Origin: Bacteroidota bacterium
GTDB lineage: Bacteria > Bacteroidota > Bacteroidia > B-17B0 > Aurantibacillaceae
Length of the DNA: 52,043 bases
Direction of reading: 5' to 3'
NCBI GenBank assembly: GCA_025963735.1
Contig: JAOQAF010000151.1
Location: 1 to 52,043, forward strand
In this document: positions 1 to 52,043 of the stretch, one piece after another
Position numbering within the stretch: the stretch's first letter is position 1
Layout of the letters: the number at the start of each line of letters is the position of its first letter
Notes under the pieces: generated by a model
The model's database searches: none
What the model saw: the letters and a program-made list of their open reading frames with translations, nothing else
What the model was told of the DNA's origin: nothing
Translations under genes and position numbers: made by a program

Positions 1-1
1 A

Positions 2-1234
2 AGCATACCGGTTTCCGTTCATACCATTGCGCATAAACCCAGCTTTTGTTTTCCTTCTGAAATTAAATTCCTTGGCAGCAATCAGGATCCTCATTTTGGC
101 AGAACCGACGTTGGATTATATACCAATCTTAATATTCCAAACTCCATAACAAACGTTTCTTTTGGCGATGATGCCAATCTTATCTCCGCGGAAATAATAC
201 TAATGGTGCCTTCACTTGATTTTGTTGGCGACTATTTAACGCCTTTGAGTTATTCGGTATTTCCGATCACAACCGCCTTAAGCACCTCCTCTGTTTATTT
301 TACAAGCAACGACAGTCTTTATAACAAAAATTCCGTGCTTGGAACTTACACCGGAACCTATTCCGTTATCGACGGCAAGCTGGCGCTGCGTATTCCTGTG
401 GATGCTAATTACGCTAAAGCCATTCTTAATAACCCTCAATATTTAATTGACAACGCAACTTTTCAAAACACCTATAAAGGATTTTATATTAGTAGCGAGG
501 GTAGTTCTCTGAACCCCGTTACATTACAGGGAATCATTTCAAAGTTTGATCTTAATAACGCGCTGAGCGGCTTTTACCTGTATTACCAGAACGGAACACC
601 TTCGGCCACTAAAGAAAATAAAACATTCAGGTTCCCATTCTCGGGCCCGGCCGCTTTAAAATTCAATACCGTAAAATATCAACCTTCACAAGGAGGAAAT
701 TATTTGTTAAGCGGACAGTTAAGCGGTGATACCCTGAAAGGACAACAGAATTTATTTTTAAAAGGCCTTGCGGGCACCAAGCTTAAGTTATATATGCCTT
801 CGCTGGTTTCGTATGCAGATTCATTTAAAGTGGCAGTTAACCGCGCCGAAATTGTTTTGAATATTGATCCTTCTTTTGTTTCACCCGGCGGGCAATATTA
901 TCCTCCGGCTGCTTTGGCTCTGTTGGCAATGGATTCACTCGGCAGGGAAAATTTTGTTCTTGATCAGTTAACCACCGTGGATGCTGCAAGATATGATGGT
1001 GTGTATGATGATGTTAACAAACGCTATGTGTTTAATATTGCAAGGCATGTACAGTCTATTTTAAGCGGCAAAAGAAAGAATTACGGATTTTTGGTGGTGG
1101 TGGCTGATCCTTCTGCCTTGTCAACAGTAAAGCGCGATAACCATGCCGAAAGAGTTATTCTGGCAGGAGCTAACAACAGTACTCTGAAACCAAAATTTAA
1201 CCTGACTTTTATTAAATTTAAAAACGATAAGTAA
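2..1234 (+). CDS. DUF4270 family exported protein, 5' end outside the window
   Basis: The frame is open from base 2, so the gene begins upstream of the window; 410 residues and the stop codon are visible. The internal ATG at 203 should not be taken as the start, because the residues before it (FLGSNQDPHFGRTDVGLYT) match the usual opening of the DUF4270 domain, which normally follows a lipoprotein signal peptide. The family is restricted to Bacteroidota, is predicted to sit at the cell surface or in the periplasm, and has no established function. The visible part is rich in beta-strand-like segments and has no membrane helix. The next gene starts 13 bases downstream, so the two are probably cotranscribed. 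The family assignment is from memory of the domain and no search was run. Confidence 0.8.
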   Translation, partial: SIPVSVHTIAHKPSFCFPSEIKFLGSNQDPHFGRTDVGLYTNLNIPNSITNVSFGDDANLISAEIILMVPSLDFVGDYLTPLSYSVFPITTALSTSSVYFTSNDSLYNKNSVLGTYTGTYSVIDGKLALRIPVDANYAKAILNNPQYLIDNATFQNTYKGFYISSEGSSLNPVTLQGIISKFDLNNALSGFYLYYQNGTPSATKENKTFRFPFSGPAALKFNTVKYQPSQGGNYLLSGQLSGDTLKGQQNLFLKGLAGTKLKLYMPSLVSYADSFKVAVNRAEIVLNIDPSFVSPGGQYYPPAALALLAMDSLGRENFVLDQLTTVDAARYDGVYDDVNKRYVFNIARHVQSILSGKRKNYGFLVVVADPSALSTVKRDNHAERVILAGANNSTLKPKFNLTFIKFKNDK

Positions 1235-1247
1235 TCATTTTTAATAA

Positions 1248-2597
1248 ATGGATAAACAAGGGATACGTAAACTCTTAAACCTTGATGTTGCTTCCACTTC
1301 TCCAACCATCATTATTTATTCTGAACAGGTAACCAACCGTTTAAATTATGTTTGTCGTTTTATTTTTGAGCATGTATTAAAAATAAAATATGTGGTTACC
1401 TCAGGGAGAGATGAATTTGAATCTTCGGGTTTTTATAAGATCAACTACTCTCATTCTCTTTCTCCACAAGCCTTTCACATTCTTCCACAAGGGTTATTAT
1501 TTCAAAAAGGAATCAGTGAAGTAAAGCCCTCAGTTAAGAAAAAAAATAATTCAATTTACTTTTTCAATAATTCCGGTAGCGATTTACATTTTGATATTTT
1601 TTCCGCGGTGTTTTTTATGATCTCCAGGTATGAAGAGTGGCAGCCCTTTAAACCCGATGTTCACGGCAGATTTGAATTATCGCACAGCTTGCTATATAAA
1701 AACCAGGCACACTTAATGCCTGTTGTTGATCATTGGATCATGGAACTCAGGGCATCACTGGCCCGCTTTTATCCGGGTATTGTTTTACCGGTTCTTGAAT
1801 TTAAAACAATAAGCACCATTGATGTAGATAATCTTTTTGCATTTTCAAACAAAGGCTTTTTAAGAACAACAGGCGGTTTTTTAAAAGACGTAATGAAAGG
1901 AGATTTTAAAAATTTTAAACAGCGGTTAAATATTATCAGGCACCCTGATGCGGATCCCTTTGATATTTACGAATCATTTACAAAATATTGTAAGGATATA
2001 AATGTTCCTCTGATATATTTTTTTCTTTTCAGATCGGGAACAAAATTTGACCGGACCATAAATCCTCAATCGTCCGTGTTTAAAACGGTTTTTAAGAAAA
2101 TTAAAAGTAATAATGGCATCATAGGTTTACATCCGTCTTATTTTACAGTTAATACTAAAACAAGGCTTTCTTCAGAAGTTAAGGATTTTTCCAATGCTTT
2201 AAATAATGAAGTTATTTTATCACGTCAGCATTACCTCAGGTTCAATATTCAAACTACTCCAATACAATTATTAAACGAAGGCATTGTAGCCGATTTTACC
2301 ATGGGCTTTGCATCTGGTGCGGGTTTTAGGGCAGGCACTACTCATCCGTTTTTCTATTACGATTTTCACAACGAAATGGATAAAGATCTTTTAATGGTTC
2401 CGTTCTGCGCAATGGATGGTGCCTATACCGTGTATATGAAGAACACCACTGCAGAGGTCGCCGAAGCATTACAAAAATTAAAAAATGAGGTAAAAAAGGT
2501 GAATGGTTTATTCATCACCGTTTTTCATGAACGAACCTTTTCAGAAGATTTATATCCTGGTTTTGGCCAGATGTATAAGTCTGTATTAAAGGATTAA
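1248..2597 (+). CDS. Polysaccharide deacetylase-like (NodB fold) protein with N-terminal DUF7033-type region
   Basis: This 449-aa protein has no signal peptide or membrane segment. Residues 1 to about 180 form the alpha/beta region usually found before the deacetylase domain in Bacteroidota (DUF7033). From about residue 187 the NodB-like fold begins with TIDVDN, whose D192 and D194 fit the first metal/catalytic motif. GLHPSYF, with H295, fits the histidine motif. The C-terminal VFHER resembles the last conserved histidine strand. Such proteins are predicted to remove acetyl groups from cell-envelope or capsule sugars; the substrate here is unknown. It starts 13 bases after the DUF4270 gene and ends 38 bases before a lipoprotein gene, which suggests an envelope operon. 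The canonical HxxxH spacing is not obvious, so catalytic activity is uncertain. Confidence 0.75.
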   Translation: MDKQGIRKLLNLDVASTSPTIIIYSEQVTNRLNYVCRFIFEHVLKIKYVVTSGRDEFESSGFYKINYSHSLSPQAFHILPQGLLFQKGISEVKPSVKKKNNSIYFFNNSGSDLHFDIFSAVFFMISRYEEWQPFKPDVHGRFELSHSLLYKNQAHLMPVVDHWIMELRASLARFYPGIVLPVLEFKTISTIDVDNLFAFSNKGFLRTTGGFLKDVMKGDFKNFKQRLNIIRHPDADPFDIYESFTKYCKDINVPLIYFFLFRSGTKFDRTINPQSSVFKTVFKKIKSNNGIIGLHPSYFTVNTKTRLSSEVKDFSNALNNEVILSRQHYLRFNIQTTPIQLLNEGIVADFTMGFASGAGFRAGTTHPFFYYDFHNEMDKDLLMVPFCAMDGAYTVYMKNTTAEVAEALQKLKNEVKKVNGLFITVFHERTFSEDLYPGFGQMYKSVLKD

Positions 2598-2635
2598 TGT
2601 TTTTTACCACGCAAAAAATACTGTATATTTAACAA

Positions 2636-3739
2636 GTGAAAATTTTGAAGAATATATTTATTTGTTTATGCGCAGTTGTCTCGTTAAGTTCATGTAAAAA
2701 CGATCTTAATTTAAATGCTCCCTATAAAGAAAAACCAAGTGTTTATGCCGTGTTAAATCCTCAGGACAGGATTCAGATCATTCGTATAAACAAAATTTTT
2801 TTAGGAAATTCTGACGCCAACACCATGGCTAAAGTATCTGATTCGATCAACTACCAGCCCGGCGAACTTACAGTATCCCTTAAAAGATTTATCAATAATG
2901 TTCAGGATGTTGCAAGCCCCGCACAAATGGAAATTATTTTTCACGATTCTTTAATACAGGCTGAGCCCGGGGTTTTTAATACCAATCAAAGAGTGTATGT
3001 GAGTTCCGCCCCTCTTTTTACCTGGGGCGATTATGTGCTTACAGTTTATAACAACCATACTAAAAATACATTTACCGCCAGGTCACCGGCCCTGGATAGT
3101 GTTAAACCGTACTATATTCCGTTTACCGGCCCTTATTATCCGCTTCCTCCCGGAAGTCCTATCGACGCTGATCATTTTGTTGATTACAGTAATCTAGGAC
3201 AGAAATACACAATACGTTATAAAGCCAATGAGGCAAAAATTTATCAGTTCCTCATGAGGGTGCATTATTACGATTCTCTTTTAAACGGCAACTCTGCCAA
3301 TGGGTATAAAAATTATTCCTATGCCGATTATTCATTCGGAAATCAATATCAGAAAGACGTAACTATTCAGAATGAACTGCTCACAACTTTCAAAGGGCAG
3401 GATGTATTTAACGCTATTGGTAATGCCATGAGCAAAGTTCCAAATAATCCGGATGTGATAGGTCGCAAAACATATAAAATTCAATTTTTTGTATTCTCCG
3501 CCACACAGGAATACAGCGATTATCTTCAATATGCATCTCCTTCCTTAAGTATCAACCAGCAAAAACAATTGTATTCTAATTTTACAAATCAGGATGCTCT
3601 GGGAATCTTTACTTTCCGGTCGCGCTGCTCGGTGGTTAAAGAAATGGATAATTCCTTTAAGTCTGCTTTCAGAAGCAACGGAAGCACCTGTTCTTACAAA
3701 TTTTTTACAGCTGACGTATCAGCTAAAGGCTGTCCGTAA
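2636..3739 (+). CDS. Putative lipoprotein of unknown function (DUF4249-like)
   Basis: A 367-aa protein that starts at a GTG codon. This start is chosen because it gives a clean lipoprotein signal: a basic N-terminus, a short hydrophobic stretch and the lipobox LSSC with the cysteine at about residue 20. After it comes SVYAVLNPQDRIQIIRINK, which resembles the opening strand of DUF4249-type Bacteroidota lipoproteins, although I am not certain of the family. The rest looks like beta-rich extracytoplasmic sequence without membrane helices. A TATATTTA stretch just before the start could be a weak promoter element, but the short distance to the preceding gene also allows cotranscription. Likely periplasmic or on the outer membrane; no catalytic motif is visible. 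Confidence 0.7.
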   Translation: MKILKNIFICLCAVVSLSSCKNDLNLNAPYKEKPSVYAVLNPQDRIQIIRINKIFLGNSDANTMAKVSDSINYQPGELTVSLKRFINNVQDVASPAQMEIIFHDSLIQAEPGVFNTNQRVYVSSAPLFTWGDYVLTVYNNHTKNTFTARSPALDSVKPYYIPFTGPYYPLPPGSPIDADHFVDYSNLGQKYTIRYKANEAKIYQFLMRVHYYDSLLNGNSANGYKNYSYADYSFGNQYQKDVTIQNELLTTFKGQDVFNAIGNAMSKVPNNPDVIGRKTYKIQFFVFSATQEYSDYLQYASPSLSINQQKQLYSNFTNQDALGIFTFRSRCSVVKEMDNSFKSAFRSNGSTCSYKFFTADVSAKGCP

Positions 3740-3801
3740 ACTGTCATAAAACCTTTTTTTGTTTTTTTTCAGACAATCCATTATTAAAATAATTGGATAA
3801 G

Positions 3802-3814
3802 TGACACTCTGTCA
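3802..3814. promoter_or_regulatory. Perfect inverted repeat upstream of dnaK (possible heat-shock operator)
   Basis: TGACA-CTC-TGTCA is a perfect 5-bp inverted repeat with a 3-base spacer, 70 bases before the dnaK start codon. It is not the CIRCE element bound by HrcA (TTAGCACTC-N9-GAGTGCTAA). A further half-site-like TGTCATAAA lies near 3742, and TGTCATAAA is repeated right at the element. Its place between a convincing upstream stop codon and dnaK suggests a regulator binding site, but no regulator is identified and chance cannot be excluded. Confidence 0.4.
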
Positions 3815-3884
3815 TAAATTTTAACTAAATCCCATTTGGCATATTTATTGAAGTTTTTGAGTAGAATTTTTAGAATTTAAAAAA

Positions 3885-5810
3885 ATGGGAAAAATAATTG
3901 GAATAGATTTAGGAACTACTAATAGCTGCGTTGCGGTTATGGAAGGTAATGAGCCGGTAGTTATCGCAAATAACGAAGGTAAACGCACCACGCCTTCTGT
4001 TGTAGCATTTGTAGAAGGTGGCGAACGTAAAGTAGGTGATCCGGCAAAGCGCCAGGCAATTACTAACCCAACTAAGACTGTTTATTCAATTAAACGTTTC
4101 ATGGGTCATACTTTTGATGAGGTGAGCACCGAGGTTTCGCGTGTACCTTATAAGGTGGCAAAAGGAGATAATAATACCCCACGTGTACAAATCGATGACC
4201 GGAAATATACGCCACAGGAAATTTCAGCAATCATTCTTCAAAAAATGAAAAAAACTGCTGAAGATTTTTTAGGAACCGAAGTTACTGATGCTGTTATTAC
4301 AGTGCCTGCTTATTTTAACGACGCGCAGCGCCAGGCAACCAAAGAAGCCGGTGAAATTGCGGGATTAAAAGTAAAACGTATCATCAACGAACCAACAGCC
4401 GCGGCTTTGGCTTATGGTATGGATAAAAAAGGACGCGATATGAAAATTGTTGTGTTTGACTGCGGTGGCGGTACACATGACGTTTCGGTTCTTGAACTTG
4501 GCGATGGCGTGTTTGAAGTAAAATCAACAGATGGAGATACCCACCTTGGTGGAGATGATTTTGATCAGGTAATTATTGACTGGCTTGCAGATGAATTTAA
4601 AAAAGATGAAGCAATTGATCTTCGTAAAGACCCAATGGCTTTACAACGTTTAAAAGATGCGGCTGAAAAAGCAAAAATAGAACTTTCAAGTTCAAACAGT
4701 ACTGAAATAAATTTACCATACATTATGCCTGTAAATGGCATGCCGAAACACTTGGTTAAAACCTTATCACGTTCAAAGTTTGAGCAATTGGCCGATTCAT
4801 TAATTCACCGCACTATTGAGCCTTGTCGCTCAGCATTAAAAAACGCGGGATTGTCTACTACTGATATTGATGAAATTATACTGGTTGGTGGTTCTACCCG
4901 TATTCCTGCTATCCAGGCCGCTGTTGAAAAATTCTTCGGCAAAGCCCCGAGCAAAGGTGTAAATCCTGATGAGGTTGTTGCCATTGGTGCAGCTATTCAG
5001 GGAGGTGTGTTAACCGGCGAGGTAAAAGATGTATTGTTATTAGACGTTACTCCGCTTTCTCTAGGTATTGAAACCATGGGTGGTGTGTTTACCAAGTTAA
5101 TTGAAAGTAATACAACTATTCCAACAAAAAAATCTCAGGACTTTAGTACCGCTGCGGATAATCAGCCTTCTGTGCAAATTGTTGTATATCAGGGTGAGCG
5201 TCCGATGGCGCGCGATAACCGCAAATTAGGAGAGTTTAATCTTGATGGACTTCCACCGGCACAACGTGGCGTTCCGCAAATTGAAGTAACTTTTGATATT
5301 GACGCTAACGGTATTTTAAATGTAAGCGCTAAAGATAAGGCAACAGGAAAATCACATGCAATTCGGATTGAAGCAAAAAGCGGTTTAAGTCAGGAAGAGA
5401 TTGACCGTATGAAACGCGAAGCGGAAACCAATGCAGATGCCGACAAGAAAGCGAAAGAAGAAGTGGATAAACTTAACGAAGCAGATGCCATGGTGTTTCA
5501 GACTGAAAAGCAACTGAAAGAACACGGTGATAAATTACCTGCCGAGAAAAAAGGAACTATTGAAAGCGCGTTAACCGAGTTAAAATCAGCTCACGCTTCA
5601 AAGGATATTGCTAAAATTGATGCTGCTTTAAAAACCTTAAACGACGCGTGGGCTGCGGCCAGCGAAGAAATGTACAAGGCAACTCAGGGGCAGCAAAATA
5701 ATGCCGGACAAGATAATACCAATACCGGTGATCAAAATAAAAATCAAAATAACAACGATAAAAATGGTGGTGAAAACGTAACCGACGTTGATTTTGAAGA
5801 AGTAAAATAA
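3885..5810 (+). CDS. dnaK: Molecular chaperone DnaK (Hsp70)
   Basis: ATP-dependent cytoplasmic chaperone that binds exposed hydrophobic segments and works with DnaJ and GrpE, neither of which is in this window. The 641-aa length is typical. The nucleotide-binding domain (about 1-385) opens with [16 protein letters not shown] and contains the adenosine motif VGGSTRIPA. The linker [18 protein letters not shown] leads into the substrate-binding domain and an alpha-helical lid. The phosphate-2 loop reads CGGGTHDVS instead of the common LGGGTFDVS; I recall the histidine form from flavobacterial DnaK, so it is a lineage variant rather than damage. The tail (about 600-641) is rich in Asn, Gln and Lys and ends with the conserved acidic DVDFEEVK. 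The gene stands alone, with a palindrome upstream and a strong terminator downstream. Confidence 0.98.
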
Positions 5811-5829
5811 TAAGTGTGTTTTAAAATTA

Positions 5830-5857
5830 AACCCCGAATAATTTTCGGGGTTTTTTT
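5830..5857 (+). terminator. Rho-independent terminator of dnaK
   Basis: The stem AACCCCGAA pairs with TTCGGGGTT around a short AT-rich loop and runs directly into seven T residues, beginning 19 bases after the dnaK stop codon. This is a canonical intrinsic terminator and marks dnaK as a single-gene transcript. Confidence 0.9.
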
Positions 5858-5954
5858 ATGCCTTTACTTTTCAGAAGGAAGAGTTAAAAAAACTTAATAT
5901 TGTAAACGGTTAATATCATTGTGTAAATGGATGATCTTTTGCGCGCAATTTTTT

Positions 5955-5962
5955 TAAATTTG
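5955..5962 (+). promoter_or_regulatory. Bacteroidota -7 box TAAATTTG
   Basis: TAAATTTG matches the Bacteroidota -7 consensus TAnnTTTG exactly and sits 14 bases before the start codon of the LolA-like gene, which implies a very short leader. No TTTG at the expected -33 spacing is present, so this is a weak call. Confidence 0.3.
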
Positions 5963-5976
5963 AGGAAATATCAATC

Positions 5977-6687
5977 ATGCAAAATTTAAAAAAATCTTTA
6001 TTATTTATTTCCGTTGCTTTAATGTCTGTAATTTCTGTTGCACAAACCGCAGATGAAATTGCCTTAAAACATATTGAAGCGGTGGGAGGAAAAGAAAACT
6101 GGATAAAAATAAAAACCATTCGGATGGAATGCCTTCTTAAAGCCCAGGGGGCCGAAATAAAAACAACAATTGTACAGGTAAACAAAAAGGCCATGCGTCA
6201 GGATATTAGTGTAATGGGCATGAACGGATGGAGTATTGTAACCAACACCGAAGGTTGGAGCTTCATGCCTTTTGGAGGGCAAACCAAACCAGAACCTCTA
6301 ACACCGGATGATGTAAAGAATGCGCAGGACGGATTGGAAATACAAGATGATTTTATTGGCTATAAAGATGATGGAAAAAAACTGGAATATCTTGGTAAAG
6401 ATGATGTAGACGGAACAGAATGTTTTAAAATGAAAATGACGGATAAAAATTCGAAAGAAACTACTTACTACCTCGATGTTGACAGTTATTACGTTATTAA
6501 AGAATCACAGAAAATAAAAGCCGACGGTAAAGAAATGGAAGAAGCAACCATGTTCAGCAATTATAAAAAACAACCTGAAGGAATTGTTTATGCCATGAGT
6601 ATTGGTACAGCCTTTGGACAAGGCGAAGTAACAAAACTCGAAATTAATCCTAAGATTGATGAAGCTATTTTTAAACCTTCAAAATAA
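5977..6687 (+). CDS. Exported LolA/outer-membrane lipoprotein-sorting-like protein
   Basis: A 236-aa protein with a clear signal peptide: a lysine-rich start, a hydrophobic core and a likely cleavage site after VISVAQ near residue 23. The mature part begins with a helix (TADEIALKHIEAVGGKEN) and continues with repeated beta strands. Polar strands such as TYYLDVDSYYVIKESQ resemble the LolA/LolB-like half-barrel that Bacteroidota proteins annotated as outer-membrane lipoprotein-sorting proteins share. Such folds bind lipid or lipoprotein acyl chains in the periplasm. The true lolA of the cell may lie elsewhere, so the exact role is unknown. The next gene starts 42 bases downstream on the same strand and may be cotranscribed. 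Confidence 0.75.
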   Translation: MQNLKKSLLFISVALMSVISVAQTADEIALKHIEAVGGKENWIKIKTIRMECLLKAQGAEIKTTIVQVNKKAMRQDISVMGMNGWSIVTNTEGWSFMPFGGQTKPEPLTPDDVKNAQDGLEIQDDFIGYKDDGKKLEYLGKDDVDGTECFKMKMTDKNSKETTYYLDVDSYYVIKESQKIKADGKEMEEATMFSNYKKQPEGIVYAMSIGTAFGQGEVTKLEINPKIDEAIFKPSK

Positions 6688-6729
6688 TTAAGCCCTCACA
6701 CTTAATTCCCTTTTAAAATTACACCCCTT

Positions 6730-9700
6730 ATGAAAAAAACATTTTTACTTTTACTTGCCTTTTTAGGCAGTGGAGTTGTATTGTATTCCCAGTCTCCGGT
6801 AAATTCCGCAATGTTTGGTATGATGGAAGCCCGTTCGCTCGGCCCCGGCACCATGAGCGGAAGAATAACAGCTATTGAAGGCGTTAATAAGGATGAAGGG
6901 AAAACAATTTTTATTGGCACTGCCGGCGGCGGGATCTGGAAATCTACAAACGCAGGAACTTCATACACTTCCAAATTCGATAAATATTGTCAATCCATTG
7001 GTGCCCTCGCCATTGATCAAAAAAATCCGAATATTATTTTTGTTGGTACCGGTGAAAGCAATATGCGCAACTCTGTTTCCATTGGTAATGGCATGTACAA
7101 ATCAACAGATAGTGGCGATAACTGGAAAAAAATTGGACTTGACAGCGTTGAGCACATTTCTAAAATAGTAATTGATCCTTCTAACTCTGACATAATATAT
7201 GTAGCTGCTCCCGGGCCGTTATGGAGTAACAGCAAACACCGAGGTTTATATAAATCGGTTAACGGCGGCGATAGCTGGGAAAAAATTTATTATACCGATG
7301 ATAAAACCGGTTGCGCTGATTTATTAATTGATCCTTCTAACCCAAACACTCTTTTTATTTCCATGTGGCAATTCCGCCGCCAGCCTTATAGTTTCAATTC
7401 AGGAGGAACCACGAGTGGTTTATACAAAAGTACGGATGCTGGCAAAACATGGAAAGAAATAAAAAGCGGTTTGCCGGCCAAACCCTTTGGCCGTATAGCA
7501 ATGACGCTTTCACCAAGTGACCCGAAACAAATGCTGGCTATTGTTGAAAGTAATAATACAGGCCTTTATATTTCTTCCGACGGTGCCGAAACATGGAAAA
7601 GCCAAAGTGCTACTTTAAATGTGTGCGCTCGTCCTTTTTATTTCAGCACCATTGCTTTTGATCCGAAAGATCCCAAGCGTGTTTACCGTCCTGCGTACTC
7701 ATTTGCCTATAGCAGCGATGGAGGTTATTCATTTAGCGAAGCCAGTGCAGACGGCGGTTGGGTTCACAGCGACATGCACGCCATCTGGATTAATCCGCTT
7801 CATACAAATATTATTTATGTTGGTACTGATGGCGGCGTTTATTCAAGTATAGATAAAGGGGTAACCTGGCGTTTTAATCACAATCTTCCTGTAGGTCAAT
7901 TCTACCATGTGTCTTATGATCTTAAAGAGCCTTATCGTGTTTACGGAGGCCTGCAGGATAACGGCAGCTGGATGGCGCCTAGCGCGGCTCCCGGAGGGGT
8001 AGGTAACGGCAACTGGAATCGTGTCGGTGGTGGGGATGGTTTTTGGACCGTACCCGATAATGATGGTAAAACGGTGTATTCTGAGTATCAGGGCGGGAAT
8101 ATGACGCGTACTGATCTTTCAAATATGAAAGGTGAATTTATACAGCCGCAAAAAACAAGTAAAGAAGAAAAGCTCCGCTGGAACTGGAATACACCGATTG
8201 TGACGGGTGCAAAAAATCCGAAAAATTTATATGTAGGCGCTCAGTATCTTTACAAATCAACCGATCAGGGGCGCAACTGGAAACGCATTTCAGGTGATCT
8301 TACTACAAACGACAAGAAAAAGCAAAAACAGGAAGAGAGCGGCGGTTTGAGCGCGGACAACACTTCGGCTGAAAATCATTGTACTATTTTTACCATTGCT
8401 GAATCGCCAATTGATGAGAATATGATTTGGGTTGGAACAGATGATGGCAATTTACAGGTTTCTGTGAATGGCGGCGAGACCTGGACAAATGTATCTCCAA
8501 ACATACATAAAAGTGGTATAGCAGCACAAGCGTGGGTAAGCAGTATTCAGCCTTCACGTTATGATAAAAATACAGTATATGCCACTTTTGAAAATCATAT
8601 GTATGGAGACATGAATACCTATTTGGGGAAAAGTTCTGATCTTGGTAAAACATGGACGCGGATCAATAACAAAGAGTTTACAGGCTTCGCTCATAAAATA
8701 ATTGAGGATCCGGAAAATAAAAATTTGCTGTTTCTGGGTGCTGAAATGGGATTGTTTGCAACTCTTGACGGAGGAGAAAACTGGTTCAGAATCAAAAATA
8801 AAATTCCGGAATACGCCTTGGTCCGCGACATTCAAATTCATCCTAAAACTCATGATCTTATGGTTGCCACTCACGGGCGTGGGATTTATATATTGGATGA
8901 TATTCGTGCCATGCGTAACCTTACCAAAGAAATATGGGAAAAAGATGTTTACCTCTTTCCTACACCGGATATAACATTAAATAATGGCAGGTTTGGATGG
9001 GGTGGACCTGAAATATCAGGTGATTGGACAGAAGGAAATCCTTCATTCATTCCTTCAATAAACTATTATATGAAGCAAAGGTTAAACACTGGAAAAATAA
9101 CCATTGAGATTTATGACGATAAAAACCAACTGGTGCAATCCATGCCAGGAAGCATTCGCAAAGGTATAAACAAGATTCACTGGAACCTGCGCGGTATTCC
9201 TCCTAAAGTAGCTGAAGGCAGCACTAAAATGGACGGTGCCGGCTTTACCGCACCAATGGTGTTACCAGGAAATTATACTGTGAAATTAAAAGTGAATGAA
9301 ACGGAGTATAACAGTCCGCTTAAGTGTATTCACGACGAAGAAAATAAAGATCTTAGCTTGGAGGACAGAAAACTTGTTCATCAGAAAGCAATTCAGCTTC
9401 AAAAAATGTATACACAAATTAATAATACAATCGATACAATTTCGTATTATCAAAACAGTCTTAAAGCCGATACGATTGCATTTTCTAAAAATAAAAACGC
9501 GAAGTTGTTTTATTCAGATCTTCAAAAGGTGAAGGGTCAGTTTATGGCCACTACGCAAAAATCAATTTTTGCCGATGAAGAACGTTTACGGGAAAAAGTA
9601 TCGAAGTTATATGGTTCTTTTTGTAACATGGAATCAAAACCCAATTCAACGCAATTGGAATCCATCGATGATCTGGAAAAAGAGTATGTAGATAATCTGC

Positions 9701-9774
9701 AATCTTTAAAAGTTTCTTTGGCAAAACATTTACCAAAAAATCCGGAATTTAAAGTTAAGAAGGATATTAAATAG
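6730..9774 (+). CDS. Secreted sortilin/VPS10-type BNR beta-propeller protein
   Basis: A 1014-aa exported protein with a signal peptide (about 1-20, ending LYSQS). Residues 30 to about 720 carry many BNR/Asp-box-like blades of the form GGGIWKSTNAG, GMYKSTDSGDNW, GLYKSTDAGKTW and GNLQVSVNGGETW. These place it in the sortilin/VPS10, YCF48 and glycosyl-hydrolase-like propeller group that is common in Bacteroidota. After the propeller, about 780-900 looks like a beta-sandwich, and the last 130 residues are charged and helical with coiled-coil character. There is no T9SS sorting domain at the C-terminus, so a periplasmic location is more likely than surface display. The enzymatic role is unproven: these proteins are often labelled glycosyl hydrolase from the propeller alone, and I see no confirmed catalytic residues. 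Confidence 0.85.
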   Translation: MKKTFLLLLAFLGSGVVLYSQSPVNSAMFGMMEARSLGPGTMSGRITAIEGVNKDEGKTIFIGTAGGGIWKSTNAGTSYTSKFDKYCQSIGALAIDQKNPNIIFVGTGESNMRNSVSIGNGMYKSTDSGDNWKKIGLDSVEHISKIVIDPSNSDIIYVAAPGPLWSNSKHRGLYKSVNGGDSWEKIYYTDDKTGCADLLIDPSNPNTLFISMWQFRRQPYSFNSGGTTSGLYKSTDAGKTWKEIKSGLPAKPFGRIAMTLSPSDPKQMLAIVESNNTGLYISSDGAETWKSQSATLNVCARPFYFSTIAFDPKDPKRVYRPAYSFAYSSDGGYSFSEASADGGWVHSDMHAIWINPLHTNIIYVGTDGGVYSSIDKGVTWRFNHNLPVGQFYHVSYDLKEPYRVYGGLQDNGSWMAPSAAPGGVGNGNWNRVGGGDGFWTVPDNDGKTVYSEYQGGNMTRTDLSNMKGEFIQPQKTSKEEKLRWNWNTPIVTGAKNPKNLYVGAQYLYKSTDQGRNWKRISGDLTTNDKKKQKQEESGGLSADNTSAENHCTIFTIAESPIDENMIWVGTDDGNLQVSVNGGETWTNVSPNIHKSGIAAQAWVSSIQPSRYDKNTVYATFENHMYGDMNTYLGKSSDLGKTWTRINNKEFTGFAHKIIEDPENKNLLFLGAEMGLFATLDGGENWFRIKNKIPEYALVRDIQIHPKTHDLMVATHGRGIYILDDIRAMRNLTKEIWEKDVYLFPTPDITLNNGRFGWGGPEISGDWTEGNPSFIPSINYYMKQRLNTGKITIEIYDDKNQLVQSMPGSIRKGINKIHWNLRGIPPKVAEGSTKMDGAGFTAPMVLPGNYTVKLKVNETEYNSPLKCIHDEENKDLSLEDRKLVHQKAIQLQKMYTQINNTIDTISYYQNSLKADTIAFSKNKNAKLFYSDLQKVKGQFMATTQKSIFADEERLREKVSKLYGSFCNMESKPNSTQLESIDDLEKEYVDNLQSLKVSLAKHLPKNPEFKVKKDIK

Positions 9775-9830
9775 AATTTTTACAGCAAATAAAGTTTTTG
9801 CCAGGTAAATTTATTTATACCCTTTCAGTT

Positions 9831-10007
9831 TCAAAAATTGCGGTTATCCTGATTTTTTTTCTTATTCATTATTATATTCAGTATAATGCTTGCTACCCCT
9901 AACAGGAGAAATAGAACGCCTAAAAGCATTTTATTGCCGATCATCATTAATATGCCGGCGATTAAAAAAAGGGCAGAGGAAACATAGCCTAACCAGGGTT
10001 TATTCAT
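9831..10007 (-). CDS. Small two-helix membrane protein (58 aa)
   Basis: A short minus-strand frame of 58 codons plus stop, starting at ATG (10005-10007) and ending at TGA (9831-9833). The product begins MNKPWLGYVSS and has two hydrophobic helices of about 18 residues each, joined by a short MIGNK turn. It ends with a lysine-rich, polar tail (NKKKNQDNRNF), as expected for a small inner-membrane hairpin with both ends in the cytoplasm. It lies alone, opposite to both flanking genes, in what would otherwise be a 348-base gap. I do not recognise a family. The hydrophobic pattern, positive-inside tail and clean start support a real gene, but there is no homology evidence. Confidence 0.6.
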   Translation of the reverse strand: MNKPWLGYVSSALFLIAGILMMIGNKMLLGVLFLLLGVASIILNIIMNKKKNQDNRNF

Positions 10008-10122
10008 AAGGTAAAAATACTAAAAAGATGCAATGAGCAGGATGTTAGTATGGGTGAGCAAGCAATTTTTTTTTAAACCCTGCCTGCCTTATCTTTACAA
10101 GTATCAGTTAAAATCAAACTAA

Positions 10123-10452
10123 ATGAAACGTACTTTACAATTATTATTTCTGGCATTAATTCTTTCCTTCAGTGTTTCAGCTCAAAATGAGGCAAAAATA
10201 GAATCGAAACGATTAATGACCTTATGCAATAAACTTGAAGGAACCTACCAGGTTCAGGTTATCGATTCACGTGATAAAACTGAAATTCCTCTCTGGATAA
10301 TGGATAGCATTGAAGCCAAAAGACAAGTAAACACGGTTGTATATTTCCCAATAAAAAATAATGTGCGCGTAATGGTTCTTCCATTAAATGTTATTAATAA
10401 AAAAGGTTTTGTACCTCTGCCCCGCATTGCTAACATTCCTTCCTCTCACTAA
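10123..10452 (+). CDS. Small secreted protein of unknown function
   Basis: A 109-aa product with a strong signal peptide (about 1-20, ending SVSAQ) and a mature part of about 89 residues. The mature part has no membrane helix and no cysteine pair (one Cys, at about residue 35). It has alternating hydrophobic strands towards the C-terminus. It ends 9 bases before the start of the 1580-aa Ig-repeat surface protein, so the two are almost certainly cotranscribed. A role as an accessory or periplasmic partner for the large protein is inference from position only. I do not recognise the family. Confidence 0.75.
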   Translation: MKRTLQLLFLALILSFSVSAQNEAKIESKRLMTLCNKLEGTYQVQVIDSRDKTEIPLWIMDSIEAKRQVNTVVYFPIKNNVRVMVLPLNVINKKGFVPLPRIANIPSSH

Positions 10453-10461
10453 ACCATCAGA

Positions 10462-13400
10462 ATGAAAAAAATACTCATCTTACTAGTGTTAATTGTTTTT
10501 ACTACAGTCCAATTATTTTCTCAATCTACCAATTGCAGTACTGCCACCAATTTATCACTTACTAACGGAAGCGTATGCGTTAACGGAACTAGCGCGGGAG
10601 CCATTACAGACAATGTTTTATATGGTTCTTGTAATACATCGCCTGTTAATATTGTTTGGTATACATATGTAACTAACGGTTCAAACAACAATTTTACAAT
10701 TACGCCAGGAACTCTAACCAACGCAGAAATTGTTATTTATCAGGGAGGTTGTCCAAATACAGCTAGCGCTGCTTTACAAACATGTACTTTAGCGAATGGA
10801 AGTTCTCAATTGATAACAAATTGGGGAATGACTGCGGGGGCTCAGGTTTGGGTAGGGATTGCATCTAACGGAGGTGTGGATGGCACTTTTCAGTTGTGCG
10901 TAAATTCTCAGCCGCCAGCGCCCGGTCCTGGTAACACATGTGCTACGGCGAAACCTGTTTGTGGGCCTTTTAGCCTGGCTACAATGCCTGTCAACTCTTC
11001 AGGGCAAAAGCCAAATTGTTTCGGAAGTGCTCCGCAACGTGATACTTGGGTTAAATTCACAATAACTCAATCTGGAGTATTGGCATGGACTGGAATGCCT
11101 ACTACTGCGGGGACCGAGTTTGATTGGGCGCTCTGGGATATAACAGGTGGTTGTCCAGGTACCGTTGTTTGTTGCAATTATCCATATGTCGGAGGATCAA
11201 ACGTAGGGTTTGGAATGCAGGCTCAGGCAGGGACTGTAACTTGTGGAAGCGGTGCTGGCGCTCCAGGTTTGCCAGCCCCGAAGGCAAGTGAATTTTCGCC
11301 TGTGGTAAATGTTACCTGTGGCAAAACCTATGCCATTCAGATTTCTAATTACGACAATACCAGCGCCGGTTTTAATTTGTCATTTACTAATTCCACAGCA
11401 ATGATTAATTCTAACGCTGCTTTTTCTGTTAATGCCCCTACATTAGTGTGCGGCCCAAGTTTAAATGCGGTTATTAATAACGCTTCCACAGGCGCATGCG
11501 CGGAGGTTTGGAATTATGGCGATGGTTCGCCCACTTATACGGGTACAGCTCCTCCCGCACATACATATAATACGCCGGGTACTTATGCCATTACCGCAAA
11601 TATTGGCGGTGCTTGTCCTTCTTCAGCCACTCAATTTGTTCAGTTATTAGCTCCTTTAGCTGCCACTGCAACCCCTTCACCTGTTAGCTGCCCGGGGCAA
11701 TGTAATGGGTCTGCTACAGTTAGCCCGGTAACGGGCGGGGATGGAGTATATACCTATTTATGGAGTACTGGAAGTGCAAGTACGAGCGTTAACGCTTTAT
11801 GTGCCGGTGTTTATTCAGTAACAGTATCCAATGCCAAATGTAATAGTACCGTCACCCAAACAGTTAATGTTACTTCACCGCCCAATCTAACTATAACGGC
11901 CAACCCCACTAATGCGAGTTGTGGTTCGGCCAATGGAAGTGTATTAGTAAGCGGGTCGGGTGGTACCGGACCCTATACATATCAATTAAATGCCGGGGCT
12001 TTTTCGGGGACAACCAATTATACCGGCCTTGCCGGAGGAACTTACACATTAACAGTAAAGGATAATAAAGGTTGTACAACTTTTACAACCGTAACCATTA
12101 CTCAACCTGTGCCGCCGGTTGTTACTGTTAATTCCGGAACTGCCTGCGCGGGAGGCTCCGTTGTATTAAACGGTTCAGGCGCTACCACATACAACTGGAG
12201 CCCTGCAACGGGATTAAGTGCCACTACAGGAGGCACCGTTACTGCTACTCCTGCGGTAACAACAACTTACACTTTAACAGGAACCACCGGTGCATGTTCT
12301 GGTACAGCCACTGCAATGGTTACTATTAATCCGCTTCCAACACCTCTTGCCACAAATACAGGCCCTTATTGCGCGGGAACAACCATTCAATTAAACGTGG
12401 GTGCTTTTACAACTTATACCTGGACGGGCCCTTCTGCTTTTGCATCCAACAGTCAGAACCCTACAATCCCCGCTGCAACTGCAGGTAATGGCGGAGTGTA
12501 TACGGTTTCAGTAACCAATGCAAACGGATGTGTTAACTCATCCAGCACCACTGTTGTTATTAATGCAATACCAACCCCTACTATCGGCAGTAACAGCCCG
12601 GTATGTTTAGGCAGCAATATAAATTTAACCTCAGGTGGCGGCACCTCTTATTCATGGAGCGGACCGGCGGCATTTGCTTCCGCAGCCCAAAACCCAACAA
12701 TATCTAATGCCGCGTTAACTAATTCAGGCTTATATACGGTAACTGTTACGGCATCAGGCTGTTCGGCAACAGCTAGTGTAAACGTTGTTGTAACAACCCC
12801 TACAACAAGTGCCTCCAATACGGGACCATATTGCGCAGGTTCAACCATTCAGTTAAACAACCCCGGCGCTTCTACTTATACCTGGACCGGACCTGCAGGA
12901 TTTAACTCAAGTGTTCAAAATCCTACAAGGCCAGCTGCAACAGTAGCTATGTCCGGCCTTTACACTGTTCTTGTTTCTTTTGGTACGTGTACTGCTTCGG
13001 CTACAACATCGGTAACGGTTAATGCATTGCCTGTGCCCACAGCCTCTAACACGGGTCCTTATTGCCCTGGAAATACTATTTCATTAAGCGGTTCGGCTGC
13101 AAGTACGTTTACATGGAGCGGCCCTGCTGCCTTTACTTCCAACTCTCAAAATCCTAATATTTCGGCTGTAACCCCTGCCAACAGTGGACTTTACACCTAT
13201 AGTGTAACCGATGCTAACGGTTGTGTTGGAGGAACAACTACCAGTGTTACGGTTAATTCTACACCTACAATTACTATCAATAGTAATAGTCCGGTATGTT
13301 TAAACAATAATATTAATCTTACCGCAAGCGGCGGAACATCATACTCATGGAGTGGCCCTTCGGCGTTTAGTTCAGCAGTGCAAAATCCTACGGTTACCAG

Positions 13401-15204
13401 TGCCACCGCTGCAAACGCGGGCATATACACGGTTACCGTAACTGCTTTAAGCTGTACAAATACTGCTAGTGTTACGGTTTCGGTATTAACGCCAACAACC
13501 AGCGCTTCCAATACCGGTCCATATTGCGCCGGAACAACTATTCAGTTAAATACACCAGGGGCTACATCTTATACCTGGAGCGGTCCGAGTGCTTTTGGCT
13601 CCAACGCTCAGAATCCAACGAGGCCAGCTGCTACAGTAGCCATGTCAGGAAATTATACCGTACTCGTAAATATCGGTACCTGTACCGCTATTGCTACCAC
13701 TTCAGTTACAGTTAATGCATTGCCTGTGCCTCTGATAACCAGTAACAGCCCTGTTTGCGTGGGCAAGGATGTTACCTTTAACGGATCAGGCGGGTCTGCC
13801 TATGCGTGGAGCGGTCCTTCAGGATTTGCTTCTGCTCTCCAAAATCCTACTATTACCGCTGCGGCAGTTTCTATTTCAGGCACCTATACTTTAACGGTAA
13901 CAAACGCAAACGGTTGTATTAACTCTACAGTTACAGCAGTAACCGTAAATGCTGCTCCATTGGTAACAGCTTCCGGCGCCACAGTATGTCAGAATACCAA
14001 CGCGCAATTAAATGCAACAGGCGGAGTATCTTATAGCTGGACCGGCCCTGCGGGCTTTGCTTCTTTGCAACAAAATCCGGTTATAGCTAACGCAAGCGCA
14101 GTAAATGCCGGACAATATACAGTGTTTATTACCGATGCGAATACGTGCACCAATACAGCGGTAGCAAGTATTACAATTAATCCTTCCGCTTCTCCTTCTA
14201 TCGGATCAAACGGACCTATATGCGCTCAAAACGCGTTGTTATTAACTGCCAGCGGTGGTAATCAATATGCATGGTCAGGACCTAACGGTTTTGTTTCCAG
14301 TGTTCAAAATCCTACAGTAACCGCAACTTCGTCATTAAGTTCTGGAGTCTATATGGTTAATGTTACTGTAAACGGTGGATGTGGTGGAACAGCAACATTA
14401 AATGTTCAGGTTAATCCGCTTCCTGTTCCGGTTATAAGTTCGGGACCAAATAAAGGTTGCGCGCCATTATGTGTTACGTATAATCTTCAAAGTAATCCTT
14501 CCGCGGCATCATCGTCATGGAATTTAGGGAATGGGGTTACTATAAATGGAGGCTTAACTCAATCTTCATGTTATAGCACAGCAGGAATATATAATATCTC
14601 GGCATCCGTAGTAGACGTTAACGGCTGCCAGGGTTCTACCACTTACACTACGGAAGTTTATCCTAAGCCAACAGCCGATTTTGTTTGCGGCCCTGTTAAA
14701 CCAATTGAAAACCTGGATGAGGTAAACTTTACCGATATTTCATTCGGTACGCCTATTGCAGGATGGAACTGGTATATAATGGCAGGAACACAATTTACAA
14801 CAGGACTTCAAAATCCAAGTTTTTTATATAAAGATGCAGGAATTTATCCGGTTGTGTTAATTGTAAAAAGCGATAAAGGCTGCCTTGATACAATATTAAA
14901 AACAGTAACCATTGTTGAAGATTTTGGAATTTATGTTCCGAATGCCTTTACACCAAATGGGGATGGAGTAAATGATTATTTTTCGGCAAAAGGTTATGGG
15001 ATCACAAAGTTTAAAATGCAAATATTTGACCGTTGGGGCGAAAGTATATTTGTAAGTGATGATATACATAATCCATGGTACGGTACTTATCAGGGAAGAA
15101 GCGATAAAATTTGTCAGGATGATGTTTATATCTGGAAGATAAGCGTGTTTGGCATCAATGGTAAACACAAAGAAATGACGGGACATGTAACCCTTTTAAA
15201 ATAG
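10462..15204 (+). CDS. Giant Ig-like/PKD repeat surface protein with T9SS type B sorting domain
   Basis: A 1580-aa exported protein with a signal peptide (1 to about 21, LQLFSQ-like end). Residues 25-310 hold two cysteine-rich domains that resemble the N-terminal pre-PKD modules of Bacteroidota adhesins. About 315-395 is PKD-like (WNYGDGSPTYTG). About 400-550 has two SprB-type repeats (GSATVSPVTGGDGVYTYLWS). About 552-625 is an Ig-like unit, followed by nine further Ig-like units of about 77 residues from 628 to about 1320, each with the core YxWxGPxxFxSxxQNP. PKD-like segments follow. The last 95 residues (from FGIYVPNAFTPNGDGVND) are the gliding-motility-type (type B) CTD, which directs passage through the type IX secretion system. 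The product is probably a surface adhesin or motility-related filament. No PorP/SprF gene is adjacent, although type B cargo often has one. Confidence 0.92.
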   Translation: MKKILILLVLIVFTTVQLFSQSTNCSTATNLSLTNGSVCVNGTSAGAITDNVLYGSCNTSPVNIVWYTYVTNGSNNNFTITPGTLTNAEIVIYQGGCPNTASAALQTCTLANGSSQLITNWGMTAGAQVWVGIASNGGVDGTFQLCVNSQPPAPGPGNTCATAKPVCGPFSLATMPVNSSGQKPNCFGSAPQRDTWVKFTITQSGVLAWTGMPTTAGTEFDWALWDITGGCPGTVVCCNYPYVGGSNVGFGMQAQAGTVTCGSGAGAPGLPAPKASEFSPVVNVTCGKTYAIQISNYDNTSAGFNLSFTNSTAMINSNAAFSVNAPTLVCGPSLNAVINNASTGACAEVWNYGDGSPTYTGTAPPAHTYNTPGTYAITANIGGACPSSATQFVQLLAPLAATATPSPVSCPGQCNGSATVSPVTGGDGVYTYLWSTGSASTSVNALCAGVYSVTVSNAKCNSTVTQTVNVTSPPNLTITANPTNASCGSANGSVLVSGSGGTGPYTYQLNAGAFSGTTNYTGLAGGTYTLTVKDNKGCTTFTTVTITQPVPPVVTVNSGTACAGGSVVLNGSGATTYNWSPATGLSATTGGTVTATPAVTTTYTLTGTTGACSGTATAMVTINPLPTPLATNTGPYCAGTTIQLNVGAFTTYTWTGPSAFASNSQNPTIPAATAGNGGVYTVSVTNANGCVNSSSTTVVINAIPTPTIGSNSPVCLGSNINLTSGGGTSYSWSGPAAFASAAQNPTISNAALTNSGLYTVTVTASGCSATASVNVVVTTPTTSASNTGPYCAGSTIQLNNPGASTYTWTGPAGFNSSVQNPTRPAATVAMSGLYTVLVSFGTCTASATTSVTVNALPVPTASNTGPYCPGNTISLSGSAASTFTWSGPAAFTSNSQNPNISAVTPANSGLYTYSVTDANGCVGGTTTSVTVNSTPTITINSNSPVCLNNNINLTASGGTSYSWSGPSAFSSAVQNPTVTSATAANAGIYTVTVTALSCTNTASVTVSVLTPTTSASNTGPYCAGTTIQLNTPGATSYTWSGPSAFGSNAQNPTRPAATVAMSGNYTVLVNIGTCTAIATTSVTVNALPVPLITSNSPVCVGKDVTFNGSGGSAYAWSGPSGFASALQNPTITAAAVSISGTYTLTVTNANGCINSTVTAVTVNAAPLVTASGATVCQNTNAQLNATGGVSYSWTGPAGFASLQQNPVIANASAVNAGQYTVFITDANTCTNTAVASITINPSASPSIGSNGPICAQNALLLTASGGNQYAWSGPNGFVSSVQNPTVTATSSLSSGVYMVNVTVNGGCGGTATLNVQVNPLPVPVISSGPNKGCAPLCVTYNLQSNPSAASSSWNLGNGVTINGGLTQSSCYSTAGIYNISASVVDVNGCQGSTTYTTEVYPKPTADFVCGPVKPIENLDEVNFTDISFGTPIAGWNWYIMAGTQFTTGLQNPSFLYKDAGIYPVVLIVKSDKGCLDTILKTVTIVEDFGIYVPNAFTPNGDGVNDYFSAKGYGITKFKMQIFDRWGESIFVSDDIHNPWYGTYQGRSDKICQDDVYIWKISVFGINGKHKEMTGHVTLLK
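12340..14440 (+). repeat. Nine tandem Ig-like coding repeats, about 231 bp each, with a three-unit superrepeat
   Basis: The nine units can be lettered a to i. Units c and f are close copies: both read SASNTGPYCAG...TIQLN and end QNPTRPAATVAMSG...TSVTVNALPV. Units b and e share SNSPVC and NINLT..GGTSYSWSGP. Units a and d share NTGPYC and the SNSQNP block. The c to f offset is about 702 bases, which is three units, so a block abc was duplicated as def. At the DNA level the copies differ mostly at third codon positions, which indicates an old duplication kept by selection on the protein. Confidence 0.85.
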
Positions 15205-15220
15205 ATTCTCTAATTTCCAA

Positions 15221-15252
15221 AAAAAATCCCGTAAGAAATTGCGGGATTTTTT
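15221..15252. terminator. Bidirectional Rho-independent terminator
   Basis: AAAAATCCCG pairs with CGGGATTTTT around a 10-base loop. The A-tract on the left and T-tract on the right let it act on both strands. It lies between the convergent surface-protein gene and the SpoIIE-phosphatase gene and probably serves both. Confidence 0.85.
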
Positions 15253-15270
15253 ATTTATATAAAATTAGTA

Positions 15271-17412
15271 TCAGACAATTCGAATTCCAATAACAGAAAT
15301 GTCGTCTACCTGTTCAAGCCTGCCAATCCAATCTGTTAGTCGTTTTTCTATTATATTTTTTTGTTCAGCAGTATCTAAAGGCGATATTTCGGCGAGCATT
15401 TTAATAAAGTTTTTATACATAAATTTTTTTCCTTTTGGTCCGCCAAATTGATCGGAATATCCGTCTGTGAAAAGATAAAGCAGATCTCCCGGTTCAACAT
15501 AAAATTCATGATCCTTAAAATGTTTTGTATTAGTTTCATCTTTCCCGCCGATTGAAAAGCGATCGCCAGCATATTCCTTAACAACACCGTTACGGATATG
15601 AACGAGGGGCCTTTTAGCGCCGGCATACTGAACGAGATTGGTTTTGTTATGCCACACCAAAAGGCCTATGTCCATGCCATCCTGCCTGTCGTTTTGTGTT
15701 CTGCCTTTTTTAAACACGTCTTTTATTTTAGCGTCGAGCATGTCTAAAGCCTCTGATGGCCTCCGCACGGAAGGATGATGAAGGCTGACGCTTAACATTT
15801 CGCTTCCGATTACCGACATTAAAGCGCCCGGAACACCATGGCCGGTACAATCTGCAAGGGCCATAAGGCTTACCTCCTGAGTTTTTGAAAACCAGTAGAA
15901 ATCGCCGCTCACAATATCTTTAGGCTTAAACACAATAAAAGACTTTTTAAAAATATCGGTCATGCTTGAAATTGGCGGCAATAATGCTTCCTGTAAACGT
16001 TTTGCGTAAAGAATACTATCTGTAATGTCTTTGTTTTTTTGCTTAATGGTTTCTTCGTTCATTTTTCGTTCGGTAATATCATCATCTATAATAATGAGCT
16101 TACTTAACTTTCCATCTGAATTAAAAATAGGCGTTAGAGTGGACGCTTCCCAAACAGTTGTACCGTTCTCAAGATAGTTTGGAGATTCATATCTGACCGA
16201 AGATTTTGTATCAATACATTCCTGTATAATGTTTTTAATTTTAGGATTATTGCTTAGTTCATAAATAGTGTTGCCGCGTTTTTTCTTAAACTCTTCCATT
16301 GTGCAGCCGTTAAGTCTTTCAAAACTGGCGTTAACCCAATCAAGAGTACCGTCACCATCCAGAATAAGAATTGGATTTTCAGTTTCACTTGCCACCAGCG
16401 AAAGCCTTTCCAACTGTTTCTGTGCTTTTTCAAGTTCGGCAATTGCATTTTTATAGAGTTCGTTTTCGAGATTGGCTTTCTCTATTTCAGATTTTAATTT
16501 AAATGTTTCGGTTAATAATTCCCTATCCGTTTTTTGAAGAAGGCTTTTAGAAACATCATACTCTTTATATAATTGAAACGCTTTAATCAGGTTGCCTGAT
16601 TTTTCATAAGCAACACTTAAATCTTTGAGGGCTTCCGCTACCAAACGCAGTTCACCCACGTGTTTAGCATACAATAAAGATTCTTCGAGTTGTGCGATGG
16701 AAGAGACAATATCGTTTTGGCCAAGATAATAATTGCCCAGACTTAAATGTGCATTTGCTTTCCCCCGCAGGTGTTTTATTGATGTTGCAATTGCAAGAGA
16801 TTCATTAAAATATTTTAAAGCAGTTGTAGTGTCATTTTCAAAAAGCAGCACATTGCCAAGGTTATTCAGCAGATCGGAAAGGCCCAGCTCATCTTTAATG
16901 TTTTCCAATAAACTTTTAGCCTCCAACAAGTATTTTTTTGCTTCGGTGTAGTTTTCGTTTTTTTGATATACGTGGCCAATATTGCCAAGATTATATGCTG
17001 TTCCCTGAATGTCGCTTTCACCTTTGGTAATCTCCAATGCCTGAAAATAGCATTGAAGCGCAAGATCGGATAAGCCCATGGCATGATGAATATTGCCCAT
17101 ATTGCGCAGCGTGGTGCCAATGGCATGCTGATCATGCAACTGCTTAAAAAGTGAAAGTGCTTTTTCAAGGTCTGTAAGCCCCTGATTGTATTGAGAAAGA
17201 ATATAATAAGCTGTGCCTGTGTTACGGAAGGTGTACGCGGTTCCTTGGGTGAAATTTAATTGTTCAGATAATTCTCGGGCTTGTAATGAATAATTAATTG
17301 ATTCTTTGGGATGTGACCGTCTGATTTGCCAGGCGGTTTGAATGAGATAAAATATTTTTTCTTTTCCCGTTAATTTTCCGGCTTCAGTGTCAATATTTTT
17401 AAGTTCTGCCAA
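15271..17412 (-). CDS. TPR-PAS-SpoIIE family protein phosphatase
   Basis: A 713-aa cytoplasmic signalling protein. About 10-290 are tetratricopeptide repeats (for example ALQCYFQALEI and ALKYFNESLAIATS). About 295-345 is a charged coiled coil. About 345-460 is a PAS domain (ILDGDGTLDWVNASFERLNG, followed by a PAC-like segment). About 490-713 is the SpoIIE/PP2C phosphatase with metal motifs SGDFYW, ADCTGHGVPGALMS and LFTDGYSDQFGG, and the end VDDISVIGIRI. Such proteins dephosphorylate Ser/Thr sites, often anti-sigma-factor antagonists; the partner is unknown. The start codon is TTG: an in-frame stop lies upstream, there is no ATG between, and the first TPR helix follows at once. The acidic metal ligands appear intact, so it should be active. 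No switch partner is adjacent. Confidence 0.9.
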   Translation of the reverse strand: MAELKNIDTEAGKLTGKEKIFYLIQTAWQIRRSHPKESINYSLQARELSEQLNFTQGTAYTFRNTGTAYYILSQYNQGLTDLEKALSLFKQLHDQHAIGTTLRNMGNIHHAMGLSDLALQCYFQALEITKGESDIQGTAYNLGNIGHVYQKNENYTEAKKYLLEAKSLLENIKDELGLSDLLNNLGNVLLFENDTTTALKYFNESLAIATSIKHLRGKANAHLSLGNYYLGQNDIVSSIAQLEESLLYAKHVGELRLVAEALKDLSVAYEKSGNLIKAFQLYKEYDVSKSLLQKTDRELLTETFKLKSEIEKANLENELYKNAIAELEKAQKQLERLSLVASETENPILILDGDGTLDWVNASFERLNGCTMEEFKKKRGNTIYELSNNPKIKNIIQECIDTKSSVRYESPNYLENGTTVWEASTLTPIFNSDGKLSKLIIIDDDITERKMNEETIKQKNKDITDSILYAKRLQEALLPPISSMTDIFKKSFIVFKPKDIVSGDFYWFSKTQEVSLMALADCTGHGVPGALMSVIGSEMLSVSLHHPSVRRPSEALDMLDAKIKDVFKKGRTQNDRQDGMDIGLLVWHNKTNLVQYAGAKRPLVHIRNGVVKEYAGDRFSIGGKDETNTKHFKDHEFYVEPGDLLYLFTDGYSDQFGGPKGKKFMYKNFIKMLAEISPLDTAEQKNIIEKRLTDWIGRLEQVDDISVIGIRIV

Positions 17413-17493
17413 GGCCGTTCGAGTAATAGTAAAGATACAATTTTTACAGGGTATTGATGATTAATCCAACTTAGTTTTCACTTTCATTGAAAC

Positions 17494-17524
17494 AAAAAAC
17501 CCCTCGCATTTTGCGAAGGGTTTT
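17494..17524 (-). terminator. Rho-independent terminator of secDF
   Basis: Read on the minus strand, AAAACCC-TTCGCA pairs back with TGCGAGGGGTTTT with one mismatch and a 3-base loop, and is followed by a T-tract. It begins 20 bases after the secDF stop codon and separates secDF from the phosphatase gene downstream. Confidence 0.85.
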
Positions 17525-17544
17525 ATCTGTTAAGAGTTTAAATA

Positions 17545-20500
17545 TTATCTTCTTACCATTACCGGTTCTGCCTTTTCTTTCTTATCAAAATCAACAACTA
17601 TAGGTGTTGAAATGCATAATGATGAGTATGTTCCGATTACACGGCCAATTAAGAGGGCGAAAATAAAACCCTGAATACTTTCTCCGCCAAAGATGAAGAT
17701 AACCAATAATACAAAGAATACGGTTAAAGAAGTAAGAATGGTACGACTTAATGTGCTGTTTAAAGCGTAATTAATTAATTTGTTACGTTCTTCGCCATGT
17801 ACATCACCTTTTCCGCTTTCCGCTAATTTCTCACGGATCCTGTCAAACACAACCACTGTCTCCGTCATGGTATAACCCATAACCGTTAAGATAGCTGCAA
17901 TAAAATCCTGACCGATTTCTAAAGAGAATGGTAATACTCCGTCGAATATGGTGTAGAAGGATAAAACGATTAACACGTCATGGAACAAGGCCACAACTGA
18001 ACCTAAGCCGTATTGCCATTTACGGAAACGAACAACAATGTAAATGAACATCATTAAACAGGAGAAAAGTATGGCGCCGTATGCTCCATAAACAACATCC
18101 GTTGCAATGGTAGGGCCCACTTTTTGCTGCTGAACAATTTCTCCGCCAGCATTTAAAGTTCGGATGCCTTTTGTTAAAGCTTCTTCAACTTCCTGATCAA
18201 CATTAACCGCATTATCACTCACGCGATAAGTAGTAGTGATCTTTACCTGGCTTGAACCTGCACCAATTGTTTTTACAACAGGGGCTTCGCCAAATTCCTT
18301 ACCCAAAGCTTTTTTTACGTCTTCGGTATTTACATCTTTATCAAATCTAACCTGGTAAGTGCGTCCTCCTTTAAAATCAACACCCAGGTTTAAACCGTGG
18401 TTCTTAAAGAAAAATACTACTCCTACTAAAATAATTACTGTAGATATGGCGTAATAGATCTTACGTTTACCAACAAAATCAAAGCTGATATTTTTAAATG
18501 CGTTGCGGGTAGCATTGTTATCGAACGGTATGTTCATTTTACGCTCCAGCATCCATTCAAAAATAACACGTGTAATTAAAATAGCAGAGAATAACGATGC
18601 AAGAATACCAACACATAATGTAGTTGCAAAACCTTGTACCGGACCGCTACCAAATACATAAAGGATGATACCTAATAATAATAAAGTTACGTTTGAGTCA
18701 ATAATGGAACTCATGGCGTGTTTAAAACCTTCTTTAATTGCCTGTGAAGTAGATTTTCCTGTCGCCAGTTCTTCACGCACGCGTTCAAAAATAAGAATGT
18801 TCGCATCCACTGCTAAACCAATGGTTAATACAATACCTGCAATTCCCGGAAGTGTTAACACAGCGCCCATGGATGTAAGAACACCCATGATAAAGAACAT
18901 ATTTGCAACAAGCGCAATGTTTGCTACTAAACCGGCTTTGTTATAATAAGCAGCCATAAACACCAGAATAACCAATAAGGCAATAACAAAGCTCATCAAG
19001 CCGGAGTCGATTGCTTCTTGTCCTAAAGTAGCACCTACAACGCTCTCTTCAACAATGTGAGCCGGTGCAGGTAATTTACCCGCGCTTAAAATTGCTGCTA
19101 GCCCGTCGGCTTCAGCGTCAGAAAAATTACCGGTAATTTGTGATTGACCACCGCTGATTTCAGAGTTAACGCGCGGAGCTGAATAAACCATGTTGTCCAT
19201 TACAACCGCTACGCATTTTCCTTTGTTTGCACCAGTAATTGTTTTCCACTTCTGAGCAGCTTCGCTGTTCATAGTCATGCTGATTAAAGGCACACCACCT
19301 GATTGCTGATTGTAATCTTTACGCGCTTCGGTAATGATATCACCACTTAAAGCGGCCTTACCTTTACTATCGGTTTGTTTAATTAAAAATAATTCAAAAT
19401 AAGTACCAACTACTTTTCCTTCCTGTTTTTGCTCAGTTTCCTTAGCGCTCCACATGAATTTAAGTTTCGAAGGGAAAATATTCTTCGATTTTGCAATTTT
19501 TAAATACTGGTTAACTTTAGCGGTATCTGCTTTAGTATAAGCACGACCTAAAACCGGACCTTCGCCATATTGCTTTGGTTGTCCTTTTTCATCAAACACA
19601 ATGTTTGGCTTTAAAGGAGAATACATGGAATATAAAGGATAACGCTTCTGAAAGTTTTTCATAGCAGTATCCTGAGGATTAACCGATGAAGTGGCAGCTG
19701 TTTTTGTTGCGCTGTCTCCTTTTATAGAGTCGGTTGCGCTGTTACCCGGAGTTACAGAGGTATTAGAAACTACCGAGCCGTTTGGAGAGGCTGAAGCAGT
19801 TGCTTTTGCAGTAGTATCAGTTGCTGCTTTAGCAGGATTAATTGATTCAGGAAATAATTCTTTGCGAATGGCATAATTGGCTTTGTCCATTAACTGTGCA
19901 ATTTCGCCGTTCTCATATGTTTCCCAGAATTCAAGATTAGCAGTTCCCTGTAAAAGTTCACGTACACGCGCCTTATCTTTTACACCGGGTAATTCTACTA
20001 ATATACGTCCGCTTGCTTCAAGCTTCTGAATATTTGGTTGTGTTACGCCAAAACGATCGATACGACTACGGAATGTTTTTTCGGCATTGGTAATAGCTTC
20101 GTTAACACGTTCGCGGATAAATTTAATTACTTCTTCGTTAGAAGAATTGTAACTGATCTTTCCTTTATTTTCAATGCTTTGAAACAAAGGAGCCAAGCGG
20201 CCATTGTTGTTTGAAACCCTGCGATAGGTTTTATCAAAAGCAGTGATGTAATCATCATTGTTTTTTACACCCAGATTCTTTTGAGTTTCTGTTAGCGCCG
20301 TGTTAAATGTCGGGTCAGGATTATTGTTGCTTAAGTTTTTGATGATATCCATCACGGAAACTTCAAGAGTAACATTCATACCGCCACGTAAATCCAGACC
20401 TAAATTAATCTCGTTCTTTTTACACTCTTCGTAGGTATACTCCGCAATTCCGATATCATAAACCGGAACTTTTTTCATTGAATCGCAATAGCGGTCTTTG

Positions 20501-20721
20501 ATGTAAGATTTAACGGAGTCAACATAACTCTTTTCTTTAGAGGCATTGCCTTTCGAAAAATCTTTAGCCGCAGCATGTACTCTTGCTGAGTTACTGAAAT
20601 TTTCGGCATAAGCAGCCGCATCACTCTCTACACCACGGGTTACCCAGGTAAACGATAAATAAAAAATACAGGCCAGTGTGAGGAGGATGGCAAATATTTT
20701 AATAGCACCTTTGTTTTGCAT
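17545..20721 (-). CDS. secDF: Fused protein translocase subunit SecDF
   Basis: Inner-membrane proton-driven motor that assists SecYEG export. The 1058-aa protein is the SecD-SecF fusion normal in Bacteroidota. The order is: TM1 (about 8-27); a large periplasmic P1 domain with LGLDLRGGMNVTLEV (107-121) and RSRIDRFGVTQPNIQ; five further SecD helices with the hallmark AVDANILIFERVREEL; then SecF with LNLGVDFKGGRTYQV and GYTMTETVVVFDRIREKL. An Ala/Ser/Thr/Asp-rich insert of about 60 residues (296-356) sits inside the periplasmic P1 region and carries four D-S/T-x sequons (D302, D331, D336, D351). It is transcribed alone, from a promoter at 20756-20787 to a terminator at 17494-17524. Confidence 0.97.
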   Translation of the reverse strand: MQNKGAIKIFAILLTLACIFYLSFTWVTRGVESDAAAYAENFSNSARVHAAAKDFSKGNASKEKSYVDSVKSYIKDRYCDSMKKVPVYDIGIAEYTYEECKKNEINLGLDLRGGMNVTLEVSVMDIIKNLSNNNPDPTFNTALTETQKNLGVKNNDDYITAFDKTYRRVSNNNGRLAPLFQSIENKGKISYNSSNEEVIKFIRERVNEAITNAEKTFRSRIDRFGVTQPNIQKLEASGRILVELPGVKDKARVRELLQGTANLEFWETYENGEIAQLMDKANYAIRKELFPESINPAKAATDTTAKATASASPNGSVVSNTSVTPGNSATDSIKGDSATKTAATSSVNPQDTAMKNFQKRYPLYSMYSPLKPNIVFDEKGQPKQYGEGPVLGRAYTKADTAKVNQYLKIAKSKNIFPSKLKFMWSAKETEQKQEGKVVGTYFELFLIKQTDSKGKAALSGDIITEARKDYNQQSGGVPLISMTMNSEAAQKWKTITGANKGKCVAVVMDNMVYSAPRVNSEISGGQSQITGNFSDAEADGLAAILSAGKLPAPAHIVEESVVGATLGQEAIDSGLMSFVIALLVILVFMAAYYNKAGLVANIALVANMFFIMGVLTSMGAVLTLPGIAGIVLTIGLAVDANILIFERVREELATGKSTSQAIKEGFKHAMSSIIDSNVTLLLLGIILYVFGSGPVQGFATTLCVGILASLFSAILITRVIFEWMLERKMNIPFDNNATRNAFKNISFDFVGKRKIYYAISTVIILVGVVFFFKNHGLNLGVDFKGGRTYQVRFDKDVNTEDVKKALGKEFGEAPVVKTIGAGSSQVKITTTYRVSDNAVNVDQEVEEALTKGIRTLNAGGEIVQQQKVGPTIATDVVYGAYGAILFSCLMMFIYIVVRFRKWQYGLGSVVALFHDVLIVLSFYTIFDGVLPFSLEIGQDFIAAILTVMGYTMTETVVVFDRIREKLAESGKGDVHGEERNKLINYALNSTLSRTILTSLTVFFVLLVIFIFGGESIQGFIFALLIGRVIGTYSSLCISTPIVVDFDKKEKAEPVMVRR

Positions 20722-20755
20722 AATCTTAGAATTTCGTAAATTTTTATTAAGGGTG

Positions 20756-20787
20756 CAAATATATCATTTTAGGCCATATCTGCCAAT
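20756..20787 (-). promoter_or_regulatory. Promoter of secDF (Bacteroidota type)
   Basis: On the minus strand ATTG is followed, 20 bases later, by TATATTTG, which matches the -33/-7 consensus with one substitution in the -33 box. Transcription would start about 7 bases beyond, giving a leader of roughly 28 bases before the secDF ATG. Confidence 0.5.
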
Positions 20788-21225
20788 TTTAACATTAAAA
20801 ATTGATTTTGAATGAGTTGCCCTGATTTTAGTGACTTGCTTAAATCAGTTTGAAGTTTCAGTGACTACTACTAAGAAAAGAAATTGTATTTGATAGCGAT
20901 GCGTAAGATTAGCAGTTGTTGGATTTAAAAATATACTGAAAAAGAGCGATGAGGAGGAATTTGGTAAAAGAACGATATGTGAAATTAGAAAAAGGTTTGT
21001 AAATGGGTTTGATAATGCGAGAAAAGAGACGGTTTTGAAAAATTAACCCCAAAAACAAAAACCTGAACCTTTCAATTCAGTTTCTTTTACCGGTGCAAAT
21101 GAAGGGTTATTCGCCTTGCTCATGGGGCTTTGCGATCCCACGGTTGCAAATGAAAGAAGGCTGCTGCTGCACGTTGTTTTTTTGTTTGTTTAATTGTTGC
21201 GAAGCAGCTCCGAAACTATACAAAC
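20788..21225. other. Intergenic region without a recognisable gene
   Basis: No frame here looks coding. It holds a 7-bp inverted repeat (CTGATTT at 20822-20828 with AAATCAG at 20842-20848), a repeated AGTGACT (20830-20836 and 20860-20866), a partial copy of the tRNA-Leu 3' end at 21087-21106, and a long inverted repeat at 21177-21232. A frame opening near 21093 runs through the antisense strand of the tRNA and is rejected. Confidence 0.6.
21087..21106 (-). repeat. Partial copy of the tRNA-Leu 3' end and its downstream flank
   Basis: These 20 bases match 21258-21277 (the last 13 bases of the tRNA gene plus 7 bases beyond it) at 17 of 20 positions, in the same orientation and about 171 bases away. 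A shorter similar piece (TTGCAAATGAAA) lies at about 21144-21155. Such partial copies can mark an old attachment-site duplication or a decayed tRNA. Confidence 0.4.
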
Positions 21226-21232
21226 AAAAAAA
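21177..21232. repeat. 13-bp perfect inverted repeat next to the tRNA terminator
   Basis: TTTTTTTGTTTGT (21177-21189) is the exact reverse complement of ACAAACAAAAAAA (21220-21232), with 30 bases between. The right arm supplies the T-tract of the tRNA-Leu terminator on the minus strand. The arms are low-complexity, so the functional meaning is doubtful. Confidence 0.5.
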
Positions 21233-21250
21233 GCAAAGCTTTCGCTTTGC
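21226..21250 (-). terminator. Rho-independent terminator of tRNA-Leu
   Basis: On the minus strand GCAAAGC-GAAA-GCTTTGC is a perfect 7-bp stem closed by a stable GAAA tetraloop and followed by seven T residues. It starts 15 bases after the tRNA 3' end. Confidence 0.9.
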
Positions 21251-21264
21251 CTTTTATTTACCTG

Positions 21265-21345
21265 TGCGGATGAAGGGACTCGAACCCCCACGCCGTGAAG
21301 CGCCAGATCCTAAGTCTGGTGCGGCTGCCATTACGCCACATCCGC
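21265..21345 (-). tRNA. tRNA-Leu (anticodon UAG)
   Basis: The gene is 81 bases long and folds as a class II tRNA. The acceptor stem is GCGGATG with CATCCGC and a discriminator A. The D arm is GCG...CGC. The anticodon stem CCAGA/TCTGG encloses the loop CTTAGGA, which gives anticodon TAG. A 13-base variable arm follows, as expected for leucine, and then the T arm with TTCGAGT, whose outer stem uses two G-U pairs. It reads CUA and, by wobble, other CUN codons. CCA is not encoded. A consensus promoter lies just upstream and a terminator just downstream, so this is an independent single-tRNA transcript. Confidence 0.96.
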
Positions 21346-21359
21346 AGCTTTTGGTTTTA

Positions 21360-21390
21360 CAAAGATACTGGTTTTTTTTTGATCGGCAAA
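21360..21390 (-). promoter_or_regulatory. Consensus Bacteroidota promoter of tRNA-Leu
   Basis: On the minus strand TTTG, 19 bases, then TATCTTTG gives an exact match to TTTG-N19-TAnnTTTG, the housekeeping sigma-factor promoter described in Bacteroidota. The expected start is about 7 bases from the mature tRNA 5' end. It is the best promoter in the window and supports the phylum assignment. Confidence 0.7.
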
Positions 21391-21478
21391 AAAATTGTCA
21401 TTATACCCAGCCGTAGTCAGTTAAAAAACTCAAAATTGGCACGAATCATTGTATTACACCCCCACCAAAGCTTTCTTT

Positions 21479-23563
21479 TTATTTCTGAATAATAATTTTA
21501 TTCCTGGAAGTCATAGTCGACGATTGCAGACTTATCAGGTAAGTTCCTGAAGGCAGGTAAGATAAATCAAGACGTTCCTTAAACTCTGGATTTACAATTA
21601 TGTTTTTATAAACACATCTGCCCATTAGATCGCGCACTTCTAACAAACAGTTTTTAACAGAGGCGGGAACAGCGAAGTATACAACTCCGTTAGTAGGGTT
21701 AGGATAAAAAGAAAGTGAATGGAGAGTTGCATGTTCATTGATTCCAACAACTTCCGGATTGCCGTTTAATTTATCCTGCGCAACATTTAAAACACTTCTT
21801 TTATTTGGATCCGCATTAAATTCCGATACAAAACCAACTATGTAAATATTGTCAGGATTGTATTTATTTACACCATTAGCCGGTAAAGGCAATGTAATCG
21901 TATAACTTGTTTGGTATGATTGTCCCTGTGTGCCTCCGGTTTGAGGAATGATTCCAGGACTACCAAAAGAGCCATCAGGTGCATTAATCAAAACACGCTG
22001 TTGCTTGTATTGCCACGCGTTTAAAACATATGAATTTTCAGCGAAAGAAAAATATCCTCTCTGATAATAAGGTGACCAGGGCACGTTGTAAAAATTACTT
22101 AACTGATTAAATCCGTTAACCGTGGTATCAGAAGCATTTCCTGAAATATTATTTTCAACCAGATAAGCGTTAAGGCGGTAATCCCCTTTCACTTCGCCGC
22201 TAAAATCACCTTTCACTGTAAAGCTTAATTGACGTGTAACAGAATTGTAAGTTTTATTAAGAATACTTACAGTTACCGGAGTGGCTTTCGCAAGTTCTAG
22301 ATTTATTTTCTTGGCGTAATAAGATCTTGTAATGGCGGCTGTTGCGAGTGAATCATAAAAAGTACGGTCTATCATAGCCGTTGAATATTGTTTCCGATAA
22401 GAAAGTATTCCCGTTGAATTAGTTTCTTTTAAAGAATCATTATCATGAATATTAACAACAATAACAGAGGAAGACTGAATTGCCTGTAGTTTTTCCTGCG
22501 CGTCCGGACTTTCAGGATCTTTTGCGCTCAGAAATTGTTCAACCAAAACTTTTTTTTGTGGTGATGATGTCATCGCAGTCACAGAGGTATACATGGTGTC
22601 GTTTGTGATATTCTGATCGGTTACATTATTTGGTAAACTTGCCCATGCTTTAATTGGATAATATCCGGGCGATGAAACAGAGTAGGGTAGTGCAAAAGTT
22701 ATTTTTGAACTTTGTCCGTACTGGAGCCCATATATAAAATTAAAAACCTGGCTAACAGGTGTTGAATTTCCGTATTGATAATTAAGGGTAATGGTGTTAA
22801 TGGCCGCCGCCGCCGCGTTAGAGAAGGTTACGGTAACACTGTGCGAAGCGTTAGTGAGAATATACTTTTCGGTTTCAACAGAAGTGAGTGCGCCATCAAG
22901 ACTTAAGGGCAAAGTTTTTACTTCAATGTCATCAATCCAGAGTTGATACATGTTGGTAGAATTATTTCTGAAGGCAAAGCGAAGTGCTTGTCCGGCGAAG
23001 GATCCGAGGTTAACAGAATGTCTTGTCCATATGCTTTTTTCTCCGCCTCCCGCAATATGTCCGTCAGCGATGGCAAACAAACGATCGCCTATAGTAAAGT
23101 CACCTGCTACAAGTGCCCCCGTTTTATTGGTAGCGTATACTTCATAACCATCTGCATAATTAGGGTCAGGACTTTTGGCAAGCCAGGTAAGAACGGTGTT
23201 GCCAGTGATGTTGGTAATAGAAGGTGTGATCACCCAGCGGTCTGCAACCAATGTAGTATCCAGCCAGCTGGTGCTAACCAGAAAGGTATCGTTTTCAATT
23301 GAGTTTGCAACCACTGCCCAGCCGATGCTTTGTAACGATGGTACATTAAACGGACTGTTTGGATTTGATAAGGAGCCAATATTGTTATTTAAACCATCAT
23401 TAATCAGGTTTAGGCCTCCCGGAACTGTTGTGTATTGTGTAACACCGGCAACCGTGGTATAATTTTGCAAACTAAGGTTCCCGAAACTATTGCTGTATAA
23501 AATCTGCGAGCGCGTGTTCAATGAAAGAACAAGGGTAGTTGCTAATAAAATAAGTTTCTTCAT
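21479..23563 (-). CDS. T9SS type A cargo with choice-of-anchor-J-like domain
   Basis: A 694-aa secreted protein with a signal peptide (about 1-19, ending NTRSQ). Residues 20 to about 215 form a beta-sandwich with the choice-of-anchor J pattern (RWVITPSI; SFAGQALRFAFRNNSTNMYQLWIDDIEV). The middle has FN3/thioredoxin-like segments, as in Bacteroidota proteins related to Omp28 (KVLVEQFLSAKDPESPDAQEK). The last 75 residues are a type A sorting domain, from LSFYPNPTNGVVYF to SGTYLISLQSS and a basic end. It should cross the outer membrane through the type IX system and be anchored to or released from the surface. Its ATG overlaps the cupin stop by 4 bases (ATGA), so it is translated as the last gene of a three-gene operon. 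The substrate is unknown. Confidence 0.88.
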   Translation of the reverse strand: MKKLILLATTLVLSLNTRSQILYSNSFGNLSLQNYTTVAGVTQYTTVPGGLNLINDGLNNNIGSLSNPNSPFNVPSLQSIGWAVVANSIENDTFLVSTSWLDTTLVADRWVITPSITNITGNTVLTWLAKSPDPNYADGYEVYATNKTGALVAGDFTIGDRLFAIADGHIAGGGEKSIWTRHSVNLGSFAGQALRFAFRNNSTNMYQLWIDDIEVKTLPLSLDGALTSVETEKYILTNASHSVTVTFSNAAAAAINTITLNYQYGNSTPVSQVFNFIYGLQYGQSSKITFALPYSVSSPGYYPIKAWASLPNNVTDQNITNDTMYTSVTAMTSSPQKKVLVEQFLSAKDPESPDAQEKLQAIQSSSVIVVNIHDNDSLKETNSTGILSYRKQYSTAMIDRTFYDSLATAAITRSYYAKKINLELAKATPVTVSILNKTYNSVTRQLSFTVKGDFSGEVKGDYRLNAYLVENNISGNASDTTVNGFNQLSNFYNVPWSPYYQRGYFSFAENSYVLNAWQYKQQRVLINAPDGSFGSPGIIPQTGGTQGQSYQTSYTITLPLPANGVNKYNPDNIYIVGFVSEFNADPNKRSVLNVAQDKLNGNPEVVGINEHATLHSLSFYPNPTNGVVYFAVPASVKNCLLEVRDLMGRCVYKNIIVNPEFKERLDLSYLPSGTYLISLQSSTMTSRNKIIIQK

Positions 23564-23979
23564 TTTTCTTCAATCATTATTCTGTCTTTGCCATCAAAAA
23601 AAGGCGCTTGTATGCTGATTACCTTCAATGGTTTTTCACCGGTTCTTTTCACTGAGTGGATCGTATTTTTAGGAATAAAAATCACATCCCCTTTCTTTAT
23701 TGAAAATGTTTTATCTGCCAATTTCATCTGCCCTTCGCCATCATTTACAATCACGTGTTCACAATGATTTAAATGCTTATGCGCTTTCACCTCCTGTTTA
23801 ATAACAATGCAGAAACTGCTGGCAAGGCTGTCGCTGTAAAGAGGCGAATTATATAAGTTCAGCGATTTGGATTCCGTGCCAATTGTATCCACATTCATTA
23901 CCCCTCCTTTATCATTCAACGTTTGAGCAGATCCTGCTGTAAAACACAACAGAGCAATTATCGCAACAAAATAGCTCAT
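23560..23979 (-). CDS. Exported cupin-domain protein
   Basis: A 139-aa protein with an N-terminal signal peptide (about 1-19, ending AGSAQ) and a single cupin barrel. Motif 1 is KAHKHLNHCEHVIVNDGEG, which supplies His ligands. Motif 2 is GDVIFIPKNTIHSVKRTG, which supplies the last His. A metal site is therefore likely in the periplasm; the ligand or reaction is unknown. Its start codon shares one base with the stop of the upstream TMTC-like gene (TAATG), and its stop overlaps the start of the T9SS gene (ATGA). Translational coupling on both sides implies fixed stoichiometry. Candidate roles are sugar binding or isomerisation, but nothing in the sequence settles this. Confidence 0.85.
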   Translation of the reverse strand: MSYFVAIIALLCFTAGSAQTLNDKGGVMNVDTIGTESKSLNLYNSPLYSDSLASSFCIVIKQEVKAHKHLNHCEHVIVNDGEGQMKLADKTFSIKKGDVIFIPKNTIHSVKRTGEKPLKVISIQAPFFDGKDRIMIEEK

Positions 23980-26681
23980 TAATGTCGGTTAACCGGCTGA
24001 GGTATTACTTGCTGAACCGGCGCTTGCCCTATCATTTGCGGAGTAATTAACGGTAAAACGCGTTTTACTTCCTGGTAATTAGGATTTAACTGTAAAGCTC
24101 TTTCCCAACATTTTTTTGCCTGCGCGTATTTTTGCTGATTAAAATATGCTCCGCCTAAATTATACCATCCTTCAGGATTGTATGGATCAAGAATGGTACA
24201 CTTATTATATTCCTGCGCGGCCTGGCCCATCTTACCCTGATTAAAGGCAGTAGCACCGCGGTTTTTCAGGTCGTTATAATAAACAATGTAATAATTGCGA
24301 AGATATGGGTTGTTCGGATAAAGCCTTTCTGCAAGCTTCCAATAATACAATGCTTCAAAATCTTTGCGTAATTTAAAATGTGCCAAACCTAAATTCAGAT
24401 AACCGTTTACGTACCGCGGGTGAAGTTCAATGGCATGTTTCAGATATCCGATACCACGGTATAATGCGGCTTCACGTTTATCTTTAAATCCGCCGGCCTT
24501 CATTTCTTCGTCGGTTATTTTTAAGGTTCCATTATAATCATTAAAACGGCTTGAGTCCTGACCAACTACCTGAATTCCCGTAACCTCTTTAGTATCGGCA
24601 AGATCTACCCAACGGGCTCCGGCGTTACCCAGCACCAATACTGAGTTTGGCATGGTCTTAACATCTTTTAAAAAGAGCGTAACGTCATTTTTCCAGTCGT
24701 AATTTCTTTCCCATGTTTTACAACCAAACAAGAATCCAACGATTAATACTATGGCTATTAATGACACCCTTTTTAAATTAAAGGACATGGCTGAAATTCT
24801 GTCAAATCCTTTTAAAATAAGGTATGCTACAGCTATTGCGAATCCTAATGAAGAGTGAAAGATCAAACGTTCACCCATGGTTGCGCCGATATCCATTAAA
24901 ACGTTACCGATAAGCAATGCAAATAAAATATAAGTCATTAATGCAAAGCCAAGCACATGTTTTTTAATTGTATAATAAACAGCGCCAATAACAATTCCTA
25001 TATGAACAATCATTGAAAGGATAAAGTCCCAACTTGTAAAGTGTCGGTATTCAATGGTATTGTAAGAGTAATCTGAAGAAAGAGGATGCGGGAAAAACTG
25101 AAGTATCAGATATTTCAATAACACATAAGCTTTAGTAGCAAAACGCTCTTCGCCATCTGCCAGTAAATAAGGGTTATTTAAAATTTCTGTATCCGGCACT
25201 CCTGGCTTTAATTTCACAGCCACCAAACGCATTCCTAAATAGAATAACATTACAAATCCAAACCAGCTCATCAGGTTTACGAATTTACTTTCCCTGAAAG
25301 CCTTTGAAAACCCAAGACCCATAACGCCAAGGTACAGGAACGGGAAAAACCAGAACGAGCGAATTGGCTTGGCCCCCGGTTGAGCATTGATGTCAAAGTT
25401 TCTCTTTAAAAGCAACATGGCCATGGCACAGATTATAAATCCAATCGCAATGATGAGCAGGTTTTTAAATTCTTTGGTGAAAACAAATTCTTTTGCGCGT
25501 TTCATTGCAGCAGATTCGTTTACACGTTTAAGAGCCAGGTAACACAATCCTATTAAAGCTATAAAACTTATGCTTCGCTTTATTAGTTTTGAAGTATCCA
25601 TTTCATCCACTACTTTTTTATGGATGATGAAAACGATAAGGGCAACTCCAAGAACTGCACCAATGCGTAAAGCTAATTTACTGGTAAAATATTCTTTTAG
25701 ATCAATGTCATTCTCAGTAAAAGTATAAACAGCTAAAGGAACAAGAATAAGCAGCATGATGGCATATTCTTTTGATAAAAGCGCGAGAAGGAACATCACC
25801 GCTGCCCAGAACAAATCGGCCCCTCTGCGGCTTTCAAGGTATTTAAAGGAGTAGAGGAAAGTGAGTGAGACAAATATCAATGAAAAAATTTCATCACGGC
25901 TTTTTACGTTTGCAATCGCTTCGGAGTGTATAGGATGCATTGTGAAAATTAAGGCTGCAAGAAAAGCAAGATCCTGATTAGTTCTGAAAAAGTAACGCGA
26001 GAAAACCAGATAAAGAAACATGCAACCTAAGGCGAATGTCCAGATATTATTAAAGTGACGGAGCTTGGCACCGTAAACCTGGCAGTCTACTTCATTAAAT
26101 ACACCGTCAACATTCAAATCCTCATCAAACTGATTTTTAAAATCTTTATTTAAATCCCAGCACTGGTAACATTCGTTGGCCTGCACAATGTTGTCTCCGT
26201 TAACATCTACATAATCATTGTATTCGTAATTTGTTTCGGGCCTGCCGCATGGTGTGGTGTAACTCGTTTGCTCTTTATCAAGCACTCCGTTTTTATTTGA
26301 GTCTTCAGCTTTATAATAAAGTCCGGTGCGGTATGGATTAATAAACTGTTGTTCAATGGCGAAACTTACAACAGATAAAGGACGATAACGACCTCCGGCC
26401 AATTGATCGGTGGCACACATGCGGCGATAAAAACTCTCGTAAGCATCTTTGGTTAAAATGCCGGGTATTCCCCTGAAACCTTTAATAACATGGTCGTTCT
26501 GATGAATGATAATTCCATCGTCAAGTGCATATTCACCGTTAATTGAAGTGATATAAAAAGTGAAGCCCACAATACCTACAAGAATCATTGCCATCTTGTG
26601 CGTTAAAAATGTGAAGTACTTAAACTTGTGAGTCAGCTCCGGAAATGTTGGCTGCTTTAGTGATTTTGAGGGTTGTGCCAT
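23979..26681 (-). CDS. TMTC-like polytopic glycosyltransferase with TPR tail and an EF-hand-like insert
   Basis: A 900-aa inner-membrane protein. TM1 (about 31-49) is followed by YALDDGIIIH, whose D54/D55 fit the catalytic acidic pair of GT-C glycosyltransferases, and by RYRPLSVVSFAIE, a TMTC/DUF1736 hallmark. About ten more helices follow, including TMHPIHSEAIANVKSRDEI, the second hallmark. The C-terminal 150 residues are TPRs (NGYLNLGLAHFKLR; GWYNLGGAYFNQQK). By analogy with eukaryotic TMTCs it may transfer mannose or another lipid-linked sugar to exported proteins. Between the two hallmarks, residues 112-205 are an insert with four EF-hand-like loops, starting at D127, D159, D176 and D188, and four cysteines (145, 171, 174, 200). 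It heads an operon with the cupin and T9SS genes, with a promoter upstream. Transferase activity is inferred. Confidence 0.8.
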   Translation of the reverse strand: MAQPSKSLKQPTFPELTHKFKYFTFLTHKMAMILVGIVGFTFYITSINGEYALDDGIIIHQNDHVIKGFRGIPGILTKDAYESFYRRMCATDQLAGGRYRPLSVVSFAIEQQFINPYRTGLYYKAEDSNKNGVLDKEQTSYTTPCGRPETNYEYNDYVDVNGDNIVQANECYQCWDLNKDFKNQFDEDLNVDGVFNEVDCQVYGAKLRHFNNIWTFALGCMFLYLVFSRYFFRTNQDLAFLAALIFTMHPIHSEAIANVKSRDEIFSLIFVSLTFLYSFKYLESRRGADLFWAAVMFLLALLSKEYAIMLLILVPLAVYTFTENDIDLKEYFTSKLALRIGAVLGVALIVFIIHKKVVDEMDTSKLIKRSISFIALIGLCYLALKRVNESAAMKRAKEFVFTKEFKNLLIIAIGFIICAMAMLLLKRNFDINAQPGAKPIRSFWFFPFLYLGVMGLGFSKAFRESKFVNLMSWFGFVMLFYLGMRLVAVKLKPGVPDTEILNNPYLLADGEERFATKAYVLLKYLILQFFPHPLSSDYSYNTIEYRHFTSWDFILSMIVHIGIVIGAVYYTIKKHVLGFALMTYILFALLIGNVLMDIGATMGERLIFHSSLGFAIAVAYLILKGFDRISAMSFNLKRVSLIAIVLIVGFLFGCKTWERNYDWKNDVTLFLKDVKTMPNSVLVLGNAGARWVDLADTKEVTGIQVVGQDSSRFNDYNGTLKITDEEMKAGGFKDKREAALYRGIGYLKHAIELHPRYVNGYLNLGLAHFKLRKDFEALYYWKLAERLYPNNPYLRNYYIVYYNDLKNRGATAFNQGKMGQAAQEYNKCTILDPYNPEGWYNLGGAYFNQQKYAQAKKCWERALQLNPNYQEVKRVLPLITPQMIGQAPVQQVIPQPVNRH

Positions 26682-26703
26682 AAATTATAATATCTGCAAA
26701 ATA

Positions 26704-26733
26704 CAAATATAACCTCAATATGAACATCACAAA
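26704..26733 (-). promoter_or_regulatory. Promoter of the TMTC-cupin-T9SS operon
   Basis: On the minus strand TTTG, 18 bases, then TATATTTG matches the Bacteroidota consensus with spacing one short of the ideal. The leader before the TMTC-like ATG would be about 16 bases. It lies in the divergent 101-base gap shared with the histidine kinase gene. Confidence 0.55.
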
Positions 26734-26782
26734 ACATAAATTTTAGCATTTTTCACATTATTTTTCTTAATTTGCTTCATTC

Positions 26783-29700
26783 ATGTTAAATCCAAAAACT
26801 AACAAGCTTGTCATTGCTTTAAGCATCATTGCTATTGTTAGCGCCTTTGCCATAAATAATTTTTTTTCAGTTTCTCTTACGCGCGTTGCCGAAAACGCAA
26901 CCGATAAACTCAGGACAAAAGCTAACGAATCTCAGCTGCTTTTAAACACCTTGGTAAAAAGCACAACACCCTCCACGAACTCTTTCTTTTTTGATGCTTT
27001 CACCAAACAGGCAATAGGACTGTATTTATTCAGAAATGATTCATTGATATTTTGGAACAACGCGCAGTTACCCATTGATGATGACATTAAAACCGTTAGA
27101 AATAATAAAAGCGTTTTAAAGTTAAAACATGGTTATTATTTATGTTCAAAGATTAAAGACGGTAATGTTACGGCGTTTGCCTTATGCCTTGTGAAGCCGA
27201 AATATGATCTTCAAAATAATTATTTAAAAAATGAATTTCTGGAATGGACGGAAATTCCTTCGGAAATAGAAATTACCGATAAGAACACAAGGTACGCAGT
27301 TAAGTTAAATGAAGGCCCCGCTTTTTATTTAAAAGGTACTGAAGAAAACTATTTTAATGAAAAGATAAGCCAGTTTTGCGCGTTCATTTTTTTAGCTGGA
27401 TTTCTTTCGCTGCTAATTGCGCTTCTTGTTTTTTTTAAGCGTAAGAGCACGTATGCCAACCTGCTTATAATTATTTCGCCTTTAATCATTTTTAAATTTT
27501 TAATTGCGGTAAAGCCCGATCTTTTATCCTCAACTTTTTTATATAACCTTCGTTTGTTTGCCAACGCCGAATCCCTTATGAACACCAGTCTTGCGGATGT
27601 ATTGTATAATTCCATAGCGCTTCTTTATTTAGCGGTGGCCTTTCACATTAAATTCGCGGTTTTTAAAAACAGTGCTGAAAGAAAGATACAGTTTCCTGCC
27701 CTGTTCATTCTTGTTTTTTTTATTCTGTGGCAATTCAATCACGCTGTTAAAAGTCTGGTGATAAATTCAACGCTTTCATTCGATTTTTTAAGCGTTTTTA
27801 ATATTAGCTGGGCCGCACTTATAGGTGTGCTTTGCATTGTTTTTAACTCACTCGCCTTATTTGTAGCCTTATATCGCACAAGCAGTTTTTTTAATAAACA
27901 ATCGGCTTTAGATTTTATTTTGTTTATGTTGCTTAATGGTTTTCTGTGTTTGCTTGTTCATGTGGTTTCTCCGATGGATACATGGATCCAGGACCTTTGG
28001 CCGGTGTTATTTGCGCTGGTTTTATATCTGTTGGTAAAGTTTCAGTTTCAGAAATTGTCGCTTGGTTTAGGTGTGCTTATTCTAGTTATGTCGGCAATAA
28101 CATCAGGTTTTTTTAATTATTATATTGATAAGGATGACAAGCAGAATCTCAAAGAATTATCTTATAATCTCAGCGAACGACAGGATCCTTTACTGGAGAC
28201 TGAGTTTTCCAGTTTACCCGGCAAAATAAAACAGGATCAAAAATTAAAAATTCTTATAAATTTTTTGCCGGAAAGTGAAAAAGAAATCGCTTCACTTTTG
28301 AAGCAAAAATATTTCAGCGGCTATTTTAACAGGTACAATATTGAATTTTCGATGTTTGATAAAGACTGTAGGCCCTTATTAAATCCTGCTCAGCCAATTT
28401 TGCTAAACGAAGGTTTTTTTGAGGATCAGATAAAGTTTAATTCAGACTCTACTTTTTATTCTGAACTGTTTTTTGTGAAAGCGTATAAAAAAAACTCACG
28501 CTATATCGGTAAAATTAAGCTCGATCAAAAAAATTTGTATGTTTTATTAGAGCCCAAGCAGTTTGAAGAACTTGGAAGTTTCCCCGATCTTTTACTGGAC
28601 CAATCGCAACAAAAGCATGAAGATTTAAAAAATGCCAGCTACGCGGTTTACCGCTCTGATCAAAACACGAACCGTTACGGCGATTTTAATTATCCTTTTT
28701 ATTATCGCGATTCTACGGCCCTTGCTAATTCTAATAAAGAATATGTTCATCATTATTATGCGCCCGATGAATCCACTCACATCATTATAAGTAAAAAAGC
28801 GAAAGACTGGAATTACAGATTTACCTACAACTCGTATTTGTTTTTGTTTTTTTCGATCATTAGTTTCATGTGTTATTATCTGTATGCCTGGTTGTTTACG
28901 GCAAATTTTAAAAACGCTTCACTTACCAGAAGAATTCAAACTATTGTTATCGTTTTACTGTTACTGGCTATGTCGGCGGTAGGCATTACCTCCGGGAACC
29001 TGGTTTCTAAACAGTTTGAGGCAGATAACATTAAACAGCTCCAGGAAAAAACACAAACCATTATTAATGAACTCAGCGCTCAGTTCAAGCCCGAAGAGTT
29101 ATTTTCCTCTTCTCAAAAAGAGCTTGTTAATTTAAAATTAAAAGAATTAACACATTTGTTTAATACCGATATCAGTCTGTTTGATAAAAGCGGCCACCTT
29201 TTTAATACGAGTCAGCCAAGACTTTATGAAAAAGGACTTGCGGCCACGCTGGCCAACCCAAAGGCGTATTTTAATTTAAAGGAAAATAAAGTTTCCGCTT
29301 TTTCCGATACAGAAAAAGCGGGAACATTAAAATATTTATCGTTGTATACACCGGTGTTTAACCCTGATAAAGAACTTCTTGGTTTTGTGAACTTACCTTA
29401 TTTTGCCAAACAGAGTGATCTGGCCAATGAACTTTCGGGCATCATCAGCGCACTAATAAATGTGTATGTGATTTTGTTTGTGATAAGTATTCTGGCCGGT
29501 TTAATTCTTGCGGGATACATTACTAAACCCCTGCGTTTAATTAAGCAGCAAATTTCAAACATCACTTTAGGCAAACAAAACGAAACCATTAACTGGTCGA
29601 GCGACGATGAGGTTGGTAAGCTCGTAAGTGAATACAATAACATGCTGTTAAAACTGGAGCACAGTGCTAATTTACTGGCGCAGAATGAGCGTGAAAGTGC

Positions 29701-30355
29701 ATGGCGGGAAATGGCAAAACAAGTGGCACATGAGATAAAAAACCCCTTAACGCCCATGAAATTAAATTTGCAATATCTGCAGCATTTAATGAAAAATAAT
29801 CCGGCCGGTTTTAATGAAAAATTTGAAACGGCGAGTAAAAGTATTATTGAACAGATTGACGCGCTTGCGGGAATAGCGACGGAATTCAGCAACTTTGCCA
29901 AACTGCCCGAAACCAATTTAAAAACCGTGAATTTAACTGAGCTGATTTATTCAACAGTAAATTTATTTAATGAGAACAGGCATGGTATAATTTCTATTGA
30001 ACTGCCCGCGGAAGAAATGTGGGTGCTTGGTGATAAAGAACAAACCCTAAGGGTATTTAATAACGTGATTAAAAATGCCATACATGCCACCGAGGATGTT
30101 GATGAGCCGAAAATTAATATTAGCGCTGAAGACAGAGATAACCTTTACGTTATACTTATTAAAGATAACGGTTGCGGCATTGCCGAAAATTTGCGGGATA
30201 AAATATTTGAACCTAATTTTACCACCAAGACAACAGGATCGGGGTTAGGCTTGGCAATGGTAAAAAACATTATGACCAACTTCAGAGGTAATATTTACTT
30301 TGAATCCGAAGTTAATAAAGGAACCCGCTTTTATATTGAGTTCAGAAAGGGGTAA
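26783..30355 (+). CDS. NtrY-like membrane sensor histidine kinase
   Basis: A 1190-aa sensor. TM1 is at about 8-27. After a first extracytoplasmic region, about seven hydrophobic helices lie between about 195 and 450. A large sensor region follows, then helices near 690-730 and 895-915. HAMP (ITKPLRLIKQQI) leads to the DHp helix with the phospho-acceptor H983 in AHEIKNPLTPMK. The ATPase domain has the N box NVIKNAIHAT, G1 DNGCGI, F box IFEPNFTTK and G2 TGSGLGLAMV. All catalytic boxes are intact. The H-box sequence is typical of NtrY-type kinases, whose partners are often NtrC-family regulators. No response regulator is within this window, so it is an orphan here. It is transcribed away from the TMTC operon; the ligand is unknown. 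Confidence 0.9.
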   Translation: MLNPKTNKLVIALSIIAIVSAFAINNFFSVSLTRVAENATDKLRTKANESQLLLNTLVKSTTPSTNSFFFDAFTKQAIGLYLFRNDSLIFWNNAQLPIDDDIKTVRNNKSVLKLKHGYYLCSKIKDGNVTAFALCLVKPKYDLQNNYLKNEFLEWTEIPSEIEITDKNTRYAVKLNEGPAFYLKGTEENYFNEKISQFCAFIFLAGFLSLLIALLVFFKRKSTYANLLIIISPLIIFKFLIAVKPDLLSSTFLYNLRLFANAESLMNTSLADVLYNSIALLYLAVAFHIKFAVFKNSAERKIQFPALFILVFFILWQFNHAVKSLVINSTLSFDFLSVFNISWAALIGVLCIVFNSLALFVALYRTSSFFNKQSALDFILFMLLNGFLCLLVHVVSPMDTWIQDLWPVLFALVLYLLVKFQFQKLSLGLGVLILVMSAITSGFFNYYIDKDDKQNLKELSYNLSERQDPLLETEFSSLPGKIKQDQKLKILINFLPESEKEIASLLKQKYFSGYFNRYNIEFSMFDKDCRPLLNPAQPILLNEGFFEDQIKFNSDSTFYSELFFVKAYKKNSRYIGKIKLDQKNLYVLLEPKQFEELGSFPDLLLDQSQQKHEDLKNASYAVYRSDQNTNRYGDFNYPFYYRDSTALANSNKEYVHHYYAPDESTHIIISKKAKDWNYRFTYNSYLFLFFSIISFMCYYLYAWLFTANFKNASLTRRIQTIVIVLLLLAMSAVGITSGNLVSKQFEADNIKQLQEKTQTIINELSAQFKPEELFSSSQKELVNLKLKELTHLFNTDISLFDKSGHLFNTSQPRLYEKGLAATLANPKAYFNLKENKVSAFSDTEKAGTLKYLSLYTPVFNPDKELLGFVNLPYFAKQSDLANELSGIISALINVYVILFVISILAGLILAGYITKPLRLIKQQISNITLGKQNETINWSSDDEVGKLVSEYNNMLLKLEHSANLLAQNERESAWREMAKQVAHEIKNPLTPMKLNLQYLQHLMKNNPAGFNEKFETASKSIIEQIDALAGIATEFSNFAKLPETNLKTVNLTELIYSTVNLFNENRHGIISIELPAEEMWVLGDKEQTLRVFNNVIKNAIHATEDVDEPKINISAEDRDNLYVILIKDNGCGIAENLRDKIFEPNFTTKTTGSGLGLAMVKNIMTNFRGNIYFESEVNKGTRFYIEFRKG

Positions 30356-30526
30356 TTTTAGTTTTTAGCAGACTTGTAAAAAAGATCATTTCTTGTTTCT
30401 TCGACAAAACTTTACTTCTTTAAGACTAATTGACACAAAGAGTTCTCTTCTTATTTAGAATCATTATAAATTATATCTTGTGTTAAAAAAAAACAAAAAA
30501 ACCCCCATTAGTTCTTAATCTTCTGT

Positions 30527-30534
30527 TAAATTTG
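30527..30534 (+). promoter_or_regulatory. Probable -7 box of the act operon
   Basis: TAAATTTG matches TAnnTTTG exactly and lies 68 bases before the actA ATG. No TTTG at the expected -33 spacing is seen (the region is a C-run), so activation by a regulator is possible. Downstream in the leader, TGTCATGATTTTGTCATAA holds two direct GTCAT copies that could be a binding site. Confidence 0.35.
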
Positions 30535-30601
30535 CCATCGTTTAATGTCATGATTTTGTCATAAACACGCAGATAAACAATTGAATATTTCTCATTTTTA
30601 T

Positions 30602-31891
30602 ATGAAAAACTACATAGCCCGAACTACTGCAAAAGCCCTGATAACAACCATTTTCACGCTTTTTGCTTTTAATTCACACATTTTCGCGCAAGACGGTGCA
30701 AAGCTTTTTAAGGCTAACTGCGCGCAATGCCACTCTTCCCACAGCGATCAAAAAATTACCGGTCCGGGTTTAAAAGGTGTATTTGACAGGGCTCCTAAGG
30801 GCGATTGGATGCACAAATGGATTTTGAATAACGAAAAAGTTATTAAAAGCGGTGATCCATATGCGAATAAAATTTTTATGGAGAACAACAAACAATCCAT
30901 GAATGTTTTTGAAGGACAATTGAATGATAAAGATGTTGACGCTATTATTGCTTTCCTGAAAGCTCCTCCTGTTGATGCTCCCGGCTTAAACTCTACGTCA
31001 ACTGTTCCTGAAGTAGGAGCGGAATCTAAAGAAAGAAGCGCGCAAATCGAGCCTCTTTATCTGATCCTTGGTTCCATTGTTATTCTCGCTATTTTACTTG
31101 GTGCTTTCCGCAGTGTTAGAACTTCTATGCAAAACGCGGCTAACCGTGCAGAAGGAAAACCTGAAGAGCCGGAGATTACTTTCTGGCAGGAATCACGTCA
31201 GTGGATCAGTGGTCACCGTAGGTTTGTAGGTGTGTTATGTATTATCATTGGGTTTATTGGCATGAAATCCTGCTGGGATGCCTGTTATAAAATTGGTGTT
31301 TATTATGACTGGAAAACTCAAAGAGGGTACAGGCCTGAACAACCAATTAAATTTTCTCACAAATTACATGCGGGAGATAACGAAATTGCCTGTCAGTATT
31401 GCCATAACTCAGTTGAAAAGTCACGTCACGCCGGAATTCCTACTGTTAACGTGTGTATGAACTGCCACAAGGGAATTCAAAAAGGTCCTAAATATGGTGA
31501 TAAGGAAATTGGTAAAATTTATGAAGCTGCAGGTTTCGATCCTCAAAAAGGAACTTATGATGAGTCTAAATCAAATCCTTTAACATGGATCAAAGTTCAC
31601 AATTTACCTGACCATGTTTATTTTAATCACTCACAGCACGTTGTTGTTGGAAAAATAGAATGCGGAACATGTCATGGTGATGTAAAATCAATGACAATTG
31701 CCGAGCAAAAAGCTCCTTTAACAATGAAGTGGTGTATTGAATGTCACCGCAAAACAGAAGTGGCCATGCAGGGTAATGCATACTATGACCGTTTGCATAA
31801 AGCTTTAAAAGAAAAATATGCAGGGCAGTACGATGTAAAATTTACGGTTGAAAAAATCGGTGGATTGGAATGCGCTAAATGTCACTATTAA
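30602..31891 (+). CDS. actA: Alternative complex III subunit ActA, six-heme cytochrome c
   Basis: Membrane-attached multiheme subunit that passes electrons within the menaquinol-oxidising Act complex. I start it at ATG 30602 (429 aa), not at the TTG 21 bases earlier, because this gives a regular signal peptide ending at FAQ near residue 30. Six CxxCH motifs are visible. One is in an N-terminal class I domain (C40-H44). Five are in the C-terminal domain (cysteine pairs starting at C264, C285, C354, C378 and C424). Two hydrophobic segments lie between them (about 152-170 and 208-222). ActA is often described as pentaheme; the added N-terminal monoheme domain is, as I recall, present in other Bacteroidota ActA. 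It is the first gene of the operon. Confidence 0.93.
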   Translation: MKNYIARTTAKALITTIFTLFAFNSHIFAQDGAKLFKANCAQCHSSHSDQKITGPGLKGVFDRAPKGDWMHKWILNNEKVIKSGDPYANKIFMENNKQSMNVFEGQLNDKDVDAIIAFLKAPPVDAPGLNSTSTVPEVGAESKERSAQIEPLYLILGSIVILAILLGAFRSVRTSMQNAANRAEGKPEEPEITFWQESRQWISGHRRFVGVLCIIIGFIGMKSCWDACYKIGVYYDWKTQRGYRPEQPIKFSHKLHAGDNEIACQYCHNSVEKSRHAGIPTVNVCMNCHKGIQKGPKYGDKEIGKIYEAAGFDPQKGTYDESKSNPLTWIKVHNLPDHVYFNHSQHVVVGKIECGTCHGDVKSMTIAEQKAPLTMKWCIECHRKTEVAMQGNAYYDRLHKALKEKYAGQYDVKFTVEKIGGLECAKCHY

Positions 31892-31922
31892 TATTAAAAA
31901 AGGTATAAGAATTATATAACTA

Positions 31923-34900
31923 ATGTCTATGTCAAAAAAATACTGGAAAGGCTTACCGGAACTTCACAACAGCCCCGAGTTTCAAGAGCAGCATAAGAAC
32001 GAGTTTGCTGAATCTCTTCCGATGGATGAGTTTTTAAGCAGTGACGATGCCTCTGCCGGAGGAACCTCGCGACGCGATTTCTTAAAGGTAATGGGCTTTT
32101 CAACTGCTGCTGTGGCTTTGGCGGCATGTGAAACTCCCGTTATTAAATCCATTCCTTATCTTATAAAACCCGAAGAGGTAACCCCTGGTGTAGCTAATTT
32201 TTATGCTACTACTTTTTACGACGGACATGATTACTCTGCTATTTTAGTAAAAACGCGCGAAGGCCGTCCGATTAAAATTGAAGGTAACGATCTTAACGGG
32301 CTAACACATAGCGGTACCAATGCCCGCGTTCAGGCTTCGGTATTAGGGCTTTATGATGGCGCTCGTTTACGCGGCCCTGTTGTTAAAGGAAAAGATGCAA
32401 CATGGAAAACTGCTGACGATGCAGTTGCAGCGGCGTTAAACGGCGGAGTTATCCGGATCCTTACTTCTACAATTATCAGTCCTTCTACAAAAGCGGTGAT
32501 AGCGGAATTTACTTCCAAATATTCCAATACAAAACACATCACTTACGATGCTATCTCTTACAATGCTTTAACAAAAGCAAACAAGAACGTATTTGGCAAG
32601 TCTGTTGTTTCTTCATATGATTTCAGTAAAGCTAAAATCGTTGTAGGTATTGCCTGCGATTTCTTAGGAAACTGGATCACCGGGGAAGAATTCTCCAAAC
32701 AATACGCTAAAAACCGTAAAGTAAGCAAGGAAAATCCTGAAATGAGCCAGCACTTTCACTTTGAAAGTAACATGTCATTAACAGGTGCCAATGCTGATTA
32801 CCGTTACATGGTTAAGCCAAGCGAATTAGGAAAAGTAACTGCAGCCTTGTTTAATGAGATAGCTTCAGGAACTTCTAATGCAAGAGTATCAGCTAATGAA
32901 AAAATTGATAATCAGGAAGCTGTTAAAGCAATTAAAAAGATTGCCGCTAAATTAATTGATAACAAAGGTAAATCACTTGTGGTTTCAGGGGTTAACGATG
33001 AAGGCGTTCAAACTTTAATTAACGGTATCAATAAAATGCTCGACAACTACGGAAAAACTGTAGATGTTGAAAATCATTTAAATTTAAAACAAAGTGACGA
33101 TAAAGAATTTGCTGATTTAGTAGCGGATATGGCTGCCGGAAAAGTAAATGTTTTAATGACTTACAATTGTAATCCGGTTTATACTGCTCCTGCTTCTTTA
33201 AAGTTTGCAGATGCTTACAGAAAAGTAGCAACAAAGATTTCTTTTGCTCAGGTTCTTGATGAAACAGCTGCAATGGCTGATATTATTTGTCCTGATCATC
33301 ATTATTTAGAGTCGTGGGGTGATGCCAATCCAAAAGTTGGAATGTTCACGCTTCAGCAACCTACCGTAAATCCAATTTTTGCACAACCACGTCATGAAGG
33401 TACTCGTCAGTTTCAAAGCACCTTGTTAAAATGGTCAGGCGTAAAAACAGAATATTTAACGTATTTACAAGGATACTGGAATAACCGTGTGTTTCCTAAC
33501 CAGGGTAAATTCATGGACTTTACAAGCTTCTGGGCTAATGCCCTGCATGATGGAGCTGTAAAATTTTCCGTGCACAAGGATGCCGCTGTTACACCTTTAA
33601 CTCATGATTCTACAGGTATTGTGATGGCAGGTGTTGCCGCTCATATTGCCTCTGATTCTTCTGCTGTTCATAATGAAGAGCATAAAAAAGAAGAGCATAA
33701 AACGGAAGAACATAAAAAAACTACTGAACCTCTTACAGCTTCAGAAAACACTCCTGCCGCTGATTATAACAAAGCAGCAGCAATGGCTACTTCGGTTAAA
33801 ACGGTTCCAATGAACACTTCCACCAATGGAGCTTCAATGGAATTATTTGTTTACGAAAAAGTTGGTTTAGGTAATGGTAATTATTCCAATAACCCATGGT
33901 TAATGGAATTACCGGATCCTATCTCTAAAGTAACCTGGGACAATTATATTACCATGAGTCCGATTGATGTGAAAACGTTAGGACTTAGTGAAATGTTACG
34001 TCAGGATATTGATGGCAGCATTGTTGATTTAACTGTTAACGGTGTTACGGTTAAGGTTCCTGTATACCCTCAGCCCGGTCAGGCACCAGGTTCTATTGGT
34101 CTTGCACTGGGTTATGGCAGAACAGCAGAGTCGTTGAAAGTGGCACATGGTGTTGGTGTTAATGCTTTCCCATTCTTAACAATGATGAATGATACCATTC
34201 AGCCAATTGTAACGAATGTTAGTGTTAAGGACACCGGCGATACTCACCGCTTTGCCGCAACACAAATTCAACACACCATCATGGGTCGTGAAGAATTTTT
34301 GTTACGCGAAGTTTCATTAAAAGAATTTAAAGCTAACGATAAACAATACTGGAACCCACCTACCGAACTTCCGGTGCATGGTGGCGGTAAAAAGAATGTA
34401 AACCAGGTTGACCTTTGGGACGCGTATCCACGCCCTGGTCATAAATGGGGAATGAGTATCGATATGAACCTTTGTTTTGGTTGCGGTGCCTGTGTTATTG
34501 CGTGTACATCTGAAAATAACGTGGCTGTTGTAGGTAAAGTTGAGGTTTCCAAAACTCGTGATATGCACTGGTTGCGTATCGACCGCTACTATAGTTCAGA
34601 CATGAACAAAACAAAAGGGGCGGAAGAACACAAAGGAACTAAGGAAATGTACATTGAAATGGAAAATCCATCTGCCAACCCGCAGGTAACTTTCCAGCCG
34701 ATGATGTGTCAGCACTGTAATCACGCGCCTTGCGAAACTGTTTGTCCGGTATTGGCTACCAGTCACAGCTCTGAAGGTTTAAACATGATGACTTATAATC
34801 GTTGTATCGGAACGCGTTATTGCGCTAACAACTGTCCGTTCAAGGTACGTCGTTTCAACTGGTTTAATTATAATGCCAACGATTGGTTTGCGGATGTTAA

Positions 34901-35303
34901 TCCAGCACAACAGGAATTGGGCCGCATGGTGTTAAACCCTGACGTAGTTGTTCGTAGCCGTGGTGTTATGGAAAAATGTTCAATGTGCGTTCAGAAATTA
35001 CAAGCCGGAAAATTAGCCGCCAAAAAAGAAGGTATGCCATTGAAAGACGGCGCGGTTAAAACGGCTTGTCAAATGGCTTGCTCCACAGGTGCTATTGTTT
35101 TTGGTGATTTGAACGATAAAGAATCTGAAGTTGCCCAATTAAGAGAAAATGAAAGAACATATTTCTTACTGGAAGATGTAGGTGTTAAACCAACAACTTC
35201 TTATATGGTTAAGGTTAGAAACCAGGAAGAAGAAATGATTCATCATGAACAACCTAAAGTAACAAAGAATAACGAAGCTGAAAAGGCTGGGAAACATTCA
35301 TAA
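31923..35303 (+). CDS. actB: Alternative complex III subunit ActB, molybdopterin-oxidoreductase-like plus iron-sulfur protein
   Basis: The 1126-aa protein fuses a molybdopterin-enzyme-like domain (about 75-800) with a ferredoxin-type domain (about 840-1080). The Tat motif SRRDFLK (49-55) and lipobox LAAC (C69) indicate export in folded form and lipid anchoring. The Fe-S cysteines are CFGCGACVIAC (851-861), CQHCNHAPCETVC (929-941), CIGTRYCANNC, and a last set including CSMC and CQMAC. In this family the first domain carries no molybdenum, and the clusters relay electrons from quinol. A disordered linker (about 560-605) has three EEHK-type pentapeptides and D-S-T/S sites. A second ATG two codons downstream is an equally good start. 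Confidence 0.95.
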   Translation: MSMSKKYWKGLPELHNSPEFQEQHKNEFAESLPMDEFLSSDDASAGGTSRRDFLKVMGFSTAAVALAACETPVIKSIPYLIKPEEVTPGVANFYATTFYDGHDYSAILVKTREGRPIKIEGNDLNGLTHSGTNARVQASVLGLYDGARLRGPVVKGKDATWKTADDAVAAALNGGVIRILTSTIISPSTKAVIAEFTSKYSNTKHITYDAISYNALTKANKNVFGKSVVSSYDFSKAKIVVGIACDFLGNWITGEEFSKQYAKNRKVSKENPEMSQHFHFESNMSLTGANADYRYMVKPSELGKVTAALFNEIASGTSNARVSANEKIDNQEAVKAIKKIAAKLIDNKGKSLVVSGVNDEGVQTLINGINKMLDNYGKTVDVENHLNLKQSDDKEFADLVADMAAGKVNVLMTYNCNPVYTAPASLKFADAYRKVATKISFAQVLDETAAMADIICPDHHYLESWGDANPKVGMFTLQQPTVNPIFAQPRHEGTRQFQSTLLKWSGVKTEYLTYLQGYWNNRVFPNQGKFMDFTSFWANALHDGAVKFSVHKDAAVTPLTHDSTGIVMAGVAAHIASDSSAVHNEEHKKEEHKTEEHKKTTEPLTASENTPAADYNKAAAMATSVKTVPMNTSTNGASMELFVYEKVGLGNGNYSNNPWLMELPDPISKVTWDNYITMSPIDVKTLGLSEMLRQDIDGSIVDLTVNGVTVKVPVYPQPGQAPGSIGLALGYGRTAESLKVAHGVGVNAFPFLTMMNDTIQPIVTNVSVKDTGDTHRFAATQIQHTIMGREEFLLREVSLKEFKANDKQYWNPPTELPVHGGGKKNVNQVDLWDAYPRPGHKWGMSIDMNLCFGCGACVIACTSENNVAVVGKVEVSKTRDMHWLRIDRYYSSDMNKTKGAEEHKGTKEMYIEMENPSANPQVTFQPMMCQHCNHAPCETVCPVLATSHSSEGLNMMTYNRCIGTRYCANNCPFKVRRFNWFNYNANDWFADVNPAQQELGRMVLNPDVVVRSRGVMEKCSMCVQKLQAGKLAAKKEGMPLKDGAVKTACQMACSTGAIVFGDLNDKESEVAQLRENERTYFLLEDVGVKPTTSYMVKVRNQEEEMIHHEQPKVTKNNEAEKAGKHS
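33675..33719 (+). repeat. Three 15-bp tandem coding repeats in actB
   Basis: Three degenerate copies encode EEHKK, EEHKT and EEHKK in the disordered linker between the two halves of ActB. This short charged, histidine-bearing stretch is probably prone to length change by slippage. Confidence 0.7.
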
Positions 35304-35335
35304 AATTATTTAAGAACAAAATTTAATAAGATAAT

Positions 35336-36733
35336 ATGCACGCAGAATCGGAAATCAGGATCCCCTTAATATTAGGTAGTAAAACATACCGAAATATTAG
35401 TGACGATATTATTGCTCCAATTGAAGGAAAAGCAGCACGTGGCTGGTATACCTTAATAACAGTTTGCGCCCTTTGTTTTTTATGGGGTATAGGATGTTTG
35501 GCTTATACTATCGGTGTTGGTATTGGTTCATGGGGAAGTAACAATGGTGTGGATTGGGCCTGGGATATCACTAACTTCGTTTGGTGGATTGGTATTGGTC
35601 ACGCTGGTACTTTAATTTCCGCTGTATTATTATTATTCCGTCAGAAATGGCGCATGGCAATTAACCGTTCTGCTGAAGCCATGACCATTTTCGCTGTACT
35701 TTGCGCGGCCATCTTTGTAACTTTACACACCGGCCGTCCTTGGTTAGATTACATGTTATTTCCTTTACCAAATCAATTTGGTTCTTTATGGCCAAACTTT
35801 AATTCTCCTTTATTATGGGACGTTTTCGCGGTATCAACTTATGCAACGGTTTCAATCGTGTTCTGGTATATTGGTTTAGTTCCTGATTTTGGAATGATCC
35901 GTGACCGTGTGATTAAACCATGGCAGAAAAAAATGTACGGGATCCTATCCTTAGGGTGGGGTGGAAGTGCCCGTCACTGGAGCCGTTTCGAAGAAGTATC
36001 TTTAGTTCTTGCGGGTTTATCAACACCACTTGTATTTTCGGTTCACTCCATTGTATCCTTTGACTTTGCTACTTCCGTAGTTCCGGGATGGCATACCACT
36101 ATTTTCCCTCCGTATTTCGTATCGGGTGCGGTATTTTCAGGTTTCGCGATGGTATTAACACTCATGCTGGTGGTTCGTAAAATCTACAGGTTAGAGTCTT
36201 ATGTAACTATTAAACACATTGAGTACATGAACATTGTAATTATTGTTACCGGATCAATTGTAGGTGTAGCTTATCTTACCGAATTATTCGTAGCCTGGTA
36301 TTCAGGTGTTGAATGGGAACAATACGCTTTCTTAAACCGTGCAACAGGTCCTTTGGCCTGGAGTTACTGGATCATGATGTCATGTAACGTTTTATCGCCT
36401 CAGTTATTCTGGTTTAAAAAGATACGTACATCTATCCTTGCAACCTTCATTCTTTCTATTGTGGTAAATATAGGTATGTGGTTCGAGCGTTTCGTAATTA
36501 TCGTTCCAACCCTATGTCGTACGTATCTGCCGTCAACCTGGAATACTTACACTCCGTCTTTCATTGATATTGGAATTTTTGTTGGAACTATTGGGATGTT
36601 CGGTACGTTCTTCCTTCTTTTCTCACGCTATTTCCCTGTAATTGCGCAGGCAGAATTAAAAACAATTTTGAAACAGTCGGGCGAATCACAGAAAAAAGCT
36701 TCTGCTGAAGTTACGGCACACGGTCATCATTAA
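35336..36733 (+). CDS. actC: Alternative complex III subunit ActC, NrfD-like quinol-binding membrane protein
   Basis: A 465-aa integral membrane protein with about ten hydrophobic helices, in the NrfD/PsrC family. The segment VWWIGIGHAGTLISAVLLL in the first third is the characteristic region of ActC and provides residues near the quinol site. It should oxidise menaquinol on the periplasmic side and pass electrons to the ActB iron-sulfur clusters. The C-terminus is hydrophilic and His-rich (TAHGHH). It follows actB after 32 bases and precedes actD by 23 bases, in the usual Bacteroidota gene order. Its length and helix count agree with the family. Confidence 0.95.
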   Translation: MHAESEIRIPLILGSKTYRNISDDIIAPIEGKAARGWYTLITVCALCFLWGIGCLAYTIGVGIGSWGSNNGVDWAWDITNFVWWIGIGHAGTLISAVLLLFRQKWRMAINRSAEAMTIFAVLCAAIFVTLHTGRPWLDYMLFPLPNQFGSLWPNFNSPLLWDVFAVSTYATVSIVFWYIGLVPDFGMIRDRVIKPWQKKMYGILSLGWGGSARHWSRFEEVSLVLAGLSTPLVFSVHSIVSFDFATSVVPGWHTTIFPPYFVSGAVFSGFAMVLTLMLVVRKIYRLESYVTIKHIEYMNIVIIVTGSIVGVAYLTELFVAWYSGVEWEQYAFLNRATGPLAWSYWIMMSCNVLSPQLFWFKKIRTSILATFILSIVVNIGMWFERFVIIVPTLCRTYLPSTWNTYTPSFIDIGIFVGTIGMFGTFFLLFSRYFPVIAQAELKTILKQSGESQKKASAEVTAHGHH

Positions 36734-36756
36734 TAAGTATTAGAATTTAGAAATAA

Positions 36757-37335
36757 ATGGAAGCAACTGCAACAAACAAACACAAAATCCATGGCGTTTT
36801 CGGCGACGAAGTACCAATGCTGGAAGCTTGTAAAAAGTTAAGAGCATCAGGTATCCGAATTAAAGATGTGTATTCGCCAATGCCAATACACGGTATCGAC
36901 GGAATCATCGGAATTCCACGTACCCGTATCGCTATTTGCGCGTTCATATATGGAATTACAGGAACTTCCCTGGCTACATTAATGATGTGGTACATGATGG
37001 TGCACGATTGGCCAAATGATATTGGTGGTAAACCAACCTGGGCTTATTATTTTGCTGTGCCTGCTTTTATTCCTATTACGTTTGAAGCAACGGTATTCTG
37101 TGCTGCTCACGGTATGGCCTTAACGTATTTTCTACGTTGCTGGTTGGTGCCTGGCGCTAAAGCCAAGAATCCTGATCCGCGCACTACAGATGATAAGTTT
37201 TTAATTGACCTTGAGTTAAATGACGCTCAATTAGTAAAGGCACAGGACATTCTTAAAAACAGCGGTGCTGAAGAAGTGAATCACAGGGGTTCTTTTGTAG
37301 TGCCGCCTGCATACGTATTAGAAGAAACCCATTAG
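36757..37335 (+). CDS. actD: Alternative complex III subunit ActD (DUF3341)
   Basis: A 192-aa protein with a cytoplasmic alpha/beta N-terminus (HGVFGDEVPMLEACKKLRAS) that is the DUF3341 signature. It is followed by two membrane helices (about 65-90 and 97-122) and a soluble C-terminal part. It binds no cofactor and supports assembly of the Act complex. It sits between actC and actE with very short gaps (10 bases before actE), as in other act operons. Confidence 0.94.
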   Translation: MEATATNKHKIHGVFGDEVPMLEACKKLRASGIRIKDVYSPMPIHGIDGIIGIPRTRIAICAFIYGITGTSLATLMMWYMMVHDWPNDIGGKPTWAYYFAVPAFIPITFEATVFCAAHGMALTYFLRCWLVPGAKAKNPDPRTTDDKFLIDLELNDAQLVKAQDILKNSGAEEVNHRGSFVVPPAYVLEETH

Positions 37336-37345
37336 TATTTTTATC

Positions 37346-37999
37346 ATGAGAAAACATTATAGAACCATAAAATTTGCTTTTGCCTCTGCCTTAACGGGTT
37401 TGGTACTGGCCGGTTTTACATCTTGCGGAAAAAGAGACGAAAACAGTCCGGGCGTTGAATTTATGCCCGACATGTATCGCTCACCGTCTTTAGAATATTA
37501 TCAAACACACATGGTTGACGGGCAATTGGAAATGAATGCCAAGCAACCTGTTAAAGGAACTGTAGCAAGAGGTTATTTACCTTATAACTATGAAAATACA
37601 GCCGAAGGTTACAGCAAAGCAGGAGAGTCTTTAAAAAACCCTTTAACGGCGAACTCACGTGAGGAATACGAAAAAGAAGGGGAAATTATTTACGGTAAGT
37701 TTTGCGTTCACTGCCACGGTGCAACAGGCTTAGGTGATGGTAAAGTAGGACAAAAACTTCCGGGTGCGCCACCTGCATATAATGGTACGCTTAAAAATTT
37801 ACCTGAAGGAAAAATATTTCATTCCATTACTTACGGTAAAGGTTTAATGGGGCAGCATGCCAGTCAGCTTACACAGGAAGAGCGTTGGAAACTTGTTTAT
37901 TTTGTGCAGAAATTACAAGGACCAAAAGAAACTGCGGCCGCAGACAGCACTAAAACCACTGCAGCAGCAACACCAACGGCGGCTTCAAAACAACATTAA
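37346..37999 (+). CDS. actE: Alternative complex III subunit ActE, monoheme cytochrome c lipoprotein
   Basis: A 217-aa lipoprotein with lipobox FTSC (C27) and a class I cytochrome c domain. The heme site is CVHCH (C120-H124), and M168 in YGKGLMGQ is a plausible axial ligand. It resides at the periplasmic face and is the likely electron exit towards the oxidase. The last 25 residues are an Ala/Thr-rich tail (ETAAADSTKTTAAATPTAAS) with one D-S-T sequon, so the tail may be O-glycosylated. Cotranscribed with actD and actF. Confidence 0.94.
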   Translation: MRKHYRTIKFAFASALTGLVLAGFTSCGKRDENSPGVEFMPDMYRSPSLEYYQTHMVDGQLEMNAKQPVKGTVARGYLPYNYENTAEGYSKAGESLKNPLTANSREEYEKEGEIIYGKFCVHCHGATGLGDGKVGQKLPGAPPAYNGTLKNLPEGKIFHSITYGKGLMGQHASQLTQEERWKLVYFVQKLQGPKETAAADSTKTTAAATPTAASKQH

Positions 38000-38035
38000 T
38001 ATTATAAGACAGCGAGACTACAAAAAGACAAACTT

Positions 38036-39271
38036 ATGAATATCGATAAATTAAATTTTACAGTTCCATCAAGAGCAAGAATGTTCTCCTTTATCCTCAT
38101 GGGTATTGGATTAATATCAATAATTTTGATGTTTATAATGGATAAAGAAAATCATGAAGAGCACTATCATGCAGGCACCCGCGCGTGGAGTAATCTTTTT
38201 ACCGGATCTTTTTTCTTTATGGCTTTAGCGTTAGCTGCAGCATTTTTCCTTGGCTTGCAATACGCGGCAGAGGCTGGATGGTCTACAACTATCAAGCGTG
38301 TTATTGAAGCGGTAATGATGTATCTTCCCTGGGGTTTAAGTTTTATGCTTTTATTATTTGTTATCGGTCAGTTTCATGGTCATCATATGTATCATTGGAT
38401 GGCTGATGGAATCGCTGATCCAAACAGTCCGAATTACGATGCTGTTATAGCCGCTAAAATTGGATATTTCGGCGGTTTCTGGTGGGTTAGAACAATTCTT
38501 TACATGGCCGGCTGGTTATGGTTTACTTTTAAATTACGTTCAAACTCCATTGAAGCCGACAAGCTTGATATTGATGTTAACAATAGCTACCACTGGAAGA
38601 ATATAAAATTAGGCGCCTGGTTTATGGTTTTATTCGCTGTTACTTCTTCCACTTCATCCTGGGATTGGTTAATGAGCATTGATACACACTGGTTTTCCAC
38701 TTTATTTGGATGGTATATCTTTTCCGGAATGTGGATCAGCGCAATAGTAGCAATAACTGTTCTGGTTATCTGGATGAAAAAATTAGGTTACCTGGAATAT
38801 GTTACTGAGAGCACTATTCATGATATGGGTAAATGGATGTTCGCCATCTCTTTCCTATGGACATACTTATACTTCTCTCAATTCATGCTTATCTGGTATG
38901 CTGATATTCCTGAGGAGGTTCAGTATTTCCAAACACGTTGGGAAAGTTACAAAGCATTAATGTGGACTGTATTGTTTGTTAATTTTGCTTTCCCGATGAT
39001 AATGCTGATGAGTCGTGACTGTAAACGCAATTTCTTTTTCCTGATGTTTGTTGGAACAATTATTTTTATAGGACATTATTTAGATTTAATCATGATAGTT
39101 ATGCCCGGAACTGTTGGACATAGCTGGACAGGACTAAGCTGGATGGAGTTCGGAACATTCTTTTTCTTCCTTGGATTATTTATCCATGTAGTACTTAACG
39201 CTTTGACAAAGGCGCCTCTTCTTGTAAAAAATCACCCATTCTTACAGGAAAGTTTACATCATTCAACCTAA
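38036..39271 (+). CDS. actF: Alternative complex III subunit ActF, quinol-complex membrane subunit
   Basis: A 411-aa protein with about ten hydrophobic segments, distantly related to ActC and found as the last act gene in Bacteroidota. It contains conserved short motifs between helices (SSTSSWDWLMSIDTHWFSTLFGWY). It is thought to form part of the membrane core and possibly a proton path; it holds no heme or Fe-S motif. Its gene follows actE after 36 bases and precedes coxB by 74 bases. That gap contains only a poor -7-like element, so read-through into the oxidase genes is likely. Confidence 0.92.
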   Translation: MNIDKLNFTVPSRARMFSFILMGIGLISIILMFIMDKENHEEHYHAGTRAWSNLFTGSFFFMALALAAAFFLGLQYAAEAGWSTTIKRVIEAVMMYLPWGLSFMLLLFVIGQFHGHHMYHWMADGIADPNSPNYDAVIAAKIGYFGGFWWVRTILYMAGWLWFTFKLRSNSIEADKLDIDVNNSYHWKNIKLGAWFMVLFAVTSSTSSWDWLMSIDTHWFSTLFGWYIFSGMWISAIVAITVLVIWMKKLGYLEYVTESTIHDMGKWMFAISFLWTYLYFSQFMLIWYADIPEEVQYFQTRWESYKALMWTVLFVNFAFPMIMLMSRDCKRNFFFLMFVGTIIFIGHYLDLIMIVMPGTVGHSWTGLSWMEFGTFFFFLGLFIHVVLNALTKAPLLVKNHPFLQESLHHST

Positions 39272-39345
39272 TGAAGGGGTGGAATCAGGAAAGAAGATTT
39301 TAGTTTATTTGAAATAGAATTTAGAAATACAAAACTTAGATAAAA

Positions 39346-40380
39346 ATGAATTTTTTAGTAATATTAGCCATAGTTTTATTAATAATTGCGGGACATCAAT
39401 TATTAAGGATCATCGAATTAAGCCGTGGTTTAAAGAAAACCAACGAGTGGCGAATTACCAACTCTGACAATAACATGATGGGAAAAGCCATGTTGTTATT
39501 CATGATTTTTTTCTTCCTGTTTTTTATATGGCAGATTAATCGTTGGATCGACCGTTCTCTTCCACCGGCTGCCTCTGAGCACGGAACCTTAATAGATACT
39601 CTTTGGGATTGGAACATGTACCTTATCATTTTTGTATTTTTCGTAACTAACTTTTTCCTTTTTTATTACGCATACAAATACCGTGGTAATACTGCCACTC
39701 AGGCTAAATTCTTTCCTCATGACACACGTCTTGAAATGGCCTGGACCGTTGTTCCGGCAATCGTTCTTGCAGTTGTAATTATTTTTGGTTTAAAGTATTG
39801 GAATGAAATTACAGATGAGTCAAAAGATCCGAATAAAATTGTAATTGAATTATATGCCAAACAATTTGACTGGACTGCGCGATACACGGGTAAAGACGGA
39901 AAATTGGGTTCAACGGATTATAGACAAATCAGCGGCGCTAATTCAGTTGGTATGGATACATCTGATGTTGTTGGAAATGACGACATCATTGTAAAAGGCG
40001 ATATCCATATTCCGGTTGGAAGAGAAATTGAATTGCAAATGCGTTCGCGTGATGTAATTCACAGCGCCTATTTACCTCATTTCCGCGCGCAAATGAACTG
40101 CGTTCCGGGAATGATCACTTACTTCAAGTTTAAGCCTACTAAAACTACCGAAGAAATGCGTAAAGATCCGTATACAATTAAAATGATGGATGGAATTAAC
40201 AGACAACGCGCTAAAGAAAACAAAGATGCTGTTATTTTTGATTACCTTTTACTATGTAACAAAATTTGCGGGGCTTCTCACTATAACATGCAAAGAAATA
40301 TTGTTGTTGATTCCGAAAAAGATTATAATGCCTGGTTAGCTAAACAAAAAGCAGTGAAAACTGTAGCTGAAAAAAAATAA
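39346..40380 (+). CDS. coxB: Cytochrome c oxidase subunit II (CuA)
   Basis: This subunit of the aa3-type oxidase accepts electrons from cytochrome c through the dinuclear CuA centre. The 344-aa protein has an additional N-terminal hydrophobic segment and the usual two-helix hairpin, followed by a periplasmic cupredoxin domain. The CuA ligands are all present: H239 in HSAYLPHF, then C304, C308, H312 and M315 in CNKICGASHYNM. There is no fused cytochrome c domain at the C-terminus, so electrons probably come directly from ActE or ActA. It precedes coxA by 22 bases. Confidence 0.96.
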   Translation: MNFLVILAIVLLIIAGHQLLRIIELSRGLKKTNEWRITNSDNNMMGKAMLLFMIFFFLFFIWQINRWIDRSLPPAASEHGTLIDTLWDWNMYLIIFVFFVTNFFLFYYAYKYRGNTATQAKFFPHDTRLEMAWTVVPAIVLAVVIIFGLKYWNEITDESKDPNKIVIELYAKQFDWTARYTGKDGKLGSTDYRQISGANSVGMDTSDVVGNDDIIVKGDIHIPVGREIELQMRSRDVIHSAYLPHFRAQMNCVPGMITYFKFKPTKTTEEMRKDPYTIKMMDGINRQRAKENKDAVIFDYLLLCNKICGASHYNMQRNIVVDSEKDYNAWLAKQKAVKTVAEKK

Positions 40381-40402
40381 AAATAATTAAATAGAGATAG
40401 AC

Positions 40403-42232
40403 ATGGATTCTGAAAAAAATACTGCACTGGAAAACCAACACCTCGTACATCATGATCATGTTCATGGTCATGACGATCATGATCATGAACAAAGTTTTGT
40501 GAGCAAATACATCTTTAGTATGGATCACAAAACCATTTCACGTCAGTTTTTAATAACTGCGGTGATAATGGCTGTTGTAGCAATGACCATGTCCGTTATT
40601 TTCCGCATGCAATTAGCATGGCCGGGAGAAAAATTCGCTTTTGTAAACGCTATTCTTGGCGACAAATGGGCTAAAGACGGCATTCTTAGTCCGGATATGT
40701 ATCTTGCCCTTGTTACTATTCACGGTACAATCATGGTGTTTTTCGTATTAACGGGTGGATTAAGTGGTACATTCAGTAACTTGTTAATTCCTTACCAGAT
40801 TGGCGCGCGTGATATGGCTTCAGGATTCTTAAACATGCTTTCATACTGGTTCTTCTTTATTTCCAGTTGTATTATGTTAGGTTCGTGTTTTATTGATGAT
40901 GGACCGGCTTCTGCAGGGTGGACAATTTATCCTCCATTATCGGCTTTGCCTGAAGCGATTCCCGGATCTAAATTAGGAATGACTTTATGGTTAATATCAA
41001 TGACTTTATTTGTTGTTTCCTCTTTATTGGGAAGCTTGAACTACATTATCACCATCATTAACTTAAGAGCAAAGGGAATGCACATGACAAGAATGCCGTT
41101 AACTATCTGGGCGTTTTTAATTACTGCTATTCTTGGTGTTTTATCTTTCCCTGTATTAGTTTCATGTGTTGCTTTATTGATAATGGACAGAAGCTTTAAC
41201 ACTTCTTTCTACCTGTCAGATATTTATATTGGCGGCCGTCCTTTGGATGCAAACGGCGGTAGTCCGATTTTATTTGAACACTTATTCTGGTTCCTGGGTC
41301 ATCCGGAGGTTTATATTGTATTATTACCAGCATTAGGTATTACTTCAGAAATTATCGCCACTAATTCACGCAAGCCTATTTTTGGGTACCGTGCAATGAT
41401 TGGCTCCATGTTGGCCATTGGTTTTCTGTCCTTTATTGTATGGGGACATCATATGTTTATGACTGGTATGAGCCCGTTTTTAGGTTCGGTATTTGTGTTT
41501 ACTACTTTATTAATTGCAATCCCTTCAGCGGTAAAAGCGTTTAACTACATTACTACACTTTGGAAAGGTAATATTCAATACACTCCGGCCATGTTGTTTT
41601 CTATTGGTTTGGTTTCTTCATTTATTACAGGTGGAGTTACAGGTATTATTTTAGCGGATTCAACTTTAGATATCAATGTTCACGATACTTATTTTGTAGT
41701 TGCTCACTTCCACATTGTAATGGGTTTAAGTGCCATCTTTGGTATGTTTGCCGGTGTGTATCACTGGTTCCCTAAAATGTTTCTCAGAATGCTTAATAAG
41801 AAACTGGGTTACGTGCATTTCTGGTTAACGTTCGTGTGTGCTTACGGGGTGTTCTTTCCAATGCACTTTTTAGGATTGGCAGGCGTACCGCGTCGTTATT
41901 ATACCAACAGTAACTTCCCAATGTTTGATAACCTGGTGGATATTAATGAAATAGTAACTATTTGTGCAATTATTGGTGCCCTTGCACAAGGTGTGTTTTT
42001 GTTCAACTTCTTTTATAGTATGTTCCGCGGAGAAAAATCACCTCAAAATCCATGGAACTCCAACACACTTGAGTGGACTACACCAATGGCTAATATACAC
42101 GGAAACTGGCCTGGCGCATTGCCCGAAGTACACCGTTGGTCGTATGACTACAGTAAGCCCGGCAAATTAAGAGACTTTGTTCCGCAGACCGTTCCTCTTG
42201 AAGAAGGAGAACATGATGGTGGCGCACACTAA
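40403..42232 (+). CDS. coxA: Cytochrome c oxidase subunit I (heme a, heme a3-CuB)
   Basis: Catalytic subunit that reduces oxygen to water and pumps protons. The 609-aa protein has 12 expected helices. H107 (HGTIM) and H437 are heme a ligands. CuB ligands are H300 with the cross-linked Y304 (GHPEVY) and H349/H350 (WGHHMF). H435 (AHFHI) is the heme a3 ligand. The E302-Y304 pair marks an A1-type oxidase. Residues 13-28 carry eight histidines with aspartates before helix I, a metal-binding-like cytoplasmic extension that I recall from other Bacteroidota. It ends the operon at a strong terminator. Subunits III and IV are not in this window, so they must be encoded elsewhere. Confidence 0.97.
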   Translation: MDSEKNTALENQHLVHHDHVHGHDDHDHEQSFVSKYIFSMDHKTISRQFLITAVIMAVVAMTMSVIFRMQLAWPGEKFAFVNAILGDKWAKDGILSPDMYLALVTIHGTIMVFFVLTGGLSGTFSNLLIPYQIGARDMASGFLNMLSYWFFFISSCIMLGSCFIDDGPASAGWTIYPPLSALPEAIPGSKLGMTLWLISMTLFVVSSLLGSLNYIITIINLRAKGMHMTRMPLTIWAFLITAILGVLSFPVLVSCVALLIMDRSFNTSFYLSDIYIGGRPLDANGGSPILFEHLFWFLGHPEVYIVLLPALGITSEIIATNSRKPIFGYRAMIGSMLAIGFLSFIVWGHHMFMTGMSPFLGSVFVFTTLLIAIPSAVKAFNYITTLWKGNIQYTPAMLFSIGLVSSFITGGVTGIILADSTLDINVHDTYFVVAHFHIVMGLSAIFGMFAGVYHWFPKMFLRMLNKKLGYVHFWLTFVCAYGVFFPMHFLGLAGVPRRYYTNSNFPMFDNLVDINEIVTICAIIGALAQGVFLFNFFYSMFRGEKSPQNPWNSNTLEWTTPMANIHGNWPGALPEVHRWSYDYSKPGKLRDFVPQTVPLEEGEHDGGAH

Positions 42233-42242
42233 TTAAAAAATT

Positions 42243-42270
42243 AAACCCCGGATATTCTCCGGGGTTTTTT
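42243..42270 (+). terminator. Rho-independent terminator of the act-cox operon
   Basis: AAACCCCGGA pairs with TCCGGGGTTT around the loop TATTC and is followed by T residues, 11 bases after the coxA stop codon. Confidence 0.92.
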
Positions 42271-42519
42271 ATTATATAATTTTTTAAAATGCAATAATGG
42301 CGATATCGCAAAAAAATATCAAAATGTGATTTGGTAAATCCGCTAACAGATTTCGAAGTGTAATAATATTTATATCGCTGAACATCTGCGGCAAACATTG
42401 ACAGATTACTAAAAAAGGGAAAAAATTGCGACCTCACAGAATGTAAATAATTAAATCAGTGTAATCGTAAAAAATTTACGGCAAAATCGTCGCTTAAATA
42501 TTTTGTATTTTTATAATCC

Positions 42520-42855
42520 ATGGCTAACAAAGATTTTTTTGAAATGGTATACCAGGTGGTGCGTTTAATACCTAAAGGAAGAGTGACGAGTTATGGCGCC
42601 ATTGCCGTTTATCTTGGCGCTAAAGGATCTTCCCGTGTTGTTGGTTATGCGATGAATGGGGCTCATCGGGTTAAACCTAAGGTTCCCGCCCATAGGGTTG
42701 TAAACAGAGTAGGCCTGCTCACGGGCAAACATCACTTTGAAAATCCTTATCAAATGCAGGAGTTACTTGAAAAAGAAAAAATTAAAATAAAAAATGATAA
42801 GGTTGTTGACTTTGAAAAATTATTCTGGGACCCAACTATTGAACTTGCTCTTTAA
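42520..42855 (+). CDS. Alkyltransferase-like (ATL) DNA repair protein, MGMT family
   Basis: A 111-aa protein, matching only the C-terminal DNA-binding domain of O6-methylguanine-DNA methyltransferase. The DNA-intercalating helix is clear: Y25 in VTSYGAIA and the finger R39 in SSRVVGYAM. The active-site motif reads PAHRV (56-60), with Ala57 where the methyl-accepting Cys of PCHRV belongs. It therefore cannot transfer alkyl groups. By analogy with Atl1 and bacterial ATL proteins it should bind and flip O6-alkylguanine and flag the site for nucleotide excision repair. The C-terminal part (GLLTGKHHFENPYQM) follows the bacterial ATL pattern. It stands alone between the act-cox terminator and the convergent small gene. 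Confidence 0.92.
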   Translation: MANKDFFEMVYQVVRLIPKGRVTSYGAIAVYLGAKGSSRVVGYAMNGAHRVKPKVPAHRVVNRVGLLTGKHHFENPYQMQELLEKEKIKIKNDKVVDFEKLFWDPTIELAL

Positions 42856-42872
42856 TTTTAATAATTTCTTAA

Positions 42873-43079
42873 TCAAAGAAATTTTTTAGAGTTACTTTTT
42901 TTCCAAAAGAATAGTGTTAGAAATGTAAACACTAAAGTCAAAACTATTCCAATCACAATTAATGAATTTCTGTTTTCAGCAATATCCTCATCGAGCGAAG
43001 TGCTGACTCTGTGAATTTCCTGTATGGCGCCAATGGTCAACAGTCCGAAAAAAAGTGCAAGGGTTTTCCAAATATTCAC
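42873..43079 (-). CDS. Small two-helix membrane protein of unknown function
   Basis: A 68-aa product that starts at a GTG codon. It has one hydrophobic helix at about 4-20, a charged connecting segment (EIHRVSTSLDEDIAENRNS), a second longer helix at about 39-59 and a lysine-rich end (KKSNSKK). The gene is convergent with the ATL gene, with 17 bases between the stops, and lies after the terminator of the dnaN-DUF1761 unit on the same strand. No family is recognised. Confidence 0.6.
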   Translation of the reverse strand: MNIWKTLALFFGLLTIGAIQEIHRVSTSLDEDIAENRNSLIVIGIVLTLVFTFLTLFFWKKSNSKKFL

Positions 43080-43103
43080 AGTTAATTTATTTTGGTATAA
43101 AAT

Positions 43104-43132
43104 AAAAAAGCGCAGGATGTCTCCTGCGCTTT
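43104..43132 (-). terminator. Rho-independent terminator downstream of the DUF1761 gene
   Basis: AGCGCAGGA pairs perfectly with TCCTGCGCT around a 4-base loop, flanked by A- and T-tracts, so it can stop transcription on either strand. It lies 18 bases after the DUF1761 stop codon. Confidence 0.9.
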
Positions 43133-43149
43133 CTCAGTTTATTTTTTGA

Positions 43150-43656
43150 TTAAAGACAAGCACATATAATGCCGCCCATAATAGCCATAGATACTATCCA
43201 GTAGCCCGCTGTTATGGCAACATACTTAAATCCTCTGCGTTCAAACATGGCACTTGTACCAATCACCGGCAATGCAATCATTATTCCGGCTATTGTTCCA
43301 TGAAAAGCTCCGTGTTTAAAGGTGCGGAAATTATATCCGTATTTGGCCATGAAACCGTTCACCATTTGCATTAATTCAGAATTCGGGTCTTTCATGCCAG
43401 GCTCGTTAGCCAGAATACCAAACATTGAAAACTGATGAATGGTAATTGACATTAAAGCCATTGCAACTAATAACGACAATACGTAACATAAACTAAAAAC
43501 AAGAATCATGTTCGGGCCTTTGCCCGCTTCCGGAGCCGGCGTATTGCTTAAGCGCATCCAGGTATTACCAAAGACTTTCGGGTTATACCAGATAAAGCCA
43601 ATAAATAATGGAACCAGGGCTGCTAAAAAAAGAATGTACCAATTGAAATGCATCAT
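43150..43656 (-). CDS. DUF1761 family integral membrane protein
   Basis: A 168-aa protein with four hydrophobic segments (about 4-22, 50-72, 112-132 and 143-167). The opening NWYILFLAALVPLFIGFIWYNPKVFG is cut short here as NWYILFLAALVPLF...WYNPKVFG; the WYNP turn is typical of DUF1761. The function of the family is unknown. The segment between helices two and three (GILANEPGMKDPNSELMQM) is longer than I expect for the family. The gene starts 38 bases after dnaN and is followed by a terminator, so it is the end of a unit with dnaN. Confidence 0.8.
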   Translation of the reverse strand: MMHFNWYILFLAALVPLFIGFIWYNPKVFGNTWMRLSNTPAPEAGKGPNMILVFSLCYVLSLLVAMALMSITIHQFSMFGILANEPGMKDPNSELMQMVNGFMAKYGYNFRTFKHGAFHGTIAGIMIALPVIGTSAMFERRGFKYVAITAGYWIVSMAIMGGIICACL

Positions 43657-43694
43657 GTTGTTTTTGTTTTTAAGTTATATAATTTAGAACTGAA

Positions 43695-44816
43695 TTAATT
43701 ATTAAGCATTACCGGCATCACCAGCATTAATACGTCTTCCGAAGGATTAGCGTTATTGTTTGGTAAGATAATTCCTGCACGGTTTGGCGCGCTCATTTCA
43801 AGCACAATTTCATCGCATTCAAGATTGCTCACCATTTCCATTAAAAAACGCGAGTTAAAACCAATTTCCATGTCTTCTCCTACATATGTACAAGTCAACA
43901 GCTCGTGGCCTTCGTTGGCAAAGTCAAGATCTTCAGCACTAACACGCAACTGGCTTCCCGTAACCTTTACGCGGATCTGGTGAGTTGCTTTATTTGAAAA
44001 TACACTTACGCGTTTTAAAGCACCTAAAAATGCGCTTCTGTCGATGGTTAATTTATTTGGATTTTGCTTTGGAATTACGGCTTCGTAATTTGGATATTTT
44101 CCATCTATTAAACGGCAAACAAGATTAATATTTCCAAAACTAAATAAGGCATTTGTTTTATTAAATTCAATTTTTACCGCGTCATCAATTCCCGACAATA
44201 AATTTTTAAGAACATTCAAGGGTTTCTTAGGCATGATGAAGGAAGCCGCAGTGCCGGCCTTGGCGTCATTACGTGTATATCTTACAAGTTTATGGGCATC
44301 GGTAGCTACAAAAATAGAATTGTTTTCGTTGAACTGACAAAACACTCCGCTCATTACCGGCCTTAGGTCATCGCTTCCTGTAGCGAAAATGGTTTTGTTA
44401 ATGGCGTTGGCCAATACATCACTTTTAATTACAATGGAAGATTGCGATTCCAGTTTAGCAAGTTTAGGGTATTCTTCACCATTTTGTCCGCTGATATTAT
44501 AATCGCCGGTTTCAGTTTTCAGTTTAACTGAATGTTTGCTTTTATCTACAATAAAAGAAATGGGTTGTTCAGGTAAATTAGCAAGAGAATCAAGAAGGGT
44601 TTTTGCGGGGATGGCAAGACTGCCATTGTCGTTGGACTCTACCTTAAGTGAGGTTGTAATTGTTGTTTCCATATCGCTTGCCGACAAGGTAAGCTCGCCT
44701 TTATTTAGTTCTAAAAGAAAACAATCTAAAATAGGTATGGTGTTATTGGTGTTTAAAACACCGCCAATTGATTTTAAATGCTTTAACAGAACAGATGCCG
44801 ATACAACAAAATTCAT
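43695..44816 (-). CDS. dnaN: DNA polymerase III beta subunit (sliding clamp)
   Basis: The 373-aa protein is full length for a beta clamp with three repeated clamp domains. It opens with MNFVVSASVLLKHLKSIGGV, shown here in short form as the typical start. It continues with ILDCFLLEL, the central VDGKYPNYEAVIPK-like block (RLIDGKYPNYEAVIP) and the end EDVLMLVMPVMLNN, which matches the conserved C-terminus (VMPMR-type). It forms a ring dimer on DNA and tethers the replicase and repair factors. dnaA is not nearby, so this is not an oriC-type cluster. The gene is 73 bases downstream of a DUF4340 gene and 38 bases before the DUF1761 gene, on the same strand. Confidence 0.97.
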   Translation of the reverse strand: MNFVVSASVLLKHLKSIGGVLNTNNTIPILDCFLLELNKGELTLSASDMETTITTSLKVESNDNGSLAIPAKTLLDSLANLPEQPISFIVDKSKHSVKLKTETGDYNISGQNGEEYPKLAKLESQSSIVIKSDVLANAINKTIFATGSDDLRPVMSGVFCQFNENNSIFVATDAHKLVRYTRNDAKAGTAASFIMPKKPLNVLKNLLSGIDDAVKIEFNKTNALFSFGNINLVCRLIDGKYPNYEAVIPKQNPNKLTIDRSAFLGALKRVSVFSNKATHQIRVKVTGSQLRVSAEDLDFANEGHELLTCTYVGEDMEIGFNSRFLMEMVSNLECDEIVLEMSAPNRAGIILPNNNANPSEDVLMLVMPVMLNN

Positions 44817-44889
44817 AGATAATGGTTTTAACCAGTAAAATTAGGGTTACGAAGAAGATAAGTGTGATGCTGCCCCTTATAGTTTTAAG

Positions 44890-45927
44890 TTACTTTTTAA
44901 CACTTGAAGGAACAAAATAATTTGAGCTTACAAATAGTTTACCAAATGAATAAAATTGCACAAGGGCCCATTCTTTATCAAAGTCAAATCTCATATAAAG
45001 TCTGTCGGGATCATATTTATAAACCACTCCATGCTCCGCGTTAATGTCCTTAGGAGCCTGCTTGTAATAAAACTTAAATTCAGATGTACGGAAATCATTT
45101 GAGCTTATTGTTAACTGAGCAAATGGTTTTTGCATGGCAAGAGAGTCCTGAAGCTTTTTGCTTTTGTCGCTTAATAGGGTTTCATAGGAAACATTTTGAA
45201 AATATGCCAGGTATTGTTTCATTTTGCCAATATCAAAAGGTAATTCTTTTCCCTGTAAACTTTTTAATTTAAATGAATTGGTAGTAAGAATATCAATAAT
45301 AAAAGAAGAATCAGGGCGTTCGAAATTGGTGAATTTTATTTGTTTCAATTGTGGAGGTGTATAGTTAAGTACGATGCGATCGCGCCACTCTCCTTCTTTA
45401 GCTATGTAACGTGGAACTAAAAATCCCTGAAACCCGGGTATAAATGCCACAAAGGGTTCCGTATAGTTCTCGCCGGTAACTACATCCGTTAAAAGAACAT
45501 AAGATCCTTCAGAGTCGGGTGTTTCGTGGCCTACATAGTATTGTTTTACCAGCTCGTCTCCGGCATAAATTTCCACTTTTAATGCCGAGGCTGCCATAAC
45601 CCGTAACACGCCTTCTTTTGATTTTTTTGATACAGGCATTTTTACTTCAATGTTTTTAATCACTTCCAATAAATTTAAGATGGCATCGCGGCGGCACGGA
45701 TATTTATTGTTAACCACCCATCCGTTTTTTGTTCGTGTTAATGTGCTTTTATCACCTTCTTTATCAGCAATGAAAATTTTTGTAATGGCTGCTGTGTCTT
45801 TGTACTTAAAGTCGCGCGCTTCGGTATCTATAGTGCTTGATTTGTTTTTCTTTTTATATGTATAAAGCGAAAAGCCAACCAGTAAAAGTAAAATGCCAAT
45901 TATAATATAGGATGATCTTTTTTTCAT
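44890..45927 (-). CDS. DUF4340 domain protein, membrane-anchored
   Basis: A 345-aa protein with one N-terminal helix (about 7-24, after MKKRSS and followed by YKKKNK) and an extracytoplasmic body. The body contains the DUF4340 pattern: an opening strand (DTAAITKIFIADKEGDKSTL), GWVVNNKYPCRRDAI, and repeated beta segments. DUF4340 is often found near gliding-associated ABC transporter components, but no such gene is present here. It may be cotranscribed with dnaN (73-base gap). Its function is unknown. Confidence 0.82.
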   Translation of the reverse strand: MKKRSSYIIIGILLLLVGFSLYTYKKKNKSSTIDTEARDFKYKDTAAITKIFIADKEGDKSTLTRTKNGWVVNNKYPCRRDAILNLLEVIKNIEVKMPVSKKSKEGVLRVMAASALKVEIYAGDELVKQYYVGHETPDSEGSYVLLTDVVTGENYTEPFVAFIPGFQGFLVPRYIAKEGEWRDRIVLNYTPPQLKQIKFTNFERPDSSFIIDILTTNSFKLKSLQGKELPFDIGKMKQYLAYFQNVSYETLLSDKSKKLQDSLAMQKPFAQLTISSNDFRTSEFKFYYKQAPKDINAEHGVVYKYDPDRLYMRFDFDKEWALVQFYSFGKLFVSSNYFVPSSVKK

Positions 45928-46040
45928 GGATATTAATTTGTCACTGAATAAATTTTTTTAAAATTATTCGTGGTAATTGCGCTTAAATAAAAGGTTCAAA
46001 AAATAAAAGGTAATGCTGATGCACTGATTGTAAATGGAGA

Positions 46041-47084
46041 TTATTTAAACTCGCTTCTTGCGTCAAACAGAGAACTTGCAAGGTTGTTGTATCTTAAGCT
46101 TACTTCAAAGCCTCCCATGTATTTGGTTGCCGAGCGGTAACCCGAAACGTTGAAGTCATAAGCCATACCAATAGCATAGTCACCCATTTCATAAACAAGT
46201 TTGGTTATGAATGCATCATTTGAACGGTAAAATAAACCAAGTCCGATAGCGTTAACCGTTTTTTGTCCCGTTACTTTTGTTCCTGTTCCTGTTCTGTATT
46301 TAAGATAAGATCCGGTAACATATTCCCAGGCCTGAGCTTGTTTTTGAATAACAAAGGCGGGTGTTACAGTAAATTTAGTGTCTTCAAAATCATAAAGGGT
46401 GGTTAATGCTCCAACATATTTTACAGGTAACCTGTAACTTGAACCAGCTCCATAATCTTGTATTGGTTTGTTTAAATGAAACGCGCCAAAAGAAATTTTA
46501 AACGATTTCATGTCGTCATGATCCTGGTCCACTTTTACTGTACTGTATTCATATGCCATTCCGGCTGCTATATCTGTAGTTGTAAACTGACGATACACCA
46601 CATTTTCTCCCGATGCTTTTGCAGGATCAATTGTATTTCCGTCAAACTGGTTGGCATAAGTTAACTTGCTGTAGTTGCCATTGGTAAGATCTGCCCCGCC
46701 GGCCAGGCCAACACTAAATACACTTCTTTTGCTTAGTTTTAAAATACCGCTTACGTTTAACAACGCAGTGGTTTTTGAAAGTCCTGCGGCTCCGGCTTTA
46801 TCATTAAATACAGTTAAACCAAGACCCACAAACGCTTTTCTTTTTTTTGATTTAAATAAACCTCCGTCTAATGACAACCCAATTGTTTGATAAGGTTTTC
46901 CCATGGCAGACCACTGACTCCGGTAATTGGCAATGGCTCTGAAATAGCCGTTGAAAAAGCCGGTGTTGGCCGGACTTAAAAACAAAGGCGTTTCAAATAC
47001 TTGCGAAAAGTGTATGTCCTGAGCTTTAACACTTCCTGTAAAGGCAATGAAAAGCAAAACAAAAAAGAAATATATTTTTTTCAT
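46041..47084 (-). CDS. PorP/SprF family type IX secretion outer-membrane protein
   Basis: A 347-aa beta-barrel-like protein with a signal peptide (about 1-21, ending SVKAQ) and the family opening DIHFSQVFETPLFLSPANTG. Alternating strands with GLGLFYR-type segments end in a positively charged terminal strand. Members work with type B T9SS cargo and are needed for its secretion or attachment. The gene is 22 bases downstream of the CotH-domain protein on the same strand, so the two form a cargo-partner pair. This matches the arrangement known for SprF-like proteins and type B CTDs. Confidence 0.92.
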   Translation of the reverse strand: MKKIYFFFVLLFIAFTGSVKAQDIHFSQVFETPLFLSPANTGFFNGYFRAIANYRSQWSAMGKPYQTIGLSLDGGLFKSKKRKAFVGLGLTVFNDKAGAAGLSKTTALLNVSGILKLSKRSVFSVGLAGGADLTNGNYSKLTYANQFDGNTIDPAKASGENVVYRQFTTTDIAAGMAYEYSTVKVDQDHDDMKSFKISFGAFHLNKPIQDYGAGSSYRLPVKYVGALTTLYDFEDTKFTVTPAFVIQKQAQAWEYVTGSYLKYRTGTGTKVTGQKTVNAIGLGLFYRSNDAFITKLVYEMGDYAIGMAYDFNVSGYRSATKYMGGFEVSLRYNNLASSLFDARSEFK

Positions 47085-47106
47085 AAAACTTTATTACAAG
47101 CCAGTT

Positions 47107-49887
47107 TTACCTGACCAGAGTTACGTTACCTTTTTTAATTTTCGATTCGTTATAAACATTTTTATAAGAAATTACATAAGCATACACGCCTGTTTGTGCC
47201 TGCTTGCCTTCATAATTTCCATCCCAGCCATGGGTAGGGTCGGTGCTTCTGAACACTTCCTGCCCCCAGCGGTTCCATATTCTGAACTCAAAATCATGTG
47301 CATAAGAAGCGCTTCCTAAGGGTTTAAACTCATCGTTATTGCCATCACCATTAGGCGTAAAGCCTGTAGGAATATCAATGTCGTTTGTAATATCGGTGAA
47401 CACTGCAAGCACATTTTCTGATGTATAATAATCAATAGCGACAGAATCTACACTTAAAGGAACCCCGTTTTTTACAGTATGATTTTTAAATTCCCAGTGA
47501 TGAAACACATAGGCTGTACTTGTTGGTATTGCCTTGAAGCTTAACTGCGAGTTATAATATCTTCCCGACCAGATATAAAAAGGTAACACTACTGAATTTA
47601 ACCGAACGTTACCTGCGCCGGCAGGATAAACATCCACAGTGATATCATGCGGCCCTAACATTGAATAACAACCATTTTTATTAAAACCATTATTGAAATA
47701 ACTGCATCGGCCCGCTATGGCTTTCCGTAAATGAACAGTGTTGGAATCCCAATCTCCCACTACAGTTGCAAAAGGCCCGGGTGTTGGCGCTGAGCCCGGA
47801 TCTTCGTGGTAAGTCATTTCCTTTTTATACAAGCTCACCACATAATCATAATGTGCCAGAATATTATCGCATTTAAGAGCGGTGTTTAAGAGATCCTGAT
47901 AACGGTTTTTATACTCAAGCTGAAATGTTGGATTACCCCATGATGATTTACCGGGGTAGGTGCCCATTAACAAACTTAATACATTTCCATGCCCGTTACC
48001 TGCGTAAGGACTAATTACCGAACTGCTGTAAGTTGATTGAACATAACACGGAGGGGTTAATGTACTTGTAAATACCAGGGTATTGGTTGATAAGGCCTGG
48101 AAGGTAAATGTGGCAGGCACGTTCCATAAATAATAATGCCATTTACCCGGATTTGCATATCCTCCGTTTTTTGCAAAGGCAATGTTGTTGTTCCATAAAT
48201 TACTGTTCATGGCATAACTGTTCATGATCATGTAATCCATGAAGCTTTGCTTGTCAAGATGTTTTAAAAGGTTATTGTAATTAACAGTGTTATTCATTGG
48301 GCTGGTCATTACCCGGTCATACACGTTAGTTTTAAAATCATTTAAAGGCGGGATGTTACTGGTTGAACCATCTACCTGGTAGTTCACCACCCAGTTGTCG
48401 GTATTGTTGTGATAATATTCGCAATACAATGAATCTTTTTGACCCGGTGCAGGGTTGTAATAATTTTCATAATATTTATCGTAAACTTCTCTTAAATCAT
48501 ACACGCCTCTGTATTTTCCATTAATAAAAAGAATCATGGGTTTTACGTGTAACGGATTTACTTTTACATTATATTTTGCGGCTAGGGACTGATAAAACAC
48601 ATCGCGAATTCCGGTTCCTTGCGATGTAATAACAGTGCCGGTTGCAGGGGCCGAATGGCTTTCAATATCACCCGCTTTTACATGCAGGGTCGGAAAAACA
48701 TTTCTGTCCGTAGTACCCAATCCGGCTACATTAAAAATGTTTCCTTCAAAATTGCATCCATAACCACGACGATCATCAATGGTTAAATAAAATCCTTTTT
48801 GTTTGGTTAACCAGGCTTCCTGCGGAGGCCTGGTCATTACTGCATAACCTTCAACCACCTGCTGTTTATTATCAAAATATTCAACATTCACAGTTGGCGT
48901 GGGGACGCCGTTACTACTATTAAACCATGCGGTGTCAACCGAATGAATGGCAACCGACATGATTCCGAAATCAGGTGAGAAATTGTCATAGGCTCCACTT
49001 CCTTCCGAAAAGTAAGTATTGGTTTCGCAAAAACTTGGAAGATAAACATCACTTAAACAGTTAAGGCTGGGAATAGCCACTGCCGCAGTTTTTTGATAGT
49101 TTACTGCCCTGAACATCTGATTATCGGTTATCAATATGGCATTGGTAGTTCCTGTATAAACAGGATCGGTAAGCTGCGGATATCTGCCGTCAACGGTATA
49201 GTGAACCTCGTTACAGGAGTTGGTAGAGTCAGCATCAAAGCCGTTTGTTAAGATATTAAGTGTTAGTCCGTTTTTTCCCCATCCGGCCTGTGGGCTAAAA
49301 GTTGGAATTGGCATATAACCCTTGAAACTTCCCGCCGCCGGATTGGCCACAGGAAAAGAATTTGCCGGATATAAACGCCAGGCATTGATGCCCATCTGAC
49401 AATAATCTACCCTTCCCCAGGTGTGGCCTATAGCAGTTCTTTGTATAAAAATAGAATCGCGTACAACACCCTGCGCGGTGCTTAAAATCAACCATTGTTT
49501 TTTACACTGATCAAGCGTGAAATTTGCATGATGGTACCATTGGCCTGTTGGCGCAGTTCCAACATATTTACTTTCGTTAATGCCGCTTAAATAAACCATT
49601 CCGTACTGACCAACACCCAAAGTAAAAGTAGAAGGAAACTTCCATTTAAAAAGGTTATTACGGTCGTTACTAAGATAATAGCTCTGCAGGCTTACAGAAG
49701 CGGTAAACGCGTTATAAATCTCAACCGCGTCGTGCGTTCCATAATTATCAGGAAAGCTATTGTTACCAACACTCACCTCATTTAAAACAATAGCAATACA
49801 ATTTGATTGGGATTTACCATTGTGGTAAAAGCCAAATAAAAACATAACAGCTATAACTAAAAAAAACTTATTTCTCAACATAAACAA
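47107..49887 (-). CDS. CotH-domain surface protein with lamin-tail domain and T9SS type B sorting domain
   Basis: A 926-aa secreted protein with a signal peptide (about 1-27). Residues 30-155 are a lamin-tail-like domain (IVLNEVSVGNNSFPDN; AVEIYNAF). About 200-275 resembles the chitobiase-C fold (EVHYTVDGRYPQLTDPVY). About 330-735 is a CotH kinase-like domain with VKAGDIES, GTGIRDVFYQ, FINGKYRGVYDLRE and SFMDYMIMNSYAMNSN. Residues 838-926 are the type B CTD, from IPTGFTPNGDGNNDEF. CotH proteins phosphorylate proteins in the spore coat of Bacillus. Here the metal-binding WDxD motif reads WNVP (588-591), so both acidic residues are missing and kinase activity is doubtful. It leads an operon with the PorP/SprF gene. 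Confidence 0.9.
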   Translation of the reverse strand: MFMLRNKFFLVIAVMFLFGFYHNGKSQSNCIAIVLNEVSVGNNSFPDNYGTHDAVEIYNAFTASVSLQSYYLSNDRNNLFKWKFPSTFTLGVGQYGMVYLSGINESKYVGTAPTGQWYHHANFTLDQCKKQWLILSTAQGVVRDSIFIQRTAIGHTWGRVDYCQMGINAWRLYPANSFPVANPAAGSFKGYMPIPTFSPQAGWGKNGLTLNILTNGFDADSTNSCNEVHYTVDGRYPQLTDPVYTGTTNAILITDNQMFRAVNYQKTAAVAIPSLNCLSDVYLPSFCETNTYFSEGSGAYDNFSPDFGIMSVAIHSVDTAWFNSSNGVPTPTVNVEYFDNKQQVVEGYAVMTRPPQEAWLTKQKGFYLTIDDRRGYGCNFEGNIFNVAGLGTTDRNVFPTLHVKAGDIESHSAPATGTVITSQGTGIRDVFYQSLAAKYNVKVNPLHVKPMILFINGKYRGVYDLREVYDKYYENYYNPAPGQKDSLYCEYYHNNTDNWVVNYQVDGSTSNIPPLNDFKTNVYDRVMTSPMNNTVNYNNLLKHLDKQSFMDYMIMNSYAMNSNLWNNNIAFAKNGGYANPGKWHYYLWNVPATFTFQALSTNTLVFTSTLTPPCYVQSTYSSSVISPYAGNGHGNVLSLLMGTYPGKSSWGNPTFQLEYKNRYQDLLNTALKCDNILAHYDYVVSLYKKEMTYHEDPGSAPTPGPFATVVGDWDSNTVHLRKAIAGRCSYFNNGFNKNGCYSMLGPHDITVDVYPAGAGNVRLNSVVLPFYIWSGRYYNSQLSFKAIPTSTAYVFHHWEFKNHTVKNGVPLSVDSVAIDYYTSENVLAVFTDITNDIDIPTGFTPNGDGNNDEFKPLGSASYAHDFEFRIWNRWGQEVFRSTDPTHGWDGNYEGKQAQTGVYAYVISYKNVYNESKIKKGNVTLVR

Positions 49888-49894
49888 TACAATT

Positions 49895-49922
49895 TTAGTT
49901 AATTAACTAATTTTCAAATATA
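49895..49922 (-). promoter_or_regulatory. -7 box and 16-bp palindrome before the CotH gene
   Basis: On the minus strand TATATTTG (49915-49922) matches the -7 consensus, with no clear -33 box. Between it and the ATG, TTAGTTAATTAACTAA (49895-49910) is a perfect 16-bp palindrome at the expected transcription start. It could be an operator, although AT-rich palindromes also arise by chance. Confidence 0.4.
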
Positions 49923-50034
49923 CACATAACTACGTATAATGTAAAAAAAACGTTGGGTTGACAGTCTTAACTTTTCAAAGTATTATTGTTAATTGCCGTT
50001 CAGAAACCGTAAATTTACACTTCTTAATTTTTCT

Positions 50035-51936
50035 ATGAGCGATTCATTACATCATGAGTGCGGGGTGGCGTTGGTAAGGCTTTTAAAGCCCCTTGAATAC
50101 TATAAAACAAAATATGGTTCCGCACGTTATGGTTTGCATAAATTGTATCAGCTCATGGAGAAAATGATTAACCGTGGGCAGGATGGGGCCGGTATCTCTA
50201 CCATTAAGCTGGATGCCATCCCCGGAATGACCTACATCGATCGACTACGCTCCATTGAACACAAGGCTACACAGGATATTTTCGGACAGATTAATGAGAT
50301 TTTTTTAAAGGCACAGACCACCAATCCCGAAGCATATAAAAGCGCGCAATGGCAAAAAGATAATATTCCTTTTTGCGGCGAGTTAATGCTGGGCCATTTG
50401 CGTTATGGTACTTTTGGTAAAAACAGTGTGCATAGCTGCCATCCTTTCAGGCGCCAGAATAACTGGATGAGCAGAAACCTGGTAATAGCAGGTAATTTTA
50501 ATCTTACCAATGTGGATGAACTTTTTGCTCATCTGGTGGAACTTGGCCAGCATCCGCGTGAAAAAGCCGATACCATTACTGTAATGGAAAAAATCGGCCA
50601 TTTTCTTGATAAGGAAAATGATCGCCTTTTTAAAAAGTTTAAAGAAACCAATTCAGATAATGCGGCAATAAGCAAACTGATACAGGAAAATCTTGATCTA
50701 CCATCCATTTTAATCGAAAGTAGTAAGCGATGGGATGGCGGTTACGTTATGTGCGGAATGGTAGGTCATGGTGACGCTTTTGTGCTTCGCGATCCTAACG
50801 GTATCCGGCCGGCTTTTTATTATAAGGATGATGAAGTTATTGTTGTGGCAAGTGAACGGCCTGTTATACAAACTGTTTTTAATGTAAGCCTCGAAGATGT
50901 ACAGGAAGTGAAGCCCGGCCATGCGGTCATCATTAAAAAGGACGGTAGTTTCAGCGAAGTTCAGATCATTGAACCTTTGGAAAGGAAAGCCTGTTCTTTT
51001 GAACGCATTTATTTCAGCCGGGGCAACGATGCTGATATATATAAAGAGCGCAATCTTCTCGGAAGAAATTTAACCGAAAAAGTTTTGCAAAGTATAAACA
51101 ACGATTTAACCAACACTGTATTCAGTTACATACCTAATACGGCCGAAGTGGCATTTGGCGGACTTGTAGAAGGGATAGATGAATATATTAACACCTGGAA
51201 AGCGGAAGAGATCTTAAAGTTAAAAGATAAAATGGACCACGCCAGGCTGGGTGAAATTTTAAAAACGCATCCACGCATTCACAAGGTAGTTTTAAAAGAT
51301 GCAAAGCAGCGCACATTTATTACTGCCGATGAAACCCGCGACAGCCTTATGAACCTGGTTTATGATATTACTTACGGCACGGTTAAAAAAGATGTAGATA
51401 GTTTGGTAGTGCTTGATGATAGCATCGTGCGCGGCACAACGCTGAAGAAAAGCATATTAAGAATTCTCGACCGGTTACATCCTAAAAAAATAATTGTTGT
51501 AAGTTCTGCACCTCAAATCAGATATCCTGATTGTTACGGTATAGACATGGCTATCTTAAGCAAATTCATTGCCTTTGAAGCAGCCGTAACTTTATTAAGG
51601 GAAAATGATAAAGGTTTGTTTTTGAATGAACTTTATGAGCGGGCAAAGCTTGAAGTTTTAAAACCAAAAGAAGAGCAGGTTAATCTTGTTAAAGAAATTT
51701 ATAAATCTTTTACTCCCGAGGAAGTTTCAAAAAAGATTGCTGAACTTTTGCGTCCGAAAGATTTAAAGGCTGAACTTGAAATAATATATCAAAGTCTCGA
51801 AGGCTTGAATGATGCTTGTCCTCATAACCTGGGTGACTGGTATTTCAGCGGCAATTATCCAACTCCTGGAGGCAACAAAGTAAGCAACAAGGCTTTTATA
51901 AATTATATTGAAGGAAAAAACGTAAGGGCTTATTAA
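50035..51936 (+). CDS. purF: Amidophosphoribosyltransferase (long Bacteroidota form)
   Basis: Catalyses the first step of purine synthesis: PRPP plus glutamine gives phosphoribosylamine. I start it at ATG 50035 (633 aa). The TTG 42 bases upstream would add 14 residues, while this start puts the nucleophile at C9 in HHECGVA, after an 8-residue propeptide that must be removed. The glutaminase domain has NRGQDGAGI and LGHLRYGT. The PRPP loop is VVLDDSIVRGTTLKK. It is longer than classical PurF (about 500 aa) because of inserts in both halves. Of the Bacillus PurF iron-sulfur cysteines, one seems retained (ACSFERIYF), but the CxxC before the conserved YPT is replaced by LGDWYFSG, so it probably lacks the cluster. 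Some Bacteroidota also have a shorter PurF, so the main enzyme could be elsewhere. Confidence 0.92.
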   Translation: MSDSLHHECGVALVRLLKPLEYYKTKYGSARYGLHKLYQLMEKMINRGQDGAGISTIKLDAIPGMTYIDRLRSIEHKATQDIFGQINEIFLKAQTTNPEAYKSAQWQKDNIPFCGELMLGHLRYGTFGKNSVHSCHPFRRQNNWMSRNLVIAGNFNLTNVDELFAHLVELGQHPREKADTITVMEKIGHFLDKENDRLFKKFKETNSDNAAISKLIQENLDLPSILIESSKRWDGGYVMCGMVGHGDAFVLRDPNGIRPAFYYKDDEVIVVASERPVIQTVFNVSLEDVQEVKPGHAVIIKKDGSFSEVQIIEPLERKACSFERIYFSRGNDADIYKERNLLGRNLTEKVLQSINNDLTNTVFSYIPNTAEVAFGGLVEGIDEYINTWKAEEILKLKDKMDHARLGEILKTHPRIHKVVLKDAKQRTFITADETRDSLMNLVYDITYGTVKKDVDSLVVLDDSIVRGTTLKKSILRILDRLHPKKIIVVSSAPQIRYPDCYGIDMAILSKFIAFEAAVTLLRENDKGLFLNELYERAKLEVLKPKEEQVNLVKEIYKSFTPEEVSKKIAELLRPKDLKAELEIIYQSLEGLNDACPHNLGDWYFSGNYPTPGGNKVSNKAFINYIEGKNVRAY

Positions 51937-52043
51937 TCCTTTAATACGGATATAGTACCCTGACCATCAATTTGTATTGTTCTTTTTCCTGATTTACGTT
52001 TGGGAATTGTTATGGAAGAGCCTGTTCGTTTTTTTGTTTTAGA
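51933..52043 (-). CDS. Possible C-terminal end of a gene cut by the window edge
   Basis: On the minus strand an open frame of 36 codons runs from the window edge to a TAA stop at 51933-51935. This stop overlaps the purF stop codon (51934-51936) in a convergent arrangement. The visible end is lysine/arginine-rich (KTKKRTGSSITIPKRKSGKR) and finishes with a strand-like segment. It could be chance, as it is short, but the exact stop-stop overlap is typical of compact gene junctions. No family is recognised. Confidence 0.4.
   Translation of the reverse strand, partial: SKTKKRTGSSITIPKRKSGKRTIQIDGQGTISVLKD

Follow-up and report, generated by a model that had tools for sequence, protein, structure and literature searches.

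In GT-C glycosyltransferases the first loop is extracytoplasmic and bears the catalytic DD pair, and thrombospondin type 3 (TSP3) repeats follow a pattern of tandem DxDxDGxxDxxD-like 12-mers with cysteines. Four motifs have been described in TMTC proteins, M1 (DD), M2 (SHKSYRP), M3 (RxD) and M4 (KE) (PMC7801869), and the folding of the archaeal Tk-subtilisin depends on an insertion that contains Dx[DN]xDG and four Ca2+ sites (PMC3123361). Our analysis of a 52,043-nucleotide stretch of DNA (the window) concerns a TMTC-like protein of uncultured Bacteroidota with an insert of calcium-type loops in its predicted first extracytoplasmic loop. The feature is real and conserved, and the idea that its loops bind calcium is plausible; the more far-reaching result is the core of the insert, which appears to be a mobile module. 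As far as the literature searched shows, no metal-loop insert has been described for a TMTC-type enzyme, and we found no Pfam model for the 27-residue module. The features discussed here are collected in table 1.

Table 1. Positions of the TMTC-like gene, the parts of its insert and the neighbouring genes in the window
Feature	Position	Strand	Basis
TMTC-like GT-C glycosyltransferase with C-terminal TPRs, 900 aa	23979..26681	-	Pfam; conserved DD, GGRYRP, RxD, KE
D54-D55, predicted catalytic DD pair, TMTC motif M1, extracytoplasmic loop 1	26517..26522	-	74/74 homologues; PMC7801869
C89, pairs in occurrence with C145; predicted disulfide tethering insert to loop 1	26415..26417	-	co-occurrence
GGRYRP (96-101), counterpart of M2 (SHKSYRP)	26379..26396	-	homologue conservation; PMC7801869
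Whole insert, about aa 116-204 by comparison with insert-less TMTC homologues	26070..26336	-	absent in L054, L057, L030, L031, L062
Loop 1 DSNKNGVLDKEQ (127-138), DxNxNGxxD type, position 12 unconserved	26268..26303	-	sequence; alignment
C145	26247..26249	-	co-occurs with C89
Loop 2 DVNGDNIVQANE (159-170), positions 1, 3, 5, 12 conserved	26172..26207	-	sequence; alignment
C171, always accompanies loop 2	26169..26171	-	no statistical partner
Core CWD...DC module (C174-C200), 27 aa	26082..26162	-	recurs in unrelated proteins
Loop 3 DLNKDFKNQFDE (176-187)	26121..26156	-	sequence; alignment
Loop 4 DLNVDGVFNEVD (188-199), predicted ligand positions essentially invariant	26085..26120	-	sequence; alignment
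Predicted TM2 (213-231), begins 13 residues past core module	25989..26045	-	hydropathy
Cupin, signal-peptide-like N-terminus, overlaps TMTC stop; conserved neighbour	23560..23979	-	Pfam; neighbourhood comparison
Secreted Omp28/choice-of-anchor protein, T9SS sorting tail; conserved third gene	21479..23563	-	Pfam; neighbourhood comparison

The reading frame at 23979-26681 (minus strand) is open across 900 amino acids, and its assignment to the TMTC-type GT-C enzymes in a preliminary description of this DNA is borne out: motifs M1-M4 are conserved, and PMT_2 (29.3 bits, cut-off 26.1) and several C-terminal TPR families (about residues 806-875) exceed their Pfam cut-offs. M3 is present as SRDE (261-264) and M4 as SKE (303-305); these and GGRYRP, whose resemblance to M2 is confined to its YRP part, are kept in 65-74 of 74 homologues. 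The TMTC_DUF1736 family (PF08409) matches residues 502-545 with 16.9 bits, below its cut-off of 27, and among close members 10 of 11 match it at E <= 0.1 (best E 0.0004). Judged from its sequence, this is a membrane enzyme that probably sugar-modifies exported proteins. By hydropathy, TM1 spans 26-44 and TM2 213-231, which puts the insert in the last part of loop 1, predicted to be the first extracytoplasmic loop, in agreement with the earlier placement. It had also been said to separate (as residues 112-205) two TMTC hallmarks; it does lie between RYRPLSVVSF and HPIHSEAIANVKSRDE, but is not their sole separator, because TM2 and TM3 also intervene. A second length-variable, membrane-like region of the protein, around residues 336-397 (25491-25676), is absent from many same-genus homologues (833-872 aa). 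In one MAG the TMTC gene is found in two frames (L042 / L010, 715 + 216 aa), which reflects a frameshift or an assembly error.

The four loops begin at D127, D159, D176 and D188, all with the sequence DxNx[DN], between GGRYRP and TM2, and they and cysteines 145, 171, 174 and 200 are located where they were first reported. Successive loops start 32, 17 and 12 residues apart and together occupy residues 127-199 (26303-26085); the codon of C200 (26084-26082) falls immediately outside the range 26085-26303 given originally, and C89, just upstream of the insert as first noted, was absent from the earlier list of cysteines. The four loops are present but are not equivalent: loops 3 and 4 are two abutting 12-mers within a single 27-residue module (residues 174-200) with the pattern C-W-D-x-N-x-[ND]-(6)-x-E-D-x-N-x-D-G-x-x-N-x-x-D-C, and loops 1 and 2 are found in some genera only. 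Loop 4 is the only strict Dx[DN]xDG in the window protein; the others have D or N at position 5 and a variable position 6.

In the protein's own GTDB family 84 of 87 genomes have a match at E <= 1e-30, and among the representatives of ten genera examined there, every homologue with an intact loop 1 carries the core CWD...DC or a cysteine-less SWD form. The genera with loops 1 and 2 and C171 are g1, g161, g156 and, in part, g163 (in g156 extra residues split the module between its two loops), and several genera and a second family (f6) have the core alone. More distant TMTC proteins are without the module; in the insert-less L054, for example, ...AIEHQFFGE joins NAFVRHL... directly. Two other distant homologues, L055 and L056, have unrelated inserts in the same place, so this site in loop 1 tolerates insertions. 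In a tree built without the insert residues, the module carriers are one clade within the TMTC-like proteins and the insert-less proteins branch outside it; two tips within the carrier clade that appear to lack the module are truncated ORFs.

The cysteines of the insert occur in pairs. Among 72 homologues, which include a clade with S and A/T replacing C174 and C200, these two are both present in 65 and both missing in 7, and C89 and C145 are both present in 32 and both missing in 40; no homologue has only one member of either pair. No co-occurrence partner for C171 was found in the same 72. These counts overstate the co-occurrence, as each pattern amounts to about one event on the tree, and C174-C200 and C89-C145 disulfide pairs are therefore suggested rather than proven.

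The core module is not confined to TMTC-like proteins. A profile made from TMTC proteins only (44 columns) finds a second protein, L089, in genome G002 (E 1.8e-9), which has a Peptidase_S74 domain, GATGATGA repeats and the module copy NCWDTNGNGVGDPAEDTNLDGFYNTLDC, and a profile made from the non-TMTC modules finds the window protein (E 2.6e-9). Since profiles from either side find the other side, homology of the module across its hosts is better supported than convergence, which a comparison over 27 residues cannot fully exclude. The module is present in 37 of 295 Bacteroidia genomes, in collagen-like GXY, S74/T9SS, DUF6340 (L109, L120) and TMTC proteins, and 14 unrelated host ORFs align to the window protein solely within residues 158-207. 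In IMG/VR viral contigs (L175-L180) it is found in collagen-like or tail-fibre-like proteins, some with more than one copy; a 37-aa query gave no module match in the phage and plasmid record collections. We therefore regard the CWD...DC core as an apparently mobile module. Elsewhere in the phylum, proteins of about 690-760 aa (L159, L160, L162-L165, L167-L169, L173) have a cysteine-less GEDRNGNGILDPGEDLDGDGKITRY-like stretch; the two of these that were scanned, L160 and L162, have no Pfam match.

The TMTC-like gene is followed by cupin and Omp28-like genes, each overlapping the next, so that stop and start codons overlap throughout the group (21479-23979, minus strand). This gene order is kept in L033-L042 and L139, relatives from two genera, and in the g1 relatives a divergent NtrY-like kinase gene lies upstream. 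We speculate that the T9SS-sorted Omp28-like protein might be a substrate of the TMTC-like enzyme.

Conservation tests the reality of the loops more strongly than shuffling does. In alignment columns from homologues less than 90% identical (59 for loops 3 and 4, up to 39 with the longer insert for loops 1 and 2), D or N fills positions 1, 3 and 5 almost without exception in all four loops, and D/E/N/Q prevail at positions 9 and 12, with position 12 of loop 1 as the one departure. Loop 4 has D1, N3, D5 and D12 in 59/59 and N9 in 58/59; loop 3 has invariant D1 and E12 with N/D at position 5 and D/E/Q at position 9; loop 2 keeps D1, N3, D/N5 and E12; and loop 1 keeps D1, N3, N5 and D9. The acidic position 12 is thus invariant in loops 2, 3 and 4 (E, E, D) and unconserved in loop 1, whose lack of an acidic end had been pointed out before. 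Entropy at the ligand positions (1, 3, 5, 9, 12) is 1.31 bits below that at other positions (permutation p ~1e-5). This pattern fits metal ligands, and the type of motif suggests that the metal would be calcium; the alignment shows the conserved Dx[DN]x[DN](G) and further acidic ligand that characterize the Dx[DN]xDG class, with binding putative. The loops are also Asn-rich, loop 3 is without G6 in most members and loop 1 is without an acidic position 12, so some of the sites may be weak. An acidic low-complexity linker, with motifs arising by chance, was the fallback in the preliminary description should homologues lack the DxNxD spacing. The insert is Asp/Asn-rich, as such a linker would be, but the spacing is kept in homologues, shuffling of the 94-aa insert gives a mean of 0.31 DxNx[DN] motifs with four reached in 0/20,000 shuffles, and the same type of 27-mer occurs in unrelated proteins. 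We exclude this reading as exceedingly improbable, because the ligand positions are conserved while the intervening ones drift. The 12-residue spacing and the conserved positions 1/3/5/9/12 would equally suit a true EF-hand domain of paired helix-loop-helix calcium sensors, the label first applied to these loops. That label is unsupported because the abutting loops 3 and 4 leave no room for flanking helices; the 32/17/12 spacing is odd for it and the EF-hand models reach 7.6-8.6 bits where the cut-offs are about 25 (EF-hand_1, 8.6 against 25.4), and we reject an EF-hand as exceedingly improbable.

None of the Pfam EF-hand, dockerin and TSP3 models passes on the window protein. TSP3_bac (PF18884) was rejected, having no match anywhere in the genome, and Pfam lists no TSP3 family for the insert. 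A dockerin-like module, whose loop face would bind a partner such as an acceptor protein or a different component of the envelope, draws on the best PDB sequence matches of the TMTC profile, which are dockerin loops (weak, E 0.011 and 0.017), on the presence of the module in surface proteins, and on the conserved operon, which includes a secreted T9SS protein. It is nevertheless unlikely: the dockerin model reaches 8.3 bits against a cut-off of 22.9, no cohesin was found in the genome (97.86% completeness), and between abutting loops there is no room for dockerin helices. The consensus of the collagen-type modules gives equally weak PDB matches, a sequence search of PDB found no solved structure of the module, and AlphaFold models of the full-length protein (11 sequences, pLDDT 45) and of the insert (pLDDT 35) are too low in confidence for a fold search. 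The insert sits in the loop that bears motifs M1 and M2 (PMC7801869), and its loops 1 and 3 depart from the canonical form and may have lower affinity; both points suit a calcium-regulated glycosyltransferase in which reversible Ca2+ binding gates the acceptor or donor site and glycosylation tracks external calcium. Against such regulation, the module is bracketed by cysteines with predicted disulfide bonds, it is shared with collagen-like stalk proteins, whose copies more likely have a static role, and several genera and the second family have the core only; we think it very unlikely, and a constitutive structural role likelier. A wider proposal sees in CWD...DC a mobile calcium mini-domain of Bacteroidota and their phages that has not been described before, used in collagen-like surface or tail fibres and as a TMTC active-site cap whose bound Ca2+ would govern entry to the catalytic site; we think it unlikely.

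The reading that we favour, and consider probable, is a mobile disulfide-bracketed Ca2+-type module that was inserted once and braces loop 1 near the predicted active site. Its base would be a small unit in which C-W-D and D-C enclose two 12-residue Dx[ND]x[DN] loops that abut. This unit apparently entered extracytoplasmic loop 1 just before TM2 a single time, in an ancestral form of these Bacteroidota proteins, and in some genera it was presumably extended by two further loops and the second cysteine pair (C89-C145). The periplasm is oxidising and calcium-accessible; there the Asp/Asn/Glu ligands would bind Ca2+ and a C174-C200 disulfide would close the module; the resulting rigid cap would brace loop 1 beside the predicted donor/acceptor site and may aid folding or acceptor recognition. 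The Ca2+ insertion of Tk-subtilisin is needed for folding (PMC3123361) and is therefore a working precedent for a bracing role. The insert offers a handle for probing calcium dependence of bacterial TMTC relatives, and the 27-residue module, recurring in surface fibres, the DUF6340 family and a membrane enzyme, is small enough for direct synthesis and assay.

Among known systems, the TMTC1-4 protein O-mannosyltransferases (GT-C/PMT clan) and their prokaryotic homologues are like the window protein in the loop-1 DD, YRP, RxD, KE and C-terminal TPRs, whereas the window protein has in addition the insert of about 90 residues of metal-loop type that ends loop 1, and its TMTC_DUF1736 match is below cut-off. 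The Dx[DN]xDG loops (Rigden et al., PMC3123361) of Thermococcus subtilisin are likewise a short Dx[DN]x[DN]-loop insertion in an enzyme fold; the host fold and sequence differ in the window protein, where calcium binding is putative and the module is cysteine-bracketed and mobile across families. The calcium loop of dockerin type I resembles loop 4 (D-x-N-x-D-G-x-x-N-x-x-D), but the window module is without the duplicated loop-helix unit and its genome without cohesin. Thrombospondin type 3 repeats (TSP3 / TSP3_bac) share the tandem abutting 12-mers with cysteines, from which the window module differs in having Asn at positions 3 and 9, a CW..DC bracket and a fixed 27-aa unit.
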